IMG/VR virus record: IMGVR_UViG_3300041411_000053
Span: 1-64,000 of that record
Length of the DNA: 64,000 nucleotides
Source: a virus
Strand: one strand, 5' to 3'
Of the stretch, positions 1 to 64,000 are shown piece by piece; position 1 is the stretch's first letter, and the number at the start of each line of letters is the position of its first letter. The position numbers and the translations under genes were made by a program. Under the pieces are notes generated by a model. The model made no database searches. It was given only the letters and a program-made list of their open reading frames with translations, and was not told where the DNA came from.

Positions 1-794
1 ACAGCACGAGTATATTCAACTTCGGCACGCTCGACACGACCAAGTGTGGCTGTGTAAGTATCCAGCTTGTTTTGAGTTGCTGTAATTGCACGACTGTTGT
101 CTTCGGTTGCAAGTGCAGCGTCACGCTTAGCCTGAGCAAGTTTTACATAACTCTCATACTCACCTGACGACAAAGTTGAACCAGAACCCATATTACCATC
201 TGGTCCTGTAGCACGGGCACGGTTAAGCTTTTCAATCGTTGCGTTGTAATCGTTCTGTGCTTTGATCTGACGACTCAATCCATTGATAGTCGATTCAATC
301 TGTTGCTGTTGTTTTGCTGAAGCACGCGTAACAATGTTCTCTTGACGAATAGCCGCATCCAAGATACGTTCTTGTGCACGAAGTTGAACTTGAGCAGCCT
401 GTTCCGCTTTGAGGAAATCCCTTCCTCGCTTGTTGTTAACTGTATCAATAGCATTGCCTTGTTGCATCACTTTAGTAATGTTGGCATCAATGATTCGGTT
501 AAGACGTTCGTACTCGGTAGGCATCGTGCTTTTCATACTCGATGAATCAAGCTTACGACGTTGTGCACCGAGTTGTTCAAGTTTACGTGTCTGTGCGTCA
601 ATCATGGACGACAAGTCGGCTTCACTCTTGGCTGCTTTATCGGCAACAGAAGAAGACTTCTCATTTACTTGTTGGTTGGTTTTACCAGCTTTAGACGCAC
701 GGTCAGCGGCATTGGCAAATTCGTTAAGTGCCTTGGTGCCTGTCTCAATTGGGCGACTGTCAAGGTTAATCTGTAACTCAGCTATTGTTGGCAT
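1..794 (-). CDS. Tail tape measure protein, N-terminal part
   Basis: The frame is open from an ATG at 792-794 to the left edge, so only the first 264 residues are visible. The start (MPTIAELQINLDSR) and the long Ala/Gln/Glu/Lys-rich, coiled-coil-prone stretch after it match the beginning of lambda gpH-type tape measure proteins. These set tail length inside the tube and enter the envelope at injection. It overlaps the upstream tail-chaperone frame by 17 bp, the usual order in siphophages. The C-terminal part is outside the window. Confidence 0.85.
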   Translation of the reverse strand, partial: MPTIAELQINLDSRPIETGTKALNEFANAADRASKAGKTNQQVNEKSSSVADKAAKSEADLSSMIDAQTRKLEQLGAQRRKLDSSSMKSTMPTEYERLNRIIDANITKVMQQGNAIDTVNNKRGRDFLKAEQAAQVQLRAQERILDAAIRQENIVTRASAKQQQQIESTINGLSRQIKAQNDYNATIEKLNRARATGPDGNMGSGSTLSSGEYESYVKLAQAKRDAALATEDNSRAITATQNKLDTYTATLGRVERAEVEYTRA

Positions 795-1089
795 CTTTCT
801 GATTCTCTCCCATAGTGATGAGTGCTTCGTTCTCCATCACTTGTAGGTCAGGGAACATTTCGTTGATTTGTTTATTCTTGAAACCAAGCATCTTTCCAAC
901 TGATGGAATCACAGAGTAATCTAACCCGGTGGCACCACCCATACCAACTCTCCATTGCGTAGTTAGTGCGTTGAAGAGTTGAAACGTATTCCAATTGATA
1001 TCCCAGACAAGAGTTTCCTCAACCGGGATTTCTTCAAGTGTCAAACCGAACAAACCTGCTTGGTGCTTGTCAGCATCATTGGAATACAT
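778..1089 (-). CDS. Tail assembly chaperone, T-like part (DUF1799 type)
   Basis: A 103-codon frame with the DUF1799-like core 'TQWRVGMGGATGLDY' at about residues 44-58. In lambda-like phages this part (the T of gpGT) is made only as a C-terminal extension of the G chaperone by -1 frameshifting, and it recruits the tape measure and tube proteins. No Shine-Dalgarno precedes the ATG at 1089. The frame is open upstream to a slippery G GGA AAC at 1110-1116 at the end of the preceding gene, so the likely product is a fusion with 1107-1511. Confidence 0.8.
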   Translation of the reverse strand: MYSNDADKHQAGLFGLTLEEIPVEETLVWDINWNTFQLFNALTTQWRVGMGGATGLDYSVIPSVGKMLGFKNKQINEMFPDLQVMENEALITMGENQKDANNS

Positions 1090-1106
1090 GGCATGAGCAG
1101 CGCTTA

Positions 1107-1511
1107 TTAGTTTCCCGAACGTGCTCGTGTGTACGCTTCGTTGTATTGATCAAGAATTGCATCGGTTACGGAAACAGAAGTAGCTACCAGAGCTTCAATG
1201 TTTTCATCGTTGAAGTCATCACTGAAACCCCAACCTTCTACAATGTCTTTAATCTGGTTAATTTGCATCTCGATTTCACGATCAGCCCAATCTTCCAGTG
1301 TGAACTCACCACCATTCTCAGAAGCACTTTTAGCCTCTTCGATCAGAGCAAGGTTTTCAGACTTCCATTTGTCAAAGATTTTAGCCAAACCACGACGGTC
1401 CAACACTTTGAATGTGAAAGTTACAACCAGCGGCTCACCACCAATACGTGGGATCTTCACTGGTGCTTTAAAAGTTGGGTTGAATTGGATTTTGAAAGAT
1501 TTACCAGCCAT
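1107..1511 (-). CDS. Tail assembly chaperone, G-like
   Basis: 134 residues starting MAGKSFKIQF. An in-frame start 12 codons earlier is possible, but the ATG at 1511 has GAGGAG at ideal spacing and the extra residues would come from an intergenic hairpin. Length, position between the tube protein and tape measure, and the terminal codons TCG GGA AAC TAA identify it as the first member of the G/GT chaperone pair that keeps the tape measure soluble during tail assembly. The product is acidic and mostly helical, as is usual for this family. Confidence 0.8.
   Translation of the reverse strand: MAGKSFKIQFNPTFKAPVKIPRIGGEPLVVTFTFKVLDRRGLAKIFDKWKSENLALIEEAKSASENGGEFTLEDWADREIEMQINQIKDIVEGWGFSDDFNDENIEALVATSVSVTDAILDQYNEAYTRARSGN
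1110..1116 (-). promoter_or_regulatory. -1 frameshift slippery heptamer G GGA AAC
   Basis: On the minus strand the last sense codons of the G-like gene read TCG GGA AAC before TAA. Slipping back one base gives GGG AAA, then CTA ATA AGC GCT GCT CAT GCC ATG, which enters the T-like frame with no stop. Lambda uses the related GGGAAAG at the same place. Confidence 0.8.
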
Positions 1512-1522
1512 TTGTTTTCTCC

Positions 1523-1562
1523 TCAGAAATAAAAATGCCCCCGCCAAAGCGGCAAGGGCATG
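1523..1562 (-). terminator. Intrinsic terminator after tail tube gene
   Basis: Minus-strand hairpin with arms ATGCCC...CCGC and GCGGGGGCAT (small bulge, TTT loop), followed by TTTTTATTTC. It lies 26 bp after the tube gene stop and would reduce read-through from that highly expressed gene into the chaperone and tape measure genes. Confidence 0.7.
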
Positions 1563-1587
1563 GAAGCACTTGCGTGCATGTTACGAG

Positions 1588-2241
1588 TTATGCACCAGCT
1601 TTGTAGCGGGTAACACGACCTTGTTGTGCCAAAGTGATTGTACGAACCATGATCTGGTTACGTGTCAGCGATGGAGTGTTGGTAATAGAAGCAATCGAGT
1701 TGTACAGGATCACGTCACCGTTAACCAAGTTCAGACGCTGTACACGCTCTTCTTTCAGTTCATCAGCTGCTTCAACAACTGGAACATACGGTTGCGATGG
1801 GTCATCAGCAACAGTCAGGGTCAGAGTCGATGGAGACTTGGTAGTTGGGATCTGACGATCTTCGTCTTCTTCAAGGAAACCAAATTGGTAGAACTGTTGT
1901 TCACCACCAGAACTTGCAACTTCAGTAATCTGTGGGATGTTAACCCAATCAGTTACTTCTTTAGCAGTACCAGCAGAAGTACCAGCAGGGAAGCTTTGAG
2001 TGGACAGGGTGTTAACACCAGTCAGTACGAAAGTGTCAGCAGTTACAGTACCTACTTTAAAAGCACGACCGGTAAGTTTAACCCAGCCAGAAGTAACAAC
2101 TACAATGTCACCAGCCAGAAACCCATGAGCAGTCGAACTAGCGACAGCAGGGTTAGCATTGGAGATTGCGGTGATTGTTTTATCAGGACCATAAGCTTCA
2201 GCGAAGTCGAAGGTCGAACCGTTAGGCAAACGAAAAGCCAT
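1588..2241 (-). CDS. Major tail (tube) protein
   Basis: 217 residues beginning MAFRLPNG. Beta-rich and Thr/Val-rich, with an Ig-like stretch around residues 20-95 and a conserved-looking C-terminal half. Position (after the tail terminator, before the chaperones) and the terminator directly behind it fit the lambda gpV-type tube subunit that forms the tail shaft. No sheath gene accompanies it. The assignment is mostly from synteny and general composition. Confidence 0.7.
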   Translation of the reverse strand: MAFRLPNGSTFDFAEAYGPDKTITAISNANPAVASSTAHGFLAGDIVVVTSGWVKLTGRAFKVGTVTADTFVLTGVNTLSTQSFPAGTSAGTAKEVTDWVNIPQITEVASSGGEQQFYQFGFLEEDEDRQIPTTKSPSTLTLTVADDPSQPYVPVVEAADELKEERVQRLNLVNGDVILYNSIASITNTPSLTRNQIMVRTITLAQQGRVTRYKAGA

Positions 2242-2264
2242 AATGTATATCCTCTTGTGAGATG

Positions 2265-2675
2265 TTAGTTTGTATCAGCACGGTAATCGAAGTAGCATGG
2301 AAGTAACCACACTGTTCCGTCCTGTTTCCCTTCCGGGACTTTAATGGGGCTAATTACTTGAACAGAGAAGCCTGATGTATCAGTGAACATCTTATTAACA
2401 AGAAAGATGCTTTGAAGTTCATCAACCAACGACTCAGCTACTAATGAACCAACTCCATACTTTGTGACAATTGTCATTTGATACATTCCAATGTAACCTT
2501 TGTGGTCACCAGATAATGTATCCGAGAACGTATCGGATGGAATGGTATGAGACTTGATATAAGTGTCACCCGTAAACTCAACCTTCACGTTGTCATACGA
2601 TACTTGTAAACCCTTCTGCTGTGCGAAGTTTGCAAGAGCAGCAGAGAATAGAGTGCGAACCCTTGCATGACTCAT
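2265..2675 (-). CDS. Tail terminator protein (gpU/DUF4128-like)
   Basis: 136 residues. The pattern of an N-terminal helix (RVRTLFSAALANFAQQKG), a middle strand segment 'GYIGMYQMTIVTKYGVGS' and a C-terminal strand resembles DUF4128/lambda gpU tail terminators, which cap the tube and join it to the neck. A GAGGAG site precedes the ATG. It lies directly upstream of the tube gene, as in lambda-like phages. Confidence 0.7.
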   Translation of the reverse strand: MSHARVRTLFSAALANFAQQKGLQVSYDNVKVEFTGDTYIKSHTIPSDTFSDTLSGDHKGYIGMYQMTIVTKYGVGSLVAESLVDELQSIFLVNKMFTDTSGFSVQVISPIKVPEGKQDGTVWLLPCYFDYRADTN

Positions 2676-2690
2676 GCTTGTCTCCTCTTG

Positions 2691-3089
2691 TTACTTGTGA
2701 AGCAATACTGCTTCGTTGACGATCCTTACAAATCGTGCAGCTGTAATACGCAACATACCGTCAGGTGCCTGCTTAGACGATCCATATTCAAGGTCATATC
2801 CATACAACACATGATTCTGAATGTATGCCACTTGACCGGCAGTAAACGAGTTTGCTGTACGAGCCATGTCAGCAAGTGCCAGATAACCGTCAGGATCTTC
2901 ACGCAATAGACTTGCTGAAGTGGTTGTGTCAATCGACAACTGCCAGTTACCTTTGAACCGACCAGTATCAACAGGGGAAAGAGTAACAACATTCTCACCA
3001 AGCTTTAAGACAATGGTTTGAAGGCAGTCATCAATCTTATCTTCTGTCTCTTCAATCCATCCATTGATTGTGTCCATGAAGTTATCCAT
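2691..3089 (-). CDS. Neck/tail-completion protein (HK97 gp10-like)
   Basis: 132 residues if the ATG at 3089 (GCAGGT upstream) is used; a longer in-frame reading would overlap the previous gene by about 60 bp. It holds the gp10-like signature 'SPVDTGRFKGNW' near residues 38-49 and a later 'YGYDLEYGSSKQAPDGML', typical of head-tail joining proteins. It overlaps the preceding neck gene by 8 bp. Confidence 0.7.
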   Translation of the reverse strand: MDNFMDTINGWIEETEDKIDDCLQTIVLKLGENVVTLSPVDTGRFKGNWQLSIDTTTSASLLREDPDGYLALADMARTANSFTAGQVAYIQNHVLYGYDLEYGSSKQAPDGMLRITAARFVRIVNEAVLLHK

Positions 3090-3474
3090 AACGAACCTGC
3101 AACTTCCATCCACACCCAACACTGTTATCATTGAATGCTTCAAGGTTTACAACTCGAACTGTCTTATCGAGGAATGTCAGTTGGTCACCAATTGCCGGTG
3201 TCGGCATATTCCCACCAGTAATTTCTACAGGGGAAAGATACAGTTGAAAGTCACCGTACTCGATGGTTGCTGCTTTGTAGGCATATTCCGAATAGTTAAC
3301 TCGAAGTCCTGATCCTAGATAATCATTAACAACTTCTGGTGTAACTCCACCAGTTGCTGGATTGTAAATACCACCTTGTCGTTGATGAAGAGTGAGCGGA
3401 ACACCTTTACCTTTTGGTTGTGGAGCAAGTTGACGAATCACCATTGCCCTCATTCGATCATGCATTCCAGCCAT
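3082..3474 (-). CDS. Head-tail joining (head closure) protein
   Basis: About 130 residues from the ATG at 3474, which overlaps the previous stop as TGATG and has GGGAG upstream. It is beta-rich, ending '...GCGWKLQVRYG'. Its size and place between the connector and the gp10-like protein suggest a head-closure or stopper protein. No catalytic motif is seen and the role is inferred from order. Confidence 0.6.
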   Translation of the reverse strand: MAGMHDRMRAMVIRQLAPQPKGKGVPLTLHQRQGGIYNPATGGVTPEVVNDYLGSGLRVNYSEYAYKAATIEYGDFQLYLSPVEITGGNMPTPAIGDQLTFLDKTVRVVNLEAFNDNSVGCGWKLQVRYG

Positions 3475-3884
3475 CAGCATCCACTCCCACATGAATCACC
3501 AACGATATGTTGCCAACTAGGCGTATCACATCGTTTGAAATCCAGAAGCTTGTTTCTATCGCAGGTGTCAGCACCAGCGAACCAAGGCATCAAATTGTCA
3601 GGAGGAACTTTACCAGCAGTAGCAATCAGATAATCAAGGAGCTTCAGGTAATTAGAACCTGTAGAACTAGAAATCTGAAGTTCACCAATCACTTCGCGGG
3701 AACTCTCACTGGAAACAATGTAACCAGCTGAGATAGCAGCCATTACAGCGGCTCTACTAACATTTCCCTTTGAAGCAGTTAGGAACTGTGTGTACTGTGT
3801 GGACGTAAACATTGGATAGTATGGACCACCCGGAATGTCACCAATCATTAGAGCAAGGAGAGAAATCTTTTCAGCATCTGTCAT
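3474..3884 (-). CDS. Head-tail connector/adaptor protein
   Basis: 136 residues from the ATG at 3884, which has AAGGAG at 7 bp; the ATG at 3890 is too close to that site. A helical N-terminus (MTDAEKISLLALMIGD) suggests an adaptor of the neck, as does its position directly after the capsid gene. The C-terminus is cysteine-rich ('DTCDRNK...CDTPSW...DSCGSGC'), unusual for this class; it could bind a metal or form disulfides. Confidence 0.6.
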   Translation of the reverse strand: MTDAEKISLLALMIGDIPGGPYYPMFTSTQYTQFLTASKGNVSRAAVMAAISAGYIVSSESSREVIGELQISSSTGSNYLKLLDYLIATAGKVPPDNLMPWFAGADTCDRNKLLDFKRCDTPSWQHIVGDSCGSGC

Positions 3885-3895
3885 ATTCATTCTCC

Positions 3896-3930
3896 TTAAA
3901 ACAACAAAGGGCCAGCTTGACGCCAGCCCT
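3896..3930 (-). terminator. Terminator after major capsid gene
   Basis: Minus-strand hairpin of 9 bp (two G-U pairs) with arms AGGGCTGGC and GCTGGCCCT around GTCAA, followed by TTGTTGTTTT. It sits just after the capsid stop. Confidence 0.75.
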
Positions 3931-3944
3931 CTGAGATATACGAC

Positions 3945-5039
3945 TTAGCTAAAGGTTACGTCGAAGATCGCACCCGGATAGATGGTCGAGTTCATGAAGT
4001 TGCTACCAACCTTCATTTGAATCAGATCATCTTCTTCGTTCAGACGTTCGAAGTAGTAACGACCAGCAGCTTTCTTGTTGATTGCCGAGAAGGTGTTAGC
4101 TGGAGCGTAGTAAGTCTTGAACATACCACGAACACCAGTTGGGATTGCGACAGCCTTAGTTGGAGCGATCCATGGCTGGAACACGCCATCAGCATCTTCG
4201 TAACCACCAGTACCAGCGTCGATAAACACCAGACCCCACAGGGACAGAGTACGGAAGTTGGCATCCAGACCAGCAGCTTGATCAACTGGCTTCAACAGGA
4301 TTTTGTTCAAATCTTGTGCGAAGTATTTGATAGCTTCGGTAACAAATGGGTTGGTGTAAACAGCGTCGAAGAAGTCAGTACCGCACAACAGAACCAGCTG
4401 AGTGTAGTTACCACCGTTGGCATGACGCAGAGCTTCACGCATCTTACGAACCAGTTGCGAGCAAGTAATACGTGGATCGTTAGAACCAGTCAGCTTCAGG
4501 TCATGAGTCTGACGTGTAACACCCATTTCTTCATAGAAGTCGATGGTGTCACCGTAAGACGTTGCCAGTGTACCTTCTGGAGCGTAAACAGTACCTTTCA
4601 TCAACAGCTGCATACGAGCAACATCAGCAGTCAGGTCAAAGGAGTTGTTCAGATAAGCCAGCTTCTCAAGACGAACATCCATTACGGTTGCCAGACCAGC
4701 AGCTTCTTGAATCGAACTAACTTGTGCAACGCCATCGATATCTTGTGGCTTGATTGCATCTTGCAGTTCGAAGTTAGGGATACGAGCTTGAATGAAGCCA
4801 CGCTTTGGCTTGGAAACCATGGTGTCAGCTTTAGCTTCCCAGTTCTTATCTTTGATCAAATGGTTGCTGTACTGGGTACGTTGAATCTCGATTTTCTTCT
4901 GAGTTACAAAGACTTCTTCAAACAGACCAAGATGGTCGATGATCGAGATATTACGAGGCAGTTCAACCAGAATGTCGGTCAGTTCAACAAACTTACCTTG
5001 CGACAGGCGATCAATATTCTTATCGATAATCAGAGACAT
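3945..5039 (-). CDS. Major capsid protein (lambda gpE family)
   Basis: 364 residues, the usual size of family E capsid proteins. The start 'ELPRNISIIDHLGLFEEVFVTQKKIEIQR' region, 'KPKRGFIQARIPNFELQD' around residues 77-94, and the C-terminal 'NTFSAINKKAAGRYYFERLNEEDD' are typical of this fold. AAGGAAGGAAC precedes the ATG. Decoration and protease genes lie upstream and connectors downstream. A terminator follows, consistent with very high expression. Confidence 0.9.
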   Translation of the reverse strand: MSLIIDKNIDRLSQGKFVELTDILVELPRNISIIDHLGLFEEVFVTQKKIEIQRTQYSNHLIKDKNWEAKADTMVSKPKRGFIQARIPNFELQDAIKPQDIDGVAQVSSIQEAAGLATVMDVRLEKLAYLNNSFDLTADVARMQLLMKGTVYAPEGTLATSYGDTIDFYEEMGVTRQTHDLKLTGSNDPRITCSQLVRKMREALRHANGGNYTQLVLLCGTDFFDAVYTNPFVTEAIKYFAQDLNKILLKPVDQAAGLDANFRTLSLWGLVFIDAGTGGYEDADGVFQPWIAPTKAVAIPTGVRGMFKTYYAPANTFSAINKKAAGRYYFERLNEEDDLIQMKVGSNFMNSTIYPGAIFDVTFS

Positions 5040-5065
5040 ATATGTTCCTTCCTTATGTTTTGTTA

Positions 5066-5083
5066 AGGGGCATTGAAGCCCCT
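5066..5083 (-). terminator. Hairpin between decoration and capsid genes
   Basis: Perfect AGGGGC/GCCCCT stem with a 6-base loop. Only TAACAAAAC follows on the minus strand, so it may act as an mRNA processing or stability element rather than a full terminator. Confidence 0.4.
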
Positions 5084-5094
5084 ATAAATTGGAT

Positions 5095-5538
5095 TTAAAC
5101 AGCTTTGTATTTAGATACGTCTTGCAGTACCAACAGACCTTGATTGGCCATCAGCTGCTTCAGAAGAGCGTAAGGAGCGGCACCCAACAGGGTTTCATAG
5201 TTCTCTTTGATGTAGAACTCTTTGAAAGCTGCATCACGAACAATTACGATAGAGTTCCATTTACCAGCAACAATCGCTTTAGGTGTGAAGTCGTAAGCGA
5301 ACGAACTGTGGTCACCCCAGACAACTGCAAACTCATTGGTTGCAACAGCATCACCAGCAGCATCGATAACGGACCAAGCTACAGTTGGAGCAGAATCTTT
5401 TGGACGGACAACAATAGTGCCCAGTGGAATAACACCAGCCGGTGTGATGTTTGCGTTTTCATTACTGAAATGGAAATCGGCGTGGTCAATAACCAAGTCC
5501 GAAGCGTATTTCAGGAAGTTCAGTTCAGTGAAAGCCAT
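5095..5538 (-). CDS. Head decoration protein (gpD-like)
   Basis: 147 residues. 'TPAGVIPLGTIVVRPKDSAP' (about residues 32-51) and 'GDHSSFAYDFTPKAIVAGKWNSIVIVRDAAFKE' resemble gpD-like decoration proteins that stabilise expanded heads. It lies between the protease/scaffold gene and the capsid gene, the classical lambda order. Confidence 0.7.
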   Translation of the reverse strand: MAFTELNFLKYASDLVIDHADFHFSNENANITPAGVIPLGTIVVRPKDSAPTVAWSVIDAAGDAVATNEFAVVWGDHSSFAYDFTPKAIVAGKWNSIVIVRDAAFKEFYIKENYETLLGAAPYALLKQLMANQGLLVLQDVSKYKAV

Positions 5539-5565
5539 TATTTGTATCCTCTAATAAGTTTTTGA

Positions 5566-6036
5566 TTAACCGCGACGAGCGCGTGCAGCTTCAACACCAG
5601 CGATTCGAATTGCTTCAGCTTGGTCAACAGGAGCGTCTGTATCTTCAGCACCATCTTCACCAACTGCTTTAAAACTCTCAGCACGGGCATCTTTAACAGC
5701 TTTCAGTTGACCCACCATAAAGGCAAAGGAAGTTTCATCCAGTGCAGACATATTGGTCATGTAGGTTTCCAGTTCAGCTTCAGGAACAACATCAGCAAGA
5801 GCAGCCTTGCGACCTACCAGAATTGCATCAGCAGCAGCTTTAGCAGCCTGAGCCTGAGCTTCTTTGAACTCACCCAACTGTGTAGTCAGTGAAGCCAGTT
5901 GTTCACCCAGAGCAGTCAGCGAAGTCTCAGCTGTTACACGTGCTTCTTGTTCTGCACTCAACAGTGCTTGTAGTTCGTCGAGCTTAGCCATATCTGCTTT
6001 ATCTCCTCGGTTCATAAATTTCAAGGCGCCTTTCAT
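5566..6036 (-). CDS. Internal scaffold protein (Nu3-like, nested start)
   Basis: In-frame internal ATG (6034-6036; codon 288 of the protease gene) preceded by AAGGAGGG at 4-5 bp. The product, starting MKGALKFMNRG, is almost wholly the predicted coiled coil plus an acidic tail. A second start (ATG after GAGGAGATAAAGCAGAT) lies 15 codons further. Inferred by analogy with lambda gpC/Nu3. Confidence 0.7.
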   Translation of the reverse strand: MKGALKFMNRGDKADMAKLDELQALLSAEQEARVTAETSLTALGEQLASLTTQLGEFKEAQAQAAKAAADAILVGRKAALADVVPEAELETYMTNMSALDETSFAFMVGQLKAVKDARAESFKAVGEDGAEDTDAPVDQAEAIRIAGVEAARARRG

Positions 6037-6897
6037 TGTGCCCTCCTTATTGTTTGCTTCGGCAACATCTGCCACATAGTTATAAAATTCTTCAACAGTC
6101 ATTACTGAATCAGCAAGACCAAGTTCAAGAGCTTCGTCGGACATGAATACATTTGCCTGTGTGTCTTTAACGACTTTAATGTCAAGACCACGGTGAGTTG
6201 CAACATGACCTGTGAATGCTTCATACAAGGTATCAACTTGTGTTTGCAGACGTTCTTTAAACGCTTCAGTGAAAGAACCATCAGCAGCGAAAGGAACTTT
6301 GTCTTCACCGGCTGTAATGAATGTTCGCTCAATACCGGCTTTCTCAAGTTGCTTACTGTTGTTCATCAGTTGAATCAGAACACCAATACTACCCACTTGA
6401 CTATCAGCCGACATTACAATCTCATCAGCAATACAAACTAGACCATAGCAAGCAGAAGCCGACATACCATCTACGTAAGCAATGATTTTGATACCATTCT
6501 CATCAGCAAGTTTGCGCAAGTAGTTTGCACTGTCCATCATGCCGTGAGCTTCACCACCACCAGAGTCAGCCATCATTACGACAGTCTTGGCTCCTTGTTC
6601 GACAAAGTATTCCATTTGTTCTTTCAGCATCTCGTAAGATGTACCACCACAAAGAGCTTCCCAACCGGAAGTTCGATATGTTAGTGGACCGTTGATGTGC
6701 ATCACACCAGTTGCGGTATCCGAAACATAAGTCGGTCCACCAAAGTCATCATCAGAACGAGCTTCAGGGGTTACATCAATGTTCCCTTCGATTCGCTGGT
6801 TAACATATTCCAGAATGCTATGAAAAGAATTTTGTTCAATCAGATGTGGAGTGTTAACCAGTGAACCTTTAATACGTACCAAGCTATGAGTAGCCAT
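5566..6897 (-). CDS. Head maturation protease (S49/SppA-like) with C-terminal scaffold
   Basis: 443 residues. The N-terminal two thirds is a ClpP-fold S49 peptidase: 'DSGGGEAHG' (oxyanion region), 'GMSASACYGL' with the likely nucleophile Ser, and 'SQVGSIGV'. The last about 155 residues are an Ala/Glu/Gln-rich coiled coil typical of a scaffold. A strong AAGGAGGG followed by ATG at 6036 lies in frame inside the gene, giving a separate scaffold of about 156 residues, as lambda Nu3 is made inside gpC. The protease would trim scaffold and portal during prohead maturation. Confidence 0.88.
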   Translation of the reverse strand: MATHSLVRIKGSLVNTPHLIEQNSFHSILEYVNQRIEGNIDVTPEARSDDDFGGPTYVSDTATGVMHINGPLTYRTSGWEALCGGTSYEMLKEQMEYFVEQGAKTVVMMADSGGGEAHGMMDSANYLRKLADENGIKIIAYVDGMSASACYGLVCIADEIVMSADSQVGSIGVLIQLMNNSKQLEKAGIERTFITAGEDKVPFAADGSFTEAFKERLQTQVDTLYEAFTGHVATHRGLDIKVVKDTQANVFMSDEALELGLADSVMTVEEFYNYVADVAEANNKEGTMKGALKFMNRGDKADMAKLDELQALLSAEQEARVTAETSLTALGEQLASLTTQLGEFKEAQAQAAKAAADAILVGRKAALADVVPEAELETYMTNMSALDETSFAFMVGQLKAVKDARAESFKAVGEDGAEDTDAPVDQAEAIRIAGVEAARARRG

Positions 6898-6899
6898 TA

Positions 6900-8420
6900 T
6901 TAACTCCCTTTGTTTGCTGTATCAGGATCACCGCTAGAACCTGTTCCTTTTCCGTTACTCCCGTTGAGTCCTGATTCCATTCCACCCCCAGCTTCGGAGA
7001 CGAAACTTGTCATCATTTCTCTAAGTTTCTCAGTAGGTGTATCGTCAGGAACTCGATAATCAATACCAACACGAGCAAGGACAAAGTTAACAACTTCAGG
7101 AACCAGTGGGATAAGTCCGACAGCAGCCGATTGTTGTAGATATTTACCAACGCTCTCCAGTGACTCACTGTTAGGTAAATCAAAATCAATGTAAGGCATT
7201 ACATCGGTAGGCCATGAGTTCTGTTCAAACAATGTCTTAACAAGCTTATGATTAAGCTGGTCTTTGATTTCGTTCAATCGACTCTTTACAGCCATGTCGA
7301 TGATGCTTACTTTCGATTCAGCAAGAGAGTAACTACCACCAGAACCACCACCAAGCGACAATACGTCAGCGAAGAGAGCAACTTGAATCTCTCGCACATA
7401 TCGGTTAATGATTGCGTTAACGTCATAAGACTTCGTACCCGAGATATTCTTAATCTCAAAGTCAAACATCTTATTGCCTTCCTGATCGAGCAACATTGGT
7501 AGGATGAACCCACTTTGTTTTGCTTGATGTGCTCGTTCCATCATTCGAGTGTACATGTTGAAGGACTCTTCCCGGTCAGGGTCACGATCTTCAACAAGAT
7601 ACTCAGGTGGGAGGAACAGGATCTTAAAGGCGTTGTTGTCTTGTGCTACACCAATAGCTTCAGACTCTTGGTAAGCTTGTTTCATCTTCCACGGTTGCCA
7701 TGCAGCAACCAAAGGCGATGTACCAGAAGGGCTATCATTCTGAGGATTGTGGCGGAAGTGTAAGCACTTCTTCATTGGAATGTATTTGACACCAGTCTCT
7801 TGAGTGACACTAGTTCGCATAACTTCCCAACCATCATGACTAATCATGCTGTTTTCACTTGGGATTATAATGCGTTGATCGAAACCATCTAGTTCACGAC
7901 CTTTGTCTTTCCAATACCACTGGACAACCGTTCCCTGACTCCTTGGTGAAAGGGCTTCAATCCCCACCAGACCGTCATTGAACTTACTGCCGTATTTGTA
8001 GTTGCGGAAGCGAAACACCATTTCAAGGACGCTGAATCCATAACGGTTAAACGTCGCAGCATTCTTAATGCCGGTTGTCCAACTGTGACGCATGTCGTCC
8101 ATTACTTCAGTGAGATACTTCTGTTGAGCTTTGAGAGTAGCTTCTCGTTCTTTTGGAACACCCTTTGGAATCTTTACACTCCATGTGGCTTCGGCTACTT
8201 TACCTTCGACAAACTCTAGAGCTGGTCCAACGGAACCGTCAGTTGCCATCTTCTTGAATGTCTTGTAAGCTAATGGCCAACGTAGTTCATGTTGACAATC
8301 ATCCCAAACTTGACCACCAAGAGTGACAAGACCGGTGTAACCAGTCTCACCATATACAATTGCAGGAGCTTTGGATTCTCCTTGTTTCAAGGAGGTTGTG
8401 TTTTCGGCGTTTTCTGCCAT
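6900..8420 (-). CDS. Portal protein (DUF935/Mu gp29-like)
   Basis: 506 residues. Segments 'FNRYGFSVLEMVFRFRNYKYG' (about 120-140), 'YIPMKKCLHFRHNPQNDSPSGTSPL' and 'NVISG/ISGTKSYDVNAIINRYVREIQVALFADVLSLG' fit DUF935-type portals. It lies between the terminase and protease genes. The Gly/Ser-rich C-terminal tail (SEAGGGMESGLNGSNGKG) is typical of portals. The dodecameric ring is the DNA channel and docking site for the terminase. Confidence 0.85.
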   Translation of the reverse strand: MAENAENTTSLKQGESKAPAIVYGETGYTGLVTLGGQVWDDCQHELRWPLAYKTFKKMATDGSVGPALEFVEGKVAEATWSVKIPKGVPKEREATLKAQQKYLTEVMDDMRHSWTTGIKNAATFNRYGFSVLEMVFRFRNYKYGSKFNDGLVGIEALSPRSQGTVVQWYWKDKGRELDGFDQRIIIPSENSMISHDGWEVMRTSVTQETGVKYIPMKKCLHFRHNPQNDSPSGTSPLVAAWQPWKMKQAYQESEAIGVAQDNNAFKILFLPPEYLVEDRDPDREESFNMYTRMMERAHQAKQSGFILPMLLDQEGNKMFDFEIKNISGTKSYDVNAIINRYVREIQVALFADVLSLGGGSGGSYSLAESKVSIIDMAVKSRLNEIKDQLNHKLVKTLFEQNSWPTDVMPYIDFDLPNSESLESVGKYLQQSAAVGLIPLVPEVVNFVLARVGIDYRVPDDTPTEKLREMMTSFVSEAGGGMESGLNGSNGKGTGSSGDPDTANKGS

Positions 8421-8431
8421 CAGGCAACTCC

Positions 8432-9955
8432 TTAATCGAAGGGGGTACTATGTGAAAGGTTGACACTGGCTAAAACCTGTGCCATATTAGGTACGTTGAC
8501 GCGCTGAGCGAGGATTGACGTGGCATCACTGATACAGTCAACAATGTCATCGTGACCTGTCTCACCGCTACGCTTCTTACCGTTAAAGCCTTCAAGCTCT
8601 CGGTACATGAAGCTGTTGTTGTTTTCAATCTTGTTTTCCAAGTCAGTTGCACAACCCTTAAGGAACTGAACATGTCCGTTCATAGCCAAAGAAGAGAAGG
8701 GACGAAAACGATCCAACTTGGATTGCGTTGCTTTCATCGTTCTAACTCTGTATCCTTTTTCACTCAACGAACGTGTGAGCAGGCTTGTTGCAACTTTGGC
8801 AGAAGCACCGGGATCGAGTGGGATAATAATCTCACAGTTCTTTCCGTCTTGTTCTGCGTTGTCGAGGATGAACTTTTCCCACTGACCATAAAGGATTCGG
8901 CAACGACGAACATCGTGAATGAAGTAATCTCCATTCTTCAACTTGCTCATCTTCACACATGCTGTATAGTCAGGACTTGGGTTACCAGAAGACTTCAATG
9001 TACCAGCAAAGTCATATGCTCTAACTGTTCGTACAATCTCACTGGCAGATGGCTCATCAAGAGCATCTTCACCACACCACGAACGTTGGAAGTATGTAGA
9101 ACCTTCCTCACGTGCCGTCCAGTCTCCGAGGAGCAGACGCCTCATCTCAACATCTGGCATAGCTTCCAACTTACCTTTATAGTCAGGTTGGAGCTTCATC
9201 AACGTTGGGTTGTCGATCAGTGTACCCAGCAACACTTGGAATGGAATCGGTTTAACTTGATCTGTATGATCAAATGGAAGATCTTTCTTTCCGTACTTCT
9301 CAATGAGTTCTTCTGGAGATTCACCCCAGCACATCTCGCCACCAATACGAAGTACAAATCTTGTGATCCCGTTCTTTGCAGGATCAGCAATACCATACTG
9401 AGGGTGACCTTCTGGATACAACCACCACTTAACCCATTCGAAAAGATAACTATCAGGGTCAGGGTTACATGACAACCAAATACTTGGTTCCATCTTAGCT
9501 GATGTTCGAAGACGTGAAAACAACCACCAGATGTGTTGTTCGTCAGCGTGAGTTGCTTCGTCATAGAATACGTTAGAGAGTTGAAGACCTTGATACTTAC
9601 GACCAGCAGCGTCGTTCTCATAGTGAGCAAATGAAACAGATGCACCACTTGGGAAAACAATCATCTGATCTTTAATCTTTACTTTGATGTCAGGATAAAC
9701 CTGAGAGTAAAGCCCGACTGCTTCTTGGAACAGTCCACCAGCTTTCATCAAGTCGTTACTGTGTTGTCGAATACAGTAACCATTATACTTTGGATCATGC
9801 GCCCAACGTAGGTGTCGCATTAGTCCGACATAGCTTTTAGAGCTACCGGCTGCACCACCAACTACCAGAATCTTAGCATTCGACTTCAGGTATTTCTCTT
9901 GGAAGGGAGATTGAGGACGCACCATGTTAACTTCATGTTTTACATCCATGGTCAT
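8432..9955 (-). CDS. terL: Terminase large subunit
   Basis: 507 residues. Walker A 'GGAAGSSKS' near residues 33-41 and Walker B 'NVFYDEATH' near 128-136 form the packaging ATPase. The C-terminal RNase H-like nuclease shows 'VRAYDFAGT' (first Asp), 'IPLDPGASAK' and 'TGHDDIVDCISDA' (last acidic pair). It cuts concatemers and pumps DNA through the portal. GGAG precedes the ATG at 9955. It heads the virion operon behind the promoter at 10001-10029. Confidence 0.95.
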   Translation of the reverse strand: MTMDVKHEVNMVRPQSPFQEKYLKSNAKILVVGGAAGSSKSYVGLMRHLRWAHDPKYNGYCIRQHSNDLMKAGGLFQEAVGLYSQVYPDIKVKIKDQMIVFPSGASVSFAHYENDAAGRKYQGLQLSNVFYDEATHADEQHIWWLFSRLRTSAKMEPSIWLSCNPDPDSYLFEWVKWWLYPEGHPQYGIADPAKNGITRFVLRIGGEMCWGESPEELIEKYGKKDLPFDHTDQVKPIPFQVLLGTLIDNPTLMKLQPDYKGKLEAMPDVEMRRLLLGDWTAREEGSTYFQRSWCGEDALDEPSASEIVRTVRAYDFAGTLKSSGNPSPDYTACVKMSKLKNGDYFIHDVRRCRILYGQWEKFILDNAEQDGKNCEIIIPLDPGASAKVATSLLTRSLSEKGYRVRTMKATQSKLDRFRPFSSLAMNGHVQFLKGCATDLENKIENNNSFMYRELEGFNGKKRSGETGHDDIVDCISDATSILAQRVNVPNMAQVLASVNLSHSTPFD

Positions 9956-9969
9956 GGTGTGCTCCGAAG

Positions 9970-9989
9970 GAGATAACTTCTTATCTCCA
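9970..9989 (-). promoter_or_regulatory. 5'-leader hairpin of terminase transcript
   Basis: Perfect 8-bp stem GGAGATAA/TTATCTCC with loop GAAG on the minus strand, a few bases after the expected start of transcription from 10001-10029 and upstream of the ribosome site. It may stabilise the mRNA 5' end or modulate translation. Confidence 0.5.
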
Positions 9990-10000
9990 TATAAGTGCCT

Positions 10001-10029
10001 ATTCTAAATGATAATCATTATTTTGTCAA
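10001..10029 (-). promoter_or_regulatory. Promoter for terminase/head operon
   Basis: Minus strand TTGACA (10024-10029), 17 bp, TAGAAT (10001-10006). The same TAGAAT -10 recurs in most phage promoters of this window. Confidence 0.75.
10003..10021. promoter_or_regulatory. Fur-box-like palindrome inside terminase promoter
   Basis: The promoter spacer holds AATGATAATCATTAT, matching 15 of 19 positions of the classical Fur consensus (GATAATGATAATCATTATC). Binding here would block RNA polymerase. It may be a chance AT-rich palindrome. Confidence 0.35.
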
Positions 10030-10044
10030 TACGCAAAATACTAA

Positions 10045-10482
10045 TTAAGCAAATTTTGCAAGATATTCTTTAGTCATCTTGTCGCGGGAGCGACCAGTGA
10101 TTTCAACAGACTTACATACTTCTTTGAATTCAGTTTCCCAATCCATGTTGTCTAGTTGTTCTTTAGTCCATGGAGTTCCTTGGTTGGTACTCTTATCAAC
10201 TACTGGTGTATCCTCTGTATCCAATGAGAAGGTTGCAGCGACAGGCTCTACAAAGGCAGCAAACACTTCTTTGCATGAGTCATATTCGAATACACGAAGT
10301 GTAGCATTCGGAACTGGTGGAACTTCAGCTTCTAGAACAAGAGAACAACTGTGTGGGAATCGCATACTTGGAAGAGTTCCGGGTTTAAGCTTGGCACCCA
10401 AGTTCGCCATTTCAATAATGTTCTCAATCATGTTCAAACCAAGAGAGTCGGAACTGGTTACGTGCAGGTGATACTTATTCAT
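10045..10482 (-). CDS. Unknown protein upstream of terminase
   Basis: 145 residues, not recognised. It starts MNKYHLHVTSSDSLGLN, has a beta-rich first half and an acidic linker, and ends with a basic helix (VEITGRSRDKMTKEYLAKFA). It lies between the DUF5681-type gene and the large terminase, so a packaging accessory role is possible but unproven. Confidence 0.7.
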   Translation of the reverse strand: MNKYHLHVTSSDSLGLNMIENIIEMANLGAKLKPGTLPSMRFPHSCSLVLEAEVPPVPNATLRVFEYDSCKEVFAAFVEPVAATFSLDTEDTPVVDKSTNQGTPWTKEQLDNMDWETEFKEVCKSVEITGRSRDKMTKEYLAKFA

Positions 10483-10491
10483 AGTTACTCC

Positions 10492-10923
10492 TTAATGTTG
10501 GGTTTCCATATCGAGACTGAATGCACCGGTTGATGTCGCTTCAGCTTCTTTCTGGTTTTCTTCTAGTTGTGCCGCACCTTCAGCATTACCTTTATCACGA
10601 ACACCAAGGATTGCCATCTCTTCACGAAGACAAGTGTTGTTCAATGATTCGATAGATTTGACAATGAACTTTGCCATGTCAACTTTATCTTTAGATGGTA
10701 CGTTTACTGCTTCACCAGCTGAGTTCTTACCAGTCATACTGATACGTAGAATCTCTAACGCATCTGGTTGTAACTCGCATAGTTTAACAAGCTGTGTACG
10801 CATTTTAGACCGTGGACCACTCTTACTTCCCTTTGGTCGTCCGGCAGGATTACCAGATACACCGGGTTGGAATCGAGTGTCACGTTCATGAAGTGGGCTA
10901 AGTCCCATATCTTCACTGGACAT
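10492..10923 (-). CDS. DUF5681-type protein, candidate small terminase
   Basis: 143 residues with 'RFQPGVSGNPAGRPKGSKSG' at about 17-36, the DUF5681 N-terminal signature often linked to phage small terminase-like DNA-binding proteins. A helical middle follows, then a Glu/Ala-rich tail. It is first in the packaging transcript, behind the promoter at 10956-10984, with the large terminase two genes downstream. Small terminase is the best guess. Confidence 0.65.
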   Translation of the reverse strand: MSSEDMGLSPLHERDTRFQPGVSGNPAGRPKGSKSGPRSKMRTQLVKLCELQPDALEILRISMTGKNSAGEAVNVPSKDKVDMAKFIVKSIESLNNTCLREEMAILGVRDKGNAEGAAQLEENQKEAEATSTGAFSLDMETQH

Positions 10924-10955
10924 AATTAACTCCTATAATTCTTGACATAAAGACA

Positions 10956-10984
10956 ATTCTATAGTCTGACCTTAAATTTGTCAA
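10956..10984 (-). promoter_or_regulatory. Promoter for packaging genes
   Basis: Minus strand TTGACA (10979-10984), 17 bp, TAGAAT (10956-10961), 33 bp upstream of the DUF5681-type gene start. Confidence 0.75.
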
Positions 10985-11011
10985 TACCATGAGCAATAAC
11001 TCTTGACAAAT

Positions 11012-11035
11012 AGAAAAGCCCGCACATGGCGGGCT
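11012..11035 (-). terminator. Terminator after head fibre gene
   Basis: Minus strand AGCCCGC-CATGT-GCGGGCT followed by TTTTC, directly after the stop at 11052. Confidence 0.85.
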
Positions 11036-11051
11036 AATGGAGCTTAATCTA

Positions 11052-11336
11052 TTAAGTCAGTTGACCAGCTGTTCGACTTGCAGCAAGCAGAGCATTGAGC
11101 TTGTTCACAATTTCCGTAACAGCTGTTTGTGCAGTTGCAATATCAGTCACTGTTTGTGCAGCAAGATCAGCAACAGCAGTTGCTTTCTTTACACCACCAA
11201 CAACGGCTGTAGTTGCAGCGGGTAGTACATAACCACCACCGTTAAACAATGCATCTAGGTCACCATTACGGGCAGTACCTACAACACCCAGTAGTGCAAG
11301 AGCTTCGATCAGTTCATCACGAGTTGCAATAGCCAT
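11052..11336 (-). CDS. Head fibre protein
   Basis: 94 residues. The middle and C-terminus ('LPAATTAVVGGVKKATAVADL' then 'VTEIVNKLNALLAASRTAG') match the Phage_head_fiber family seen on phi29-type and other heads, where trimeric fibres decorate the capsid. The first about 30 residues (ATRDELIEALALLGVVG...) resemble the N-termini of the SGNH hydrolase at 11370 and the tailspike at 52540, suggesting a shared docking or oligomerisation module. Confidence 0.75.
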   Translation of the reverse strand: MAIATRDELIEALALLGVVGTARNGDLDALFNGGGYVLPAATTAVVGGVKKATAVADLAAQTVTDIATAQTAVTEIVNKLNALLAASRTAGQLT

Positions 11337-11369
11337 ATTTGTTTCCTTTTGTTGAGTTAATTGAGTTTG

Positions 11370-12698
11370 TTAACCTACATGTTTTCGTACAGCGAACTGA
11401 CGAAGCTTAACTGTAGAGTTCTGAGGAACGTTTTGTGCGAAGTAAATACTGATACGAGTAACGATAGCTGTCTCTGTACCATCAACGGTATAACGTTGTG
11501 TGTCCAATGCACCTGTGATTGTACCAGTGGGCATTGAATGTGGATCTACATACTTATCACCGTCTCGATAATAGATAGTGGTTGACACTGAAGCAACTGG
11601 TTTGGTTACCAACAGTTCTGCTGTAACACCAAGAATACCAAGTCCATCACCTACAAGGTCATACACAGCCATTAAACTGATAACATTACCAGCAGACAGG
11701 TTCGCAAGAGTAAACGTCGCAGTGGGTGATACAGCAATGTATGCACCAGCTGATGTAGGTGTTCCACCAAACTTAATCACCTGTGACTCACCATACTGTG
11801 CAACTTCTTTAGACCATTGTGTGGTGAGTCCTGTGAAGCTTGACCCTGCACCTTTGAATCCAGTGGCGACCACACTTCCAGCGACAGGGTTGACAGAACC
11901 AGTTGATTGTGTAACGCTACCTGTCATCAATGGATTAGCTGTGAGGCTACCGGTAATGTTATTCACAGAGAACAAGTCTGCACTTTCAGTAGGAAGATCA
12001 ACTCCGAGATTGACATACTGCGCAAGCACAGGACCAAAGCCGAGTGCACCTACTTTGTATGCACCTTTGATGTTGACGTGCAGGTCGTCATGCAAGTCAC
12101 TTTGAACAATTAACGAGTAAGTATCAGCTACTGGTGTAATCTCAGACAACTCGTTAATGATCCAGTCGCGAATAGTTTCATGATCAACTTGTTGTGGAGC
12201 AGTCAAAGCCTTGGTGGCGAATCGTGGTGTATCATTACCAACGATTACAATCTTTCCTGCTTTTTGCAGACGACGAACAATCGCAGTGATATTCCGCTTA
12301 GTGTCAGCAACTGTCATACCACCAGTTCTGTCGTTAGTTCCACCCATGAAGAGTATAATGTCTGCTGGACATGCAACTACAGCCGAGATACGAGCAAGCA
12401 TCATACCTGTTGTATCACCACCTACACCGAAGTTGTAAGTTGTTGGGCAGAAACCACCAGCTACCTGAGCAGCCCAAAAAGCATAACCATAGTTCTCGGT
12501 TGAAAACGCTGTTGCTGCAATTGTGTGACATTGTGCAGTTCGGCTATCACCGAAGATTGCGAATTCACGACTCAATGGTTTTGTCAGGTTTGTTGGACTA
12601 ACTGGCACATCTAACAAATTGTCAAACATACCATCAACAATTAACCCTCTAACACCAGTACGTGAAAATGTATTAATTAGATCATGTCTGGTTGTCAT
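11370..12698 (-). CDS. Virion-associated SGNH/GDSL hydrolase
   Basis: 442 residues. After an N-terminal module shared with the head fibre (TTRHDLINTFSRTGVRG), residues about 45-235 carry the SGNH blocks: 'IFGDSRT' (nucleophile Ser), 'FGVGGDT' (block II Gly), 'MGGTND' (Asn) and 'DDLHVN' (catalytic Asp-x-x-His). The C-terminal half is beta-rich and carbohydrate-binding-like. Such enzymes deacetylate or de-esterify surface polysaccharides, so a receptor-processing role on the particle is likely. Whether it sits on head or tail is not shown. Confidence 0.85.
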   Translation of the reverse strand: MTTRHDLINTFSRTGVRGLIVDGMFDNLLDVPVSPTNLTKPLSREFAIFGDSRTAQCHTIAATAFSTENYGYAFWAAQVAGGFCPTTYNFGVGGDTTGMMLARISAVVACPADIILFMGGTNDRTGGMTVADTKRNITAIVRRLQKAGKIVIVGNDTPRFATKALTAPQQVDHETIRDWIINELSEITPVADTYSLIVQSDLHDDLHVNIKGAYKVGALGFGPVLAQYVNLGVDLPTESADLFSVNNITGSLTANPLMTGSVTQSTGSVNPVAGSVVATGFKGAGSSFTGLTTQWSKEVAQYGESQVIKFGGTPTSAGAYIAVSPTATFTLANLSAGNVISLMAVYDLVGDGLGILGVTAELLVTKPVASVSTTIYYRDGDKYVDPHSMPTGTITGALDTQRYTVDGTETAIVTRISIYFAQNVPQNSTVKLRQFAVRKHVG

Positions 12699-12744
12699 AA
12701 TTTATCCTACTTATTTTTTCGAAATGAATGCCCCAAATACGACT

Positions 12745-12768
12745 AAACCCGGCACGAAGGCCGGGTTA
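12745..12768 (-). terminator. Hairpin at end of tRNA cluster
   Basis: Minus strand ACCCGGC-CTTCGT-GCCGGGT followed by TTAGTC. A second small hairpin (CTGCC-TCAA-GGCAG) lies at 12775-12788. Together they probably end the tRNA transcript ahead of the SGNH gene; the U tract is weak. Confidence 0.55.
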
Positions 12769-12814
12769 TGGTGTCTGCCTTGAGGCAGTTACAATTCCTT
12801 GTCGGGTAATTGTT

Positions 12815-12902
12815 TGGCAGTACAAGTAGGATTTGAACCTACGGAGCTTTTACACTCGACGGTTTAGCAAACCGTTTCTTTAAGCCACTCAGACATTGTA
12901 CT
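12815..12902 (-). tRNA. tRNA-Ser (GCU)
   Basis: 88 nt including encoded CCA. Acceptor AGTACAA/TTGTACT, discriminator G, anticodon stem ACGGT/ACCGT with loop TTGCTAA (anticodon GCT), long variable arm, and T-arm GTAGG-TTCAAAT-CCTAC. Confidence 0.93.
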
Positions 12903-12908
12903 ATTGTT

Positions 12909-13002
12909 TGGCGGTAGCTTAGAGGATCGAACTCTAAAGGCGCTATTAACGCTCGCCGGTTTTCAAGACCAGTCCCGTCGCCGTCCATCGGGTTGAGCTA
13001 CC
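12909..13002 (-). tRNA. tRNA-Ser (UGA)
   Basis: 94 nt with encoded CCA. Acceptor GGTAGCT/AGCTACC, discriminator G, D-stem CCCG/CGGG, anticodon loop CTTGAAA (TGA), long variable arm and T-loop TTCGATC. It is the second serine tRNA, 6 bp from the first. Confidence 0.9.
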
Positions 13003-13133
13003 ATTGTATCTTCTAAAACTTCTTTCAGTATCTGACGATCAAGTCTGCATTCTTTCCAACTAAGACGTGAACAGCAACGACAATCTGCTGGTCCCATATC
13101 TTTAAGTTGACGACGACGCATTTTAACTTTCAT
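12963..13133 (-). CDS. Small cysteine-containing basic ORF overlapping tRNA-Ser
   Basis: 56 codons from an ATG with AAGGAG at good spacing. The first about 43 residues hold 'CRCC...WKEC' and many Arg/Lys; the last codons run into the tRNA-Ser(UGA) gene on the same strand. Not recognised. The strong ribosome site argues for translation, but the overlap with a structural RNA makes it uncertain. Confidence 0.4.
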   Translation of the reverse strand: MKVKMRRRQLKDMGPADCRCCSRLSWKECRLDRQILKEVLEDTMVAQPDGRRRDWS

Positions 13134-13149
13134 CAAATACTCCTTTAAT

Positions 13150-13225
13150 TGGTCACCCCTGAAGGACTCGAACCTTCGACTTCTCAGTTCCAAACCGAGC
13201 ACTCTACCAACTGAGCTAAGAGGAG
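13150..13225 (-). tRNA. tRNA-Pro (UGG)
   Basis: 76 nt with encoded CCA. Anticodon stem CTCGG/CTGAG with loop TTTGGAA (TGG), D-arm GCTC-AGTTGGTA-GAGT, T-arm GAAGG-TTCGAGT-CCTTC. The acceptor CTCCTCT/AGGGGTG has one T-T mismatch at the second pair. Confidence 0.88.
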
Positions 13226-13236
13226 ATATTACAAAT

Positions 13237-13319
13237 TGGTGGATCAGGTTGGACTCGAACCAACAATGCATTCAGCGTGGAGTTACAGTCCATTGGGTTA
13301 CCAATTACCCTACTGATCC
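13237..13319 (-). tRNA. tRNA-Tyr (GUA)
   Basis: 83 nt with encoded CCA. Acceptor GGATCAG/CTGATCC, anticodon loop CTGTAAC (GTA), long variable arm as expected for bacterial tRNA-Tyr, T-loop TTCGAGT. Confidence 0.93.
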
Positions 13320-13320
13320 T

Positions 13321-13460
13321 TTTGTTATTAGGTAGCTCTACCGACTGAGCTTACTCCGGTGTATGCCACCAGAAATGGGACTCGAACCCATGCACACCAA
13401 GCAACTGTTAACAAGCGATGTTCTCAAGCCTGCTTGAATTAGATCCGGTACACAACTATC
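13321..13460 (-). pseudogene. Aberrant tRNA-like stretch: 3' half followed by 5' half
   Basis: Minus strand. A clear T-arm ATGGG-TTCGAGT-CCCAT (13391-13375) is followed by acceptor-like TTCTGGTG. Five bases later comes CACCGGAG plus a canonical D-arm AGCTC-AGTCGGTA-GAGCT (13351-13334), which stops just before tRNA-Tyr. The two acceptor arms pair over 8 bp (two G-U). Read in normal order, ACCGGAT at about 13447 could pair with the 3' arm, but no anticodon stem forms around TTGTTAA. This is either tRNA debris or a circularly permuted tRNA gene. Confidence 0.5.
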
Positions 13461-13518
13461 TGACTAGTATCGAAAGTTGAATACCTGTTGAGCTTACCTG
13501 ATCGCAGCCGGTGTGCAA

Positions 13519-13627
13519 CTTCCGGTCAAGGAAGGTGGGAATCGAACCCAAATCAGTTATCTCACATAATGGGGCGTATACCCCGTTCGCTATTGTTGGT
13601 TTAGACCAAATAGCATTTCTACGAATT
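13519..13627 (-). pseudogene. Second aberrant tRNA-like stretch
   Basis: Minus strand. Begins right after tRNA-Thr. It contains GGGG-TATACG-CCCC, a variable-arm-like TTAT-GTGAG-ATAA and a T-arm TGGG-TTCGATT-CCCA (13550-13536), but no 5' acceptor strand pairs with the 3' one. Instead the 3' arm CTTCC pairs with GGAAG lying 6 bases downstream. The roughly 60 bp after it hold no recognised gene. Confidence 0.4.
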
Positions 13628-13703
13628 TGGTGCCGATTGTAAGGATTGAACTCACGACCTCCGCATTACAAGTGCGTTGCTCTACCATCTGAGCTAAACC
13701 GGC
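13628..13703 (-). tRNA. tRNA-Thr (UGU)
   Basis: 76 nt with encoded CCA. Acceptor GCCGGTT/AATCGGC, D-arm GCTC-AGATGGTA-GAGC, anticodon loop CTTGTAA (TGT), T-loop TTCAATC. A 66-nt spacer upstream (13704-13769) holds an imperfect hairpin but no gene. Confidence 0.93.
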
Positions 13704-13769
13704 ATGTCCGTCTTAGTTACTGGCGCTTAGGTGACGGAAACCTTAGCACGCTCAGTGAAACATAGTAAT

Positions 13770-13845
13770 TGGCAGTGTATACGAGAATTGAACTCGTGTC
13801 TCCGGCGTGACAGGCCAGCATAATCGACCACTATACTAATACACT
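13770..13845 (-). tRNA. tRNA-Asp (GUC)
   Basis: 76 nt with encoded CCA. Acceptor AGTGTAT/ATACACT, discriminator G, anticodon stem CTGGC/GCCGG with loop CTGTCAC (GTC), T-arm CACGAG-TTCAATT-CTCGT. Confidence 0.93.
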
Positions 13846-13852
13846 TTGAAAC

Positions 13853-13978
13853 TTAGGAAACAACCTTACCAGAATAAGGATTCTTACCTTTCAAACCTTT
13901 GTTCGGATGACCTTTCGATTTCTCTTTACTCTTCTCGATCATCTTGTGTTCTTTAGTTGCATCGTAAAACTTAACCAT
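13853..13978 (-). CDS. 41-residue basic protein inside tRNA cluster
   Basis: ATG at 13978 preceded by GAGGAG. The product begins MVKFYDATKE and is rich in Lys and Gly ('KSKEKSKGHPNKGLKGKN'). Not recognised; the composition suggests nucleic-acid binding. It fills the gap between tRNA-Asn and tRNA-Asp exactly. Confidence 0.6.
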   Translation of the reverse strand: MVKFYDATKEHKMIEKSKEKSKGHPNKGLKGKNPYSGKVVS

Positions 13979-14009
13979 CTTTACAGCTCCTCTTTAGTTA
14001 CAACATGTT

Positions 14010-14096
14010 TGGCTGGTAAGGTAGGTTTCGAACCTACAGTTGACTTTCGTCGTCGCATTAACAGTGCGATGGGTCTACCAGTTCCCCCACTTACCA
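14010..14096 (-). tRNA. tRNA-Asn (GUU) with long variable arm
   Basis: 87 nt with encoded CCA. Acceptor TGGTAAG/CTTACCA, discriminator G (as in Asn), anticodon stem TCGCA/TGCGA with loop CTGTTAA (GTT), T-arm GTAGG-TTCGAAA-CCTAC. The variable region is about 15 nt with a GAC-GAAA-GTC stem, and the D-arm resembles leucine tRNAs, so it has a class II shape with an asparagine anticodon. Confidence 0.85.
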
Positions 14097-14153
14097 TTTA
14101 AATTCTGCTAGAGGGTTGACATGTGCCTAGCCACACTTGGTGCTCTTATTGTT

Positions 14154-14228
14154 TGGTGCGGGATAAGAGACTCGAACTCTTAATGTCTGATTGGAAGTCA
14201 GAAGTGTTACCAATTACACTAATCACGC
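14154..14228 (-). tRNA. tRNA-Gly (UCC)
   Basis: 75 nt with encoded CCA. Anticodon stem TCTGA/TCAGA with loop CTTCCAA (TCC), T-arm AAGAG-TTCGAGT-CTCTT, acceptor GCGTGAT/ATCCCGC with one T-C mismatch. Confidence 0.9.
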
Positions 14229-14235
14229 TTTTGTT

Positions 14236-14312
14236 TGGCAGGTCGACTAGGACTTGAACCTAGAGTTGGCGGATTTGGAATCCGCTGCTGTACCAATTGG
14301 AGCCACCGACCT
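14236..14312 (-). tRNA. tRNA-Trp (CCA)
   Basis: 77 nt with encoded CCA. Acceptor AGGTCGG/TCGACCT, discriminator G, anticodon stem GCGGA/TCCGC with loop TTCCAAA (CCA), T-arm CTAGG-TTCAAGT-CCTAG. It is the first tRNA of the transcript; about 150 nt of leader separate it from the promoter. Confidence 0.93.
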
Positions 14313-14462
14313 GCAATGTTTGTTGTTACGATTTGGAAGGCCAATGGACACTAACATCAAATCACAACAAGCAATCCTTTACATCACCTGATTCCATAGA
14401 GGAGAGGGCTATGTACCAATTCATCAGTAAAGGAAGTGCTCTTTTGTCTGGATATGTTGCCC

Positions 14463-14491
14463 ATTATACAGAGACTCCCTTCTGATGTCAA
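14463..14491 (-). promoter_or_regulatory. Consensus promoter of tRNA cluster
   Basis: Minus strand TTGACA (14486-14491), 17 bp, TATAAT (14463-14468): a perfect sigma70 promoter. The 150-nt stretch 14313-14462 downstream shows no gene and is taken as leader. Confidence 0.9.
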
Positions 14492-14509
14492 TACGTAGTT
14501 CAAATTATT

Positions 14510-14599
14510 TTAAATCCATTCCTCTTCTTTCATAAACAACCCAAGATCAATCTCTTCACAACCGATCCCCTCACCAACTCCATGTTCTTCAAACATCAT
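14510..14599 (-). CDS. 29-residue acidic ORF
   Basis: Starts MMFEEHGVGEG and ends KEEEWI. AGAGG lies upstream. It overlaps the end of the preceding small gene (ATG inside its last codons), suggesting translational coupling. Not recognised. Confidence 0.4.
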   Translation of the reverse strand: MMFEEHGVGEGIGCEEIDLGLFMKEEEWI

Positions 14600-14756
14600 A
14601 GTTGCGCCTCTTGTAAGATGAGTTTTTATTTGTCAATGACTCGAATGCATATTCAAACTTGAAGTCCTTACTTTCACTAAGATCTTCTGATTCGAGTTCG
14701 TCATTAACCTCTTCCATTTCTTTCATTACATTTTCATAGCTATCGGGGTTATTCAC
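14589..14756 (-). CDS. 55-residue acidic protein (GTG start)
   Basis: GTG start with AGAGGA at 8 bp. Starts with NNPDSYENVMKEMEEVNDEL and is rich in Glu/Asp. Not recognised. First gene after the promoter at 14790-14819. Confidence 0.5.
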   Translation of the reverse strand: MNNPDSYENVMKEMEEVNDELESEDLSESKDFKFEYAFESLTNKNSSYKRRNYDV

Positions 14757-14789
14757 ATTGTTTGTCCTCTGTTGATTAAAGAAGACTAC

Positions 14790-14819
14790 ACTCTACACCT
14801 GATAGGTTGAAAATGTCAA
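14790..14819 (-). promoter_or_regulatory. Promoter upstream of 14756
   Basis: Minus strand TTGACA (14814-14819), 18 bp, TAGAGT (14790-14795). Confidence 0.5.
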
Positions 14820-14824
14820 GACCA

Positions 14825-15016
14825 CTACAAGTAATCCAATTCGTCAAGCGCTTCGTCAGCACTAATCTCACGATTCCAGCAACGAATCAGTACGTTGAGT
14901 TTTGATTGACGATACTCATCATTGATGTAATCACGATTACTACCATGTGTTGGACAATTTGGATTCTCAGAAATCCAAGGACCACCAATCAGATAACATT
15001 CATATTCACACAGCAT
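14825..15016 (-). CDS. Small protein with Cys/His pairs
   Basis: 63 residues from the ATG at 15016 with GGTGAT upstream; a longer in-frame reading would overlap the previous gene. It carries 'CEYECYLIGGPWISENPNCPTHG', a Cys/His arrangement that could bind zinc, and an acidic end (ISADEALDELDYL). Function unknown. Confidence 0.6.
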   Translation of the reverse strand: MLCEYECYLIGGPWISENPNCPTHGSNRDYINDEYRQSKLNVLIRCWNREISADEALDELDYL

Positions 15017-15020
15017 TTTA

Positions 15021-15197
15021 TCACCATTGCTCAGACAGGCTACAAGGAGCTGTAAGACCTGACAATGTAAATTCTGGATCGTGATCAAGGTTTACAGTTA
15101 AAACCTCTCCAAAGCGATTACAGATACTTACAGACCCACATGAAGCATCAGCCAGTACAGCACCACCAAAGAAATTGCAATCAAACTCAAAACTCAC
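15021..15197 (-). CDS. 58-residue unknown protein (GTG start)
   Basis: GTG start overlapping the previous stop as GTGA, with GAGG upstream. Starts with SFEFDCNFFGGAVLADASCG. Beta-rich, four Cys. Not recognised; coupled to its neighbours on both sides. Confidence 0.55.
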   Translation of the reverse strand: MSFEFDCNFFGGAVLADASCGSVSICNRFGEVLTVNLDHDPEFTLSGLTAPCSLSEQW

Positions 15198-15430
15198 AGA
15201 ATTACCTCACTCTCAGTTACGGAATATGTATCAATTCTTTTTTCCATGAGTGGTATCACATGTGGATAAACACCATACAACCGTTTTGAAGTATTCAGAA
15301 ATAGATTCCACTCTTCAGCTTCACACCAGTCACGGAGGTACTCAGCAGTGCTGTGTTTTGCACACCGAAACATCACAGCACCATGGTCTGAACTGACCAC
15401 ATCCCAAGTATTCATGATTCCATCATTCAT
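15194..15430 (-). CDS. Unknown small protein
   Basis: 78 residues from the ATG at 15430 (GGGAG upstream); an upstream in-frame start would lie inside the previous gene. Contains 'WDVVSSDHGAVMFRCAKHSTAEYLRDW', mixed alpha/beta. Overlaps the next gene by 4 bp. Not recognised. Confidence 0.6.
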   Translation of the reverse strand: MNDGIMNTWDVVSSDHGAVMFRCAKHSTAEYLRDWCEAEEWNLFLNTSKRLYGVYPHVIPLMEKRIDTYSVTESEVIL

Positions 15431-15435
15431 TACGA

Positions 15436-15897
15436 TCACTCCCATTGTATGCTAGATAAAAATTCATCGTCTTCGAACATATCGTCGTTCGCTTGTGGTT
15501 CTATGGTACTCTGTTCATCAACCTTGTCAACCACTATTCTCACTTCTTTTTGAATTCTCTTGGTTCCAAAGAATTGAATGTCGAGGTTCACACTCTTGTA
15601 CACCCAACTCTTGTTACCATTGGATCTTGGTTTGTCTGCATCTATCACACCACCATCGTACATCTTCTTTAACGATCTTGCTACTGCCTTCCATTCCAAA
15701 CCGATTGCATTACCAATGGTGACCTGTGTTTCGTAATGACCTCCTCCCGAGATGTTGAAGTATGTGGTTCTTGCGTACATGTAGATCAGCACCAGTTTAT
15801 CAACAGCAGTAAGGTCTACTGGTTCACCTGTTGATTTACTTACGAATCCAGTAGCACTCATCAGATTCTTAGGTGCCTTGTAAAACTCACTACTCAT
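15436..15897 (-). CDS. Helix-turn-helix (winged-helix-like) DNA-binding protein
   Basis: 153 residues. 'VDLTAVDKLVLIYMYAR' and 'GGGHYETQVTIGNAIGLEWKAVARSLKKMYDGGVI' (about 28-90) look like the N-terminal winged helix of phage replication initiators and DnaD/DnaT-type proteins. The C-terminal third is acidic (DDMFEDDEF). It is transcribed away from three AGGGTGGTGA repeats at 16015-16080, so it may be an initiator or autoregulator acting there. The role is inferred. Confidence 0.65.
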   Translation of the reverse strand: MSSEFYKAPKNLMSATGFVSKSTGEPVDLTAVDKLVLIYMYARTTYFNISGGGHYETQVTIGNAIGLEWKAVARSLKKMYDGGVIDADKPRSNGNKSWVYKSVNLDIQFFGTKRIQKEVRIVVDKVDEQSTIEPQANDDMFEDDEFLSSIQWE

Positions 15898-15956
15898 TGT
15901 CCTTCACTCTGTTCTGTAATTCCATACACCATACCCATGGGAGGACGTGTACGCAA

Positions 15957-16010
15957 GCTTTTCTTTCTTACTACTTATCTGTCTTACTCAGTCTTTCTTA
16001 CTTCAGACCC
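15957..16010. other. Pyrimidine-rich AT tract with TTTCTTACT repeats
   Basis: Two copies of TTTCTTACT (about 15963 and 15993) and a TCTTACT form an AT-rich pyrimidine tract between the helix-turn-helix gene and the direct repeats. With the repeats it resembles the unwinding element of an iteron origin. No gene is seen. Confidence 0.3.
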
Positions 16011-16014
16011 TCTG

Positions 16015-16080
16015 AGGGTGGTGACACACCTACCTGACAGGGTGGTGACATTGTGTTTGACCTACCTCAGAGGGTGGTGA
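16015..16080 (+). repeat. Three direct repeats AGGGTGGTGA (operator/iteron candidate)
   Basis: Exact copies at 16015-16024, 16039-16048 and 16071-16080. The last two extend to CCTACCT-N3-AGGGTGGTGA, and the first is preceded by ACCCTCTG, giving imperfect palindromes. They end 10 bp before the -35 of the rightward promoter and adjoin the divergent helix-turn-helix gene. Confidence 0.7.
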
Positions 16081-16090
16081 AAATAATCGT

Positions 16091-16118
16091 TGACAATGTG
16101 TTAGCCTGCTGTAGAATG
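16091..16118 (+). promoter_or_regulatory. Rightward promoter for RNA-repair/NAD operon
   Basis: TTGACA (16091-16096), 16 bp, TAGAAT (16113-16118), 28 bp before the RNA ligase start. Same -10 as the early minus-strand promoter family. Confidence 0.8.
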
Positions 16119-16146
16119 AGCGACATAAACCAACCGGAGAAACAAA

Positions 16147-17283
16147 ATGCAAGTAATCGAATTCATCAAACGACATAGTACGTCTCTTCACGATCTGGAT
16201 GAAGGATTGTCTGCACTGACCGAACAGCTAGCAATCAGCGTAAAGAAGGTGGATGATCTGCTGGTACTGAACTACAACCAGATTGATAGCCCAAAGACAA
16301 ATCCGATTGTGATGGAATGTCGCAGTCTGATTCTGGAAGCTGGAACCTTACGTGTTGTTTCTCGCAGCTTCGACCGATTCTTTAACTACGGTGAGGCATT
16401 GAATGTCATGCCTGTGATTGATTGGAGTAAAGCAGTTACTTATGACAAGGTTGACGGTAGTCTGATTAAGATCTATCGCCACAAAGGCCGCTGGAACGTC
16501 TCTACAAAGGGAACAGCTTATGGTGAGAGCGATTGCATGGGTTATGGTGTAACGTTCAAGGAGCTGGTGCTGAAGGCTCTTGGATGTGATACAGATAGTC
16601 GTTTTCAACTACTGATGAATCAGTCGCTTCTCCATTTCCATAACACGTATATCTTTGAATTGACAAGTGTTGAAAACCGTGTCGTCAAACGTTATGAAGG
16701 TTACAAACTACATTTCCTTGCTGCACGCAATAATGAAACAGGTGAATACGAAACAGAGTATGAACGTGAGTGGTTGGTCGACGAATCATGCCCGCTGTCT
16801 AAACTGATTCAGCAACCGAAAGAATATCGATTTGACACAGTTGAAGAATGTCTTCGCACTTCTCGTGAGTTGAAAGACCTTGACGAAGGTTACGTTGTAT
16901 ACCAAGATGGTGTACCTATTGCAAAGGTTAAGTCTCCAACTTATGTGGCTGTCCACCATATTCGTGGTGAAGGTTTGAATCCTAAACGTGTAATGCAATT
17001 GGTTCTTAGTGGTGAACATCACGAGTATCTTAATTACTTCCCGGATGATGAGGTTGTGATTATGCCATATGTTAACGCATATCTGAAGCTTACAGATGCA
17101 ATTGGTGATTCTTACGATGAAATCAAGGGAATCTCAGAGCAGAAGGAGTTTGCTGTAGTTGCTCAAAAACATCCGTTTAAAGCAGCATTGTTCCAAGCTC
17201 GTGCTAAAAACATGTGTGCGATTCATGCGTTCAATGATCAACGCGACAGTTATAAAATGGAAATTCTAAAGGAGTATGTGTAA
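16147..17283 (+). CDS. rnlA: T4 RNA ligase 1-like protein
   Basis: 378 residues, close to T4 Rnl1. The adenylated lysine motif 'KVDGSLIKIY' lies at 101-110 (T4 uses Lys99). Later nucleotidyltransferase motifs 'IFELTSVENRVV' and 'DEGYVVYQDGVPIAKVKS' (motifs IIIa-V) are present. It seals RNA ends, in T4 mainly host tRNAs cut by anticodon nucleases, together with the kinase/phosphatase encoded next. GGAG precedes the ATG; the stop overlaps the next gene. Confidence 0.93.
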   Translation: MQVIEFIKRHSTSLHDLDEGLSALTEQLAISVKKVDDLLVLNYNQIDSPKTNPIVMECRSLILEAGTLRVVSRSFDRFFNYGEALNVMPVIDWSKAVTYDKVDGSLIKIYRHKGRWNVSTKGTAYGESDCMGYGVTFKELVLKALGCDTDSRFQLLMNQSLLHFHNTYIFELTSVENRVVKRYEGYKLHFLAARNNETGEYETEYEREWLVDESCPLSKLIQQPKEYRFDTVEECLRTSRELKDLDEGYVVYQDGVPIAKVKSPTYVAVHHIRGEGLNPKRVMQLVLSGEHHEYLNYFPDDEVVIMPYVNAYLKLTDAIGDSYDEIKGISEQKEFAVVAQKHPFKAALFQARAKNMCAIHAFNDQRDSYKMEILKEYV

Positions 17284-18163
17284 ATTGAAGGCAATTATTA
17301 CAGTTGGTGTAAGTGCAAGTGGTAAAACCACTTTTGCAAATGAGCTTGTTGCTCAAGGTTTCCGTGATATCAATCGGGATTACATTCGATTCAATGTCGT
17401 ATGTCCGGGTTCGAACTGGAGCAACTACAAGTTCAATGGTAAGAATGAGAAAGAAGTTTCCGAAGTTCATGAACAAATGATCATGGAAAGTTGGGCGCGT
17501 GATGAGAACATTGTGATCAGTGACACCAACTTGAATACCGGTCGTCGTAACAATCTGGTGCGAACTCTGCAAGACCTTGGCTATGTTGTTGAAATCAAAG
17601 AGTTTCATGTAGCACAAGATACTGCTTACAAGCGTGATCGTCTGCGACCAAATGGTGTTGGTGAAGGTGTAATCTATCGTCAGTTCAAAGATTACCATGA
17701 TTATGTCGGTCGTCTGACATATGTTGCTGATGAAAGTTTACCGAAAGCTGTTATCTTTGATGTTGATGGAACCATTGCTGAGATGGATGGTCGTGGTCCA
17801 TTTGAATGGAAGCGTGTTGGTGAGGATAAACCTCGTGAATTTGTGATTCAGATGTTGCGTAACTATGCAATGATGGGTTACATTATCATCATCTGCTCAG
17901 GTCGAGACGATATCTGCCGTGTTGAAACTGCCAATTGGTTGAATGAACATGTTGGATCTATGTTCTGGCACGCTCTGTACATGCGTAAGAATGGTGATTT
18001 CCGAAAAGATAATGCTGTAAAGGAAGAAATCTTCTGGACATACCTCACACATAAGTATAACATCGTTGCCTGTGTTGATGACCGACCACAGATGATCCGT
18101 CTGTGGCATGAGTTGAAGATTCCAAACGTGATCGCTGTTGCTGATCCGTACATTGAGTTTTAA
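17276..18163 (+). CDS. pseT: Polynucleotide kinase / 3'-phosphatase (PseT-like)
   Basis: 295 residues (T4: 301). N-terminal P-loop 'GVSASGKTT' (11-19) with 'SDTNLNTGRR' forms the 5'-kinase; 'FDVDGT' (161-166) and 'CVDDRPQMIRLW' form the HAD-type 3'-phosphatase. The ATG at 17276 is only 2 bp from AAAGGAG, so the TTG at 17285 is an alternative start at better spacing. It prepares broken RNA ends for the ligase upstream, with which it overlaps. Confidence 0.93.
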   Translation: MCKLKAIITVGVSASGKTTFANELVAQGFRDINRDYIRFNVVCPGSNWSNYKFNGKNEKEVSEVHEQMIMESWARDENIVISDTNLNTGRRNNLVRTLQDLGYVVEIKEFHVAQDTAYKRDRLRPNGVGEGVIYRQFKDYHDYVGRLTYVADESLPKAVIFDVDGTIAEMDGRGPFEWKRVGEDKPREFVIQMLRNYAMMGYIIIICSGRDDICRVETANWLNEHVGSMFWHALYMRKNGDFRKDNAVKEEIFWTYLTHKYNIVACVDDRPQMIRLWHELKIPNVIAVADPYIEF

Positions 18164-18175
18164 GGAGAAGAAGTA

Positions 18176-18391
18176 ATGAGCAAGGTTCAACTTAAATTTA
18201 AAGAAGGTGTAACTGTTCGCATCATTGACGATACCACATTTCATGGTTTCGAGATTGGTAGCACTGTAACTATTGATAGTATTAAAGATTGGGGTAATGG
18301 ATATTACAGTTATGTTGCTATCGATGAAGATGGTGATGATATGGTGTTTGATGATGACGACTGTGAAGCAATCCAAGGAGTTCTACAATGA
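18176..18391 (+). CDS. Small acidic SH3-like protein
   Basis: 71 residues, beta-rich ('GVTVRIIDDTTFHGFEIGS') with a strongly acidic C-terminus (DEDGDDMVFDDDD). Unknown function. AGGAG precedes the ATG and the stop overlaps the PRPP synthetase start as ATGA. Confidence 0.65.
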   Translation: MSKVQLKFKEGVTVRIIDDTTFHGFEIGSTVTIDSIKDWGNGYYSYVAIDEDGDDMVFDDDDCEAIQGVLQ

Positions 18392-19227
18392 TTAAGTACA
18401 GCGTGAACCATACCCAGACTACTGTTCGTCAATGGAAGTTTCCTGACGGTTGTGTTGGGGTTGATATCCAAGTGGGTAGTCAGGCAAAAGACTTTACAAA
18501 CGATCTGGTTAAAATCACTTGTATCTTTGGTAGTGAGGGGTTTACAATCAATGATGACATCATTGCACTTGCGATGGTTGTTGATGCTGTAAAACGTCAA
18601 TACCCTGTTGCTAAGTTGGAACTTGAACTACCTTACATTCCATATAGTCGCCAAGATCGTGCTGTGAACGCTGGTGAGCCTAACAGCTTGAAAGTAATAG
18701 GAAAGATGATCAACGCTATGGGTTTCTCATCAGTGTTCGTCCTTGACGCCCACAGTATCGTCGCTGATGCTTGTATTGATAACATGGTTGAGGTTACTCA
18801 ATTAGATATCTTCCGTAATATCTATCCGAGTTTTCGTCAAGTTTACGTTGTTGCTCCAGATGCTGGTGCAAGTAAGAAGTGTGAAACGTTTGCGAAAGCT
18901 GTTGGTGCTGCTGGTGTTATCACCTGTGCGAAAGAACGCGATCCACATACTGGTAAAATTGTAGGTCTTAAACTACTTGACAGCGTTCCAGAAGGTGCTA
19001 ACATCTTGGTACTCGACGACCTGTGTGACGGTGGTCGTACATTCATCGAAGTCTCACAGCTTCTTGAGGCAACGGGTAACGTTTCGAATCTTGATTTGGC
19101 AGTTACACACGGATTGTTCTCGAAAGGTGTAGATGTTGTTGCAAAGAACTATGACACAATCTATACTACAGACAGCATCATAAGTGACAAGAATAACGGT
19201 ATTGTCCGTATCATTTCGGTATACTAA
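18388..19227 (+). CDS. prs: Ribose-phosphate pyrophosphokinase
   Basis: 279 residues, slightly short for the family. 'ELELPYIPYSRQDR' (ATP/ribose-5-P region), 'VFVLDAHS', 'VVAPDAGASKKCE' and the PRPP-binding loop 'LVLDDLCDGGRTF' are all present. It makes PRPP from ribose 5-phosphate and ATP. PRPP is the co-substrate of the nicotinamide phosphoribosyltransferase two genes downstream, so the pair feeds NAD salvage. Confidence 0.93.
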   Translation: MIKYSVNHTQTTVRQWKFPDGCVGVDIQVGSQAKDFTNDLVKITCIFGSEGFTINDDIIALAMVVDAVKRQYPVAKLELELPYIPYSRQDRAVNAGEPNSLKVIGKMINAMGFSSVFVLDAHSIVADACIDNMVEVTQLDIFRNIYPSFRQVYVVAPDAGASKKCETFAKAVGAAGVITCAKERDPHTGKIVGLKLLDSVPEGANILVLDDLCDGGRTFIEVSQLLEATGNVSNLDLAVTHGLFSKGVDVVAKNYDTIYTTDSIISDKNNGIVRIISVY

Positions 19228-19236
19228 GGATTACAA

Positions 19237-19560
19237 ATGAAGGTTAGATGTGTTCAAATCACCACACCGCGTTCTGATTTACGTCGTGGTCCACCGGGTG
19301 GTATTACTGTTGGAAAAGTTTACAAGGTAGCTGAAGTAATTGAACCGGCTCATACTTATGCTTTGGTGAATGATGAACCATTTGATCGACCTGCGATGTA
19401 CTCGATCATTAATGATAACTTCAAGATTGCCCGTTACAGTCAGGATCGTTTTGAAGTTATCTGTGACAAACCAGTTCAAGATTTGAGGACAGCGTTCAAT
19501 TGGTTAACAACTGAATTGCGTTCACACATTAAATATCTAGAAAGTAGGGACGTATTTTAA
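19237..19560 (+). CDS. Unknown protein with KOW/SH3-like start
   Basis: 107 residues. 'TVGKVYKVAEVIEP' resembles the 'VGKMYDAWGL' segment of the small protein at 63075, suggesting a shared beta-barrel. The C-terminus is helical. It lies between prs and the HNH gene. Not recognised. Confidence 0.65.
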   Translation: MKVRCVQITTPRSDLRRGPPGGITVGKVYKVAEVIEPAHTYALVNDEPFDRPAMYSIINDNFKIARYSQDRFEVICDKPVQDLRTAFNWLTTELRSHIKYLESRDVF

Positions 19561-19572
19561 GGAGAAAGAAAC

Positions 19573-20085
19573 ATGAGGGATGAAGAACTCCTCGCAATTT
19601 GTCAGGAGTTTTATTCTCTTGGTGAGGATGGTATTTATTTAAAGAAATGGAGACGAGGTTTTCCAAGAAGTGCCGTAGGGAATCGTGTAGGTAACACGCA
19701 CCATTCTGGTTACAAGTATGTAAAGATAAACAACAAGCTTTATGGTGAGCATCGATTGGTTTGGTTAATGATACATGGTGTATTTCCAGATGGCGAGCTT
19801 GACCACGAAGATGGCGACTGTTGTAATAACACAATTTCAAATCTTCGCCTTGCAACACGGGGTAGAAATTGTGCAAACAGAAATGGATGGTCTGAATCAG
19901 GTTATAAAGGTGTTTACCCAACAAAAAGAGGTAAACCTTGGCAGGCTCAAATAACTGTTGATAAGAAGTCAATACTTCTCGGTAGATACGACAACAAAGA
20001 AGATGCAGCAAGAGCTTACGATATAGCAGCACTTAAATACAAAGGCGAGTTCGCCAAAATTAATTTCACAGGAGAAACAGTATGA
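19573..20085 (+). CDS. HNH homing endonuclease with AP2 domain
   Basis: 170 residues. HNH core 'GEHRLVWLMIHGVFPDGELDHEDGDCCNNTISNLR' at about 56-90, then 'GYKGVYPTKRGKPWQAQI...LGRYDNKEDAARAYDIAALKYKG', a typical AP2 DNA-binding domain. It follows a ribosome site (AAGGAG) and its stop overlaps the nadV start as ATGA, so it is inserted without breaking coupling. It probably spreads by homing into phages lacking it. Confidence 0.92.
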   Translation: MRDEELLAICQEFYSLGEDGIYLKKWRRGFPRSAVGNRVGNTHHSGYKYVKINNKLYGEHRLVWLMIHGVFPDGELDHEDGDCCNNTISNLRLATRGRNCANRNGWSESGYKGVYPTKRGKPWQAQITVDKKSILLGRYDNKEDAARAYDIAALKYKGEFAKINFTGETV

Positions 20086-21887
20086 ATCTTTTCGCAGCAT
20101 TCCTCTCGGATGGGTATAAGGCTGGTCATATGGACATGTACGCAGACAATACTGAGGTTGTGTCTTCTAACCTTACACCACGTTCTGACAGTATTTATCG
20201 TCGTTCGTGCACCAAGTATTACGATGGTAAGTTGGTTGTACTCGGCCACCAAGGTGCTGTGATGGAAGTCGTTGAGATGTGGGATGACTTCTTCAAAATG
20301 GACAAAGGCATTGCACTCGGTCGTTTCAAGCTTTTGTGCGACAGTTATTTTGGGTATGATTTGATTCAAGTTGATCGTCTTTCGAAGTTGCACGATCTTG
20401 GTTATCTTCCGCTGGAAATCCGTACTCTGGATGAAGGTAGTAAGGTAAACATGGGTGTTCCGGTCCTGACCATCCGTAACACTATTGCACATGCGTTTTG
20501 GTTGGTTAACTTCCTTGAAACTGTGATCAGCAACCTTACTTGGAAACCAAGTACTGCGGCAACTATTGCAGCTGAATACCGTGCAATGTTGACCGACTAT
20601 GCAATTCGTACAGGTACTGCTCTTGAAGTAGTTAATATTCAAGCACACAGCTTTGCTGACCGTGGTATGTCTGGTCCTGAAGATGCTGCACGCTCTGGTT
20701 TCGGTCACGTTGGTAGTTTCTTGGGTAGTGATTCGCTTGGTACTGTGTTGTACGCACAACAGTATTACAAGGCTGGTAACTTTGTAGCATGTTCTGTACC
20801 TGCAACTGAGCACGCTGTAAGCACAAGTAACATTCTGCGAATTGAAGAAGAACTTGATGAAAACGTATACGCTTTTGTCAACAACGAGCAATACGACATC
20901 TACAGTAAAATGGTTGGGAATGATGAAGATCCTCGACTGATCGCTGAAATCATGTTCCTGTACGAACTGATGCTGAAGTTTCCAGTTGGTATTCTTTCGT
21001 ATGTTGCTGACAGCTTCGACTTCTACGGTCTGATTTCTCGTGGTCTACCATATCTGAAAGAAGTTATCCTTCGTCGCCAGTCAAATGGTGTAACGCCCGG
21101 ACGACTAGTTATTCGTCCAGACTCTGGTGATCCTGTAGAAGTGTTGTGTGGTGTTAAGATTTATAACATCCCTCACACTTTTGCTGAGCTTGATGAGCAA
21201 ACAGATGAAGCTTCCGATTCTATATGTGACATTGGTTACAACGTAGTTGAAGACCTTGATGGTGGAGATGAAGCCAGTTTCATTGGTCGTACATCTGATG
21301 GTGTTATCGTTTCCATCGACGGTTATGTGCACAAGGAGCGTTACTACGACAGTAAACATTTTACAGGTTGGTACGCTCGTGAAGTTGAGTTAACTGTTGA
21401 ACAGAAAGGTGCTGTAGAAGTATTGATGGACATCTTCGGATACACTGAGACTTCCACTGGTCACTTCTTGATGGACGACCACATTGGTTTGATCTACGGC
21501 GACTCTATTACTACCAATCGTTGCCAAACAATCCTTGAGCGCCTGTTTGACAAGGGTTACGCTTCTGGTAATGCAATGTTCGGTGTTGGCTCTTACACTT
21601 ACCAGTGTGTGACACGTGATTCTCTAGGCTTTGCCGTTAAGGCAACTTACACTGAAGTTAATGGTAAGGCGATTCCGATCTTCAAAGATCCTAAGACGGA
21701 TAGCAAGAAGAAGAGTGCTAAAGGTCTGTTGCACGTTGGTCTGGTTGATGATGAATATGTCTTGACCGATAATGTCACTCGTGAGGTTGAACAGAGTGAA
21801 TCCAATATGCTGAAGATTCGATTCTTGGATGGTAGTTTCTACAATCAAACATCCCTTGATGAGATTCGTGCAAAACTGATGGTGTAA
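20082..21887 (+). CDS. nadV: Nicotinamide phosphoribosyltransferase (NAMPT)
   Basis: 601 residues. 'FLSDGYKAGHMDMY' near the start, 'VNIQAHSFADRGMSGPEDAARSGFGH' (about 186-211), 'ISRGLPYLKE' and the catalytic 'IRPDSGDP' (about 345-352) define NAMPT. It joins nicotinamide and PRPP to make NMN. The protein is about 100 residues longer than usual: an acidic insertion of about residues 358-445 follows the RPDSGDP motif. A terminator follows the gene. Confidence 0.95.
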   Translation: MNLFAAFLSDGYKAGHMDMYADNTEVVSSNLTPRSDSIYRRSCTKYYDGKLVVLGHQGAVMEVVEMWDDFFKMDKGIALGRFKLLCDSYFGYDLIQVDRLSKLHDLGYLPLEIRTLDEGSKVNMGVPVLTIRNTIAHAFWLVNFLETVISNLTWKPSTAATIAAEYRAMLTDYAIRTGTALEVVNIQAHSFADRGMSGPEDAARSGFGHVGSFLGSDSLGTVLYAQQYYKAGNFVACSVPATEHAVSTSNILRIEEELDENVYAFVNNEQYDIYSKMVGNDEDPRLIAEIMFLYELMLKFPVGILSYVADSFDFYGLISRGLPYLKEVILRRQSNGVTPGRLVIRPDSGDPVEVLCGVKIYNIPHTFAELDEQTDEASDSICDIGYNVVEDLDGGDEASFIGRTSDGVIVSIDGYVHKERYYDSKHFTGWYAREVELTVEQKGAVEVLMDIFGYTETSTGHFLMDDHIGLIYGDSITTNRCQTILERLFDKGYASGNAMFGVGSYTYQCVTRDSLGFAVKATYTEVNGKAIPIFKDPKTDSKKKSAKGLLHVGLVDDEYVLTDNVTREVEQSESNMLKIRFLDGSFYNQTSLDEIRAKLMV

Positions 21888-21892
21888 CTGGA

Positions 21893-21914
21893 TGGCCCGC
21901 TTCGGCGGGCTTTT
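21893..21914 (+). terminator. Terminator after nadV
   Basis: GCCCGC-TTCG-GCGGGC followed by TTTT; a very stable UUCG-type tetraloop hairpin. Confidence 0.9.
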
Positions 21915-21942
21915 CCACGTCTGAAATAAGTGGTTTATGTTG

Positions 21943-21970
21943 TTGACAGGCATGACAATTCTGGTAGAAT
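21943..21970 (+). promoter_or_regulatory. Rightward promoter for small-gene operon
   Basis: TTGACA (21943-21948), 16 bp, TAGAAT (21965-21970), right after the nadV terminator. Same layout as 16091-16118. Confidence 0.8.
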
Positions 21971-21995
21971 GGTCGGACAAACAAAGGAGATGAAA

Positions 21996-22430
21996 ATGAC
22001 TCAAGTAACCAAAGCCCGTGAACTCGCTCTTCTGAGGCACCACGGTCAATTGTACGGTGAGCACCCTTACATGTTCCACCTATACCAAGTTGAAAATATT
22101 GCTGTTCGGATGTATGGTTGTGGTACTGACTGTATTGATGATCTGCGTGCTGCCTGTCTTCTTCATGATATTCTTGAAGATACGAATACAACAACAGATG
22201 AGTTACTCAGTCTTGGATTTTCACATCAGGTTGTTAATGCGATTAGTCTTGTTACCAAAGATGCGTTCACAAGATATGATCAGTATATAAATAATATTCG
22301 TATGGATGAACTGGCCCTTAAAGTAAAACTATGCGATACTGCTGCTAATCTGATGAACAGTATCAATGCTTGTAGTGCAAAACGTATCAACAAATATAGT
22401 AAGCAGATTCAACTACTTGGTGGATTCTAA
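21996..22430 (+). CDS. HD-domain phosphohydrolase
   Basis: 144 residues from the ATG at 21996 (AAAGGAG upstream); earlier in-frame ATGs lie at or before the start of transcription. 'HPYMFHL' early, 'DDLRAACLLHDILEDTNTT' (HD pair) and 'LKVKLCDTAANLMN' match small RelA/SpoT-type HD hydrolases. It may degrade (p)ppGpp or another nucleotide. First gene of a long operon. Confidence 0.85.
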   Translation: MTQVTKARELALLRHHGQLYGEHPYMFHLYQVENIAVRMYGCGTDCIDDLRAACLLHDILEDTNTTTDELLSLGFSHQVVNAISLVTKDAFTRYDQYINNIRMDELALKVKLCDTAANLMNSINACSAKRINKYSKQIQLLGGF

Positions 22431-22585
22431 TGGCAGTTGTAAAAGATTCAACAGGTGGTTGGACTTGGTATGTTGAGCAAGTGAAATTGAATATCGTTGA
22501 TACAGTGAAACTTGATTACAAAGATGTAATGAAGAAGTATATTTCAGGCCAATCATGGCAGAAGACAGTTGAGGAGATGAAATAA
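22430..22585 (+). CDS. 51-residue unknown protein
   Basis: TAATG overlaps on both sides. Starts MAVVKDSTGGWTWYVEQVKL, ends with a Lys/Glu helix. Not recognised. Confidence 0.6.
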   Translation: MAVVKDSTGGWTWYVEQVKLNIVDTVKLDYKDVMKKYISGQSWQKTVEEMK

Positions 22586-22758
22586 TGATTACCCAGAAAG
22601 AGATTCGTGAAATTGCATTGGCTGACATGCTGGTAAGTCTTAAATCTGCCCGTGTAAGTGCTAAGCTCGCAGGGTTCACCAGTTGGGAAGTTGATGACGC
22701 CATCTGTGAACTGATTGATATTGCTGAGTTCCAATACGATCAAGAGCGTGACGTATGA
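22585..22758 (+). CDS. 57-residue helical protein
   Basis: Starts MITQKEIREIALADMLVSLK; 'SARVSAKLAGFTSWEVDDAI' could be a small helix-turn-helix. TAATG start overlap and ATGA stop overlap. Not recognised. Confidence 0.6.
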   Translation: MITQKEIREIALADMLVSLKSARVSAKLAGFTSWEVDDAICELIDIAEFQYDQERDV

Positions 22759-23021
22759 GCGAGATGGAATACAATAAAGGTGTGTTGGAGCCTTCTGGTA
22801 TCGATACCGAATTGTTCGATGAAGATGCTTTTGAAAACGCGCAGGATATGGGTTTGGTTCGAATTCATGACGAACTCTACATTCCACATTGGGAAGTAAA
22901 ACGTGGTGAACTCAATGGTATGAACAATACGACAGTTGATGAGGCTGGTTTTATTCACTTCGAAACATATCACTACAACGGTGGCGCTCACTGGACCGAA
23001 CTTGTTGAGGAGAAAGTTTAA
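22755..23021 (+). CDS. Unknown small protein
   Basis: 88 residues, acidic, with 'DEDAFENAQDMGLVRIHDELYIPHWEV'. ATGA overlap with the gene before; the last base is shared with the next start. Not recognised. Confidence 0.65.
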   Translation: MSEMEYNKGVLEPSGIDTELFDEDAFENAQDMGLVRIHDELYIPHWEVKRGELNGMNNTTVDEAGFIHFETYHYNGGAHWTELVEEKV

Positions 23022-23224
23022 TGTCAGGTGCTATCGTTACATGGCAATCGAAACTTGATGCAACTCTTGGTAAGAAACCAGTTGCACGTTACCATTCATG
23101 TGGTGTACACTACGAAGATTACGAACTGCATGATGGTTATTGGCGTTACACGTGGACCAACTTCACGTTAGATGATCATCCTGAGTTCATTGAAGTAAAT
23201 AAGATGGAGGTTTCTCTTGATTAA
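23021..23224 (+). CDS. Unknown small protein
   Basis: 67 residues, aromatic-rich ('YHSCGVHYEDYELHDGYWRYTW'). Overlaps both neighbours. Not recognised. Confidence 0.6.
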   Translation: MSGAIVTWQSKLDATLGKKPVARYHSCGVHYEDYELHDGYWRYTWTNFTLDDHPEFIEVNKMEVSLD

Positions 23225-23393
23225 AGTTCATATTGTGAAAGGTGTTGACTCACATGACACTCAAATTCTTGAAGTGTTCTTCGATCACGATGATGCTGAA
23301 GAGTGGATGAACAACTACGACGGTGACGATGATTTCGCTTACTTGTGTATCGATACACGAAATGTTAAAGGAGATTTGAATGAAGTTTGCTGA
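23217..23393 (+). CDS. 58-residue acidic protein (TTG start)
   Basis: TTG start with GGAGGT 5 bp upstream. Reads IKVHIVKGVDSHDTQILEVF, then 'DHDDAEEWMNNYDGDDD'. It overlaps the previous and next genes and fills what would otherwise be a gap. Confidence 0.6.
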   Translation: MIKVHIVKGVDSHDTQILEVFFDHDDAEEWMNNYDGDDDFAYLCIDTRNVKGDLNEVC

Positions 23394-23583
23394 AAGAATT
23401 GATAATATTCCAGCTAACTGTTTTACATACGGTCATTATCATGATGGGTTTTACCAATGTCGTGATGAAGCGTCAAACATTGCCGAGAAGGCCGATGAAT
23501 TGATTGTTAAGTTGTTTGATGCACTTTGTAATCGTCATGCTGATGATCTTGTTGATGAATTGAAAGAGGAGTATGGTCTGTGA
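23380..23583 (+). CDS. Unknown small protein
   Basis: 67 residues, helical, starting MKFAERIDNIPANCF. AAAGGAG upstream; stop overlaps the next GTG. Not recognised. Confidence 0.6.
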   Translation: MKFAERIDNIPANCFTYGHYHDGFYQCRDEASNIAEKADELIVKLFDALCNRHADDLVDELKEEYGL

Positions 23584-23906
23584 GTGTTATCCCAACAAAA
23601 GAACAACGTAAGAATACTATTTACATTGCTGGTGCGATGACTGGTTTGCCTGAATTCAATTTCCCAGCGTTTAACTCTGCTGCTGACAAGTTTAAAGCCG
23701 ATGGTTGGGAAGTTAAGAATCCAGCAGAACATGGTGTTGTTGAAGGTGCAACTTGGGAAGATTACATGGCATTCGATCTAACTCAATTGGGTCAATGTGG
23801 TGCGATCTATATGTTGAAAGGTTGGGAGATGTCACGTGGTGCTTGTCTTGAACAACTAATCGCTGATCGACTGGGTATGAAAATCATTTACGAGGACCGA
23901 GCATGA
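23580..23906 (+). CDS. DUF4406 protein, deoxyribosyltransferase-like
   Basis: 108 residues, GTG start in GTGA overlap. 'IYIAGAMTGLPEFNFPAFNSAADKF' then 'MAFDLTQLGQCGAIYMLKGWEMSRGACLE' match DUF4406, a nucleoside 2-deoxyribosyltransferase-like Rossmannoid fold. It probably acts on free nucleosides or nucleotides; substrate unknown. Confidence 0.85.
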   Translation: MSVIPTKEQRKNTIYIAGAMTGLPEFNFPAFNSAADKFKADGWEVKNPAEHGVVEGATWEDYMAFDLTQLGQCGAIYMLKGWEMSRGACLEQLIADRLGMKIIYEDRA

Positions 23907-24067
23907 CACTTGACCAAGCTGTAGAATATGTAAAGAATGAAGCAAAAGCACTAGGTTACAGTCATCACGAAGTGCAACTTCTTGTCCCAGATCTGCGTGA
24001 AATGATTTACTCACTTCCGTCTACCGAGAAAGATGACATTGATGCACTGATTGAGGAAAAGTTGTAA
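23903..24067 (+). CDS. 54-residue helical protein
   Basis: ATGA overlap with the DUF4406 gene and TAATG overlap with the next. Starts MTLDQAVEYVKNEAKALGYS. Not recognised. Confidence 0.6.
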   Translation: MTLDQAVEYVKNEAKALGYSHHEVQLLVPDLREMIYSLPSTEKDDIDALIEEKL

Positions 24068-24348
24068 TGGCTGAGAAGAAAATCAAGACAGTTATAGTAG
24101 AGTTTGAAGCATTCAGTGCGTGGGACTTTATCCCGGTTGGAAGCTTTTATATCCGAGATGCAAGCGGTGACTACTTATTCTTGAAAACTTCTAATCGAGC
24201 AGAAGCACAGAAGCATGTGAACGATACTTACGGTAAAGGTAAGTATACAGTAGTTGCAGCTAAGGTTCAGAAGACGGTGAGTCGTCTTGAGAGTGGTGGT
24301 CTTAGTTGTACCGGTACAGCAACCCGCAAGGGTCAACAAAAACGTTAA
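24067..24348 (+). CDS. Unknown small basic protein
   Basis: 93 residues. Beta-rich N-terminus ('TVIVEFEAFSAWDFIPVGSF') and a basic, Gly/Ser/Thr-rich tail. Not recognised. Confidence 0.6.
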   Translation: MAEKKIKTVIVEFEAFSAWDFIPVGSFYIRDASGDYLFLKTSNRAEAQKHVNDTYGKGKYTVVAAKVQKTVSRLESGGLSCTGTATRKGQQKR

Positions 24349-24362
24349 TTGATAGGAGAGAA

Positions 24363-24794
24363 ATGATGAACAACACTGGTCTTAGCGACACTTCTGAAAT
24401 TCAAGAAGCATCCCTTGTAAACTTCATGGCTGCAATTGGTTATGAACCTGTTTACAAACTGACCCAACAATGTACCGACATGCTGGTTGGTTTCTTCCAA
24501 CCAAAGTTCTTTCGTATCGGTCGGGCTCGTTTGAGTGTTAACACTGCGATCAAACTACACAATGAGTATGCCGAAGAGTCTTTTGCAGAACTTATTTCGT
24601 TTACTCCGAATCAGGAGTTCCGTGACTTCGTTGCTGACTACGACAATATCGATAAGATCACATCGTTGTTTGCTGGAACCTGTAAGATTGTTAATTTCAT
24701 CAGTGCAACTTACTCAAAGAAGAAAGGTTTTGTTGTTCACAATCACAATGTCAAGTTCATGACTAAACGTGACCAACGTCGTTACGGTTTCTAA
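24363..24794 (+). CDS. Unknown protein
   Basis: 143 residues from tandem ATGs after ATAGGAGAGAA; an upstream in-frame start would overlap the previous gene. Mostly helical, ending with a basic 'KFMTKRDQRRYGF'. Not recognised. Confidence 0.65.
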   Translation: MMNNTGLSDTSEIQEASLVNFMAAIGYEPVYKLTQQCTDMLVGFFQPKFFRIGRARLSVNTAIKLHNEYAEESFAELISFTPNQEFRDFVADYDNIDKITSLFAGTCKIVNFISATYSKKKGFVVHNHNVKFMTKRDQRRYGF

Positions 24795-24797
24795 ACA

Positions 24798-25214
24798 ATG
24801 AAAGCGAAAATGATACGTCCGTACATGGAAACTGCACGAGCTTTCGCTAAGTTATCGCACGCCGAAAGACGGAAGGTTGGGGCGATTGCTGTAACTCCAC
24901 AAGACGTTGTGATTTACTCTTGGAACGGTAGACCATCAGGTGACAGTAATTGCTGTGAAGTTAATCCAGAATTGACACATCCTGAAGTGCTACATGCTGA
25001 ATCAAACATTGTAGCGAAGGCAGCACGAGAGGGTATATCACTTAAAGACGCTGACATTTATGTAACACTTAGTCCTTGTCTACCGTGTGCGTTGCAACTC
25101 TATCAGGCGGGTGTTAGAATGGTTACATACGACGAGGAATATCGGCTGACTGACGGTATCGAATTCCTAAAACGAAAACAAATTCATGTATTGAAGTACG
25201 AGGAGAGCGTATGA
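24798..25214 (+). CDS. Deoxycytidylate (dCMP) deaminase
   Basis: 138 residues. Zinc motif 'HAESN' (catalytic Glu) and 'LSPCLPCALQLYQAGV' (two Cys ligands) in a compact deaminase fold. It converts dCMP to dUMP, the substrate of the ThyX encoded at 58.4-59.4 kb. Overlaps the next gene as ATGA. Confidence 0.92.
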   Translation: MKAKMIRPYMETARAFAKLSHAERRKVGAIAVTPQDVVIYSWNGRPSGDSNCCEVNPELTHPEVLHAESNIVAKAAREGISLKDADIYVTLSPCLPCALQLYQAGVRMVTYDEEYRLTDGIEFLKRKQIHVLKYEESV

Positions 25215-25408
25215 GGATTTTAGTTGACCGCATGTCAGGAGATGCAACTGTTTTGATCTACAACAAACAAGGTGATTTGATTCACACTGAACCATTTTAC
25301 GCAAGTAGCTTTAGTAGCTATATCCGTCACGTTCCTGTTGTTGAAGTTGAGTATGGTCACAGTACATGTTTGAGTTCTGGTGTCTTCGAATACAAGGTGG
25401 TAGCATGA
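25211..25408 (+). CDS. Unknown small protein
   Basis: 65 residues, beta-rich (MRILVDRMSGDATVLIYNKQ). Four-base overlaps on both sides. Not recognised. Confidence 0.6.
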   Translation: MRILVDRMSGDATVLIYNKQGDLIHTEPFYASSFSSYIRHVPVVEVEYGHSTCLSSGVFEYKVVA

Positions 25409-25593
25409 GTGCCATCTATCGCATTCTTAGAGAGGAATATCGTAATGGGAATGTGAATTTCAAGATTGAAAAGAAGGTTGAGCATGTTGAGCGTTGGGTT
25501 CATATCACCAACCGTGACACGGTAATATTGGCACGAGCGGTTATTGAGAAATTAATTGGTGATGAGTTAGTTAGTAGTGAGGTTGTAGAATGA
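25405..25593 (+). CDS. Unknown small protein
   Basis: 62 residues from the ATG at 25405 in ATGA overlap; a start 13 codons earlier would enlarge the overlap. Starts MSAIYRILREEYRNGNVNF. Not recognised. Confidence 0.6.
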   Translation: MSAIYRILREEYRNGNVNFKIEKKVEHVERWVHITNRDTVILARAVIEKLIGDELVSSEVVE

Positions 25594-25847
25594 TTATTGA
25601 CACTGAGTCTGGTAAAGAGATGTTCAACGCTGTTGCCGCTGTAGGTGATCAATCGAATGATGTTGACAAGCGTGAACAACTTCGCAATCAGGCAATGAAG
25701 TTTCTGTACGACAACCAAGAGTGTTTCGTTGCCCAATGGATTCTACAGAATCCTTATGCGAACATTGGTCAGTATGCACTGAAGTTTGTTTACAACGATT
25801 CATCCCTTTTGGGTTACTCGGTAACCATGGAGAAAATTGATGTTTGA
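25590..25847 (+). CDS. Unknown small protein
   Basis: 85 residues, starting MIIDTESGKEMFNAVAAVGD, helical. ATGA start overlap; overlaps the DNA ligase start by 8 bp. Not recognised. Confidence 0.6.
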   Translation: MIIDTESGKEMFNAVAAVGDQSNDVDKREQLRNQAMKFLYDNQECFVAQWILQNPYANIGQYALKFVYNDSSLLGYSVTMEKIDV

Positions 25848-27048
25848 GAAACATTTGTTTGGATTGGAAAAGAATGGTGATGTAAAGGTTTGGTCTATCA
25901 GAATTGAGGACGTGTTCTGCGATCACCCTGAAGCTATGTTGGTCATCACACATGGTAAAGAAGGTGGTAAACTCACAGTTAAGAATGAGAGCGTGACTCA
26001 GGGGAAACAAGGTCGTACTGTTTACGAACAAGCTGTATCTCAGGCCGAAGGTCGCATCAAGAAACAACTTGATAAAGCGTACCGTGAAACTAAGGAGGAA
26101 CTGGATTCAACGCCACTACTTGCGATGTTAGCATCTGATTACAACAAGGTTGGTCACCGAATCCAATTTCCCTGCTATACATCGGTGAAATATGATGGTT
26201 GCCGAGCATTAGCGATTAAACACTGTGGTGAAGTTCGCTTGGAGTCCAGAACCGGACAATCGTTTAGCGTACCTTGTGTCGAGGAAGCTCTGAATAAGAT
26301 CATGCATGACGGTGATGTGTTGGATGGGGAACTTTACAAACATAACTATGAGCTTCAGGATATCTTGTCTGCTGTTAAGCGTACCGATACGCAAAAGGAA
26401 ATTGACAAGGCATTCAAGAAGATGTCAAAGAACAACAGTGTTGAAAATGCCGATGCTTATGACTCAGCCGTTAAAATTGCATACCTTCGAGACAATCTAG
26501 AGTTCCACATTTTTGACATTCCAATGGATGGTGATTTTGAAGCACGCCTGTCAGCAATGAATGAGTTATTCCTTAACGAAAAAGAGAACTTCGGCCATAC
26601 AATCGAAATGACGCAATATGACGTTTGCAATAGTGATGAACAACTTCGACAAATCCTTCACCCTCGTGCAGTTAAAGACGGATTTGAAGGTGTAATGTTA
26701 CGGAATAAGAAAGGTGTTTACGAAAGTGGAAAGCGAAGCGGTGATTTGCAAAAGATGAAAACATTCATGGACGATGAGTTCTTGATCCTTGATGTTGTAG
26801 CTGACAAGCAAGGTAACGGCGTGTTTGTACTAAAGAACAACGTGAACAATGAGACGTTCCAATGTGTAATGGGATCACTTGAGGAGCGAAACCTGTACCT
26901 TAATGTGTACCGTAAATCACTGATTGACAAATGGTTGAAAGTAAAATTCCAAACCAGATATAAAGGAACTCTACTCCCTCAGTTTCCTGTCGGACTTATG
27001 GTTCGTGACGGTTATGCTGTAAATGGTGAGTTTGTACCATATGATTAA
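25840..27048 (+). CDS. ATP-dependent DNA ligase
   Basis: 402 residues from the ATG at 25840 (a TTG precedes it). Residues 1-65 look like a WGR-type module ('GLEKNGDVKVWSIRIED...THGKEGGKL'). The adenylation domain has 'YTSVKYDGCRALAI' (KYDG lysine), 'DGELYKHN', 'FHIFDIP', 'FEGVMLRNKKG' and 'WLKVKFQTRYKG' (motif V). The OB fold is short. It seals nicks during replication, recombination and repair. Confidence 0.93.
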   Translation: MFEKHLFGLEKNGDVKVWSIRIEDVFCDHPEAMLVITHGKEGGKLTVKNESVTQGKQGRTVYEQAVSQAEGRIKKQLDKAYRETKEELDSTPLLAMLASDYNKVGHRIQFPCYTSVKYDGCRALAIKHCGEVRLESRTGQSFSVPCVEEALNKIMHDGDVLDGELYKHNYELQDILSAVKRTDTQKEIDKAFKKMSKNNSVENADAYDSAVKIAYLRDNLEFHIFDIPMDGDFEARLSAMNELFLNEKENFGHTIEMTQYDVCNSDEQLRQILHPRAVKDGFEGVMLRNKKGVYESGKRSGDLQKMKTFMDDEFLILDVVADKQGNGVFVLKNNVNNETFQCVMGSLEERNLYLNVYRKSLIDKWLKVKFQTRYKGTLLPQFPVGLMVRDGYAVNGEFVPYD

Positions 27049-27057
27049 GGAGTGACA

Positions 27058-27612
27058 ATGAACTACGAAGATTTCCCGGTTGATTATTTGTGGGAGTGTT
27101 TCGATGTTAACTTTCAGACCGGGAAATTGACGTGGAAACAAAGACCTCGATATCATTTCGAGACAGATTTTGCTTACAATACAATAAATCCGAGGCAGTT
27201 TGGAAAGGTTGCGGGTTCGATTTCAAAGAATGATTACTGGACTGTTGGATTGCGTGGAATTGGTGAAAGTAAGAAAGTTATGTATCAGCACCGTATCCTT
27301 TACGCGATGTTTCATGGCGTTTGGCCTGATGAAACAATTGATCATTTCGATGGGAATACGAAGAACAACTCGATTTCCAATCTAAGACCAGCATCTCAGT
27401 CAGTTAACACAAAGAACCAAAGACTTAGGAATACAAATAAGTCTGGACTACATGGTGTGCGGTGGTATAATAGATATAACGCTTGGCACGCAACTGGAAC
27501 TTATAATTATAAAGTATTTCACCTTGGATACCATGAAAATTTATTAGACGCAATATGTGCGAGAAGGTCTTGGGAATTGAATAAAGAATTCACAGAGAGG
27601 CACGGAACATGA
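27058..27612 (+). CDS. HNH homing endonuclease
   Basis: 184 residues from the ATG after AAGGAGTGACA. HNH core 'YQHRILYAMFHGVWPDETIDHFDGNTKNNSISNLRPAS' and a C-terminal AP2-like segment 'GLHGVRWYNRYNAWHATGTY'. Its stop overlaps the next start. With 19573 it is the second HNH gene inserted in this operon; the two share the same plan but differ widely in sequence. Confidence 0.9.
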   Translation: MNYEDFPVDYLWECFDVNFQTGKLTWKQRPRYHFETDFAYNTINPRQFGKVAGSISKNDYWTVGLRGIGESKKVMYQHRILYAMFHGVWPDETIDHFDGNTKNNSISNLRPASQSVNTKNQRLRNTNKSGLHGVRWYNRYNAWHATGTYNYKVFHLGYHENLLDAICARRSWELNKEFTERHGT

Positions 27613-28139
27613 TTAATATCAGAGAGCATAAAAGCTCAAGTTATGCCGCACGGACGTATCACAATGCTGCTCAAGGTGTAACCTTGGCAATTGCTGTAGA
27701 CTTTACAACCTCTGGTGAAAAATTAACTACCAAAGCAGCAGAAAAGAATGGTATAATTCATTGTGATGCCAAGAACTTTGCAACCGACTGGATTCGATCA
27801 GCTCGTGAGTTATACAAGAAGCTGAAAGAGTCAGATTGCAGGGTTGTGAATGTCGCAGGTAATGGTATCTACACGTATGCAAAACATGGGTTCACCCAGC
27901 ATGGTGTAAATCATATGGTGTATGGAATCCTAAACCAAGTACATCAACACTGGAAGCTTGACCATGTTGTAAGTGGTGGCCAGACAGGTGCTGACATTGC
28001 AGGGTTGATTGCGGCTGCCAAGCTCGACATTGACTGTACTGGAATGTGGCCAAACGGCTATAAAATGAGGTTCGAAGATGGAGTTGATCGAAACCATACC
28101 CCGAGTCAGATAATGGATATAATCAATCAATACGCGTGA
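27609..28139 (+). CDS. SLOG-type nucleotide-binding protein (GGQTGAD)
   Basis: 176 residues. 'RVVNVAGNGIYTYAKHG' is followed by 'DHVVSGGQTGADIAGLIAAAKL' (about 118-139), the Gly-rich loop of the SLOG/'molybdenum-carrier-like' Rossmannoid family. SLOG proteins bind or cleave nucleotide-derived ligands in NAD and defence signalling. Its place in an operon with NAD-related genes is suggestive. Activity is not shown. Confidence 0.75.
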   Translation: MINIREHKSSSYAARTYHNAAQGVTLAIAVDFTTSGEKLTTKAAEKNGIIHCDAKNFATDWIRSARELYKKLKESDCRVVNVAGNGIYTYAKHGFTQHGVNHMVYGILNQVHQHWKLDHVVSGGQTGADIAGLIAAAKLDIDCTGMWPNGYKMRFEDGVDRNHTPSQIMDIINQYA

Positions 28140-28147
28140 GGTAAACA

Positions 28148-28768
28148 ATGTTCATTTTCGGTAACATAACAGCACATGGTGTAGTTTACTTGTATCCAGA
28201 GAAGCCACCATGTAACCTTGTGTGGACAGACCCAAAAGGGAATACCAACTACTGGTGTTCTGTTCTTGGTGGTACATCTGGCTCAAGTAGCAGTCCACGT
28301 ACAGAGAGTCGTCAGACACTTCCTGATTCGGGTGAACCATACAATTGGGTAGTAAACGGTGTTCCACATTCAATGACAGGCAAGGTTAGAGTTGAATTAG
28401 CACCGAGTAGTGGTAAAGTTATTGTTGGTCAAATCCACGCACACAAAGCACCCAACCCGTTCTTGATGGTTACATGGTGGAACGGTGTTGCCCGTGTTGA
28501 TATACGATATTACCCAACAGGACCATCTACTAAAGTTCTATCAATACCCTGCACTCTAGGACAGGTGTTCGAGTACAGTTTAGAAGTAGATTCTTTGGGT
28601 GAACTTCACATCGAACTAAATGGTTTTGGTTATAGCCTGAAGATTAACGAAGCATGGAGTGAATATCCATTCTACTTTAAAGCTGGTGCTTACGTGATCG
28701 ACAACGATGGACCGGAAACTGAAGGTGGTTGGGTTATATATGAACAGTTCGATGTCTTTAACGGATAG
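28148..28768 (+). CDS. Polysaccharide lyase family 7 (alginate lyase)-like
   Basis: 206 residues. The three PL7 motifs appear in order: 'GKVRVELAPSS' (Arg/Glu strand), 'VGQIHAHKA' (QIH with catalytic His) and 'YFKAGAYVIDN' (YFKAG with catalytic Tyr). It is a single beta-jelly-roll domain with no signal peptide or virion anchor, so it may be released at lysis or be a soluble depolymerase. Suggests an alginate-coated host. Confidence 0.8.
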   Translation: MFIFGNITAHGVVYLYPEKPPCNLVWTDPKGNTNYWCSVLGGTSGSSSSPRTESRQTLPDSGEPYNWVVNGVPHSMTGKVRVELAPSSGKVIVGQIHAHKAPNPFLMVTWWNGVARVDIRYYPTGPSTKVLSIPCTLGQVFEYSLEVDSLGELHIELNGFGYSLKINEAWSEYPFYFKAGAYVIDNDGPETEGGWVIYEQFDVFNG

Positions 28769-28776
28769 GAGATAAC

Positions 28777-29520
28777 ATGCGTAAACTTATAGGATCGTGC
28801 AATCACGTAGCTCAATACGATCTACGAAACTTCAAAGGTCGTATATTCGCAGTCAGCGACTTGCACGGTCACTATGATCTGTTGCATGAAGCTCTGAAAG
28901 ATGTAGGTTTCAATTCAACCCAAGATAAACTATTCGTCATTGGTGATTGGACAGACAGAGGACCGGACAGTCGTTATGTTCTGGATTACGTTAATGAACC
29001 TTGGGTGGAAAGCCTACAAGGTAATCATGAAAAGATGTACATGGATGGGTTTGAGTCACACTGGCATCCAAACAATCGAAGTGTACTGACGCTGAAAGCT
29101 CATGGTGGACAGTGGATTTGGAACAGTGGGTTAACTGATCTTGACAAGATCTTGATCCATGAAGCGTTCACTAACATGCCACTAGGTATGGAATTGTTGT
29201 TGCCTTCTGGTCACAAACTAGGTATGATTCACGCCGAAGTCCCATACAACGACTGGAACAAGTGGTTGAACATTAGTAAGGCCGAACTTGAGTGGGATGG
29301 GCAGGCTACCGCACAATGGGCTCGCACGTGGTACTCTACGAAGTATCAAGGTGACGTGAAAGGTGTTGACGTTGTTCTGGTTGGTCATACTCCCACTGAC
29401 AGTGGTGGAGTTGAACAGTATGGAAACATGGTGTTTATTGACGGCGGTAGTTTCTTTAACGACAAGATCAATTTGGTTGAAATTAACGAAGATTGGGTAA
29501 GGAGTATATTATGTCTTTGA
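28777..29520 (+). CDS. PPP-family protein phosphatase (lambda NinI type)
   Basis: 247 residues. 'VSDLHGHYDLL' (GDxHG-like), 'GDWTDRGPDS' (GDxVDRG), 'GNHE', 'HAEVP' and 'GHTPTD' supply the two-metal site. Length and motifs match the lambda phosphatase, which removes phosphates from Ser/Thr/Tyr (and His). Possible role: undoing host signalling. Confidence 0.92.
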   Translation: MRKLIGSCNHVAQYDLRNFKGRIFAVSDLHGHYDLLHEALKDVGFNSTQDKLFVIGDWTDRGPDSRYVLDYVNEPWVESLQGNHEKMYMDGFESHWHPNNRSVLTLKAHGGQWIWNSGLTDLDKILIHEAFTNMPLGMELLLPSGHKLGMIHAEVPYNDWNKWLNISKAELEWDGQATAQWARTWYSTKYQGDVKGVDVVLVGHTPTDSGGVEQYGNMVFIDGGSFFNDKINLVEINEDWVRSILCL

Positions 29521-29693
29521 CTGGTGAAGTTCAAAGTCCAACGGTGAAAAGTCAAATGTTTAAGAGTCTTGAGGCTGCATTGGATTATTGCCTATTCGTC
29601 AAACCAGATGAACTTGCGATCAAGCGAGTATTCAACGGTGTTGAAGTCACTGGTTGGCAATTACATTTTACAGGTAGTGAGGGTATGCGATGA
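29511..29693 (+). CDS. Unknown small protein
   Basis: 60 residues from the ATG at 29511 after GGAGTATATT. Starts MSLTGEVQSPTVKSQMFKS. Overlaps the phosphatase end and the next start. Not recognised. Confidence 0.55.
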   Translation: MSLTGEVQSPTVKSQMFKSLEAALDYCLFVKPDELAIKRVFNGVEVTGWQLHFTGSEGMR

Positions 29694-29854
29694 AATTTGT
29701 ACAACATAAACCTGATGGTCAAGATCGTAATGTGTTCAACAACTTTAAACGAACTCTTCGTGATGTTGAAAAGCTGACAAATGAGCAACTGGCTCTTATG
29801 AACTTCGAAGTATTCCACGAAGCACGTAAGCGTGGAGCAGTTGAACCAGAATGA
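29690..29854 (+). CDS. 54-residue helical basic protein
   Basis: ATGA overlap with the previous gene and with the next. Starts MKFVQHKPDGQDRNVFNNFK. Not recognised. Confidence 0.6.
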   Translation: MKFVQHKPDGQDRNVFNNFKRTLRDVEKLTNEQLALMNFEVFHEARKRGAVEPE

Positions 29855-30414
29855 AAAAGGTATATGGTGTTGGAATAAATGATTCAGAAACACCAGTACA
29901 GTTGAAAGACTCAGAGGGCAACGTTAAATGGCGTTGCCCTTTTTACACGAAGTGGGCAAATATGCTGAAGAGGTGTTATTCAAAAGCATCTCTTTCAGAA
30001 CGACCTAACTACGGTAAGTCAACTGTCTGTGAGGAATGGAAATCATTTTCTACGTTTAAGGACTGGATGAGTTGTCAGGATCATGAGGGTAAATGTTTAG
30101 ACAAAGACCTTCTTGGTGACGGTACAATTTATTCACCGAATGTTTGTGTGTTCATCGATTCAGATGTTAATTCGTTCATTAAATCAAGTAAGAACAAGTG
30201 GGGTTTACCACAAGGGGTAGCACTAAATAGTAGTGGTGGTATTCACGCACACTTTGGCAGTAACGGTGTTAATAATTACCTTGGTAGATTTGAAACTATC
30301 GAGGATGCTGTTCGTGCACATAACAATGCGAAACGAAATTCAGCGATTGAATTATTCAGTGACAGACCAACTTGGGTATTGGACGCAATCGTAAGGAGGT
30401 TCAGTGAAAATTAA
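29851..30414 (+). CDS. AP2/HNH-like mobile protein, paralog A
   Basis: 187 residues. 'YGVGINDSETPV', 'CPFYTKWANMLKRCYSK', 'CEEWKSFSTFKDWM', 'LDKDLLGDGTIYSPNVCVFID' and a C-terminal 'LGRFETIEDAVRAHNNAKR' (AP2-like) are shared in the same order with 36126-36827. The family is common in phages and probably includes homing-type nucleases; no classical HNH histidines are evident. ATGA overlap at the start. Confidence 0.65.
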   Translation: MKKVYGVGINDSETPVQLKDSEGNVKWRCPFYTKWANMLKRCYSKASLSERPNYGKSTVCEEWKSFSTFKDWMSCQDHEGKCLDKDLLGDGTIYSPNVCVFIDSDVNSFIKSSKNKWGLPQGVALNSSGGIHAHFGSNGVNNYLGRFETIEDAVRAHNNAKRNSAIELFSDRPTWVLDAIVRRFSEN

Positions 30415-30790
30415 ATACTGTAATGATCTTAATGTAAAATTGTGCAAAGAGAACCCTGAGAAGATATTTGTCTTTGGTTGTAACCTCGCTGGATACGGTA
30501 CAGCTGGGCAAGCGTGTATCCGAAAAGAACCTAATGCATTCGGTATTCCAACCAAAAGATACCCGTCGATGGAAGCTGGATCATTCTTTACCGACAGAGA
30601 TTGCGAACGTGAGCATGTTTTGAAGGCACTCCGTGAACTGTATTCATTAGCTAAGCGACGGACTATTGTTTTCCCATCTAAAGGGATAGGAGTAGGTATG
30701 GCTAAGATGCGTGAAACGAGTCCCAAGTTGTTTGCTGAGATGAACGACATTCTGTTGAAACATTTTGGAGTGAGGAATGGACATGGTTGA
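30404..30790 (+). CDS. Conserved phage protein, macro-domain-like start
   Basis: 128 residues. 'IFVFGCNLAGYGTAGQACIRKEPNAFGIPTKRYPS' followed by 'KRRTIVFPSKGIGVGMAKM' recalls phage proteins with an FGxNxxGxxGxGxA loop that resembles macro/ADP-ribose-binding folds. Function unproven. It starts inside the end of paralog A. Confidence 0.6.
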   Translation: MKIKYCNDLNVKLCKENPEKIFVFGCNLAGYGTAGQACIRKEPNAFGIPTKRYPSMEAGSFFTDRDCEREHVLKALRELYSLAKRRTIVFPSKGIGVGMAKMRETSPKLFAEMNDILLKHFGVRNGHG

Positions 30791-30986
30791 TAAAATGTAC
30801 GTGGTAACATCAGTTGATCATGGTGGTTACGACTCATGGGATGTGTCATATCACAAGACCAGAAAGGGTGCACTGCGATATATCATCAATAGCAACTACC
30901 GACAATGGGAATTGTGTCGTTACATTGCATCCGGCAGTTACGATGAGCTTTACATGTACATAACAGAACGGGAGTTAGACGATTGA
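30783..30986 (+). CDS. Unknown small protein
   Basis: 67 residues from the second in-frame ATG (GAGGA at 6 bp). Tyr-rich: 'YVVTSVDHGGYDSWDVSYHKTRKG'. Overlaps both neighbours. Not recognised. Confidence 0.55.
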   Translation: MVDKMYVVTSVDHGGYDSWDVSYHKTRKGALRYIINSNYRQWELCRYIASGSYDELYMYITERELDD

Positions 30987-31507
30987 ATCTAATTCGACAC
31001 CTGCTGACACGTCATTACGATCCAAGTCGGTATATCAATCATGTACTGGACGTTGACAACAACGTTCTCACCGTGTTTCTAACTAACTTGAGTGGTCAAT
31101 TTGTTGGCTTTCAGCAATACAGACCAGATGTTGAGTTCAAACGACTGAATTTATCGTCAGATGCACGTTATTTCACATACAGTCAACGCGGTGTAAACGC
31201 CTGCTGGGGATTAGAAACACTTGACACCAGCAAAAAGGATCTGTATCTTGTTGAAGGAATCTTTAAAGCATCTGCTTTACATATGCTTGGACATAATGCT
31301 CTAGCTCTGCTAACATCAAACCCAAAACCAATGGAAAGTTGGTTGCACACACTACCATACAATCTGATTGGGATCGGTGACGGTGATCAAGCTGGACAAT
31401 GGATGCCAAAAATAGCTAGACAAGGGTTCCAGTCCCATGTAGACTTGGATGAATACACACTTGAAGAACTACAATACTTACTGGAGAGTAAACCATGGAA
31501 AAGCTGA
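30983..31507 (+). CDS. TOPRIM-domain protein
   Basis: 174 residues, TTG start in TTGA overlap with GGGAG upstream. 'DLYLVEGIFKASALHMLGHNALALL' (Glu) and 'LIGIGDGDQAGQ' (DxD) are the TOPRIM motifs of DnaG-type primases, OLD nucleases and topoisomerases. No zinc finger or helicase domain is present, so it is a stand-alone, perhaps divergent, primase-like or nuclease subunit. Confidence 0.75.
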   Translation: MNLIRHLLTRHYDPSRYINHVLDVDNNVLTVFLTNLSGQFVGFQQYRPDVEFKRLNLSSDARYFTYSQRGVNACWGLETLDTSKKDLYLVEGIFKASALHMLGHNALALLTSNPKPMESWLHTLPYNLIGIGDGDQAGQWMPKIARQGFQSHVDLDEYTLEELQYLLESKPWKS

Positions 31508-31725
31508 AGAACTTCTTTACAAACACACATGTCATAACCAGTATCAGTGTTCTGCTTGTGATCGCTGTAATCTGGCTTCTGTTGTATTTGTTGATCAGTT
31601 ACCCTGTTGGGTTCATCGCAATTTGTATTGTACTCGTTGCATTGACTGTTCTTGGTTATTTCACCTTCCAACTGTACCGGGTAATTCTTGGCTTTGTAGA
31701 AGAATACAAGGAAAGTCGAAAGTAA
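31495..31725 (+). CDS. Small protein with two membrane segments
   Basis: 76 residues. Two hydrophobic helices (about 13-34 and 38-62) and a charged C-terminus (EEYKESRK). Could be an inner-membrane modulator or holin-like, but no lysis gene is near. Not recognised. Confidence 0.6.
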   Translation: MEKLKNFFTNTHVITSISVLLVIAVIWLLLYLLISYPVGFIAICIVLVALTVLGYFTFQLYRVILGFVEEYKESRK

Positions 31726-31922
31726 TGACCGGGTGTCCAGAATGCTACAATAATGGAATCAAGTTCTGGCGTGATCAACCCATGAATGAAGAGATTCGAA
31801 AGATACTCACATTCCAACGACACGCCAGTGTCTACTATTACACTCTGGATGATGCAATGGCAATCTGGGGAACACAAATTGAGGATGATTCAAATGGTGT
31901 TCTGGAAACGAAAGAAGATTGA
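31725..31922 (+). CDS. Unknown small protein
   Basis: 65 residues, TAATG overlap. Starts MTGCPECYNNGIKFWRDQ (CxxC) and has an acidic end. Not recognised. Confidence 0.55.
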   Translation: MTGCPECYNNGIKFWRDQPMNEEIRKILTFQRHASVYYYTLDDAMAIWGTQIEDDSNGVLETKED

Positions 31923-32358
31923 TCTTGGTGATCAGTCTGTTACCGAACTTACTATCCTAGAATGGAAGCGATTCTTCAGCATCAAGCTGTTCAATTTCCA
32001 TCCTACTGATGGTAAACAAGATCGATTCCATACTCATGCCTTCAATGCCGTGAGTATTCTGCTATCTGGTGACTACATTGAAGAAGTAATCAAGTATGGT
32101 ACTTCTGTATGTCAGTTGAAACGCAGTCGTCAACGTCTCTTGTACATTCCAGCGAATGAGTACCATCGTATTACCAAGAGTGAAGGGTGTCGTACATTGT
32201 TGATTACAGGTCCATGGGGTAATCAGTTTCGTGAACTTCGACCTTTGTGTAATTCCAACAGTCACACTAATTATTCTTGGTGGTCCGAACACATCTGTGG
32301 TCCACAGAGAAAAGATATCGAGCAACTTCCAAACAGCAAATTATTAATAGGTGCATAA
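31894..32358 (+). CDS. Cupin-like protein
   Basis: 154 residues from an ATG with GAGGAT upstream; a longer in-frame reading overlaps the whole previous gene. 'FHTHAFNAVSILLSGDYIEEV' and 'LLYIPANEYHRITKSEGCRTLLITGPW' resemble the two cupin motifs with metal-binding His residues. Activity unknown. Confidence 0.65.
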   Translation: MVFWKRKKIDLGDQSVTELTILEWKRFFSIKLFNFHPTDGKQDRFHTHAFNAVSILLSGDYIEEVIKYGTSVCQLKRSRQRLLYIPANEYHRITKSEGCRTLLITGPWGNQFRELRPLCNSNSHTNYSWWSEHICGPQRKDIEQLPNSKLLIGA

Positions 32359-32633
32359 TGAAAAGAGAAGAGTACATACAAACGTTCCTTGAGGGTGCAG
32401 AACTTGCACCAAGAAATGAACTTGTGTTTGATCTTGTTGGTAAGTTATACGATGAGAGAAATGCAAAATACCGATTCGCTGAAAAGATTGAATTCATGAA
32501 CGACGTTGCTCGTGAATGTGGGTGGTCTATGACTTGTCGATCATGTGGTAAGAGTTATCAACCAGACTGTGAACTCAGCGAGATGTTTGAGGGTGAGAAT
32601 TTTTGTGGTGGTAATCAGTGGTGCACACCATGA
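32358..32633 (+). CDS. Small zinc-finger-like protein
   Basis: 91 residues, TAATG start. Helical first half, then 'CRSCGKSYQPDCELSEM' and 'NFCGG..WC': four or more Cys that may hold zinc. Not recognised. Confidence 0.6.
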   Translation: MKREEYIQTFLEGAELAPRNELVFDLVGKLYDERNAKYRFAEKIEFMNDVARECGWSMTCRSCGKSYQPDCELSEMFEGENFCGGNQWCTP

Positions 32634-32917
32634 AAAACATTGGTATGTTTTACAACACCGTAGGTGAAATGCATGAAGCATTTAAAGCACATGCTGACAG
32701 AGCAGACCCTATTCATTATGACTGCTATGTGAAAGTATGTCCAAGAAGTGCAACGATCACGATTGATAATGTTCGCTGGATGTATTATACATTCCGTGAA
32801 GATAAAGATGTCATGAAAATTGCAGGTATTAATTTCGATGCAATCTTCTCAGAAGTTGTCAATCCGTATTGCAAACGGTGGATCATGACACGATTTCGAC
32901 CGGGTTTGAATAAATGA
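32630..32917 (+). CDS. Unknown protein
   Basis: 95 residues from the ATG in ATGA overlap (a GTG lies 4 codons earlier). Starts MKNIGMFYNTVGEMHEAFKA. Not recognised. Confidence 0.6.
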   Translation: MKNIGMFYNTVGEMHEAFKAHADRADPIHYDCYVKVCPRSATITIDNVRWMYYTFREDKDVMKIAGINFDAIFSEVVNPYCKRWIMTRFRPGLNK

Positions 32918-33396
32918 GTGTTATAACTCATGATTCACTTTGCCTAAAGGCTGAAACATTCTTGCGTGCAAATGCATTCGGTGTTATATTCCACGATAAG
33001 TTTCGTGCACAGACCAATAGCGGTGAAATGCCCGATTGCCTTGGCTTTCGTAATGGTGTAAGCTGTCTAATTGAATGCAAGACAAGCCGCTCAGACTTCC
33101 TAGTCGATAGGAAGAAGAAATTCAGGATAAATCCTTCGATTGGTATGGGTGATTGGCGTTTTATGCTGACACCACGAGGTTTAATCAAAGTTGATGAACT
33201 TCCAACAGGTTGGGGATTGCTTGAAACAGACGGTAAAAGAGTGTATAAAGTACATGGTTTTCCACCTAACACCGGATGGTATGACAAACCATTTCATGCC
33301 AATAAGCAGGCTGAATGCGATTATATGTACAGTGCACTGCGTCGTATGGTTATCCGTGGTCACTTCAATTCAATTTATGAGGGTATGCCTGCATGA
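32914..33396 (+). CDS. PD-(D/E)XK nuclease-like protein
   Basis: 160 residues. 'SGEMPDCLGFRNGVSCLIECKTSRSDFLVDRKK' (about 38-70) has the PD-x(n)-ExK core of PD-(D/E)XK nucleases: Glu-Met-Pro-Asp and Glu-Cys-Lys. Small single-domain form, perhaps a repair or host-DNA-directed nuclease. Confidence 0.75.
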   Translation: MSVITHDSLCLKAETFLRANAFGVIFHDKFRAQTNSGEMPDCLGFRNGVSCLIECKTSRSDFLVDRKKKFRINPSIGMGDWRFMLTPRGLIKVDELPTGWGLLETDGKRVYKVHGFPPNTGWYDKPFHANKQAECDYMYSALRRMVIRGHFNSIYEGMPA

Positions 33397-33611
33397 AACG
33401 ATACAAGATTGTTCAACATTTCCAGAATGACTCGGATCACATGTTCCGCATCTATAAACGTACATGGTATTTTGGTTGGGAATGGATTACATCTTATTGC
33501 GATGTCAAAACGTGTGAGATTTACATTGCACAAAGGGAAGCTGAAGAGCGTGAACAACGTGCGATCATCAAAAACACACCAAAGGCTAAAGTGGTGAAAT
33601 ACATTGGCTAA
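33393..33611 (+). CDS. Unknown small protein
   Basis: 72 residues, basic, Trp/Tyr-rich start (MKRYKIVQHFQNDSDHMF) and helical end. ATGA overlap. Not recognised. Confidence 0.6.
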   Translation: MKRYKIVQHFQNDSDHMFRIYKRTWYFGWEWITSYCDVKTCEIYIAQREAEEREQRAIIKNTPKAKVVKYIG

Positions 33612-33876
33612 AAGAGAGCGTACAAATGAACACGAAGTGAGTACACACTATGCTTTGTTCAACTGGAAGACGTGCGACTTCTGTGATCAAGAGTTCCGAA
33701 GGGAGAACGGGTATAAATGGCCTTGTTGGAACTTCTTTCGTTATTCGTGCTCAACATGCTGTTGCTCAGTTAGTCATTGTAGTGACATGATTGATTATAA
33801 ACGAGCGCACGAGTCAGCCTTAATGATGGGTGATGTTCCACCAGCACCACCGATGCGTACATACAGGAGTAAGTGA
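33604..33876 (+). CDS. Cysteine-rich small protein (TTG start)
   Basis: 90 residues from TTG, with no ATG in the N-terminal part. 'CDFCDQEF...CWNFFRYSCSTCCCSVSHCSD' offers several CxxC pairs, probably a zinc-binding domain. Not recognised. Confidence 0.55.
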   Translation: MAKRERTNEHEVSTHYALFNWKTCDFCDQEFRRENGYKWPCWNFFRYSCSTCCCSVSHCSDMIDYKRAHESALMMGDVPPAPPMRTYRSK

Positions 33877-34103
33877 TGGTTACCAAAGCGATGTTGATTG
33901 ATGATGGGTTTACGCTTGAGCAATACCCAGATGGCAAGTTCTGGTTGCTGAGAAAACACCCTGATTTGTTCATCCAAGTTGATGAGGCGTTGACAAACAT
34001 CACCCTTTACCAACAAGGATGGATGGACAATGATTTAACTGATGATGAATATCGAACGGCTGTAATGGTACTAACTAATGGAGATGACAATGAATATTCG
34101 TAA
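33876..34103 (+). CDS. Unknown small protein
   Basis: 75 residues (ATG at 33876; a GTG immediately before is possible) with GGAG upstream. Starts MVTKAMLIDDGFTLEQYPDG. Not recognised. Confidence 0.6.
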   Translation: MVTKAMLIDDGFTLEQYPDGKFWLLRKHPDLFIQVDEALTNITLYQQGWMDNDLTDDEYRTAVMVLTNGDDNEYS

Positions 34104-34257
34104 GCTAATTAATCACCTTGAAAGCGTGGCTGTCATGTGTGGTGAAGATCAAGAAGTGCAGACATTCTGCCCTGATACACTTGAGTGGTATGGTGTGACG
34201 GGTATGACGTATGGTGGTGGAGACGATAAGGTAAAGTTGTACAATGATGAGGATTGA
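34090..34257 (+). CDS. 55-residue unknown protein
   Basis: ATG after GGAG at 6 bp. Starts MNIRKLINHLESVAVMCGED. Overlaps the end of the previous gene by 14 bp. Not recognised. Confidence 0.55.
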   Translation: MNIRKLINHLESVAVMCGEDQEVQTFCPDTLEWYGVTGMTYGGGDDKVKLYNDED

Positions 34258-34260
34258 ACA

Positions 34261-34482
34261 ATGTATGTAATTAAATATGAATATTACTGGTATGAAGAGG
34301 GTTGTGGTTGCTGCTCCAACTCTGAATCGACTGTTGAAATCTACCACAATCGACTGGACGCTTACATGTCTAGCTTTAGTGTTCCGATCATGGAAGACGA
34401 AGATGAACTACGTAAGTATATCAATGACTATCACCCTGAATATAACGACTTTGTTGTCCATGAAGACACACAGTGGTTTTAA
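34261..34482 (+). CDS. Unknown acidic protein with CxCC
   Basis: 73 residues. 'YYWYEEGCGCCSNSE' near the start, acidic C-terminus. Not recognised. Confidence 0.55.
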   Translation: MYVIKYEYYWYEEGCGCCSNSESTVEIYHNRLDAYMSSFSVPIMEDEDELRKYINDYHPEYNDFVVHEDTQWF

Positions 34483-34498
34483 CTTGTAAGGAAAACTA

Positions 34499-34987
34499 AT
34501 GAAATGGCATGACCCAAGGTATTGGTACTTCATTACCGAAAAAGATATGGGTGAGACAATGACATTACATCCCCGTACACCTTGGGGCATGTCAGAAGAT
34601 GAGCCAAAAACTAAGCGTATCTGTGTAGCACCAACAGCCGCTCATTGCATGTCGGCAATCGACGTTGGATCAAGTGCTAGGTCAGGAGAAACAGGTAAAG
34701 TTTATGTTTACCGGACACGACGTATGGTGAAAGCACGAGTACCATATGATGTATATGATTCACACATAACAAAAGAACACTGGTTGCTGACAAGCACTCG
34801 ATTCACGTTAGTAGACATTCTAGAGTTGAAAACAGAAACCTCATGGGCAAGACTGAAGTGGGATGAGCGCGAACAACGCAAAGACTTACGGGCAATTAAA
34901 GCATGGTGTGGACGCAGACGACCACAACTGGCTGTTAAAGAACAAGCAAACCAATTATGGAAAGCTGATTTGGGAGAACTTAAATGA
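34499..34987 (+). CDS. Unknown protein, possible ADP-ribosyltransferase-like fold
   Basis: 162 residues. 'TLHPRTPWGMSEDEPKTKRICVAPTAAHCMSAI' then 'GKVYVYRTRRMV' and 'HWLLTSTRFTLVDI' form a pattern seen in phage proteins that loosely recall the ART/Tpt1 superfamily. The catalytic triad is not clear to me, so this is only a suggestion. The basic C-terminal helix (AWCGRRRPQLAVKE) could bind nucleic acid. Confidence 0.5.
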   Translation: MKWHDPRYWYFITEKDMGETMTLHPRTPWGMSEDEPKTKRICVAPTAAHCMSAIDVGSSARSGETGKVYVYRTRRMVKARVPYDVYDSHITKEHWLLTSTRFTLVDILELKTETSWARLKWDEREQRKDLRAIKAWCGRRRPQLAVKEQANQLWKADLGELK

Positions 34988-35289
34988 ACGTTGAAAAGGG
35001 TTGGGTTCGTAAACGTAACGAGTATGAATATCCAAATTACGAGCACGATGGTGACTCATTAGCTCAGGCAACATATATTATCGACCCACCAGATGAACCA
35101 CTTTTGTATACCGAAAACGATATGCAAAAGGTAATACGTAATGGATTAAATCAGACAAGTGACGTAGATTTTCAACTACAAAAGGCTAAAGACTTACTAC
35201 TCTGTGTTTGTAAAGTAATGCCTAATATGGGTGAGGATTACGCAGTATCACTACGCTCAGCAATTGAGCAATTTCTAACTGGAGAGTAA
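34984..35289 (+). CDS. Unknown protein
   Basis: 101 residues, ATGA overlap. Tyr-rich N-terminus, helical C-terminus ending EQFLTGE. Not recognised. Confidence 0.6.
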   Translation: MNVEKGWVRKRNEYEYPNYEHDGDSLAQATYIIDPPDEPLLYTENDMQKVIRNGLNQTSDVDFQLQKAKDLLLCVCKVMPNMGEDYAVSLRSAIEQFLTGE

Positions 35290-35290
35290 C

Positions 35291-35563
35291 ATGAGTAATA
35301 TGAGTATTGATAAAAAGGTATGCACTGCCTGTTTTAAAGAGTTGATCGGTCGTAGGTCACACACTAAAACCTGCAACGCCAAGTGTAGAAATATCGAATG
35401 GAGAAAGACAAACAAAGCACCTGTTGTTAAACTTGAGTTTGATAAAGGTCTATATGATGAACTGCAATTCATAGCTAATTACAAAGGAATCACTGTTGAT
35501 CGTCTAATCTTCGATACGTGTCAAGAAATGGTTAAAGATAACGAATGGTTGTGGGAAGATTAA
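35291..35563 (+). CDS. Zinc-finger plus helical DNA-binding-like protein
   Basis: 90 residues. 'VCTACFKELIGRRSHTKTCNAKCRN' (C-x2-C...C-x3-C) resembles the N-terminal finger of 36126-36827, followed by a ribbon-helix-helix-like 'KLEFDKGLYDELQFIANYKG'. May be a small regulator. Confidence 0.6.
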   Translation: MSNMSIDKKVCTACFKELIGRRSHTKTCNAKCRNIEWRKTNKAPVVKLEFDKGLYDELQFIANYKGITVDRLIFDTCQEMVKDNEWLWED

Positions 35564-35565
35564 AA

Positions 35566-35826
35566 ATGACATGGATTGCAGTTGAAGACCAACTACCACC
35601 GATAGATAGTTGGGCACTCGTTGTTCAAGATTACAGTATTGGAGATTGGTATGACAAACAACGTCGTCCACTAAGGCAAGTGTTTGCAGCCAAGTTGACA
35701 GCCGTTGATGAACTAGGTTGGTCAGAATGGGCAAAGACGGGTAACAGATATGATGCATTGTACTTGGTAACCCACTGGCAACCATATCCAACAGTAGAGC
35801 AACCAGAGGAGAATAATGATGAGTGA
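35566..35826 (+). CDS. DUF551 protein
   Basis: 86 residues. 'WIAVEDQLPP' at the start and 'VTHWQPYP' near the end are the DUF551 signature, common in phages; function unknown. Confidence 0.8.
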   Translation: MTWIAVEDQLPPIDSWALVVQDYSIGDWYDKQRRPLRQVFAAKLTAVDELGWSEWAKTGNRYDALYLVTHWQPYPTVEQPEENNDE

Positions 35827-35911
35827 ACCATGCGATTGTGACTGGTGTGGTAAGTGTCGTGACCAACAAAGTAGACAACGTGAACTTGAAGAAAGGAGTG
35901 ACTACGAATGA
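35819..35911 (+). CDS. 30-residue CxC/CxxC peptide
   Basis: Tandem ATGs after GAGGAG. Reads MSEPCDCDWCGKCRDQ, then a charged helix. ATGA overlap with the next gene. Possible zinc-binding mini-protein. Confidence 0.45.
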   Translation: MSEPCDCDWCGKCRDQQSRQRELEERSDYE

Positions 35912-36117
35912 ATATTGATCTAGGGTATTTGGGTAAAGTTGTTCTTGAAGAAATGGAGCCTTGGCCTATAAGGGATTTATACACTGGTGATTTGTTCTTC
36001 ACAGTCGTTATGGACGGTTATACACCAGATGGTATTCGCGTACATGCCGTGGTTGATAAACGTCCATATGCTCGGTATCCAACTGTTTGGAACAATGCCA
36101 TTTTGATTAGAGTGTGA
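35908..36117 (+). CDS. Unknown small protein
   Basis: 69 residues, beta-rich (MNIDLGYLGKVVLEEMEPW). AAAGGAG upstream. Not recognised. Confidence 0.55.
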   Translation: MNIDLGYLGKVVLEEMEPWPIRDLYTGDLFFTVVMDGYTPDGIRVHAVVDKRPYARYPTVWNNAILIRV

Positions 36118-36125
36118 ATCGTTAA

Positions 36126-36827
36126 ATGAAAACAACGTATCGTAAATGTAAATTCTGTAACAATGATTTCATACCCTCAAGGAAGGATGCAATGGTATGC
36201 ACAAAATCTTGCGGTAATAAGTTGTGGTGTTTTAAAAACCCTAAACCTAAACCTGCTTTGAAACTCATACGTGGTGTAGGTATCAATGATGCTAATTATC
36301 CGGTAGCACCTATTGTCGGGGGAAAACAACTTGTTTGCCCAATCTACCAAAAATGGATAAGTATGATTGAACGTGGTTATTCAACCAGACTTAAAGAAAA
36401 GTATCCGACATATGAAGATTGCTCAGTCGTTGATGAGTGGCACTCGTTCATGGGGTTTCGATCATGGATGTTAACTCAGGATTGGGAAGGTAAAGAGCTT
36501 GACAAAGACCTTCTTGTAGAAGGTAACAAAGTATACGGTCCGGATACATGCTTGTTTATATCACATGCTGTTAACTGTTTCTTAACTGAAAGAAAAGCAA
36601 GTCGAGGAAATCTACCAATCGGTGTATCTCTATCATGTAACGGTAAACAGTATATCGCAGGTATTAGCTCTGGAGTTGGTGGTGTTAAAAAACATCTCGG
36701 TATGTATGATACACCAGAAGATGCATATCTAGCTTGGTATAATTCTAAACGCGAAGCTGCAATTGAACTAGCTGGTAAACAATCTGATCCCCGAGTTGCA
36801 GCAGCGTTACTTGCTCGCTTCCCATAG
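36126..36827 (+). CDS. AP2/HNH-like mobile protein, paralog B
   Basis: 233 residues. An N-terminal finger 'CKFCNNDF...CTKSCGN' precedes the body shared with 29851-30414: 'GVGINDANYPVAP', 'CPIYQKWISMIERGYS', 'VDEWHSFMGFRSWM', 'LDKDLLVEGNKVYGPDTCLFI' and an AP2-like end. Last gene of the rightward operon; a terminator follows. Confidence 0.65.
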   Translation: MKTTYRKCKFCNNDFIPSRKDAMVCTKSCGNKLWCFKNPKPKPALKLIRGVGINDANYPVAPIVGGKQLVCPIYQKWISMIERGYSTRLKEKYPTYEDCSVVDEWHSFMGFRSWMLTQDWEGKELDKDLLVEGNKVYGPDTCLFISHAVNCFLTERKASRGNLPIGVSLSCNGKQYIAGISSGVGGVKKHLGMYDTPEDAYLAWYNSKREAAIELAGKQSDPRVAAALLARFP

Positions 36828-36852
36828 CCCGCCATTGAGCGGGTTTTATTTT
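36826..36852 (+). terminator. Terminator ending the rightward operon
   Basis: CCCGC-CATTGA-GCGGG followed by TTTTATTTT, overlapping the end of 36126-36827. Confidence 0.9.
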
Positions 36853-37854
36853 ACCCAAAATTCCATTCCCCTGTATTTTCAATTACCCTATTTTACACTT
36901 CTCCGAATACACTTCCTTCCAGAATCCGTATACCTTGGAATCCCTGATATTGCGTAAATGGGTTTAACGCCCCGGACTTCAGGCACCTACCGCCCGTCTA
37001 AACATTCTCAAAATCCCTACGACTTGGCATGATCTATGCTTGTTGATCCATCCTCATATGATGATTGACATATCACTCAGTCTATGCACATGGTATGTAA
37101 ATGATTCTCATTCAATCGTGTTTAACATAATACTGATTACACGCAATGCACTATGTCCTCCCTTGGTATGCACCGGAAAGGCTGGGTCTATCGATTGGCT
37201 TGGATTAGGTGACTGACTCTATATGTCTGCGTTGCACAGACTCATCACCCATGTCATACAGCATACGCCCATTCGGGCAAGAAGGCAAACTATTTCACTA
37301 CCTTTCGTCAGAATGACCTGAATGTGAATGGATATCATTATCTTTTATGAATAAAAGAATTGGAATATGTTCCACGTGAAACGTGTAAATGTATTTCGAG
37401 AGAGTGAGGCTTAACCAATTGACCAACCCATTGTCCCAATGTTCAGCTTATCCCCGAATAGCCTTATCTGTGAATAGGTTATATTTATGTCGTTATACGA
37501 CATGATCTGTTATATACATGGCTTGTAAGCCATGAGCTATAAGGCTTTAGGAGAAGTGGTATATGATGGGCTATGCCCATGGTAGGGAATGTTTATTGCG
37601 TTGCAATGAGGGGTATTGTAGGAGGTTACAGAGGGCATGCTACCGCATACAAGGGAAGAGAACAGGGGTGACTACCCTGTTTCTATATCTGATGTGTACG
37701 CCTGTTATGTGAAACATAACAATAGGTTATATAGAGTATTACTTCTATGTTGTATACAACATAATATTATATTCTTTAAGAGGGGAGGTTTTCCCCTCCC
37801 TTTCCTCTACTAGCTTCGGTTGCTCGCTGTGGTTACTACCACAGAATCTAGAGC
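36853..37854. other. Gene-free 1-kb zone with array of short hairpins
   Basis: No ORF of convincing size or ribosome site on either strand. It holds many perfect short hairpins: CTTTTAT-GA-ATAAAAG (about 37342), ATGTCGT-TAT-ACGACAT (37487-37503), CATGGCTTGTAAGCCATG (37517-37534), ATGGGC-TAT-GCCCAT (37566-37580), ATTGC-GTT-GCAAT (37595-37607), AACAGGG/CCCTGTT (37661-37681), TGTTATGT-GAA-ACATAACA (37703-37721), TATGTTGTATACAACATA (37746-37763), a GGGAGG/CCTCCC hairpin (37783-37800) and CTGTGGT-TACT-ACCACAG (37827-37844). Transcription converges here from both sides. Candidate structured RNA or origin. Confidence 0.6.
37368..37383 (+). other. parS-like site 1
   Basis: TGTTCCACGTGAAACG matches the bacterial chromosomal parS consensus TGTTNCACGTGAAACA at all but the last base. 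Confidence 0.6.
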
Positions 37855-37884
37855 ATTGTACTACTAACAATCGGTTTGTGTCAA
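37855..37884 (-). promoter_or_regulatory. Leftward promoter into the gene-free hairpin zone
   Basis: TTGACA (37879-37884), 18 bp, TACAAT (37855-37860) on the minus strand. The -35 overlaps the stop codon of 37881-38141, as in the rest of the family, but no gene follows it. Confidence 0.6.
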
Positions 37885-38141
37885 TACCCTTGACTATCAT
37901 TCTCATCTACAAACTGAGAAACGAATGCGTCAACCTTTTGCTTCAATTCCTTGTGTTCACTTTCTACCAATGTCAATCGGTCTTGATAATAGGTCAGTGC
38001 TTCTACAAAAGCAACTTCTGCTGTCTTGGCACGCATTGCTAGATTCATGCCACGGGTTTCATCATATAACCAGAAGCCATCGGTCATTTCGGTTAATGCC
38101 AGTTTGCTGCTGAGTACAGTATGTTTAATTACAGTTGCCAT
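37881..38141 (-). CDS. Unknown early protein
   Basis: 86 residues, alpha/beta start (MATVIKHTVLSSKLALTEMT) and a long charged C-terminal helix. Not recognised. parS-like site 2 lies just upstream of its start. Confidence 0.65.
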   Translation of the reverse strand: MATVIKHTVLSSKLALTEMTDGFWLYDETRGMNLAMRAKTAEVAFVEALTYYQDRLTLVESEHKELKQKVDAFVSQFVDENDSQGY

Positions 38142-38155
38142 CTTAGTTAGTCCTT

Positions 38156-38171
38156 TGTTTCACGTGGAACA
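38156..38171 (-). other. parS-like site 2 (exact consensus)
   Basis: TGTTTCACGTGGAACA on plus; its complement TGTTCCACGTGAAACA is an exact match to TGTTNCACGTGAAACA. Lies between two early genes. Confidence 0.7.
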
Positions 38172-38194
38172 TTTTAGTATTTGAGTTTAGGTTA

Positions 38195-38470
38195 TCACTC
38201 AGGATTACGGAACCCATCAGGGTTTTCACGTTCCAGTTCTTCAAGTGTTTTAATCACTGGTTTTGGAACGTCAAAGGTTACACTAGTACCACCACAACGC
38301 CAGTGGGTACAAGACACCTCAAACCCTTCCTTTGCAGGGAACCGTTCTATGATAATATTAACCAACATTCTAGCTGTGTTTTCATCAACAGCTGACCGGG
38401 TATCGGTAGCAAACAAGTGACGACCTTTATGACTTACGTTGATTTCGTAATGCGATTGAATACCAGCCAT
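38195..38470 (-). CDS. Unknown early protein
   Basis: 91 residues starting MAGIQSHYEINVSHKGRHLF, a beta/alpha pattern that could be a small dsRBD-like or swapped-hairpin fold; 'CTHWRCGG' has a Cys pair. Not recognised. Confidence 0.65.
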   Translation of the reverse strand: MAGIQSHYEINVSHKGRHLFATDTRSAVDENTARMLVNIIIERFPAKEGFEVSCTHWRCGGTSVTFDVPKPVIKTLEELERENPDGFRNPE

Positions 38471-38507
38471 GATAATTTCCTCTCTTTATGATGTGTACAA
38501 GCTGTTT

Positions 38508-38777
38508 TTAAGCTTGACGCCATACTGTCAGCATTTGGTTAGAATTGTATTTCTTGGTTTTGTTGGCACCATTCTTGCGATTAACAACCTTGAGGGTGCA
38601 TTGATCCACTTGGCGAACGGTGCCGCTATCACCCACTTGCAATGTGACGGATTCGGTTTTAAGGCTAACAACCTCATACTCGAAAGTGCCTTTGAGGTTA
38701 CCATTAGATTCGACCACGCGAAAAACATCACCTTTCTGCATGTCTTTGACTTGAATCTCAGATTTGATGAAAGCCAT
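38508..38777 (-). CDS. Unknown early protein, SH3/KOW-like
   Basis: 89 residues, beta-rich: 'QVKDMQKGDVFRVVESNGN', 'VTLQVGDSGTVRQV'. Basic C-terminus (KNGANKTKKYN). Expressed from the promoter at 38816-38843. Confidence 0.65.
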   Translation of the reverse strand: MAFIKSEIQVKDMQKGDVFRVVESNGNLKGTFEYEVVSLKTESVTLQVGDSGTVRQVDQCTLKVVNRKNGANKTKKYNSNQMLTVWRQA

Positions 38778-38815
38778 GGTCGTATCCTCAGGGTTGATTT
38801 CGTTTCGTTACAGTC

Positions 38816-38843
38816 ATTGTACACGGTTTAGAGAAGGGTGCAA
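38816..38843 (-). promoter_or_regulatory. Early promoter, family a
   Basis: TTGCAC, 16 bp with CTTCTCTAAA, TACAAT. Preceded by the A-rich AAATAAAAGC typical of the family. Confidence 0.7.
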
Positions 38844-38858
38844 GCTTTTATTTAACGA

Positions 38859-39050
38859 TTATTCTTCATTCACCCAATTGACAGCCGTATCAATCGCATC
38901 CTGTTTGTCATTGGTGAAATAGTCAGCATCTGAATCAAGGTCTTCACCGTTGACAGAAAACCGCACTTCATATTCATCAAACTCAACATTCCGATAAACA
39001 TTAGCCACTTTGCTGTTATTTGCGAACGTTTGAATCTTGCGCTTAGCCAT
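38859..39050 (-). CDS. Unknown early protein
   Basis: 63 residues, basic start (MAKRKIQTFANNSKVANVYR) then acidic. Single gene behind 39100-39129. Not recognised. Confidence 0.6.
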   Translation of the reverse strand: MAKRKIQTFANNSKVANVYRNVEFDEYEVRFSVNGEDLDSDADYFTNDKQDAIDTAVNWVNEE

Positions 39051-39099
39051 TTTAGAAAACCTCTATCTAATGGGGTAGGTCTTTTGACCGTGTGAGAGC

Positions 39100-39129
39100 A
39101 TTCTACCTTAGAGAATGCTCTCTGTACAA
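39100..39129 (-). promoter_or_regulatory. Early promoter overlapping an 11-bp inverted repeat
   Basis: TTGTAC, 18 bp with TTCTCTAAGG, TAGAAT. The -10 is embedded in GAGAGCATTCT-N7-AGAATGCTCTC (39095-39123), a likely operator. Confidence 0.6.
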
Positions 39130-39137
39130 GCTTTTAT

Positions 39138-39368
39138 TTAACGATTTATCACCATCCAGAAGGCGCGGTTTGTATCTGCACCGGCTTGCATTTCACGAAC
39201 CAGCAACACAGGTTCCATACCGTTAACATAGCAGTCCAGCATCAATTGCAGGTGAAAGGCGTTCAAGGTGCAATCATAACCAAACTCATCTGCCTCGGAT
39301 ATGACCTTGGTAACAGCCGCTGCAATCAATTCGTGGTTCTGGTTAACTGGAGTATTTTGAGTGTTCAT
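39138..39368 (-). CDS. Unknown early protein
   Basis: 76 residues from the ATG at 39368 (AAGG upstream); a longer in-frame reading begins upstream of the promoter at 39403. Starts MNTQNTPVNQNHELIAAAVT, helical. Not recognised. Confidence 0.6.
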   Translation of the reverse strand: MNTQNTPVNQNHELIAAAVTKVISEADEFGYDCTLNAFHLQLMLDCYVNGMEPVLLVREMQAGADTNRAFWMVINR

Positions 39369-39402
39369 TTTAGAGAACCTTATGTTGTATGGGTGTGAAG
39401 CC

Positions 39403-39431
39403 ATTATATCGACTTCACAACCCCAGTGCAA
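39403..39431 (-). promoter_or_regulatory. Early promoter
   Basis: TTGCAC, 17 bp, TATAAT. The -10 is flanked by GTGAAG/CTTCAC inverted arms. Lacks the TTCTCTAAA spacer motif. Confidence 0.65.
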
Positions 39432-39434
39432 CAA

Positions 39435-39791
39435 CTATTTTTCAGCTTTCAAGTCGGCAATGAGCTTTTGCAGGTTGGCAATATCCCATTCAACATGGTC
39501 TGCTACCAGCACAGCCCATCCCACTTGATTATTGCCATTTACAACACTTTGAGCCTTGATGCGTGCAACTCGCTGGCTGTCCCACTTGGAAGCGTTTTCC
39601 ACTTTGACCCAAGGCCATTTAGGATTGGGTGCATCAAAGTTAACAGGCATTGGGTGCTCATTACCACACACGACAATCCATTTGCTGATTTCACCACTTG
39701 TCAAGATGTATTGATTCAACTCTTCAACACGTTGTTCAAACTTGGCAATGGTGTCAGTTTTCAACAATGCTACAGCATTTTTGTCGTTCAT
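39435..39791 (-). CDS. Unknown early protein
   Basis: 118 residues, helical N-terminus (MNDKNAVALLKTDTIAKFEQ), 'NPKWPWVKVENASKWDSQRVARI' in the middle and a helical end. Not recognised. Confidence 0.65.
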   Translation of the reverse strand: MNDKNAVALLKTDTIAKFEQRVEELNQYILTSGEISKWIVVCGNEHPMPVNFDAPNPKWPWVKVENASKWDSQRVARIKAQSVVNGNNQVGWAVLVADHVEWDIANLQKLIADLKAEK

Positions 39792-39843
39792 GGTGTTCTA
39801 CCTTTGGTTGGCTGGGAAGCTGTCTTGCTTCCCTATGTGTTCA

Positions 39844-39871
39844 ATTCTATACCTTTTAGAGAAGGCGTCAA
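39844..39871 (-). promoter_or_regulatory. Early promoter
   Basis: TTGACG, 16 bp with CTTCTCTAAAA, TAGAAT. Confidence 0.75.
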
Positions 39872-39874
39872 CAA

Positions 39875-40267
39875 CTATTTTAACTGTTTTACATAAATCT
39901 TTGAGCAACCAACGTTTTCAATGTACTGGATAGAACCATGCTCATAACAGACGCCAATGTTAGTAATCAGCTCTGAATATTCACCAACGCTATAAACGTA
40001 AAAGTCAATGAACGCTTTGCCCTCTGGTGTCAGTTCCACACCCTTGCAAGTCTCTGCCCAATCTTGGGTTTGGTGCAGGTCTGAATTACACAAAGCATCA
40101 TCGTCGTCAACCAGCCAGCAATTGTTAGAGATTGGTTTGCTGCTGTCAATCAATGACACACGCTCACCAGCTTCAAGCTTCACACGTCCCACACAAGTGG
40201 CTTTCAATGCAGCCTTACGTATCAGAGCCTTTTCTTCACTGGTGAATTTCCAAACTTTGTTAACCAT
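39875..40267 (-). CDS. Unknown early protein
   Basis: 130 residues, basic helical start (MVNKVWKFTSEEKALIRKAA) followed by beta segments. Not recognised. Promoter 40306-40333 lies upstream. Confidence 0.65.
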   Translation of the reverse strand: MVNKVWKFTSEEKALIRKAALKATCVGRVKLEAGERVSLIDSSKPISNNCWLVDDDDALCNSDLHQTQDWAETCKGVELTPEGKAFIDFYVYSVGEYSELITNIGVCYEHGSIQYIENVGCSKIYVKQLK

Positions 40268-40305
40268 GATCTTTGTCCTTTTGGTGTGTTTGTTTCACTG
40301 ATTTC

Positions 40306-40333
40306 ATTCTAGGCGGTTTAGAAAACTATGCAA
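40306..40333 (-). promoter_or_regulatory. Early promoter
   Basis: TTGCAT, 16 bp with TTTTCTAAA, TAGAAT. The -35 and A-tract overlap the stop region of 40337-40519. Confidence 0.7.
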
Positions 40334-40336
40334 GCT

Positions 40337-40519
40337 TTATTTTAAAGGTAAGTTGTGAAATTTCTTGTGGACTGTAACCATCCGTTTTGCACCTTTCTCA
40401 GTAGGTGTATTGCCCAAACATACATTTGTGCCGTCTTCCATATATGCAACCACTCGCCAAACCTTGTTCAATTCGTCAAATTTGGAAATGATTGATGTTA
40501 CTTTATTGAGTGAAGGCAT
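40337..40519 (-). CDS. 60-residue early protein
   Basis: ATG at 40519 with GGAGCAAC upstream; a longer in-frame reading would include promoter sequence. Starts MPSLNKVTSIISKFDELNKV, ends basic. Not recognised. Confidence 0.6.
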   Translation of the reverse strand: MPSLNKVTSIISKFDELNKVWRVVAYMEDGTNVCLGNTPTEKGAKRMVTVHKKFHNLPLK

Positions 40520-40553
40520 TTTGTGTTGCTCCGCTGTTCGTTTCGTTAAATTC

Positions 40554-40581
40554 AGTCTACACCGGTTAGAGAACCATGCAA
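40554..40581 (-). promoter_or_regulatory. Early promoter
   Basis: TTGCAT, 16 bp with GTTCTCTAA, TAGACT; 35 bp before the 60-residue gene. Confidence 0.65.
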
Positions 40582-40694
40582 GTTTTATTTTCAATCTTTT
40601 AGAAAAGAATTCACAGGCTCTGTAAGCTCCTATAAAGCGATTTGAGCAACGATATAGCATACCCTTGATGCTGATATGTCTTTCGGATTAAAAC

Positions 40695-40794
40695 GTCGTA
40701 CCAATAAGCGTGCCAACTTTGAACACAGTTTCATATGCTATTTGCGTGCCAACTAGGAATAACAGGCTCATCCCGTGTTTGTCTCGTGCCAAAC
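40695..40794 (+). repeat. Spaced direct repeats (GCG)TGCCAA
   Basis: GCGTGCCAACT at 40708-40718 and 40744-40754, CGTGCCAAAC at 40785-40794 and a weaker CGTACCAA at 40697. Spacing is about 36-40 bp in a stretch without a convincing gene (40582-40811). Confidence 0.5.
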
Positions 40795-40811
40795 CTAACA
40801 CCATGAACATA

Positions 40812-40840
40812 ATTCTACAGGCGAGACAAAGCCCCGTCAA
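40812..40840 (-). promoter_or_regulatory. Early promoter overlapping a terminator
   Basis: TTGACG (40835-40840), 17 bp, TAGAAT (40812-40817). The -35 lies in the downstream arm of the hairpin at 40828-40861. No recognised gene follows before 40519, only the direct repeats. Confidence 0.55.
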
Positions 40841-40861
40841 CCATTTAGATTGCGGGGCTTT
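40828..40861 (-). terminator. Terminator after 40864 gene
   Basis: Perfect 9-bp stem AAAGCCCCG/CGGGGCTTT with a 16-base loop, followed on the minus strand by GTCTCG; the T run is inside the arm. Confidence 0.55.
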
Positions 40862-40863
40862 GT

Positions 40864-41037
40864 TCATTCGCTTACAAGCTTTGACAGGTTCTTTATGAAT
40901 TGCTCTTTTGTTCGCCCTTTCACCTCAACACCATACGCTGAATAGTAAAGCTTTGCAGCTTTGAGCGTCATACGGTTTGTGTCTAGGTTTGTGATAATTG
41001 ATTGCATCAAGTCGCGTGCAAGTACCCAATGTTTCAT
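40864..41037 (-). CDS. 57-residue early protein
   Basis: ATG in ATGA overlap with the previous gene and AAAGGGG upstream. Starts MKHWVLARDLMQSIITNLDT, basic C-terminus (KGRTKEQFIKNLSK). Not recognised. Confidence 0.6.
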   Translation of the reverse strand: MKHWVLARDLMQSIITNLDTNRMTLKAAKLYYSAYGVEVKGRTKEQFIKNLSKLVSE

Positions 41038-41351
41038 ACAAACCCCTTTGCTTTGCATTCTAGATGCCAATCAATAAGATCCTTTACATGGGATTCACTT
41101 CTGAACACCACACCTTTACAACATTGATCACCGTACAGATTGAAGGCGTAGAATTTACCGCACACGTCCTTAGCAATCTCTATCCGCTTGTACACTGCGA
41201 CGGTGGTGATTATCTCCCCACCTTGAGAATATGCCCACTCTTTAGCCTGTTGTTCGGTTTCAAACTGGGCTATAAGCTCACCAGTAACCAAACCACTACG
41301 CATACGCAATGCATAATGATCAACGTATTTTTCAACAGACATTAATAACAT
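41034..41351 (-). CDS. Unknown early protein
   Basis: 105 residues from the ATG at 41351 (AAAGG at 8 bp). 'IAQFETEQQAKEWAYSQGG' and a C-terminal 'CCKGVVFRSESHVKDLIDW'. Not recognised. Confidence 0.6.
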   Translation of the reverse strand: MLLMSVEKYVDHYALRMRSGLVTGELIAQFETEQQAKEWAYSQGGEIITTVAVYKRIEIAKDVCGKFYAFNLYGDQCCKGVVFRSESHVKDLIDWHLECKAKGFV

Positions 41352-41373
41352 TAAAAACACCTTTGTTGTTTGA

Positions 41374-41469
41374 TTACAGACCAGTGATTAAAGAAGTAAC
41401 CAGAGCAGCAACCAGTGTGGTGATTATCATCCAGAAGATAATTTCACATACCAAGTCAGTGACGTTCAT
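41374..41469 (-). CDS. 31-residue single-pass membrane peptide
   Basis: ATG with GGAGCAAGACGAA upstream. Starts MNVTDLVCEIIFWMIITTLV; residues 6-30 are almost wholly hydrophobic. Driven by 41504-41531. Not recognised. Confidence 0.5.
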   Translation of the reverse strand: MNVTDLVCEIIFWMIITTLVAALVTSLITGL

Positions 41470-41503
41470 TTCGTCTTGCTCCGTTGTTTGTCTGTATGGT
41501 GTA

Positions 41504-41531
41504 ATTCTAGCAGGTTTAGAGAACCGGTCAA
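41504..41531 (-). promoter_or_regulatory. Early promoter
   Basis: TTGACC, 16 bp with GTTCTCTAAA, TAGAAT; preceded by AAATAAAGC. Confidence 0.8.
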
Positions 41532-41570
41532 GCTTTATTTTCAACCTTTTGAAAAGAAAATCACAGGTAT

Positions 41571-41596
41571 TAAAAACCCCAGCATAAGCTGGGGCT
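41571..41596 (-). terminator. Terminator after 41619 gene
   Basis: CCCCAGC-TTAT-GCTGGGG followed by TTTTTAAT on the minus strand. Confidence 0.85.
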
Positions 41597-41600
41597 CTAT

Positions 41601-41616
41601 TGTTTCACGTGGAACT
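41601..41616 (-). other. parS-like site 3
   Basis: TGTTTCACGTGGAACT on plus; its complement differs from TGTTNCACGTGAAACA only at the first base. Lies between a terminator and the end of the 53-residue gene. Confidence 0.6.
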
Positions 41617-41618
41617 CT

Positions 41619-41780
41619 TTACAGCCACCATTTCAGTCGGTCAAGGTTCACAATGCTACCATCCTGCATTAGTGCCGCTCTGGACTGTTTAGGGCATTGT
41701 GGGTTGACTGTATAACCAAGGATAGACGCTACGATCTTACCGCACTTGAACGGCTTCCCGCTTCGTTTCATGACCAACAT
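41619..41780 (-). CDS. 53-residue basic early protein
   Basis: ATG preceded by AAGGAAATAAT. Starts MLVMKRSGKPFKCGKIVASI, two Cys. Ends before its own terminator. Not recognised. Confidence 0.55.
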   Translation of the reverse strand: MLVMKRSGKPFKCGKIVASILGYTVNPQCPKQSRAALMQDGSIVNLDRLKWWL

Positions 41781-41789
41781 ATTATTTCC

Positions 41790-41966
41790 TTATAGTTTTA
41801 CAACATAACCGAATGATTGAAAAACATATACAGCATTAAACACTGTAAGTGTAATTAGAGCAAATTTAATAACAAAGTTGGACCAGCTAGTTTTAGCCCA
41901 TACTACAGCAAAGAATGCGATAACAACTAAGTTTACTACTGAAAGATATTGCATTTTATACATCAT
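41790..41966 (-). CDS. 58-residue membrane protein
   Basis: Tandem ATGs. Two hydrophobic helices (residues about 6-23 and 31-49) joined by WAKTSWSNF. Weak ribosome site. Not recognised. Confidence 0.5.
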   Translation of the reverse strand: MMYKMQYLSVVNLVVIAFFAVVWAKTSWSNFVIKFALITLTVFNAVYVFQSFGYVVKL

Positions 41967-42017
41967 GTAATTACTCGAAAGCTCTTAAGTACATAACAGA
42001 ACTTTCTGATAATTACA

Positions 42018-42212
42018 CTAGACAATACGCTGTACCAACTTGAGGTTATCAAGTGCGCAACTAGAACCGTCCTCTCTACATACCCACACTGTATTATCAT
42101 GGGCAACTACCATTACAAGATCGTCGGACATGGCTGCATAATCTAGGTTGTTTTCCAGAAGATGCAAGGCTTTTGAAATATTGAACACATTAAGGAAGTT
42201 ATGAGCTTTCAT
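42018..42212 (-). CDS. Unknown early protein
   Basis: 64 residues starting MKAHNFLNVFNISKALHLLE, acidic middle, 'VWVCREDGSSC'. Not recognised. Confidence 0.55.
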   Translation of the reverse strand: MKAHNFLNVFNISKALHLLENNLDYAAMSDDLVMVVAHDNTVWVCREDGSSCALDNLKLVQRIV

Positions 42213-42213
42213 A

Positions 42214-42312
42214 TTAGATAGTCGTCGCCAGAATGGAACCGTAGTTAATCATAGCATACAGTGCTACAGTAATCAGAACACCAACAGGAAGTGCAACCAT
42301 ATACTTGTTCAT
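42214..42312 (-). CDS. 32-residue membrane peptide
   Basis: Starts MNKYMVALPVGVLITVALYA: one hydrophobic helix. An in-frame ATG 5 codons earlier is possible. Behind 42364-42391. Not recognised. Confidence 0.5.
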   Translation of the reverse strand: MNKYMVALPVGVLITVALYAMINYGSILATTI

Positions 42313-42363
42313 GATAATGTTTCTCATCTTAGGGAAAACCATTTTTCCCCTTTCTTGTCCTCA

Positions 42364-42391
42364 ATTCTACACCAGTTAGAGAAGGAGTCAA
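42364..42391 (-). promoter_or_regulatory. Early promoter
   Basis: TTGACT, 16 bp with CTTCTCTAA, TAGAAT; the preceding AAATAAAGC contains the stop codon of the upstream frame. Confidence 0.8.
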
Positions 42392-42394
42392 GCT

Positions 42395-42587
42395 TTATTT
42401 TCGACCTTCTTTAACAAACCTTTCAGGCATCCATGAGTAGAATGGAACACCTTCTAGGATCAAATCGGTTTTACCGCCAAAATACTTCGATTGTCCTTTC
42501 AACAGTGTATACCTTGTTAAGCTCTAGCACATTCCGATAGTCGGGATCTATGCACATCACTTTGTCACCTTGTTTGATTTCGGTCAT
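42395..42587 (-). pseudogene. Frameshifted small early gene
   Basis: The ATG at 42587 (ATGA overlap) opens 38 codons (MTEIKQGDKVMCIDPDYRNV...) stopping at 42471. One base ahead, the +1 frame continues 'YFGGKTDLILEGVPFYSW' and 'PERFVKEGRK' to a stop at 42395 that fits the promoter layout. The join falls near AACAAGGTAT. A lost or gained base, or less likely recoding, explains it. Confidence 0.5.
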
Positions 42588-42835
42588 GGTGCATCATCCT
42601 CTACAATCTCTTTCGTTTCCATTTCGAGCGAGACAATTTCGAAAACAGTCTCACCGATCTTAAACTCTGTGAGCCAGTCTGTCAACTGTTGTTCATCACC
42701 CCAAAGGGCTAGAAAGCGCTCATCTTGAGCATGGGTGTTTGAGTTGGCATCTTGCACGTTTGACGCTGTATCAATCACATAGTCAGAACAAGCCGACATT
42801 GTGCACACTACAGCGATAGTTGCCCATATTGACAT
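42584..42835 (-). CDS. Predicted lipoprotein
   Basis: 83 residues. Short hydrophobic start 'MSIWATIAVVCTMSACSDYV' with a lipobox-like MSAC and Ser after the Cys, then an acidic soluble domain. Likely anchored to the envelope from inside or exported. Phage lipoproteins of this size often block superinfection (for example T5 Llp). Confidence 0.6.
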   Translation of the reverse strand: MSIWATIAVVCTMSACSDYVIDTASNVQDANSNTHAQDERFLALWGDEQQLTDWLTEFKIGETVFEIVSLEMETKEIVEDDAP

Positions 42836-42870
42836 TTTCGTATTCCTTTAGAAAAATTGTTTTGTTTCGA

Positions 42871-42906
42871 CGGGGTTATAGTCTCATCTGGTTAACCCCG
42901 TGTCAA
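42871..42906 (-). promoter_or_regulatory. Possible early promoter with inverted repeat
   Basis: TTGACA (42901-42906) with a weak -10 (GACTAT, 17 bp away) between CGGGGTTA and TAACCCCG arms 14 bp apart. Confidence 0.4.
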
Positions 42907-42909
42907 CGG

Positions 42910-43122
42910 TTATTTTGCAATTTCATAAATAAACAGCTGTTGTCCATGTGAGCCGCGAAACTCAGCACCGTCTGGAACGTCAAACCAGCTGTTAAAGTCA
43001 CAAACCTGTAGAACACCGTCCTTTACACGAACATCATAATAACGACTATCAATGTATATTCCGTTGCCTGAGTCAAGGTGTCTACAGATAAGAATTTGCG
43101 CCTGTTTAGGAGTGAGAATCAT
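42910..43122 (-). CDS. Unknown early protein
   Basis: 70 residues starting MILTPKQAQILICRHLDSGN, beta-rich later. Not recognised. Confidence 0.6.
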   Translation of the reverse strand: MILTPKQAQILICRHLDSGNGIYIDSRYYDVRVKDGVLQVCDFNSWFDVPDGAEFRGSHGQQLFIYEIAK

Positions 43123-43138
43123 TTTCGTTAACCCTTAA

Positions 43139-43384
43139 TTAGTCCGGTTTGAATTTGCAAAGAATGTGAGACGGTGCAATAAACTGGAGTGCGTAGCATT
43201 GAGCATCTTGCAAGGTCTTGAATGGTTTAAAGTCCCAATCAACACCAACGCCGCCAGAGTGTGTACTAACTTCAAAGCGACAACCTTTAAACACAGGTGT
43301 CTCACTTTCGTATATACGTGCTATACGGTCAACCTGTGAGCTGTGAGTGTGTACGTTACTGCTGTATGTGCAAAGCTTTTTCAT
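43139..43384 (-). CDS. Unknown early protein
   Basis: 81 residues starting MKKLCTYSSNVHTHSSQVDR. ATGG overlap with the upstream stop. Not recognised. Confidence 0.6.
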   Translation of the reverse strand: MKKLCTYSSNVHTHSSQVDRIARIYESETPVFKGCRFEVSTHSGGVGVDWDFKPFKTLQDAQCYALQFIAPSHILCKFKPD

Positions 43385-43614
43385 GGCTGTGCTACCTCTA
43401 CAGTTTCAACATTGGACAGGCTGTTAAACCATGTCGCATATGCACGCTTACCCATCTTGCGTTCAAGTGCATCATTCATGGCATCAAACAACACACTAGG
43501 CCATTGTGGCTCTTTCCAGTCCGCTTTAATACTTTCTTGCAGACCATCAACGCTCATGTTCATAGCGCTGTTACGCAAAGCTGTACGATGTTTCTTGTAT
43601 TCACGAATATCCAT
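43381..43614 (-). CDS. Unknown early protein
   Basis: 77 residues from the ATG at 43614 (GAGG upstream; six extra codons possible). Starts MDIREYKKHRTALRNSAMNM, helical. Behind promoter 43690-43717. Not recognised. Confidence 0.6.
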   Translation of the reverse strand: MDIREYKKHRTALRNSAMNMSVDGLQESIKADWKEPQWPSVLFDAMNDALERKMGKRAYATWFNSLSNVETVEVAQP

Positions 43615-43689
43615 TTGGCAAACCTCAATCATCAGTTAAGAGTAATTACCGGCAGCTACTGCGAACATCCTGCTGTCTTGTACGTTGTT

Positions 43690-43717
43690 AGATTAGCATG
43701 TTTAACACTGTTGTAAA
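43690..43717 (-). promoter_or_regulatory. Early promoter
   Basis: TTTACA, 16 bp with GTTAAAC, TAATCT; weaker relative of the family, again overlapping the upstream gene's end. Confidence 0.5.
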
Positions 43718-44025
43718 CTACCGTCTGTCGACTTTTGTTGAAAAGCTACCATCATATGCGGACACACACTACGAGCGTACACGCGGGGCGGGCGACCAAC
43801 CCCGCAACCATCTTCAAGCTTGCCAACATGGCTAACAAGCTTTCCAATGTATTCAAGCCTTACCAGTTCATTGCTGACAGCTTTCGATAAATCAACAGCC
43901 TCTAGGCTCGTGTGTGTGTCTTTAAGGCACGCTATCACGTCAGCTACACAGAACGTTGTCTCACTTGTTCCAGCAAGCCAGAGAGCCACACAGGAACGCA
44001 CAAAGGGAGTATGAGTGTTTGCCAT
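43702..44025 (-). CDS. Winged-helix-like early protein
   Basis: 107 residues. 'FCVADVIACLKDTHTSLEAV', 'LSKAVSNELVRLEYIGKLVS' and 'GVGRPPRVYARS' resemble a winged-helix ending in the GRPxxVY wing. A DNA-binding role is likely but unproven. Confidence 0.6.
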   Translation of the reverse strand: MANTHTPFVRSCVALWLAGTSETTFCVADVIACLKDTHTSLEAVDLSKAVSNELVRLEYIGKLVSHVGKLEDGCGVGRPPRVYARSVCPHMMVAFQQKSTDGSLQQC

Positions 44026-44028
44026 GGT

Positions 44029-44130
44029 TCAATCTTCCTTCACATGACAGTATCGGCAAAACATACCGGGGTAATTGCTAAACATAGCACCGCATCCCAT
44101 GCATTTCTTCTTACGCTTTAGAATCGCCAC
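44029..44130 (-). CDS. 33-residue zinc ribbon
   Basis: GTG start. Reads AILKRKKKCMGCGAMFSNYP, then 'CRYCH': two CxxC pairs with a basic N-terminus. Fits exactly between its neighbours. Confidence 0.5.
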   Translation of the reverse strand: MAILKRKKKCMGCGAMFSNYPGMFCRYCHVKED

Positions 44131-44131
44131 G

Positions 44132-44431
44132 TTACTCAATTCCTTTTGTTTTATGCAACACAGTTAGTTCATAACTACGGTGCAAATCAGCTTTGATTGC
44201 TGCAATGGTTTCAGGTGACAGACCATCACGAATAACAACAGGGTTGATAATCTCACGACCACCTAAGGCGGTAAGTTGCAACAGTACACCGCTCGCCATC
44301 ATTCTAGATGTTGAAGCTTTGTCTATTTCAGATTGGGCGTATGCATAACGGTGTGCTAACTGTGACTCAAGTTCAAGAATCTGGCGCTCAAGTTGTTGAC
44401 GGGTTTTCTTAGTCGGTTTTGTAGTAGCCAT
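44132..44431 (-). CDS. Coiled-coil early protein
   Basis: 99 residues from the ATG at 44431 (GAGGTGTAAC upstream). 'TRQQLERQILELESQLAHRY' forms a coiled coil. Not recognised. The 83-bp gap upstream has an 8-bp stem hairpin at 44477-44502. Confidence 0.6.
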   Translation of the reverse strand: MATTKPTKKTRQQLERQILELESQLAHRYAYAQSEIDKASTSRMMASGVLLQLTALGGREIINPVVIRDGLSPETIAAIKADLHRSYELTVLHKTKGIE

Positions 44432-44514
44432 GTTACACCTCATTTGTCCGTTTGTATTACATTCAGAAGACTTACTAGAAGCACCCAATCTAGAGTGCTT
44501 CTATAAATCAACTG

Positions 44515-44844
44515 TTATTCTTCGTCCTCATCTTCTTCTTCAAGTTCCCATTCGTCACCGTCGATAAATTCGATATCGTCGGAGTCTTCTTTAGACAGTT
44601 GGTTTTCAAGTTCCGACTGCAACTCACTTTCATAATCACCCTTACCACAACGGAAAGCCGTAGGGTCTGCATCTTGCAAAAGACGACCGGAACCGAAAGT
44701 CATACCACACACTTGCACGTCACCGTAAACCTCATCGAGATAGTCTACATATTCACTTTCAGATACAGACACTTCACCATTGTTAACGTCGAAGCCTTTG
44801 AAAGTTTTAACGTTGTCAACATTCCAGAATTGTTCGGATTTCAT
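44515..44844 (-). CDS. Strongly acidic early protein
   Basis: 109 residues from the ATG at 44844 (AAAGGAATAAAGATT upstream). The C-terminus is a run of Asp/Glu (ELEEEDEDEE), a DNA-mimic-like charge. Not recognised. Confidence 0.6.
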   Translation of the reverse strand: MKSEQFWNVDNVKTFKGFDVNNGEVSVSESEYVDYLDEVYGDVQVCGMTFGSGRLLQDADPTAFRCGKGDYESELQSELENQLSKEDSDDIEFIDGDEWELEEEDEDEE

Positions 44845-44891
44845 AATCTTTATTCCTTTAGCGAGAGGCGTTTGCCTCTCTTGTGTGGTTG

Positions 44892-44919
44892 ATTCTAGCA
44901 GGTTTAGAGAAGTGGTCAA
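44892..44919 (-). promoter_or_regulatory. Early promoter
   Basis: TTGACC, 16 bp with CTTCTCTAAA, TAGAAT; the preceding TATAAATAAAGC carries the stop of 44923-45150. Confidence 0.8.
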
Positions 44920-44922
44920 GCT

Positions 44923-45150
44923 TTATTTATAAACAATCATGAAATCAGCATGGTATGAGGCTATCCACAGCTGTTGATATTCCTTGTGACATTCAATCCC
45001 ATCACCAAGATCCTCGGAACACCAAAAGTCAACGCATTCAAGAAGGTACAACCCTTTAAAATCACTTCCTTCTGATGGTAGTGCGTGAATAACTTTGTAC
45101 TTGTTACCACCTTCTAACAGACAAAGAATTGTACCATGTTGATGTTTCAT
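44923..45150 (-). CDS. Unknown early protein
   Basis: 75 residues from the ATG at 45150 (AAAGGTGG upstream). Starts MKHQHGTILCLLEGGNKYKV. Not recognised. Confidence 0.6.
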   Translation of the reverse strand: MKHQHGTILCLLEGGNKYKVIHALPSEGSDFKGLYLLECVDFWCSEDLGDGIECHKEYQQLWIASYHADFMIVYK

Positions 45151-45151
45151 T

Positions 45152-45475
45152 TTACTTACCACCTTTGATAAGTAGGAACAATTGATTACCACAAGCGTAC
45201 CAATAGTTCTCAATCAGTGTAGTTTGTGCGTCATCGCTTTTACGACTGATTCCGTTCTTTGCCAGAAGTTCTAGAATTTCATTATTCCAGAATGGAACAG
45301 TGCATACACTTGGCAACCCTTGCAAATAATCTTTGCACGCTGTAGGAGTCAAACCATTGTAACCGTATTCAGCTTGGTACACTTCACCTACTGTTGTCTT
45401 ACCACAATCGGTCACATACTCCATGTCAATAGCTGATTCGACAATTTGTTTTGCAACTTGGTTAACTGTTGTCAT
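45152..45475 (-). CDS. Unknown early protein
   Basis: 107 residues from the ATG at 45475 (AAAGAGAA upstream). 'TVNQVAKQIVESAIDMEYVT' then 'SVCTVPFWNNEILELLAKNG'. Helical. Not recognised. Confidence 0.6.
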   Translation of the reverse strand: MTTVNQVAKQIVESAIDMEYVTDCGKTTVGEVYQAEYGYNGLTPTACKDYLQGLPSVCTVPFWNNEILELLAKNGISRKSDDAQTTLIENYWYACGNQLFLLIKGGK

Positions 45476-45525
45476 GTTCGCATTCTCTTTAGTGGTGAAA
45501 GAGGTTTTCCCCTTTCTTGACGCCC

Positions 45526-45553
45526 ATTCTACAGGCTTTAGAAAACGAGTCAA
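45526..45553 (-). promoter_or_regulatory. Early promoter
   Basis: TTGACT, 16 bp with GTTTTCTAAA, TAGAAT. Confidence 0.8.
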
Positions 45554-45591
45554 CAACTATTTTCACCATTTTGCATTTATTTTTAGGCAAT

Positions 45592-45615
45592 GAAAAGCCC
45601 CGCAAAAGCGGGGCT
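45592..45615 (-). terminator. Terminator after 45636 gene
   Basis: AGCCCCGC-TTTT-GCGGGGCT followed by TTTC on the minus strand. Confidence 0.85.
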
Positions 45616-45635
45616 CTATACATTTGTTCTATCAG

Positions 45636-45998
45636 TTACCAGTGACCAAAATATGAGTCGTCAAGGTCAACAGGGTTTCGATCAAGCCATTTTGAATAAA
45701 CACCAGCATGGGCGTCTGCCGCTTTCTTGCTACGGAACAGGCTGCATTTACGGTCGTCGTATGCAAAACCCGGAACGCCTAAATCACCCGGAAAAATGTA
45801 GTCTTCACGACCAACACAAAACGAGTAACACTTGTCAGAGTCAGTGCACAAGACCTTGACTTTCTCAACCCATCCGTCTTTCTCAACCGGACCCAGAACC
45901 GTTAGAGTTTTACCGCCGAAGAACTCACAGGTGAACAGTTGGTCACCAACGTTAAACTTGAAAGGTTTGGTTGATACTACGATACTTTTGATGGTCAT
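45636..45998 (-). CDS. Unknown early protein
   Basis: 120 residues, beta-rich N-terminal half (MTIKSIVVSTKPFKFNVGDQ; KOW/SH3-like) and 'CSLFRSKKAADAHAGVYSKW' at the end. Not recognised. Confidence 0.6.
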   Translation of the reverse strand: MTIKSIVVSTKPFKFNVGDQLFTCEFFGGKTLTVLGPVEKDGWVEKVKVLCTDSDKCYSFCVGREDYIFPGDLGVPGFAYDDRKCSLFRSKKAADAHAGVYSKWLDRNPVDLDDSYFGHW

Positions 45999-46002
45999 GA
46001 GG

Positions 46003-46131
46003 TTATGCCTTCTTATCGATCAAGAAACCCCAGCGACGACCATTAGGCGCGTCATGACCATGATCAACCACTTTACCGTTGGTGCTTTTGAATTGACGTG
46101 CAAGTGTACGGCTTTTGAAGAACAAAGTCAT
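46003..46131 (-). CDS. 42-residue basic early protein
   Basis: Starts MTLFFKSRTLARQFKSTNGK. AGGA upstream. Composition suggests nucleic-acid contact; the pattern recalls small phage 'FxSRxxAR' proteins. Not recognised. Confidence 0.5.
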   Translation of the reverse strand: MTLFFKSRTLARQFKSTNGKVVDHGHDAPNGRRWGFLIDKKA

Positions 46132-46165
46132 TACGGTGAGTCCTATTCGTTGTTTGATGGTGAGT

Positions 46166-46193
46166 ATTCTAAATTAATTTGCTAGATTGTCAA
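46166..46193 (-). promoter_or_regulatory. Early promoter
   Basis: TTGACA, 16 bp, TAGAAT; spacer differs from the family (no TTCTCTAAA). Confidence 0.75.
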
Positions 46194-46197
46194 CCTT

Positions 46198-46578
46198 TTA
46201 TTTCAAACCCTTTTGCATTTTACTGATTGTTGCAAACATTTTAACAGCATGTTCAACCTGTAGCAAGTGGTTTGGATTCTCGAAAACACTCTTAATGTTA
46301 TTGGCTGCAAAACAAACGGTAATAACATTACCAGAAACATAACCTTTTGAGTTGTCAACCCGCTCGAAACTCATATCTGTATTCTTTTGCTTTTCAGCCG
46401 GGAGTGTCAACCGGATTCCTGTATATTGACAAACACGACGGGCACACAATTTGCGGAATTCCGAGAAGGTTAGACCAAACTCAAGACTACGCACCTTTGC
46501 ATCATTCGCTTTGATGCGATAGCGGCTCGAAACGTACAAGTCAAACTCAATAGGTGACATTCCGTGAATCAATTTCAT
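46198..46578 (-). CDS. HNH-like nuclease-related protein
   Basis: 126 residues. 'CQYTGIRLT...DMSFERVDNSKGYVSGNVITVCFAANNIKS' resembles the beta-beta-alpha-metal region of phage HNH proteins (SFERxDNxKGYxxGNxxxVC). Only part of the zinc-binding Cys set is present. Confidence 0.65.
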   Translation of the reverse strand: MKLIHGMSPIEFDLYVSSRYRIKANDAKVRSLEFGLTFSEFRKLCARRVCQYTGIRLTLPAEKQKNTDMSFERVDNSKGYVSGNVITVCFAANNIKSVFENPNHLLQVEHAVKMFATISKMQKGLK

Positions 46579-46613
46579 TACAAACTCTTTATGTTTAGTG
46601 GGTTATAAGAAGT

Positions 46614-46925
46614 TTACAAGCCTTCGGCTTTCAGCTCTGCAATCATGTCTTGCCAGAATACAACACGCATTTTGTAGCAGACGTTAGACGACCAACCATA
46701 ACGATGGCTATACCCTTCGTATTTCTTATTGGTGTATCTCAAAACATTATGTAAAACAATTGTATGATGTTGTCTTAGTATCCAGTAAATTTTATCGTCC
46801 AGCAAAGCCAACGCATTACGCGTTTCAGGTGTTCCGTCGTTTGCACAATGTTCCAGTTCGTGGCACATGTAAGAAGAATTCTCGTATTTTGTAAGTGCTA
46901 GTGTCAACAGTTCAGAAGCTTTCAT
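46614..46925 (-). CDS. Unknown early protein
   Basis: 103 residues from the ATG at 46925 (GGGAATAAGAAC upstream). Helical, starting MKASELLTLALTKYENSSYM. Not recognised. Confidence 0.6.
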   Translation of the reverse strand: MKASELLTLALTKYENSSYMCHELEHCANDGTPETRNALALLDDKIYWILRQHHTIVLHNVLRYTNKKYEGYSHRYGWSSNVCYKMRVVFWQDMIAELKAEGL

Positions 46926-46959
46926 GTTCTTATTCCCGTTTGCTTGTTTGGTGTTGACC

Positions 46960-46987
46960 ATTCTACAGACATTTAGAGAATGGTCAA
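46960..46987 (-). promoter_or_regulatory. Early promoter within an 11-bp inverted repeat
   Basis: TTGACC, 16 bp with ATTCTCTAAA, TAGAAT. TTGACCATTCT-N12-AGAATGGTCAA spans the whole promoter. Confidence 0.8.
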
Positions 46988-46995
46988 GCTTTTAT

Positions 46996-47400
46996 TTAAC
47001 CAACGTAAACCAATCCATCATCACCCAAATACAAATTAACACTGCCATACACTTTGCTTACTGCTGTCAGACGGTTTCCAAGCTCACCCAAGCCCCGATC
47101 CCAAAATCCAGAACCGTGACCATTGCGTGTAAGCCAGAAGTCATGACCAGCACACTCAAAGGCGTCATAACCGGGAGCATGGCTTTTCTTATCAGCATAC
47201 TCTAGCAAGTCGGCGGTATTACTGTTAATGAAGTCAAGACAATCGTCTTCCAACTTATCAGATTCACCGGGAGCCCAATCAAAATCATCAAGGTTGACTT
47301 GAGTATCGTCCGCACCCGGTAAGGTATCGGTAGACGACCACAGAGCTTCTGTCAAGTAGCCTTCGATAAATGATTGGATTTGCTGTTCTGTGATTTTCAT
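46996..47400 (-). CDS. Unknown acidic early protein
   Basis: 134 residues from the ATG at 47400 (AAGGAATC upstream). 'MKITEQQIQSFIEGYLTEAL' then 'YDAFECAGHDFWLTRNGHGSGFWDRGLG' with several His/Asp. The pattern is common in phage hypothetical proteins; function unknown. Confidence 0.65.
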   Translation of the reverse strand: MKITEQQIQSFIEGYLTEALWSSTDTLPGADDTQVNLDDFDWAPGESDKLEDDCLDFINSNTADLLEYADKKSHAPGYDAFECAGHDFWLTRNGHGSGFWDRGLGELGNRLTAVSKVYGSVNLYLGDDGLVYVG

Positions 47401-47438
47401 TACATGATTCCTTAAGCTTGTTTGCTTTCGATATGTGA

Positions 47439-47466
47439 AGTCTACAGCATTTAGAGAAGGCGTCAA
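47439..47466 (-). promoter_or_regulatory. Early promoter
   Basis: TTGACG, 16 bp with CTTCTCTAAA, TAGACT; last family member before the gene-poor gap. Confidence 0.7.
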
Positions 47467-47569
47467 GCATCTTTTTCAAATTCTTTTCAGCCTTGTATAT
47501 AGAGGAACGGGTGCACGCGAATAGCACAACAACAAAGGAAGTCAAGCAAAATAATTTTAGAAAAGGTGT

Positions 47570-47597
47570 TGCATTGTTCTACGGGTTTGCTATTATA
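47570..47597 (+). promoter_or_regulatory. Possible rightward promoter in gene-poor gap
   Basis: TTGCAT, 16 bp, TATTAT on the plus strand, opposite to all nearby genes. No rightward gene follows, so it would make an antisense or non-coding RNA. Confidence 0.35.
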
Positions 47598-47663
47598 CAA
47601 GTGCAGGAACGAAACGCGAAAGCGCAGACACTGGAGTACAAAACAGGGAGGGTGGACGTTATT

Positions 47664-47882
47664 CTACGAATGCAAATGATTATCGACACGCATTAAAATA
47701 AGTGTTGTATTTGTGCTAAACTCACTGTAGTATTCAATTGTCGTCGGGATTCCGAAGGCCAGAGTGTGCCCGATACAAACGCACATTGTTTTTAGAATAG
47801 GAATAAGAACCAATCCTGTTCCCTGTCTTGAATGAGAATGAATAGCGTTCCGATTATCAAATGCGAATGCTTCCCATTCCAT
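47664..47882 (-). CDS. Doubtful 72-residue ORF with perfect ribosome site
   Basis: The only candidate gene in 47467-48082. ATG at 47882 with AGGAGGTGAT, an unusually complete Shine-Dalgarno. Starts MEWEAFAFDNRNAIHSHSRQ; the middle is hydrophobic. No promoter seen. Not recognised. Confidence 0.3.
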   Translation of the reverse strand: MEWEAFAFDNRNAIHSHSRQGTGLVLIPILKTMCVCIGHTLAFGIPTTIEYYSEFSTNTTLILMRVDNHLHS

Positions 47883-48082
47883 ATCACCTCCTGATTCGAA
47901 TTTCCTGCCAGTGAATTTCTCAACTTCCCCAAATCGAAAACACATTTCTGAATATTCCAAAAGGCACCCCGTGGGAATTTTGGAGTTAAAATAGAAAGCC
48001 TAAATATCCCATCAAATTCCAAACTTGGTTCACTATTCCAACTAACGGTCACCAACTTCCACACTTCAGTAATTAAATTGCA

Positions 48083-48112
48083 GACAAAAGAAAACCCGCT
48101 CAACTGGCGGGC
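48083..48112 (-). terminator. Terminator after 48131 gene
   Basis: GCCCGC-CAGTTGA-GCGGGT followed by TTTCTTTT on the minus strand. Confidence 0.85.
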
Positions 48113-48130
48113 TCTTTCAACATCTTTTGT

Positions 48131-48280
48131 TTACTCTTCTTCACCAATTGCTTTAACTTGCCGACCAACCTTACGATCATCCCGACGTTGTTGGTCCCGC
48201 TTCTTACCAGTGTGCAACTGTTCCTCTTGTTTCCAGTCCAGTTTGCGCTTGGTCTTCTCGAAACGTACTACTTGATTCAT
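48131..48280 (-). CDS. 49-residue highly charged basic protein
   Basis: TAAGGA before the ATG. Starts MNQVVRFEKTKRKLDWKQEE; Arg/Lys-rich helix ('KKRDQQRRDDRKVGRQ'). Probable nucleic-acid binding. Not recognised. Confidence 0.6.
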   Translation of the reverse strand: MNQVVRFEKTKRKLDWKQEEQLHTGKKRDQQRRDDRKVGRQVKAIGEEE

Positions 48281-48317
48281 TGTCTTTCCTTACTTGGTAT
48301 TGATTACTTAATGAGGG

Positions 48318-48346
48318 TATATTAATTGGTATACAACTGAGTGTCA
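48318..48346 (-). promoter_or_regulatory. Promoter for 48131 gene
   Basis: TTGACA, 17 bp, TAATAT on the minus strand. Confidence 0.5.
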
Positions 48347-48355
48347 ACTAACTAT

Positions 48356-48595
48356 TTATTCAGCTTTATCTTTAACATCAATTTGAATAATAGATTCAAT
48401 CTCATCAAGTCCAAGGTGTAGGATCTTCATGTTCTCAGATGCTGAAACCTTCCACTCAACACTGGTAATCGCTCCACCAGCGGACTTGATGTTCATCTTA
48501 TCAAACCATGCTTCAATGACATAACCACTCTTATAAGAGATACGTACCTTGTACATCACGTTGGTTTCATTGTTAGTGTTCACTGCTTCACTCAT
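48356..48595 (-). CDS. Unknown small protein
   Basis: 79 residues from the ATG at 48595 (AAAGGGG upstream), overlapping the previous gene by 8 bp. 'VRISYKSGYVIEAWFDKMNI' is beta-rich. Not recognised. Confidence 0.6.
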   Translation of the reverse strand: MSEAVNTNNETNVMYKVRISYKSGYVIEAWFDKMNIKSAGGAITSVEWKVSASENMKILHLGLDEIESIIQIDVKDKAE

Positions 48596-48857
48596 ACACA
48601 AATACCCCTTTATAAACTGATGGTAACACTTCTTCTAATGTTGATGCAACATCGGTAAGCGCGTCGTGCTCTGCTGTATCCTTTTTCAACTTTTGAAGTC
48701 GTTCGAGCATGTAGGAATTTACACCATCCTCAGGACGATACAACAACATGTCGAGTTCACAGGCATAGTCCATCCAGTAGAAGAACCGACCATTATCACT
48801 GTACTCTTCTGGTGTTGGGTACAGGCTTTCAATTACTTCAATAAAAGTATCAACCAT
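48588..48857 (-). CDS. Unknown small acidic protein
   Basis: 89 residues (ATG at 48857 after GGTGA; five more codons possible). Helical with 'FIEVIESLYPTPEEYSDNGR'. Not recognised. Confidence 0.6.
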   Translation of the reverse strand: MVDTFIEVIESLYPTPEEYSDNGRFFYWMDYACELDMLLYRPEDGVNSYMLERLQKLKKDTAEHDALTDVASTLEEVLPSVYKGVFVYE

Positions 48858-49023
48858 GTTGTTCACCGTCATAAATTGTGCACTGAGAAGAGTCGATCAC
48901 CTTACCACAAATCTTTAGCGTAACCTCAAGGTGAGGATAGCTATAGTAACCTTGATCGCGGCTGATTTCAATAGTTATATTGTCACGCAGGAACTGAACA
49001 AGTTCCTCTTCATTAATTCCCAT
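48850..49023 (-). CDS. 57-residue unknown protein
   Basis: AAAGGA at 7 bp before the ATG. Starts MGINEEELVQFLRDNITIEI. Overlaps both neighbours. Not recognised. Confidence 0.6.
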   Translation of the reverse strand: MGINEEELVQFLRDNITIEISRDQGYYSYPHLEVTLKICGKVIDSSQCTIYDGEQHG

Positions 49024-49309
49024 CGGTCATTCCTTTCAATACATGTAGTAGATTAACATGAACTTCCCAAAGTATAGCACTCTTACCAAGTACGAAGTCC
49101 GCAATATCATCAGATAGTTTATGAATACCAAGATCATTGCGTGCAATCATCTCCATGTTCTCACGACGTACCATCTCAATCCATTTAACGAAGTCTTCGA
49201 GTGTATTCACACCGGCATGTCGAGCCATGCCATCGATTGGACCTTCACACTTTAGTCGATCACCAATAGTTATAAACCCAGCAGAAATCAGTTTATCATC
49301 CAATGTCAT
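49013..49309 (-). CDS. Unknown helical protein
   Basis: 98 residues from the ATG in ATGA overlap (a GTG 4 codons earlier is possible). 'TLDDKLISAGFITIGDRLKC', helical. Not recognised. Confidence 0.6.
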   Translation of the reverse strand: MTLDDKLISAGFITIGDRLKCEGPIDGMARHAGVNTLEDFVKWIEMVRRENMEMIARNDLGIHKLSDDIADFVLGKSAILWEVHVNLLHVLKGMTDGN

Positions 49310-49452
49310 TTCTGAATCCACTCATATCCGAACAGTTGGCAGATACTACCCGAACGTCGATAGATTGTCAAGCCAAATAGTGTAAGATGTTCAACTGACC
49401 CAATACGGCTGTATTCAAGCCAAAGGAATGCCCATTTGTGTTCTCGTTTCAC
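49306..49452 (-). CDS. 48-residue unknown protein (GTG start)
   Basis: GTGA overlap with the gene before, ATGA with the gene after. KREHKWAFLWLEYSRIGSVE follows the start codon. A promoter-like TTGACA-17-TAGTAT lies inside it. Not recognised. Confidence 0.5.
   Translation of the reverse strand: MKREHKWAFLWLEYSRIGSVEHLTLFGLTIYRRSGSICQLFGYEWIQK
49343..49371 (-). promoter_or_regulatory. Promoter inside 49306-49452
   Basis: TTGACA (49366-49371), 17 bp, TAGTAT (49343-49348), placed to drive the genes from 49309 leftwards. Confidence 0.45.
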
Positions 49453-49712
49453 TGTAGTGTTTCCAATGTAAGTACGCCGTTAAAGTTCTTGAAACAACCA
49501 ATGTTAAACGAGGTAACATGTGTCCCAATGTCATATGGTGACTTCTCACTTATGTGTACAACAGTACCAGTGAATGTAGTCTTGTTAACAACTGATTCAA
49601 CAAGTACGATATAAAACATATCAGCAGTATACTTGGTCATATCAAGACCAACAAGGTCACCCATTTTAAATCCGTCTTCACGGTGCTTGGTTGCGATACT
49701 TGATTTAATCAC
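49449..49712 (-). CDS. Unknown small protein
   Basis: 87 residues, beta-rich: 'GDLVGLDMTKYTADMFYIVL'. ATGA-type overlap upstream. Not recognised. Confidence 0.6.
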   Translation of the reverse strand: MIKSSIATKHREDGFKMGDLVGLDMTKYTADMFYIVLVESVVNKTTFTGTVVHISEKSPYDIGTHVTSFNIGCFKNFNGVLTLETLQ

Positions 49713-50110
49713 TTAACTCTCTCCAAAGGTCCAACAATACGAACAACGTCACCAAAGTCGATGAAACCACGACCTACACCGAACAAAGCACCACCATCAA
49801 GCGCTTCCTTGTCGATTGCAAGGCTTTCACCACTCTCTTTACACCGATACACAACCCCAAGGTATTGAAGCTCTCTACGACGCTTATGGAACCTTGTAAC
49901 CCATGTGTGATATCTGCTATCTTGTGGGAAACCCCACAGATGTTGCAGAAGAAACTCTTGTTCACGAATGTGTGAAGCCACATCGTAAGCATCTTGGTCA
50001 AGAGTGCAACCATCAATCAGTTCTTCAAGATGATCGTGGATAAGGTCAATCTCAGCAATCGCTTCTGCACTAATCCCACGAAGCAACGCCAAATCTCTAT
50101 TTGCTGCCAT
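49709..50110 (-). CDS. Unknown helical protein
   Basis: 133 residues. Long helices ('ISAEAIAEIDLIHDHLEELI') and a beta C-terminus 'FIDFGDVVRIVGPLERVK'. Not recognised. Confidence 0.6.
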   Translation of the reverse strand: MAANRDLALLRGISAEAIAEIDLIHDHLEELIDGCTLDQDAYDVASHIREQEFLLQHLWGFPQDSRYHTWVTRFHKRRRELQYLGVVYRCKESGESLAIDKEALDGGALFGVGRGFIDFGDVVRIVGPLERVK

Positions 50111-50111
50111 G

Positions 50112-50288
50112 TTACCAAACTCCTAGTTCTTTAGATTGTTTCTTCAGCAGGTCACCCAATGACCGACTGTGCCCCACTTCAACACCTTTGTCGTACATCA
50201 CCCACCAACCATCCGAGACACGCTTACTAAACGTGTAACCAGAGTCTTGTAGGACAACCTTGATTAACTCAGCGTGACCGAAAAGCAT
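50112..50288 (-). CDS. 58-residue unknown protein
   Basis: GAGGAT before the ATG. Starts MLFGHAELIKVVLQDSGYTF, ends basic. Not recognised. Confidence 0.55.
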   Translation of the reverse strand: MLFGHAELIKVVLQDSGYTFSKRVSDGWWVMYDKGVEVGHSRSLGDLLKKQSKELGVW

Positions 50289-50298
50289 GGTGTGATCC

Positions 50299-50697
50299 TC
50301 AGATGTCTACGAATTTGAATACAGCATAATTGAGACGTGTCCCACCGTCAACCGATTTTATGGAGTGTTGACTATTGAGGTAAGTATCAATGGTCCAACC
50401 TTCCTCTTGACAGTTTTCAACCAACCATTGCGTAAAGTCCACTTGATTGTATCGACTAAGCGGACACACGACAGTTCGTGTCTCACGTACACGCTGCTTA
50501 CCAACACGATCCAACCCATTTACTGTTGCTTGAATACCACTTGAAGGCAAACCGGTTACAGCTTCAGCAAATTGCTCAGCAGTCAGCTTGAGTTCACAGA
50601 AATTAGTACGACTGGTTTCACAGCCAATACGAATGTAGTAGTTACCATCACTTGACCGTGTGAAACCCAAATCAACATCAATTACTTTAGAAGACAT
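50299..50697 (-). CDS. Unknown protein
   Basis: 132 residues. 'GFTRSSDGNYYIRIGCETSR' and 'ELKLTAEQFAEAVTGLPSSG' form a pattern seen in phage hypotheticals. Not recognised further. Confidence 0.65.
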   Translation of the reverse strand: MSSKVIDVDLGFTRSSDGNYYIRIGCETSRTNFCELKLTAEQFAEAVTGLPSSGIQATVNGLDRVGKQRVRETRTVVCPLSRYNQVDFTQWLVENCQEEGWTIDTYLNSQHSIKSVDGGTRLNYAVFKFVDI

Positions 50698-50873
50698 TGG
50701 TCAGTTCCTAATTTAGATTTGATTTCGATGATAGTTTGTTGGTACACGATGTCATCATAGTCTGTTGGACGCAAGACGTCAAGCGTCCAGATTCCAATAT
50801 GCATCATGAGAGTGGTTACACTCAAGCTCGCTGCATATTTGCAATCGAGAATGGCTTGTTCACGCTGATTCAT
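50682..50873 (-). CDS. Unknown small helical protein
   Basis: 63 residues starting MNQREQAILDCKYAASLSVT. Overlaps both neighbours. Not recognised. Confidence 0.55.
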   Translation of the reverse strand: MNQREQAILDCKYAASLSVTTLMMHIGIWTLDVLRPTDYDDIVYQQTIIEIKSKLGTDQCLLK

Positions 50874-51232
50874 TTCTTCTTCCTTTTGAACTTGAGCTTA
50901 ATCATATCCCAGATGGTTCGTGAACACAACACCTTTAGCTCATCATTCAGTTTATTGATCCTGACTTGACAGATATCACGCACAGCATTCTCAGACGTGG
51001 TAATCATTGAATGTACAATGTCCCGTAGCTGTGGGTCAAGGGCGATGAAGAACTCACGACCATCAAACACCCAGCGTTCAACTGGAAGGTGATGAACATG
51101 TGATATGGTGTCCTTCTCAAAGATGTCTGGTGAATTGTAAGCCCTAATAGGTTGTCGTACATGGTATGGAATGAATCCACCGTAAACACGTACCAACCGT
51201 TGCTCAGCAGAGTATAGTGTTACTGTTCTCAT
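50870..51232 (-). CDS. Unknown protein
   Basis: 120 residues, beta N-terminus and a basic helical end ('DMIKLKFKRKKK'). ATGA-type overlaps on both sides. Not recognised. Confidence 0.6.
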   Translation of the reverse strand: MRTVTLYSAEQRLVRVYGGFIPYHVRQPIRAYNSPDIFEKDTISHVHHLPVERWVFDGREFFIALDPQLRDIVHSMITTSENAVRDICQVRINKLNDELKVLCSRTIWDMIKLKFKRKKK

Positions 51233-51378
51233 TCGGGGATGTGATCGTCTAGATCATCCTCGTACTCACCTTCCATTTCTTTTTCATAAGCTTCTTGTAG
51301 ATACTTATCCCGTTTGTCTTGCTCGACACTCGCACGGTTGAAGTTGTTCATGTGTTTTGCTACCCAGTTGTGTTTCAT
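51229..51378 (-). CDS. 49-residue charged protein
   Basis: AAGGAAGAG before the ATG. Starts MKHNWVAKHMNNFNRASVEQ; acidic end. Not recognised. Confidence 0.55.
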   Translation of the reverse strand: MKHNWVAKHMNNFNRASVEQDKRDKYLQEAYEKEMEGEYEDDLDDHIPE

Positions 51379-51599
51379 TTTCTCTTCCTTACAACAGTAT
51401 AAATTGTTCCAGTGGAGTATGACGCTGCACCATTTCGATATTTCTTGTGAACCCTTTCATACAACTCTGAACCTTCACCAAGCTCACATGCTTTGTTCCA
51501 AGCGTTCTTCAGGAATGGGATACTGAAATACCCATCACCCGGAATATAGTTTGGTGGATAGACGATCCAGCTACGCTTAATTTGTGCCTTCTTACTCAT
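51375..51599 (-). CDS. Unknown small basic protein
   Basis: 74 residues starting MSKKAQIKRSWIVYPPNYIP; ends TVVRKRK. Not recognised. Confidence 0.55.
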   Translation of the reverse strand: MSKKAQIKRSWIVYPPNYIPGDGYFSIPFLKNAWNKACELGEGSELYERVHKKYRNGAASYSTGTIYTVVRKRK

Positions 51600-51796
51600 T
51601 TCAACATCTCCGCAAAGTCTAGTGATGCCCGTGCTGCATTTGCCATCTTTGTAAACTCAGAAGCTAACTGGATATCTCGCCCATTGTGATAGATCTGAGG
51701 GTCAAAGGAACCAGCAGCACGTAGCGTGCGTTCAAGACTACCGAGTGTACGCTTCAGGTCTTCAATTATCACATCTTTCGGGTCAACACCGATCAT
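51596..51796 (-). CDS. Unknown small helical protein
   Basis: 66 residues starting MIGVDPKDVIIEDLKRTLGS. ATGA overlaps. Not recognised. Confidence 0.55.
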   Translation of the reverse strand: MIGVDPKDVIIEDLKRTLGSLERTLRAAGSFDPQIYHNGRDIQLASEFTKMANAARASLDFAEMLK

Positions 51797-52179
51797 TTGT
51801 CCGAACCCTTCAGCCGCTCGTTCTCTGCTTTAAGCGCCTTCGTGTCAACATCCCACACGTCGAAGTCATGATTCATTGCGGTTATCTTTTGACGTGCAGT
51901 AGTCAGTTCAACCGTCAGCCGTGCGATGGCGGCTTGCAGTTCGGCGAGTTCGGGCGGGGCGCGGTAAAGCGCTGTTGGTTCACAGCTTGGCGGTTCCCGG
52001 AATGCTGGAATGCACTCGTTACTGTGGTCGCGCAGGTATGCCGCATCTATCCACAATGCAGGCTGGCGCTCGACGACAGGGGCGGCGAGTTTTCCGGTGC
52101 CTTTACAGTGCTTGCACGTCTCTAGTTGACCTATGCCACCAGTGCCCATGCATTCGCCGCAATCAATTTTACTGCTCAT
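51793..52179 (-). CDS. GC-rich zinc-finger/coiled-coil protein
   Basis: 128 residues. 'CGECMGTGGIGQLETCKHCKGTGK' is a DnaJ-like CxxCxGxG pair; 'PALWIDAAYLRDHSNECIPA' is typical of small temperate-phage proteins; the end is a coiled coil. The segment 51900-52100 is clearly richer in GC than its surroundings, a sign of recent transfer. Confidence 0.65.
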   Translation of the reverse strand: MSSKIDCGECMGTGGIGQLETCKHCKGTGKLAAPVVERQPALWIDAAYLRDHSNECIPAFREPPSCEPTALYRAPPELAELQAAIARLTVELTTARQKITAMNHDFDVWDVDTKALKAENERLKGSDK

Positions 52180-52439
52180 TATTCAATCCCCAATGCTGCT
52201 TTGATGTCATGTTGCACGATTTCTTTACCTTTCGTAAGACCAAGATTATACACATGAATCAACGCTGTGTAAATGATCGACTGTACGTCAGGCGCTGTTG
52301 CTGAGAAGTCAAAACCTTCGAAGTCAGCGTTCAGCGTTTCAAACGACACGTCACAGTCACGATGATTTATTTCAAAACCCAAGCTCATGAGCAGTTCACA
52401 TTTCTTGTTCAATTCTTCAACGTTTTTATTGAGTCGCAT
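52179..52439 (-). CDS. Unknown protein
   Basis: 86 residues from the ATG at 52439 (AGGAGATACACC upstream). Starts MRLNKNVEELNKKCELLMSL. First gene behind 52465-52492. Not recognised. Confidence 0.6.
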   Translation of the reverse strand: MRLNKNVEELNKKCELLMSLGFEINHRDCDVSFETLNADFEGFDFSATAPDVQSIIYTALIHVYNLGLTKGKEIVQHDIKAALGIE

Positions 52440-52464
52440 GGTGTATCTCCTGTTTGATGTGCTC

Positions 52465-52492
52465 AGTCTAGCAGCTTTGTCCACCCTGTCAA
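52465..52492 (-). promoter_or_regulatory. Promoter of 52439-51229 gene block
   Basis: TTGACA (52487-52492), 16 bp, TAGACT (52465-52470); same layout as the early family. Confidence 0.75.
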
Positions 52493-52510
52493 CACTTTTC
52501 TTCAGGCATG

Positions 52511-52534
52511 AAAAAGCCCCGCGTGAGCAGGGCT
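52511..52534 (-). terminator. Terminator after tailspike gene
   Basis: AGCCCTGC-TCAC-GCGGGGCT (one mismatch) followed by TTTTTC on the minus strand. Confidence 0.85.
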
Positions 52535-52539
52535 ATAAG

Positions 52540-54369
52540 TTATGCAGCAAGGTTAGGCATTGCCTTGGTTACAAGAGTCGTGCCAGCCAATCCAGCAGTG
52601 GTAACAACCCAGCCCATTGGACCGCCAGCAACCATTCCACGCCGCCAGATACGGTGATCTAACGGGTAGAAGAAACCATCAGATGGAGCAGCTGTAGCCC
52701 TGTGTTCGGTTACAGAAATAAACACCCACTCTACGTTACCAATTACTTGATAAACACGTTCAAGAACCAATGTACCAGACAACGGTACACAAACAGCAGG
52801 TTCACCGTTGATGGAGATGTTACCAGTGTTGACCACTGTGATTGGTCCAGTAAGTGCACGAATACTAACCCGTTCACCCGGAGCAACCAGAGATTTCAAC
52901 GTCGCTAACTTCAGGCTAGGATCGCCCGGTGCAGGGTTAATAACAACGAACTTATGCCCGCCTATATCAATATCACCACCGGTAAGAACCATGGTTTTGT
53001 AACCAGCAGCCTTGTATTTCTGGTATGTATCACCATACGCCAAACCTTCCACTTTCAGACTTCGAATGTTATTCAGGTTTGTAGTTGGTTCAAGGTAGTT
53101 ATCAACAATACCAATAACATCAGAAGTCGATTTGAATTCCAATGCAGCACTGGTGTTCATTTTAAAGAAGTAACCAGTACCAGCCACACCACCAACACTA
53201 CCATCAGCAGCGTTAGCCAAGTGGTTAGACTCAAAGGTCAAGTGAGCATTGGTAGACAAGTCAATAAGCTCAGCAATGTCTTCTACCCAAGCACCCTGTA
53301 CAGATACCTGACGGCAGTTCTTAGCTACAATACCTTTGCGAGATTTCTGAATAGAGAAACCATTACCAAAGTTGACGTTGTATGGAGCCTGCACAGCGTT
53401 ACCTGTACCAGCGGTGTCAGATGTACTTTCACCATGACCACTGCTGTTGTCAGCCATTGTCGATGGTTCTGGGTCCATACCAATGTTAATACAGATACCT
53501 GCCACAACACTATCACGACCTTCAGCAGACCCACCACGGAACTCAATCTGACCATGTTGACCTGTCATGCGGAGCGCTTCACCACCAGTTGGAACTTGGA
53601 TGAATACTTTGTCGAATGTCAGGAACTGAATAGGACGCTGGTAGTTGTTGATGGTGTATCCACCACGTGTCCAAACACCTTTGTTGAAGTTAGAGAATCG
53701 AACATCACGAAACTCAGAGTACCAAAGACCACCATGTTGGTAAGTTGCATCCCATTGTGCTTTGGCGTACATACCCCATTGCTCAGCGTTCACTGTTGTT
53801 TGTGCAAATCCCGCAACAGCACTACCCATGAAGTGCATACCGATCATGTGGGACGATGACACAGCACCCGGTTCAACTTCAATCATTCCGAAGTGACCTG
53901 TTGTTCCAACAGCCAAGGTTGTAATGTAAGTAACACTAGAACCATCACCAACCCAACTCACACCGTGTTGCTTGACCATTTTGGTGTGAGGGTAGCTACC
54001 TGTTGGATATCGAATCCAACCACCACCTTTTGACTTAAGGTAAGCGGACGCTGCTGCTGTAGCAGGAGTCCAATCCCATGTTGATGGAGCGATGGTTGGT
54101 CGATTGGTGATTACGTGTTGATATTCCCAAATGTTGACCTGCAAACCTGACAACATCATACTTACTGTATCAAGTACCTCGGTCAGAGGTTTACGTTTAA
54201 AGCCCAACAGTTCTGAACCCAAGTCAGGGTCAGCAAGGTCACTTGTCAGCGTGTCAACACGGGCGTCAACAGCACCTTCTGCATCAAAAGCGTAGTCAAA
54301 AGCACCAGCCTTGATTGCTCCAATAACTCCATTCTTACTTACGACTGTTACTAATTCATCTTTATTCAT
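52540..54369 (-). CDS. Tailspike with pectate-lyase-like beta-helix
   Basis: 609 residues. N-terminal about 30 residues (NKDELVTVVSKNGVIGAIKAG) share a pattern with the head fibre and SGNH hydrolase. 'AAASAYLKSKGGGWIRYPTGSYPHT' (about 107-131) is the classic start of a right-handed beta-helix; repeated short strands run to about residue 460, then a small C-terminal domain. Such spikes bind and often cleave surface polysaccharide. It stands alone among early genes with its own promoter and terminator. Confidence 0.82.
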   Translation of the reverse strand: MNKDELVTVVSKNGVIGAIKAGAFDYAFDAEGAVDARVDTLTSDLADPDLGSELLGFKRKPLTEVLDTVSMMLSGLQVNIWEYQHVITNRPTIAPSTWDWTPATAAASAYLKSKGGGWIRYPTGSYPHTKMVKQHGVSWVGDGSSVTYITTLAVGTTGHFGMIEVEPGAVSSSHMIGMHFMGSAVAGFAQTTVNAEQWGMYAKAQWDATYQHGGLWYSEFRDVRFSNFNKGVWTRGGYTINNYQRPIQFLTFDKVFIQVPTGGEALRMTGQHGQIEFRGGSAEGRDSVVAGICINIGMDPEPSTMADNSSGHGESTSDTAGTGNAVQAPYNVNFGNGFSIQKSRKGIVAKNCRQVSVQGAWVEDIAELIDLSTNAHLTFESNHLANAADGSVGGVAGTGYFFKMNTSAALEFKSTSDVIGIVDNYLEPTTNLNNIRSLKVEGLAYGDTYQKYKAAGYKTMVLTGGDIDIGGHKFVVINPAPGDPSLKLATLKSLVAPGERVSIRALTGPITVVNTGNISINGEPAVCVPLSGTLVLERVYQVIGNVEWVFISVTEHRATAAPSDGFFYPLDHRIWRRGMVAGGPMGWVVTTAGLAGTTLVTKAMPNLAA

Positions 54370-54417
54370 CTGATTATTCCTTTTAGAGAAGTATTCCTTA
54401 GAGCAATATTAATCGTG

Positions 54418-54446
54418 ATTATACCGCATATCCAGCTAAAAGTAAA
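54418..54446 (-). promoter_or_regulatory. Promoter of tailspike gene
   Basis: TTTACT (54441-54446), 17 bp, TATAAT (54418-54423), about 50 bp before the ATG. The leader contains TTCTCTAAAAGG. Confidence 0.65.
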
Positions 54447-54473
54447 TACCGGGTTATAAATAGTCAGGCATGA

Positions 54474-54496
54474 AAAAGCCCCACCGAAGTGAGGCT
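54474..54496 (-). terminator. Terminator after 54512 gene
   Basis: AGCCTCAC-TTCG-GTGGGGCT (one G-U/mismatch) followed by TTTTTC on the minus strand. Confidence 0.8.
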
Positions 54497-54511
54497 CTGT
54501 CTTGAAGCTCG

Positions 54512-54790
54512 TTACACGCTCTGTGTCAGTTCCCAGAGACGATCACCAATCAGGTCACCGTGCTGGTCATCAATCTCATCGTAGAGCGTCTGAGGGAGAA
54601 AGAACCAACGCTCATCAACCAACGCTCTTGCATAAATCACTTGCCATTCAACATCTGTGAAGCTTTGGATATTTTCTATCCCGTCGACCTTGAGAGTGGT
54701 TTGTCGTTCCACTCCCAGAACAAGGTCGATTGGTGAAGCAGAGAAGGTTGTCTTAATCTGAGAAAGCTCGACTTCATACGCTTCGTTCAT
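54512..54790 (-). CDS. Unknown protein
   Basis: 92 residues starting MNEAYEVELSQIKTTFSASP. Acidic. Not recognised. Confidence 0.6.
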   Translation of the reverse strand: MNEAYEVELSQIKTTFSASPIDLVLGVERQTTLKVDGIENIQSFTDVEWQVIYARALVDERWFFLPQTLYDEIDDQHGDLIGDRLWELTQSV

Positions 54791-54807
54791 GCATACTCCT
54801 ATTGATG

Positions 54808-55011
54808 TCAGTTTGCCCTACGAATTGTTTTGAACGCATCGCTGAGCGTGTCTTTGGTACGTTCTTTACCATCTTGACGCAGTACGCGATATTTTCCACG
54901 TCCAACCTTCAAGATCATCCCCAGCAGTTGTTCCCCGTCGGCTGTGTAAACGTGACGAATGTCACTACCCACAACTGCACTGACTCGACTCACCACCTTG
55001 TTTTTGCTCAT
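54808..55011 (-). CDS. Unknown small basic protein
   Basis: 67 residues, beta-rich: 'HVYTADGEQLLGMILKVGRG'. Not recognised. Behind a possible promoter at 55131-55160. Confidence 0.6.
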   Translation of the reverse strand: MSKNKVVSRVSAVVGSDIRHVYTADGEQLLGMILKVGRGKYRVLRQDGKERTKDTLSDAFKTIRRAN

Positions 55012-55130
55012 ATTATTCCACCACTAGAACTGGATTGTAAGAAATTACGCTTTCGCAATTACTCGTCAGCTTGGCTTCTTTGCCTTTCCCCCTTCCGTGT
55101 TATGCAAATGATAGGTTAGTGATGTCACCC

Positions 55131-55160
55131 TGTCTACTACCGTTCGTCGCCTTTTGTCAA
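55131..55160 (-). promoter_or_regulatory. Possible promoter upstream of 55011
   Basis: TTGACA (55155-55160), 18 bp, TAGACA (55131-55136). The leader to 55011 shows no gene. Confidence 0.45.
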
Positions 55161-55172
55161 GCTCCAGATGTG

Positions 55173-55198
55173 AAAAAGCCCCGCACAAGGCAGGGCAA
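55173..55198 (-). terminator. Terminator after nrdA
   Basis: GCCCTGC-CTTGT-GCGGGGC (one mismatch) followed by TTTTTC on the minus strand. Confidence 0.85.
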
Positions 55199-55207
55199 TT
55201 TTCTTAT

Positions 55208-56941
55208 TTAAGCAGCACAGGCAATGCACTCATCCTTGACAACAACACCTGACCGTGAATAAATATAGTACTGACTGATCACATTGTCATCCAACAACAG
55301 CTTGGTCAACAGGGTTGCAATCAGATCCTCACTACCATCCTCTGGTACGTAGAAATTCAGGCTCTGACCTTGACAAGTCCAACGTTGTCGTTGGCTGGCC
55401 TGTCGGAGTAGAATCAACTGATCCATCTCGTAGGCATTGAGATAAACCAGTTTCTCATCATTATTCAACCAGTCAACATGTTGAACCGAACCAAGGTTGT
55501 TGATGATGTCCATCACGGTTTCTTCTGTGTAAACACCTTTGTCTTTCATAAGCTGATAGAACATTGGTGGAATACGACGAAGCTCACCAACACTGGAACC
55601 AGCATCAAAGATCATGCCCGGATCAGGGAACCACGATTCACTCACACCACCCATCAACAAACTGGATGTTTTTGTAGGGGCGTATGCGGTTCGATGGGTG
55701 TTACGAACGCCGTAGCCTTCACACCACATTGGACTACCGTACTCTTCAGCTAACCACTTACTAGCACGAAGTGACTCATCATGCAAATGCTTAGCAATCG
55801 CTGTACTCAGGAACTGAGCTTCCAAGCCAATGTATGGAATGTTCTTAGACTGCAAATATGTGTGGAAACCCATCACACCCAAACCAATCGCTCGACCACG
55901 AATGGTGAATTCACGAACCTTTTCCAGACCAACAATACCAGCCGACTTCTCAATGAATTCAGAACACAGACAGTCAAGAAAAACTGTTCCGATGAAAGCA
56001 GATTCACGCTCTGGCATTGTATCCCAATGAATCAAGTTCTCTGAAGCAAGAATACACGAGTAAGTCAACATCTCCGAACTGTGAAGCATAATCTCTGTGC
56101 AAAGGTTGGACGCCTCAATAAACAGATTCCAGTCTACGTACATCTGAGGACGGTGACGGTTGGCACAGTCAACTTTAAAGATGTAACCCTTACCTGTAAT
56201 CAACTTTGTGTAAACAGCCTTGATCCAACGACGGTTAGCTTCTGGATCATTGTTCTTCAGACGCTCAATGAAAGTGTCTTTGATGATCCAACCATAGTTC
56301 TTACCGTTGTGATCGTGTGCCAGAGAATCACATGCTTCATCCCAGTCACCATGCTCAATGTCAAGATATGCACCAATCGAGCCGCGACGTGCACCGCCTT
56401 GACTAATGTCAGCTACGGTTTCAAAGTAACGGTTGATAACCTGTACAGCACCGTTAGCTTTACCACCTTTGGAAATCTTAGAACCACGTGGTCGGATATT
56501 ACTAAAGTTTGCGCTAGTACCAAACCCTTGCTTAGACAACAGAGCTGTCTCAGTCATACCTGTGTAGAAGTCTTCAACGCTGTCACCAACAACTTGACCT
56601 GAGCAAGCAACCATCATACCACGATCAGTACCAGTGTTTGCCAGAGCAGGTGAAGATGGTGACAGAACACCATCCCAAAGCTCACGAAAGAACTTCTCTT
56701 CCCATTCAGCTTCACGACCTTTCATATGCTTTGCCAGTGTGCTAGCAATCTTACGGTGACGACCTAGAACAGCCTGTTCACCGTCATAAGCATATTTCTC
56801 TTTGAACATCTGCCAGCCTTGGGTTGTATACCAATCAGGTAGATACCCTTTAGCTTGTAACTCTTTACGCTCTTTACTGAATTGCTCAAACTTCTGTAAC
56901 TCTTCTTCTTGCATTTCACCGACATTATCTTCAATCAACAT
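55208..56941 (-). CDS. nrdA: Ribonucleotide reductase class Ia, alpha subunit
   Basis: 577 residues, a short form lacking an ATP-cone. 'SPSSPALANTGT', 'MVACSGQVVGDS' (redox Cys), 'SKQGFGTSANFSNIRP', 'ASNLCTEIML' (N-x-C-x-E thiyl site), 'YSCILASENL' (second redox Cys), 'PTKTSSLLMGGVS' and the C-terminal shuttle 'CIACAA' are all present. It reduces NDPs to dNDPs with NrdB. Its start overlaps the nrdB stop by one base. Confidence 0.96.
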   Translation of the reverse strand: MLIEDNVGEMQEEELQKFEQFSKERKELQAKGYLPDWYTTQGWQMFKEKYAYDGEQAVLGRHRKIASTLAKHMKGREAEWEEKFFRELWDGVLSPSSPALANTGTDRGMMVACSGQVVGDSVEDFYTGMTETALLSKQGFGTSANFSNIRPRGSKISKGGKANGAVQVINRYFETVADISQGGARRGSIGAYLDIEHGDWDEACDSLAHDHNGKNYGWIIKDTFIERLKNNDPEANRRWIKAVYTKLITGKGYIFKVDCANRHRPQMYVDWNLFIEASNLCTEIMLHSSEMLTYSCILASENLIHWDTMPERESAFIGTVFLDCLCSEFIEKSAGIVGLEKVREFTIRGRAIGLGVMGFHTYLQSKNIPYIGLEAQFLSTAIAKHLHDESLRASKWLAEEYGSPMWCEGYGVRNTHRTAYAPTKTSSLLMGGVSESWFPDPGMIFDAGSSVGELRRIPPMFYQLMKDKGVYTEETVMDIINNLGSVQHVDWLNNDEKLVYLNAYEMDQLILLRQASQRQRWTCQGQSLNFYVPEDGSEDLIATLLTKLLLDDNVISQYYIYSRSGVVVKDECIACAA

Positions 56942-57948
56942 TAAACCAACTCCCTTTTAAATCCAAGCTTAGGTTTCGACCAATTACGTGTGTACTGGAG
57001 TTGTGTAGCTGCAAAGAAGTCTGGAATCTTTACGGTAGACAATTGCTGATAGAACCAACCACTAATTACACCTTGCTTTGGGCGTGAAAACATTGGTGGA
57101 CGACCAAGACGATTACGTACAACATCCAATCGATCCTCAAGGAATTCAACACACTCTTGTTCTTTAACTACACGGTTGTTTCCAACCTCAAACATCTTAC
57201 GAATAATCAACAACTCATGGTTGTAAACATCCATTGTGATCTTGTCGATCTTTGTATTCAGAATATTGTCACGACGTGTACTATGATTACCCATTTCTTT
57301 ACGTTCAGCTTTACATTGTTTGAACAAGTTAGCCGATGCAATGGAATGGAAGTTTTCATCTTTAGTACTACCATCAATACCACTAACAAAGTGTGGAATC
57401 AGATTGTAACCACGACTGTTAAAGCCTTTGAAGTAACCAAAGATGGAAAACAGAATAGCACCTTCCAAGAACGCAAGTGCAGCAGTAACTTCCAATGCAT
57501 CATTGCTACTTGCACATTCACTGATGAACGCCATACGCTCGGCAAGGATTGGATCAAGTTTCCACTGAGTGTAAAACTCATCAGTTGCCTTACCCAAAAC
57601 CTTGTTACCAAGATCGTAGAAAGGTGCATGTGAACCAAGTTCTACGTTAGCAAAACAAGCAGCCATACGTTGAATCTCAGGACGGGGGAACAACTTTGCA
57701 ATCTTACCACCCCACAGTTCATCACCACCAATCATCAACTCATATTGAGTTAGAATCGATTGTGCTGTCAGAATACCGTGAAGTTCACCTTCCGTCAGGT
57801 TGGTTCGAAAGTCTTGTTCATCATCCTCTACACCCAGTTCTTCAGCGGGCCAGAACAATGATTGTTGCTGGATTGCCATCTGAGTAGCCCAAGGATAATG
57901 AGCTACATATGAATCGGTTGGTGTTTCAATTTGACTCAGATACTTCAT
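56941..57948 (-). CDS. nrdB: Ribonucleotide reductase class Ia, beta subunit
   Basis: 335 residues. Iron ligands and the radical Tyr region: 'GGDELW' (Asp76), 'NVELGSHAPFYD' (Glu103, His107, Tyr111) and 'STKDENFHS' (Glu and His). The first Glu-His pair is spaced by four rather than the usual three residues (ExxH in E. coli), which may mark a subfamily. It generates the tyrosyl radical used by NrdA. It overlaps the gene upstream as ATGA. Confidence 0.93.
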   Translation of the reverse strand: MKYLSQIETPTDSYVAHYPWATQMAIQQQSLFWPAEELGVEDDEQDFRTNLTEGELHGILTAQSILTQYELMIGGDELWGGKIAKLFPRPEIQRMAACFANVELGSHAPFYDLGNKVLGKATDEFYTQWKLDPILAERMAFISECASSNDALEVTAALAFLEGAILFSIFGYFKGFNSRGYNLIPHFVSGIDGSTKDENFHSIASANLFKQCKAERKEMGNHSTRRDNILNTKIDKITMDVYNHELLIIRKMFEVGNNRVVKEQECVEFLEDRLDVVRNRLGRPPMFSRPKQGVISGWFYQQLSTVKIPDFFAATQLQYTRNWSKPKLGFKRELV

Positions 57949-58388
57949 ACTTCTGATTCCTTTTCGCTACATTTAATATCTACGACGACAGCATATTTAG
58001 CTGCCTGATCCATCATTACTTCATTCAATGCGGAATCTTCATTCAGGCATTGACGCATACCAGTCGCTCTCAGGCTATTGTGGGTGTTTCGCACAATATC
58101 TGAGGTAGCCATCATGTTATCAACCCACCACTTGTCAGTACGCTCACGGAAGCCTACACGGACACCATATTCAACCTTGTTGGAAGTACGAGCCCGATGT
58201 AGACAAACTCGGAAGTCATAACCATGTGCTAAGTCCGCACCCATATCATGCAAGATTGTTTCAAATGCTTCTTTGTCTTGTCCAATCCATGCCTTCTCCC
58301 ATAGTGGATGAAGCTCCATATCCAACTGACCAAGATATTGATCGAAGTCATGTGGTTGGTCAAACTTCTCTACTGCTAATTCAGACAT
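57945..58388 (-). CDS. Unknown protein between nrdB and thyX
   Basis: 147 residues. 'HGYDFRVCLHRARTSNKVEYGVRVGFRERTD' in the middle. No motif recognised. Place in the operon suggests a link to dNTP synthesis. Confidence 0.65.
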   Translation of the reverse strand: MSELAVEKFDQPHDFDQYLGQLDMELHPLWEKAWIGQDKEAFETILHDMGADLAHGYDFRVCLHRARTSNKVEYGVRVGFRERTDKWWVDNMMATSDIVRNTHNSLRATGMRQCLNEDSALNEVMMDQAAKYAVVVDIKCSEKESEV

Positions 58389-58391
58389 AAA

Positions 58392-59414
58392 TTACCCCTT
58401 CTTAACGTGGTTTGGTACTAGTTGGCGATGTTGAATGAATCCTTTCAGATTACCAGAACACAATGTACCGTCACGATCCATATGTGTAATACCTTCTTCC
58501 CAAGTGTGTGGGAAACCGGGAGCGTTTACCTCAAAGTCTTGTGCAAAACCATGTTGATATTTGTATTCGGCAATTGGCGTAGCCTGATGTTCCAACGGAC
58601 TTGCATGAACCGGTTGATCAGGTTCTTCACCTTGCAGATTCAATCGTGCAACAACACCACGAGCTTTCTCAATTGTGTCATCCAGCTTTCGATACGATAC
58701 TTGAGCAGAACACGAGCTACTGATAATCAATGCATGTTCAAGACTATGACCGAACTTATCTACAACAACTGGACCGTCTGTAGTGCGAGCAGTTGACGAC
58801 GGAATCCAATACCCCTCATTGTAGTAAGGGACATGCCATTCACCAGATTGCAGAACAACTGGAACACTTGCTTCTTGTGCTGCAATTACTTTCTGACACA
58901 GTGAGTCAATCGTTGGATCAGCAGCATCATGACGACGTAGCCATTTGAAGTTGTTCAACTCAGTTGCAGTCATTACAACTTTCATCATCTGGAATGGTTC
59001 AATCAGACGATTGCAAACTTGCTTGGCATATCCAGCACTGTGAAACAGTTGAGCATATTCGGCATATTTATTTGCAATGTGTGCCCATGCTTCGTGTGGA
59101 CCAAGTACAATTTGGTTGCCATCCTCATCACTTTCATTGAAGTAAATAAGATCGTTGTGTGCACCATTATCCTGCATACCCGTGTTAGCGGCACCATATC
59201 GTGCAAGGTAAGCAGGAGTCTCACGTACTTGCTTCAGCATGGTTGGTACTGGAATAGCACGAGATGAGCTAGCATTCTTGGAAAGAGCGTTGTGAGTGTT
59301 AAATTCGGCTAATATGGGGCGGGGAAACTCTAGTTCAAAGGTGATGATTTCCTTACCGGTTACTGCGCTTTTACTGTGTGCGATTACTGTTGCTTTAGTT
59401 TGATCAAAAAACAC
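58392..59414 (-). CDS. thyX: FAD-dependent thymidylate synthase (ThyX)
   Basis: 340 residues. 'LAEFNTHNALSKNASSSRAIP' (about 35-55) is the ThyX RHR-xx-S-type motif region in its phage variant, and 'ATELNNFKWLRRHDAADPTI' is the second substrate-binding helix. It methylates dUMP to dTMP using folate and FADH2. Promoter 59446-59474 lies 30 bp upstream, making it first in the thyX-nrdB-nrdA transcript. Confidence 0.92.
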   Translation of the reverse strand: MFFDQTKATVIAHSKSAVTGKEIITFELEFPRPILAEFNTHNALSKNASSSRAIPVPTMLKQVRETPAYLARYGAANTGMQDNGAHNDLIYFNESDEDGNQIVLGPHEAWAHIANKYAEYAQLFHSAGYAKQVCNRLIEPFQMMKVVMTATELNNFKWLRRHDAADPTIDSLCQKVIAAQEASVPVVLQSGEWHVPYYNEGYWIPSSTARTTDGPVVVDKFGHSLEHALIISSSCSAQVSYRKLDDTIEKARGVVARLNLQGEEPDQPVHASPLEHQATPIAEYKYQHGFAQDFEVNAPGFPHTWEEGITHMDRDGTLCSGNLKGFIQHRQLVPNHVKKG

Positions 59415-59436
59415 TCTTCTCTCCTTTCATATGACT

Positions 59437-59474
59437 GGGTTGACCATTATACTGGAATCAACCCAATATTGCAA
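59437..59474 (-). promoter_or_regulatory. Promoter of thyX-nrd operon with palindrome
   Basis: TTGCAA (59469-59474), 17 bp, TATAAT (59446-59451). GGGTTGA (59437-59443) and TCAACCC (59458-59464) flank the -10 as an inverted repeat, a likely operator. Confidence 0.75.
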
Positions 59475-59487
59475 TACCTAATACAAA

Positions 59488-59739
59488 CTATTCGAAGTAG
59501 TTTGCAACTTCTCGCATTGTTTCAAATGCGTTATAAATCAACATTTCTCGTTGTGTTGCAATTCGAAGACGGGTTGATTCAGCAAATCCGCTACCACCCT
59601 GAGTCCAGTAACCAGCACGAAGTTCTGCGTCAATTGGAAGACGACACATCACTTTCCAGCTCTCTTCCATGTCGTGGATGACACTTACTGGATCAATTTC
59701 AACATCGATTGTTTTACGTTGGGTAGCTTGTACGATCAT
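59488..59739 (-). CDS. Unknown protein
   Basis: 83 residues starting MIVQATQRKTIDVEIDPVSV. Helical C-terminus. ATGA overlap upstream. Not recognised. Confidence 0.6.
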   Translation of the reverse strand: MIVQATQRKTIDVEIDPVSVIHDMEESWKVMCRLPIDAELRAGYWTQGGSGFAESTRLRIATQREMLIYNAFETMREVANYFE

Positions 59740-60326
59740 TTAATTACTCCTGTCAGGATGAGTTCTAGTTCAGCTAGTGTGTTAAACGCCTCATGAGCCT
59801 TGTGAAGCAACTTACTCTCATGGTCAGTACGAGCAGTTGCGACAAACCCTTCTGCCTTCTGTACGCTGTTGTCGTTACGATGACGATATGCAGCCGATGG
59901 AAGTGCAACGTCAGCATTTGGTAAGTTACGCCAGTCATGCAACTTGTATCCTTTAGCATCGGCTGCCCAAGTCATTACTTCAGCAACGGCACGCAATGCC
60001 CGAGGGAAACCATCGTCAACCATGTGCATCTGAATCTTACCAACCTTGCGATCTTCAAGGTTTGGTCGGTACACACCAAGCTCTTCAGCCTGCTCACCAA
60101 GTAACCCACCTGAGAAATACTTATCCTCAACTTTGGTGAAGTCTTCAGGATAGTGTTTCAATGCCTCAATTTCAATCTCATCCGTTTCAGGGTTTACCCA
60201 ACTTTCAAGAGGAACATCATGTTTGTCAATGACGGTCAGAACAGTATCTTTGGTCATGCCATCACCCAACCATGTTTCGAAATCCTGTACAATTTTTACT
60301 TTATCATCAACTTTAAATGCCGTCAT
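59736..60326 (-). CDS. DUF5664 dATP/dGTP diphosphohydrolase-like
   Basis: 196 residues. The first about 65 are an SH3-like module ('KVDDKVKIVQDFETWLGDGM'). The rest, 'GFPRALRAVAEVMTWAADAKGYKLHDWRNLP' and 'ESKLLHKAHEAFNTLAELELILT', matches DUF5664, an all-alpha NTP pyrophosphatase-like (MazG-related) fold. Likely trims a dNTP pool; no PurZ is seen to suggest 2-aminoadenine DNA. Confidence 0.8.
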   Translation of the reverse strand: MTAFKVDDKVKIVQDFETWLGDGMTKDTVLTVIDKHDVPLESWVNPETDEIEIEALKHYPEDFTKVEDKYFSGGLLGEQAEELGVYRPNLEDRKVGKIQMHMVDDGFPRALRAVAEVMTWAADAKGYKLHDWRNLPNADVALPSAAYRHRNDNSVQKAEGFVATARTDHESKLLHKAHEAFNTLAELELILTGVIK

Positions 60327-60335
60327 GTTATCTCC

Positions 60336-60761
60336 TTACTGTACGCCTGTACTACCGAAACCACCAGCACCACGTTCTGTTTCCGAAAGGTCATCAACTT
60401 CTAGGAATTGAACTTGTTCAAATGGAATGACCATTGCTTGTGCAATGCGTTCACCAACATGAACTACAAAGAAGTCTTCACCGTCGTTGGTTAGTTTAAC
60501 TTTGAGTTCACCACGGTAATCCGAGTCAATAATACCAACACAGTTAGCCAGTCGAATGTCATTCTTGAAACCATGACCGCTCCGACTAAATACCAACATC
60601 ACATACCCAACAGGGATTTCAAATGACAAACCTGTATCGAAAACAAATGAGTTGTCTACCAAACCAGAGTTAGTTGTGTAGATATCGAAGCAACCACTGC
60701 CGTCTGTTGCGTAGGTTGGAAGCTTTGCTTCTGGTGTTAGTCGTTTAGTTTTGATTTGCAT
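60336..60761 (-). CDS. dut: dUTPase
   Basis: 141 residues from the ATG at 60761 just after the previous stop. The five trimeric dUTPase motifs: 'DGSGCFDIY', 'FSRSGHGFK', 'GIIDSDYRGELKVKL', 'VGERIAQAMVIP' and C-terminal 'RGAGGFGSTG'. It turns dUTP into dUMP for ThyX and keeps uracil out of DNA. Confidence 0.95.
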   Translation of the reverse strand: MQIKTKRLTPEAKLPTYATDGSGCFDIYTTNSGLVDNSFVFDTGLSFEIPVGYVMLVFSRSGHGFKNDIRLANCVGIIDSDYRGELKVKLTNDGEDFFVVHVGERIAQAMVIPFEQVQFLEVDDLSETERGAGGFGSTGVQ

Positions 60762-60762
60762 A

Positions 60763-61140
60763 TTACTCATCCTCATCTTGTTTGAAATAGTTATCAAAGA
60801 ACTCATTCACTCGACGATAATATTGATCACTTTCGGTCAGGTACTCGGCCCATACACGAACGTTCTTCATGTACTCTTCTTCAACCCATCGTTCACCATA
60901 CTTGTCACACTCAACGTAAGATGGGAAGAATTCAAATTTGTCCTCTTGGTCAACATATCCTTTTGCTTCATTGATGTTGATAATTTTGTTTGCCCACTCA
61001 GCATGACCTTTACCAAGCAACCAGTAAGCCCAACTACCGAACGCCCAATTGTCAAGGAAGTAGTCAGTAAAACCCTCACCAGCTTTCAACTCCCAATCAC
61101 GAATGGCTTTCACCATCGCGTCTACATTACGCTCAATCAT
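60763..61140 (-). CDS. Unknown protein
   Basis: 125 residues, Trp/Tyr/Glu-rich helices ('WAFGSWAYWLLGKGHAEWAN'). Not recognised. Overlaps both neighbours. Confidence 0.6.
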   Translation of the reverse strand: MIERNVDAMVKAIRDWELKAGEGFTDYFLDNWAFGSWAYWLLGKGHAEWANKIININEAKGYVDQEDKFEFFPSYVECDKYGERWVEEEYMKNVRVWAEYLTESDQYYRRVNEFFDNYFKQDEDE

Positions 61141-61310
61141 TCGTCATCCTCATCGTAAAAGAAGTAACTAGCATCAGTGTCAATTCGATCAACCCCATTC
61201 ATACAACCGTCGTTGTCATCTGCATACGATTCAGCCTCTTCACGAGTACGGAACTTACGACTAGCAGCATAACCATCACCAACGTCTTCTACAACTTCAT
61301 AATAAATCAT
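61137..61310 (-). CDS. 57-residue acidic protein
   Basis: ATG at 61310 after TGGAGAGAAT. 'FRTREEAESYADDNDGCMNG' resembles small phage proteins that end in an acidic tail. Not recognised. Confidence 0.55.
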   Translation of the reverse strand: MIYYEVVEDVGDGYAASRKFRTREEAESYADDNDGCMNGVDRIDTDASYFFYDEDDE

Positions 61311-61349
61311 ATTCTCTCCAGAATTAATGGGGCTTTCACCCCAACACAA

Positions 61350-62276
61350 TTAGATGTTAGCCAGCAGTTGACCACGTTTCTCTTTCGACAACTCATTAAC
61401 ACGCGAGCGACGTTGTGCACCAGTGTTTACATTACGATAACGCTTGTACTTAGCCAAATTGGTATGAACAAAACCATCTTCAACCCACTCAGACATATCC
61501 AGTAATTCATCAACGTAGACATCGAAGTTTGGCAACTTGCTATCCCAAGAAGACAGGACATTGTAAAGTGCTTCAGTACCATGAATGTCGTCAATGTTGT
61601 ATGCCTTCATCTCTGCCCAAGCCAGTGGATTACCTTTCAGACATTCGGCCCACAGTTCATGACCGGGGAACTCTTTGTGCTTACTCTTCTTATGTTCTGG
61701 ACACAACTTGTCAGTCATGTATTCCAGTTTATTAGAAGTGAAGCCAAATTGCTCTTTGGCAATAATCATTGTATCAATTTGACGATAGGTGCTTGGTTTA
61801 GGGAAACCATTGAGTACAAAGCGAGCATTCACCTTCTTTGTGTCGAATCGCTTAACGTTCTGACCAATCACAATGTCTGCTTCGTTCAACAATGACCACA
61901 ACTTAGAAAGCAAATACGTGTCGTCTTCCATCGGGTATACATCTTTCTGATCCCAATAGAATACTTCATCTTCACCCAGCCATTTAGCTGCGACAGACAT
62001 AATGTACCAATCAGAATCAATTTGGTTTAGACCGACATTATTATCCCACAACTTCCAAACATGAGCAAGGATTGGAGCGGTTTCAATATCATAAATCAGG
62101 ATACGTGGGCCACCTTTCAGCTTAGATGGTACAATCAATTGCGCATCGTACTTGGTAAAGAAGTCATTCACTGTACTCTTACCAATATCTAAGCTCTGTG
62201 CAATCTTACGACTGCTCATACCATAACCACGAAGCTCTAACGCTGCTGTGTGCCACTCTTTAATTTGATGAATCAT
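61350..62276 (-). CDS. 3'-5' exonuclease (DnaQ-like) with N-terminal HTH
   Basis: 308 residues. Residues about 8-42 form a resolvase-type helix-turn-helix ('GMSSRKIAQSLDIGKSTVNDF'). Then the RNase H-like exonuclease: 'ILIYDIETAP' (Exo I), 'VIGQNVKRFDTKKVNARF' (Exo II) and 'YNIDDIHGTEALY' (Exo III). No polymerase domain. Possibly a proofreading or DNA-processing exonuclease targeted by its HTH. Confidence 0.85.
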   Translation of the reverse strand: MIHQIKEWHTAALELRGYGMSSRKIAQSLDIGKSTVNDFFTKYDAQLIVPSKLKGGPRILIYDIETAPILAHVWKLWDNNVGLNQIDSDWYIMSVAAKWLGEDEVFYWDQKDVYPMEDDTYLLSKLWSLLNEADIVIGQNVKRFDTKKVNARFVLNGFPKPSTYRQIDTMIIAKEQFGFTSNKLEYMTDKLCPEHKKSKHKEFPGHELWAECLKGNPLAWAEMKAYNIDDIHGTEALYNVLSSWDSKLPNFDVYVDELLDMSEWVEDGFVHTNLAKYKRYRNVNTGAQRRSRVNELSKEKRGQLLANI

Positions 62277-62287
62277 TCAACCTCCAA

Positions 62288-62449
62288 TTATTCCAGTTCG
62301 ATTTCAATATCAGTAATTACGTCTTTGATTCCCCAGTGAGTGGCAATGATAAAATCATCATCTTGGTCATCACAGATATCAAGTGAATCCATTGCACTTT
62401 TTAGATTTGAAATACAATCAAGCAATGCTTCTCGTTTATCATTGGTCAT
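62288..62449 (-). CDS. 53-residue acidic protein
   Basis: Starts MTNDKREALLDCISNLKSAM, ends DIEIELE. Overlaps the previous gene by 11 bp. Not recognised. Confidence 0.55.
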   Translation of the reverse strand: MTNDKREALLDCISNLKSAMDSLDICDDQDDDFIIATHWGIKDVITDIEIELE

Positions 62450-62657
62450 TCTTTGCACTCTCAATTAGTTTCTCAACATAATCTTCAAGAACTTTACACT
62501 CTTCACGACCCTCTGTTGCATATACGTTGAACACATTCTTCAACTCAACACCAACAGAATGTACATCCTCTAACAACAAAGCGATTGCTTCAGATTCTGA
62601 AGTAGCTGACACCAAGTGAACATACGCATCACTCTCACCATATATAGCGAAGCTCAT
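62439..62657 (-). CDS. Unknown small protein
   Basis: 72 residues starting MSFAIYGESDAYVHLVSATS; alpha/beta. Not recognised. Confidence 0.6.
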   Translation of the reverse strand: MSFAIYGESDAYVHLVSATSESEAIALLLEDVHSVGVELKNVFNVYATEGREECKVLEDYVEKLIESAKNDQ

Positions 62658-62667
62658 TCAACTCTCC

Positions 62668-62748
62668 TTAAATGATGTATTGGAATACAAGTGCTGTTTG
62701 GACAGCGAGCGCAACATTGTTCATGAACATGAATGTGTGGATGTTCAT
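62668..62748 (-). CDS. 26-residue hydrophobic peptide
   Basis: ATGA overlap with the previous ORF. Starts MNIHTFMFMNNVALAVQTAL; could insert in a membrane. Very short, so doubtful. Confidence 0.3.
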   Translation of the reverse strand: MNIHTFMFMNNVALAVQTALVFQYII

Positions 62749-62867
62749 CGAAGACCAACCTTAAATTCAAGGTCATAAACTCGTTTTTCAAGTTTACTGA
62801 TCTTATCCAGAAGTTGCTTCAAGATGTCGTTATCAATTTGCACGACCACGTTGGCGATTTTACCCAT
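62745..62867 (-). CDS. 40-residue coiled-coil peptide
   Basis: TAATG overlap. Starts MGKIANVVVQIDNDILKQLL and continues as a heptad helix. Not recognised. Confidence 0.45.
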   Translation of the reverse strand: MGKIANVVVQIDNDILKQLLDKISKLEKRVYDLEFKVGLR

Positions 62868-63085
62868 TATTCATAACTCCCATCAGGCTGAACAACTAAC
62901 ACAGGTTTCAAGCTTGCTTTGTACATCTGGTCAAGGAATGCATACGCTTCCTCAAGCGTTTCATATGATGAGTAAGGATTCTCCGAGTAGTTGACATCAC
63001 CATTCTCTTTGTAAAGAACACGACATACTTGGAACAACTCTAAACCAGCTTGATGAATGGAAACAATTCGAATGTCATTCAACAT
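62867..63085 (-). CDS. Unknown small protein
   Basis: 72 residues starting MLNDIRIVSIHQAGLELFQV; 'YSSYETLEEAYAFLDQMYKA'. Overlaps both neighbours. Not recognised. Confidence 0.6.
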   Translation of the reverse strand: MLNDIRIVSIHQAGLELFQVCRVLYKENGDVNYSENPYSSYETLEEAYAFLDQMYKASLKPVLVVQPDGSYE

Positions 63086-63257
63086 CTACACGCTCCCATT
63101 CACCCTCAAACAATGCGGAAAGTTCATCGTTGTCGTCTCTCACATCAACAGCAAGACCATCGGTCAAACCCCAAGCATCATACATTTTACCAACTGTGAA
63201 TCCTTGATCGCCCGGTTGATGTTCGTCAAGCTTGATTACTCTTACTTTAATAGTCAT
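63075..63257 (-). CDS. SH3-like small protein
   Basis: 60 residues. 'KVRVIKLDEHQPGDQGFTVG' then 'KMYDAWGL' and 'WERVDVE' form a small beta-barrel similar in pattern to 19237-19560. Not recognised further. Confidence 0.6.
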   Translation of the reverse strand: MTIKVRVIKLDEHQPGDQGFTVGKMYDAWGLTDGLAVDVRDDNDELSALFEGEWERVDVE

Positions 63258-63814
63258 ACATTCCCCTTCATAAAATGATCAACAAGTTGTTCACGACGTT
63301 TATCTTTTGTGCTGGCGGCATTGTATCCGTGTTCGGTGAGGAAAGCAACCACGTTTTTGACAGATTCTTTATTCTTTTCAATAGCTTGCTTCTGAGCCAT
63401 TGCTTCATGAATTGACAATCCGTATCGTTCAGCGTGAGTTTTGACCTTGTGGCATGGTTTGCACAACAACGCAAGGTCTTCTTTCCTGACAAACACCACA
63501 CCTTCAACAAACTTCTGGATGTCGGTGACAGTCTTCAACGAATGCTCGCCTGTCTTGTGGTCAACTTCACAATTACCACCAGCAAAAGTCTTCAGACATT
63601 GCTCGCATTTGAATCCCCAAACAGTTGGATGAGCTTTCATACTCCGAGGATTGGTGTTGACCATCTTAACACGATTCTCTTTCATGAACTGAAGTTTGAC
63701 CGGATTCTTTGACCAAAGGTGGCGACGAATGCCACCACGAATAAACGAAAGGAAAGCACTCTCTGTCTTCCAGAATTCAGGGTATTCCTCCCACATTTTG
63801 ATAGTGTTAGTCAT
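63254..63814 (-). CDS. HNH endonuclease
   Basis: 186 residues from the ATG at 63814 that overlaps the previous stop. 'CEQCLKTF...NCEVDHKTGEHSL' and 'LALLCKPCHKVKTHAERYG' give the zinc-bound HNH core (D-H ... C-x2-C-H). Typical free-standing phage HNH nuclease, perhaps for DNA processing or homing. Confidence 0.88.
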   Translation of the reverse strand: MTNTIKMWEEYPEFWKTESAFLSFIRGGIRRHLWSKNPVKLQFMKENRVKMVNTNPRSMKAHPTVWGFKCEQCLKTFAGGNCEVDHKTGEHSLKTVTDIQKFVEGVVFVRKEDLALLCKPCHKVKTHAERYGLSIHEAMAQKQAIEKNKESVKNVVAFLTEHGYNAASTKDKRREQLVDHFMKGNV

Positions 63815-64000
63815 AATAAGCAACTAGTGGATAAACACCATACTCAGTTTGATCCTTGAACTTCACCCTACTCAAATGACCGAACCGTGCATCGTGTGAG
63901 AAATAACCATAGTCAGTAACACGGTTAAATCCACCAGCATCCGCTTCTTTAGAATCATAACTTGAACGATTGGTTGGGAACCGTTCTTTTGTTTCATTAT
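63807..64000 (-). CDS. Unknown protein, C-terminal part
   Basis: Open from the right edge to TAA at 63807. About 64 residues seen, including 'RSSYDSKEADAGGFNRVTDY' and ending 'YPLVAYYD'. Not recognised. Overlaps the HNH start by 8 bp. Confidence 0.6.
   Translation of the reverse strand, partial: NETKERFPTNRSSYDSKEADAGGFNRVTDYGYFSHDARFGHLSRVKFKDQTEYGVYPLVAYYD

Follow-up and report, generated by a model that had tools for sequence, protein, structure and literature searches.

In the 64,000-nucleotide stretch of phage DNA analysed here (the window), three parS-like sites sit among minus-strand small genes of unknown function and in a non-coding region of about 0.9 kb. Site A, TGTTCCACGTGAAACG (37368-37383), is found in the non-coding region itself (36849-37779), which is conserved, separates convergent gene blocks and contains several small inverted repeats, among them ATGTCGTTATACGACAT and GTTATGTGAAACATAAC. 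The same region also holds AATGATTCTCATT-type repeats that resemble Fur boxes. The second site, TGTTTCACGTGGAACA (38156-38171), is intergenic and lies just upstream of the ribosome binding site of the gene at 37881-38141, which is the last minus-strand gene, is located downstream of the site and is of unknown function (phrog_19040). Site C, TGTTTCACGTGGAACT (41601-41616), directly follows the stop codon of the minus-strand gene at 41619-41780 and precedes its terminator, a GC-rich hairpin followed by TTTTT on the minus strand (41577-41594) that is conserved beside this site. A sigma70-like promoter, TTGACC-N16-TAGAAT (41504-41531, minus strand), is one of a recurring minus-strand set in the region. 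The order along the minus strand at site C is gene end, stop codon, parS, terminator hairpin, promoter-like box and next gene. No strand is assigned to the three sites or to the non-coding region.

The earlier note on this DNA placed the sites in or beside the early region. That designation remains an inference drawn from the small minus-strand genes of unknown function and from the TTGAC-N16-TAGAAT promoter-like boxes that recur at some of them, and promoter-like matches overall do not exceed those in shuffled sequences.

The parS-like motif and the phage that carries it

The window belongs to a phage genome of 104,907 bp (G000), and the 127-bp repeat at the ends of its record suggests a closed assembly. 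The three 16-mers noted previously at 37368, 38156 and 41601 are present as claimed and there are no others in the full record; the complete genome has exactly three copies of GTTYCACGTGRAAC, and 100 shuffles gave none. None of the three sites is a perfect palindrome. The site at 38156 had been called an exact consensus, and it does combine the half-sites GTTTCAC and GTTCCAC, a combination natural to ParB targets, but it falls one base short of a palindrome. It had also been stated that such a 16-mer is not expected by chance. This holds for the degenerate motif TGTTYCACGTGRAAC, for which 0.00 matches are expected, but not for a fixed 16-mer when up to three mismatches are tolerated; counting mismatches is weak evidence on its own because that search yields about one chance match per 64 kb. 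In a scan that presupposed no motif, the only 14-bp near-palindrome with at least three copies in the genome was the parS-like motif, and the same de novo scan recovered it again from SYP and phiPMW, two relatives of the phage. Any near-palindrome family of this kind was seen in only 4 of 100 block-shuffled sequences. The half-sites are at most mildly more frequent than expected, with the full sites counted in, and give no clear signal of enrichment. A chance origin of the sites is ruled out by the shuffles, the unbiased palindrome scan and the matched control patterns.

The phage is related to the Pseudomonas phages SYP (P. plecoglossicida), phiPMW (P. putida) and bp6g (P. tolaasii). Pseudomonas as the host is inferred from these relatives, and the family is apparently lytic. 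The genome encodes its own DNA polymerase, primase-helicase, ligase, ribonucleotide reductase, thymidylate synthase and NAD-salvage genes. It was noted earlier that no parA or parB gene is seen in the window, and a domain search extends this absence to the whole genome: neither ParB_N (PF02195) nor ParA had a match, here or in the close relatives. The ParB domain PF08775 also had no match in this genome or theirs, a weak test given that controls were detected in only 3 of 14 cases. A private ParABS system was rejected as far as ParB_N, ParA and ParB domains are concerned. A search for tyrosine integrases only (PF00589) likewise had no match in this genome or those of the close relatives.

Conservation and turnover among relatives

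Relatives of the phage carry between one and five distinct sites, those of phiPMW being a one-base variant. SYP has six sites, five of them distinct and one duplicated in its terminal repeat; G012 has three, G013, G014 and G015 have two each, and bp6g has one in a record of 26 kb. The reversed pattern, used as a control, had no match in the relatives. Two more distant relatives, one of them a 68-kb fragment, have no sites. In G000, SYP, bp6g and G012 to G015, which are just 9-17% non-coding, 15 of the 18 counted sites fall outside predicted genes. For over half of the sites, a stop codon is found no more than about 5 bases away. The deposited ends of the SYP genome appear to fall in the region that corresponds to 36849-37779, and one SYP site is inside the 351-bp terminal repeat.

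The location of the sites is less constant than their sequence. When the homologous non-coding regions are aligned, position A holds a site in G000 and G013 and none in G012, G015, G014 and bp6g; these four have one at position B instead. The two positions are about 700 alignment columns apart, B adjoins a terminator, and only one of the two is filled at a time. The site at 38156 is some 130-140 bp from the projected place of the position-B site of the relatives. A third position (C) is common to G000, G012, G013 and G015. Local alignments that include the site have 50-79% identity, the flanks of the A and B sites are far more divergent than the sites themselves, and within a shared position only the Y/R letters vary. 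Turnover of position together with variation restricted to Y/R letters is what would be expected, judging from these alignments, if the motif and not its place is selected.

The three sites of phiPMW (NC_041880) share one substitution in the core, TGTTCCACATGGAACA, which gives CACATG. CACGTG does not occur in the 103 kb of this phage, although 20 copies would be expected from base composition and 5.5 from a Markov model. Avoidance of CACGTG may have forced the change in core, which is an inference. The affinity of ParB is influenced by the core (PMC4368675), and the phiPMW sites may therefore be weaker ones. In P. fluorescens phage Y1-MI, a canonical site and a PMW-type site are 300 bp apart.

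Homology among the 41.5-kb position of the window, G012, G013 and G015 breaks at the parS sites, with the genes exchanged on one side and the terminator and promoter common on the other. These breaks hint at cassette exchange at the sites.

Host ParB and parS sites in other viruses

The ParB ChIP-seq peaks of P. aeruginosa are centred on GTTCCAC or GTTTCAC (PMC10419367), and its high-affinity sites parS1-4 read TGTTCCACGTGGAAC[A/C] (PMC4368675). The phage sites are built from the same half-sites as parS1-4 (PMC4368675, PMC10419367), but they are located on a viral genome, away from parAB and oriC. Twelve Pseudomonas genomes (4-6.7 Mb) have only 2-4 full sites each, and therefore a single phage genome carries about as many as the host's own set. 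No site was found within 10 kb on either side of ParB in 80 Pseudomonas loci because the 2-4 sites per genome lie further out.

A precedent for a phage with host parS sites is phi29, in which the same search found four perfect GTTTCACGTGGAAC sites and one with a single mismatch. According to PMC9437464, which cites Meijer et al. (2005), host Spo0J reportedly traps the phi29 genome in the spore. Like the phage studied here, which is apparently lytic, phi29 is a lytic phage with several sites, perfect ones in its case, and the protein reported to read them is a host ParB. The two differ in that the inferred Pseudomonas host is non-sporulating, the present genome is five times larger and its sites are almost all intergenic and within one region. 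Spore trapping cannot be the purpose here because the host does not sporulate. In the open-licence literature, phi29 was the only phage for which a use of parS was found to be reported, and nothing of the kind was found for Pseudomonas phages.

The phage-plasmids P1 and N15 carry their own ParABS. They share with this phage a centromere-like site on phage DNA; however, this phage has no ParA, ParB or integrase domain detected and its site is the host's own, not a private one. No sites were found in phiKZ, SPO1, PAK_P1, PB1, T4, KIL1, Milchi, KVP40 or phiCbK. Several of these (phiKZ, PAK_P1, PB1, KIL1 and Milchi) are Pseudomonas phages, and phages in general therefore do not need the sites.

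In IMG/VR the perfect parS palindrome was found in at least 120 stretches compared with 5 for a matched palindrome (at least 24-fold), and the asymmetric form in at least 120 compared with 41 for a half-swapped control. Two or more sites were present in 37 of about 350 parS loci and in none of 46 control loci among the matches listed. ParB_N was absent from 38 of the 39 multi-site viral contigs among the matches listed, many of them fragments, and a hidden ParB, found in just one, was rejected as a general explanation with that reservation.

Two further viral records, G001 and G007, have no near-match in GenBank. G001 (116.7 kb, 64% GC) has 24 parS-like sites that start just upstream of parA (PF13614, phrog_164; L407:10681-11493), an integrase-like domain and no ParB_N domain that could be found, as if it brings ParA and borrows host ParB. 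Its sites share a single orientation and mostly follow stop codons. An RNA hairpin was rejected as the function of the motif, as the transcribed strand of G001 reads GUUCCACGUGAAAC and the would-be stem contains a C-A mismatch. G007 (169 kb, 35% GC; L414-L422) has 12 parS-like sites, every one of them close to one or the other end of its record. They lie in leaders with a further common element, a GTTGCGG / GAGGATGGATGA-type sequence; the record has integrase-like domains, and no ParA or ParB was found. Relative to genes, the sites of G001 and those of G007 are oriented differently.

Possible uses of the sites

The identity of the motif, its enrichment, its conservation, the turnover of its positions and the lack of detectable phage partition genes are established by the analysis. 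From these we judge, with good confidence and without binding data, that all three are true parS sequences, maintained by selection for the loading of host chromosomal ParB. The family keeps two to five copies of parS, the sequence that serves its hosts as a chromosome centromere, with no detectable partition gene, and therefore host ParB probably loads onto incoming viral DNA. The earlier suggestion of possible host ParB loading at these sites is strengthened by the half-site agreement, the conservation with turnover, the absence of detectable phage ParA and ParB and the phi29 precedent; binding has not been demonstrated and can only be called likely.

ParB binding, its spreading and any benefit to the phage are inferred. 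Once phage DNA enters the cell, Pseudomonas ParB would bind its sites, load there in the form of sliding clamps and coat the non-coding, terminal region and the adjacent block of small genes. A partition complex formed in this way on phage DNA might then be positioned or retained by host ParA-ParB, so that the genome would not be lost or misplaced during slow development or cell division. Such partition-like positioning or retention is the likeliest of the functions considered and is offered only tentatively, by analogy with phi29 and with an inferred benefit. It is favoured because of the phi29 precedent, the few clustered sites and their terminal location. The choice between positioning or retention, gene timing and ParB titration is not decided by the sequence.

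Bound ParB could instead spread and repress phage promoters in the vicinity, so that early genes would be delayed or tuned to the cell-cycle state of the host. P. aeruginosa ParB does repress promoters adjoining parS3 and parS4 (PMC5521831), and site C adjoins promoter-like and terminator sequences, but most species show only limited transcriptional silencing around chromosomal parS (PMC5521831), the phage sites mostly follow stop codons and their positions turn over. We regard this use as unlikely. It is somewhat less probable again that replicated phage copies act as a decoy, titrating host ParB and disturbing chromosome segregation or the nucleoid to the benefit of the phage. One genome already equals the chromosome in number of sites and replication would greatly exceed it, but a decoy would favour many sites, not just 2-5 distinct ones clustered in one region with half-sites at most mildly above expectation even when full sites are included. 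The gain is also unclear, because P. aeruginosa survives the loss of ParB (PMC5521831). Titration is less likely than partition-like use or repression of nearby promoters, which is plausible.

Readings without host ParB were given still less weight. An unrecognised DNA-binding protein of the phage might use the palindrome as an operator beside early genes. Sequence alone does not rule out a phage regulator that shares the specificity of ParB. Compatible with one are the location of the sites, which lie within or next to the presumed early block and close to terminators and starts, the single orientation of the 24 G001 sites, mostly after stop codons, and the shifted core of phiPMW. Such a regulator would, however, need the same Y/R wobble as host ParB, whose specificity the sites fit exactly. 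The motif also recurs in phi29 and in phages whose base compositions differ widely, its orientation relative to genes is not the same in G001 and G007, most sites are at transcript ends rather than promoters, and no ParB/Noc-like domain was found; we consider an operator improbable. That the motif is a neutral leftover or linker marking cassette boundaries, with no ParB-related role, agrees with the breaks in homology described above, but it is found at only three of many cassette boundaries, its variation is confined to letters that ParB permits and it is over-represented in viruses generally. Very little speaks for this last possibility.

Carriage of host parS without ParB may be a widespread viral strategy, used by many unrelated phage lineages to exploit chromosome segregation in non-sporulating bacteria, a possibility we take seriously and do not yet favour. 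Phi29 would then be merely the first example, and others would have 24 sites (a temperate-looking phage), 12 (a 169-kb phage) or 2-5 (the Pseudomonas family). The phi29 case is explained by sporulation; the conserved host centromere of apparently lytic phages of non-sporulating Pseudomonas and the strong excess of parS in viral contigs suggest a more general use of the ParB-CTP clamp. Positioning, retention or regulation of phage genomes by host ParABS becomes directly testable, and the phage sites provide a natural substrate for ParB, traceable from injection onward.

Many palindromic hexamers are missing from the genomes of this phage, SYP and phiPMW, a sequence pattern suggesting strong restriction avoidance. 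At 18388-21887 and 31786-32358 the window has a NAD-salvage pair, ribose-phosphate pyrophosphokinase and nicotinamide phosphoribosyltransferase, and a cysteine dioxygenase-like gene.
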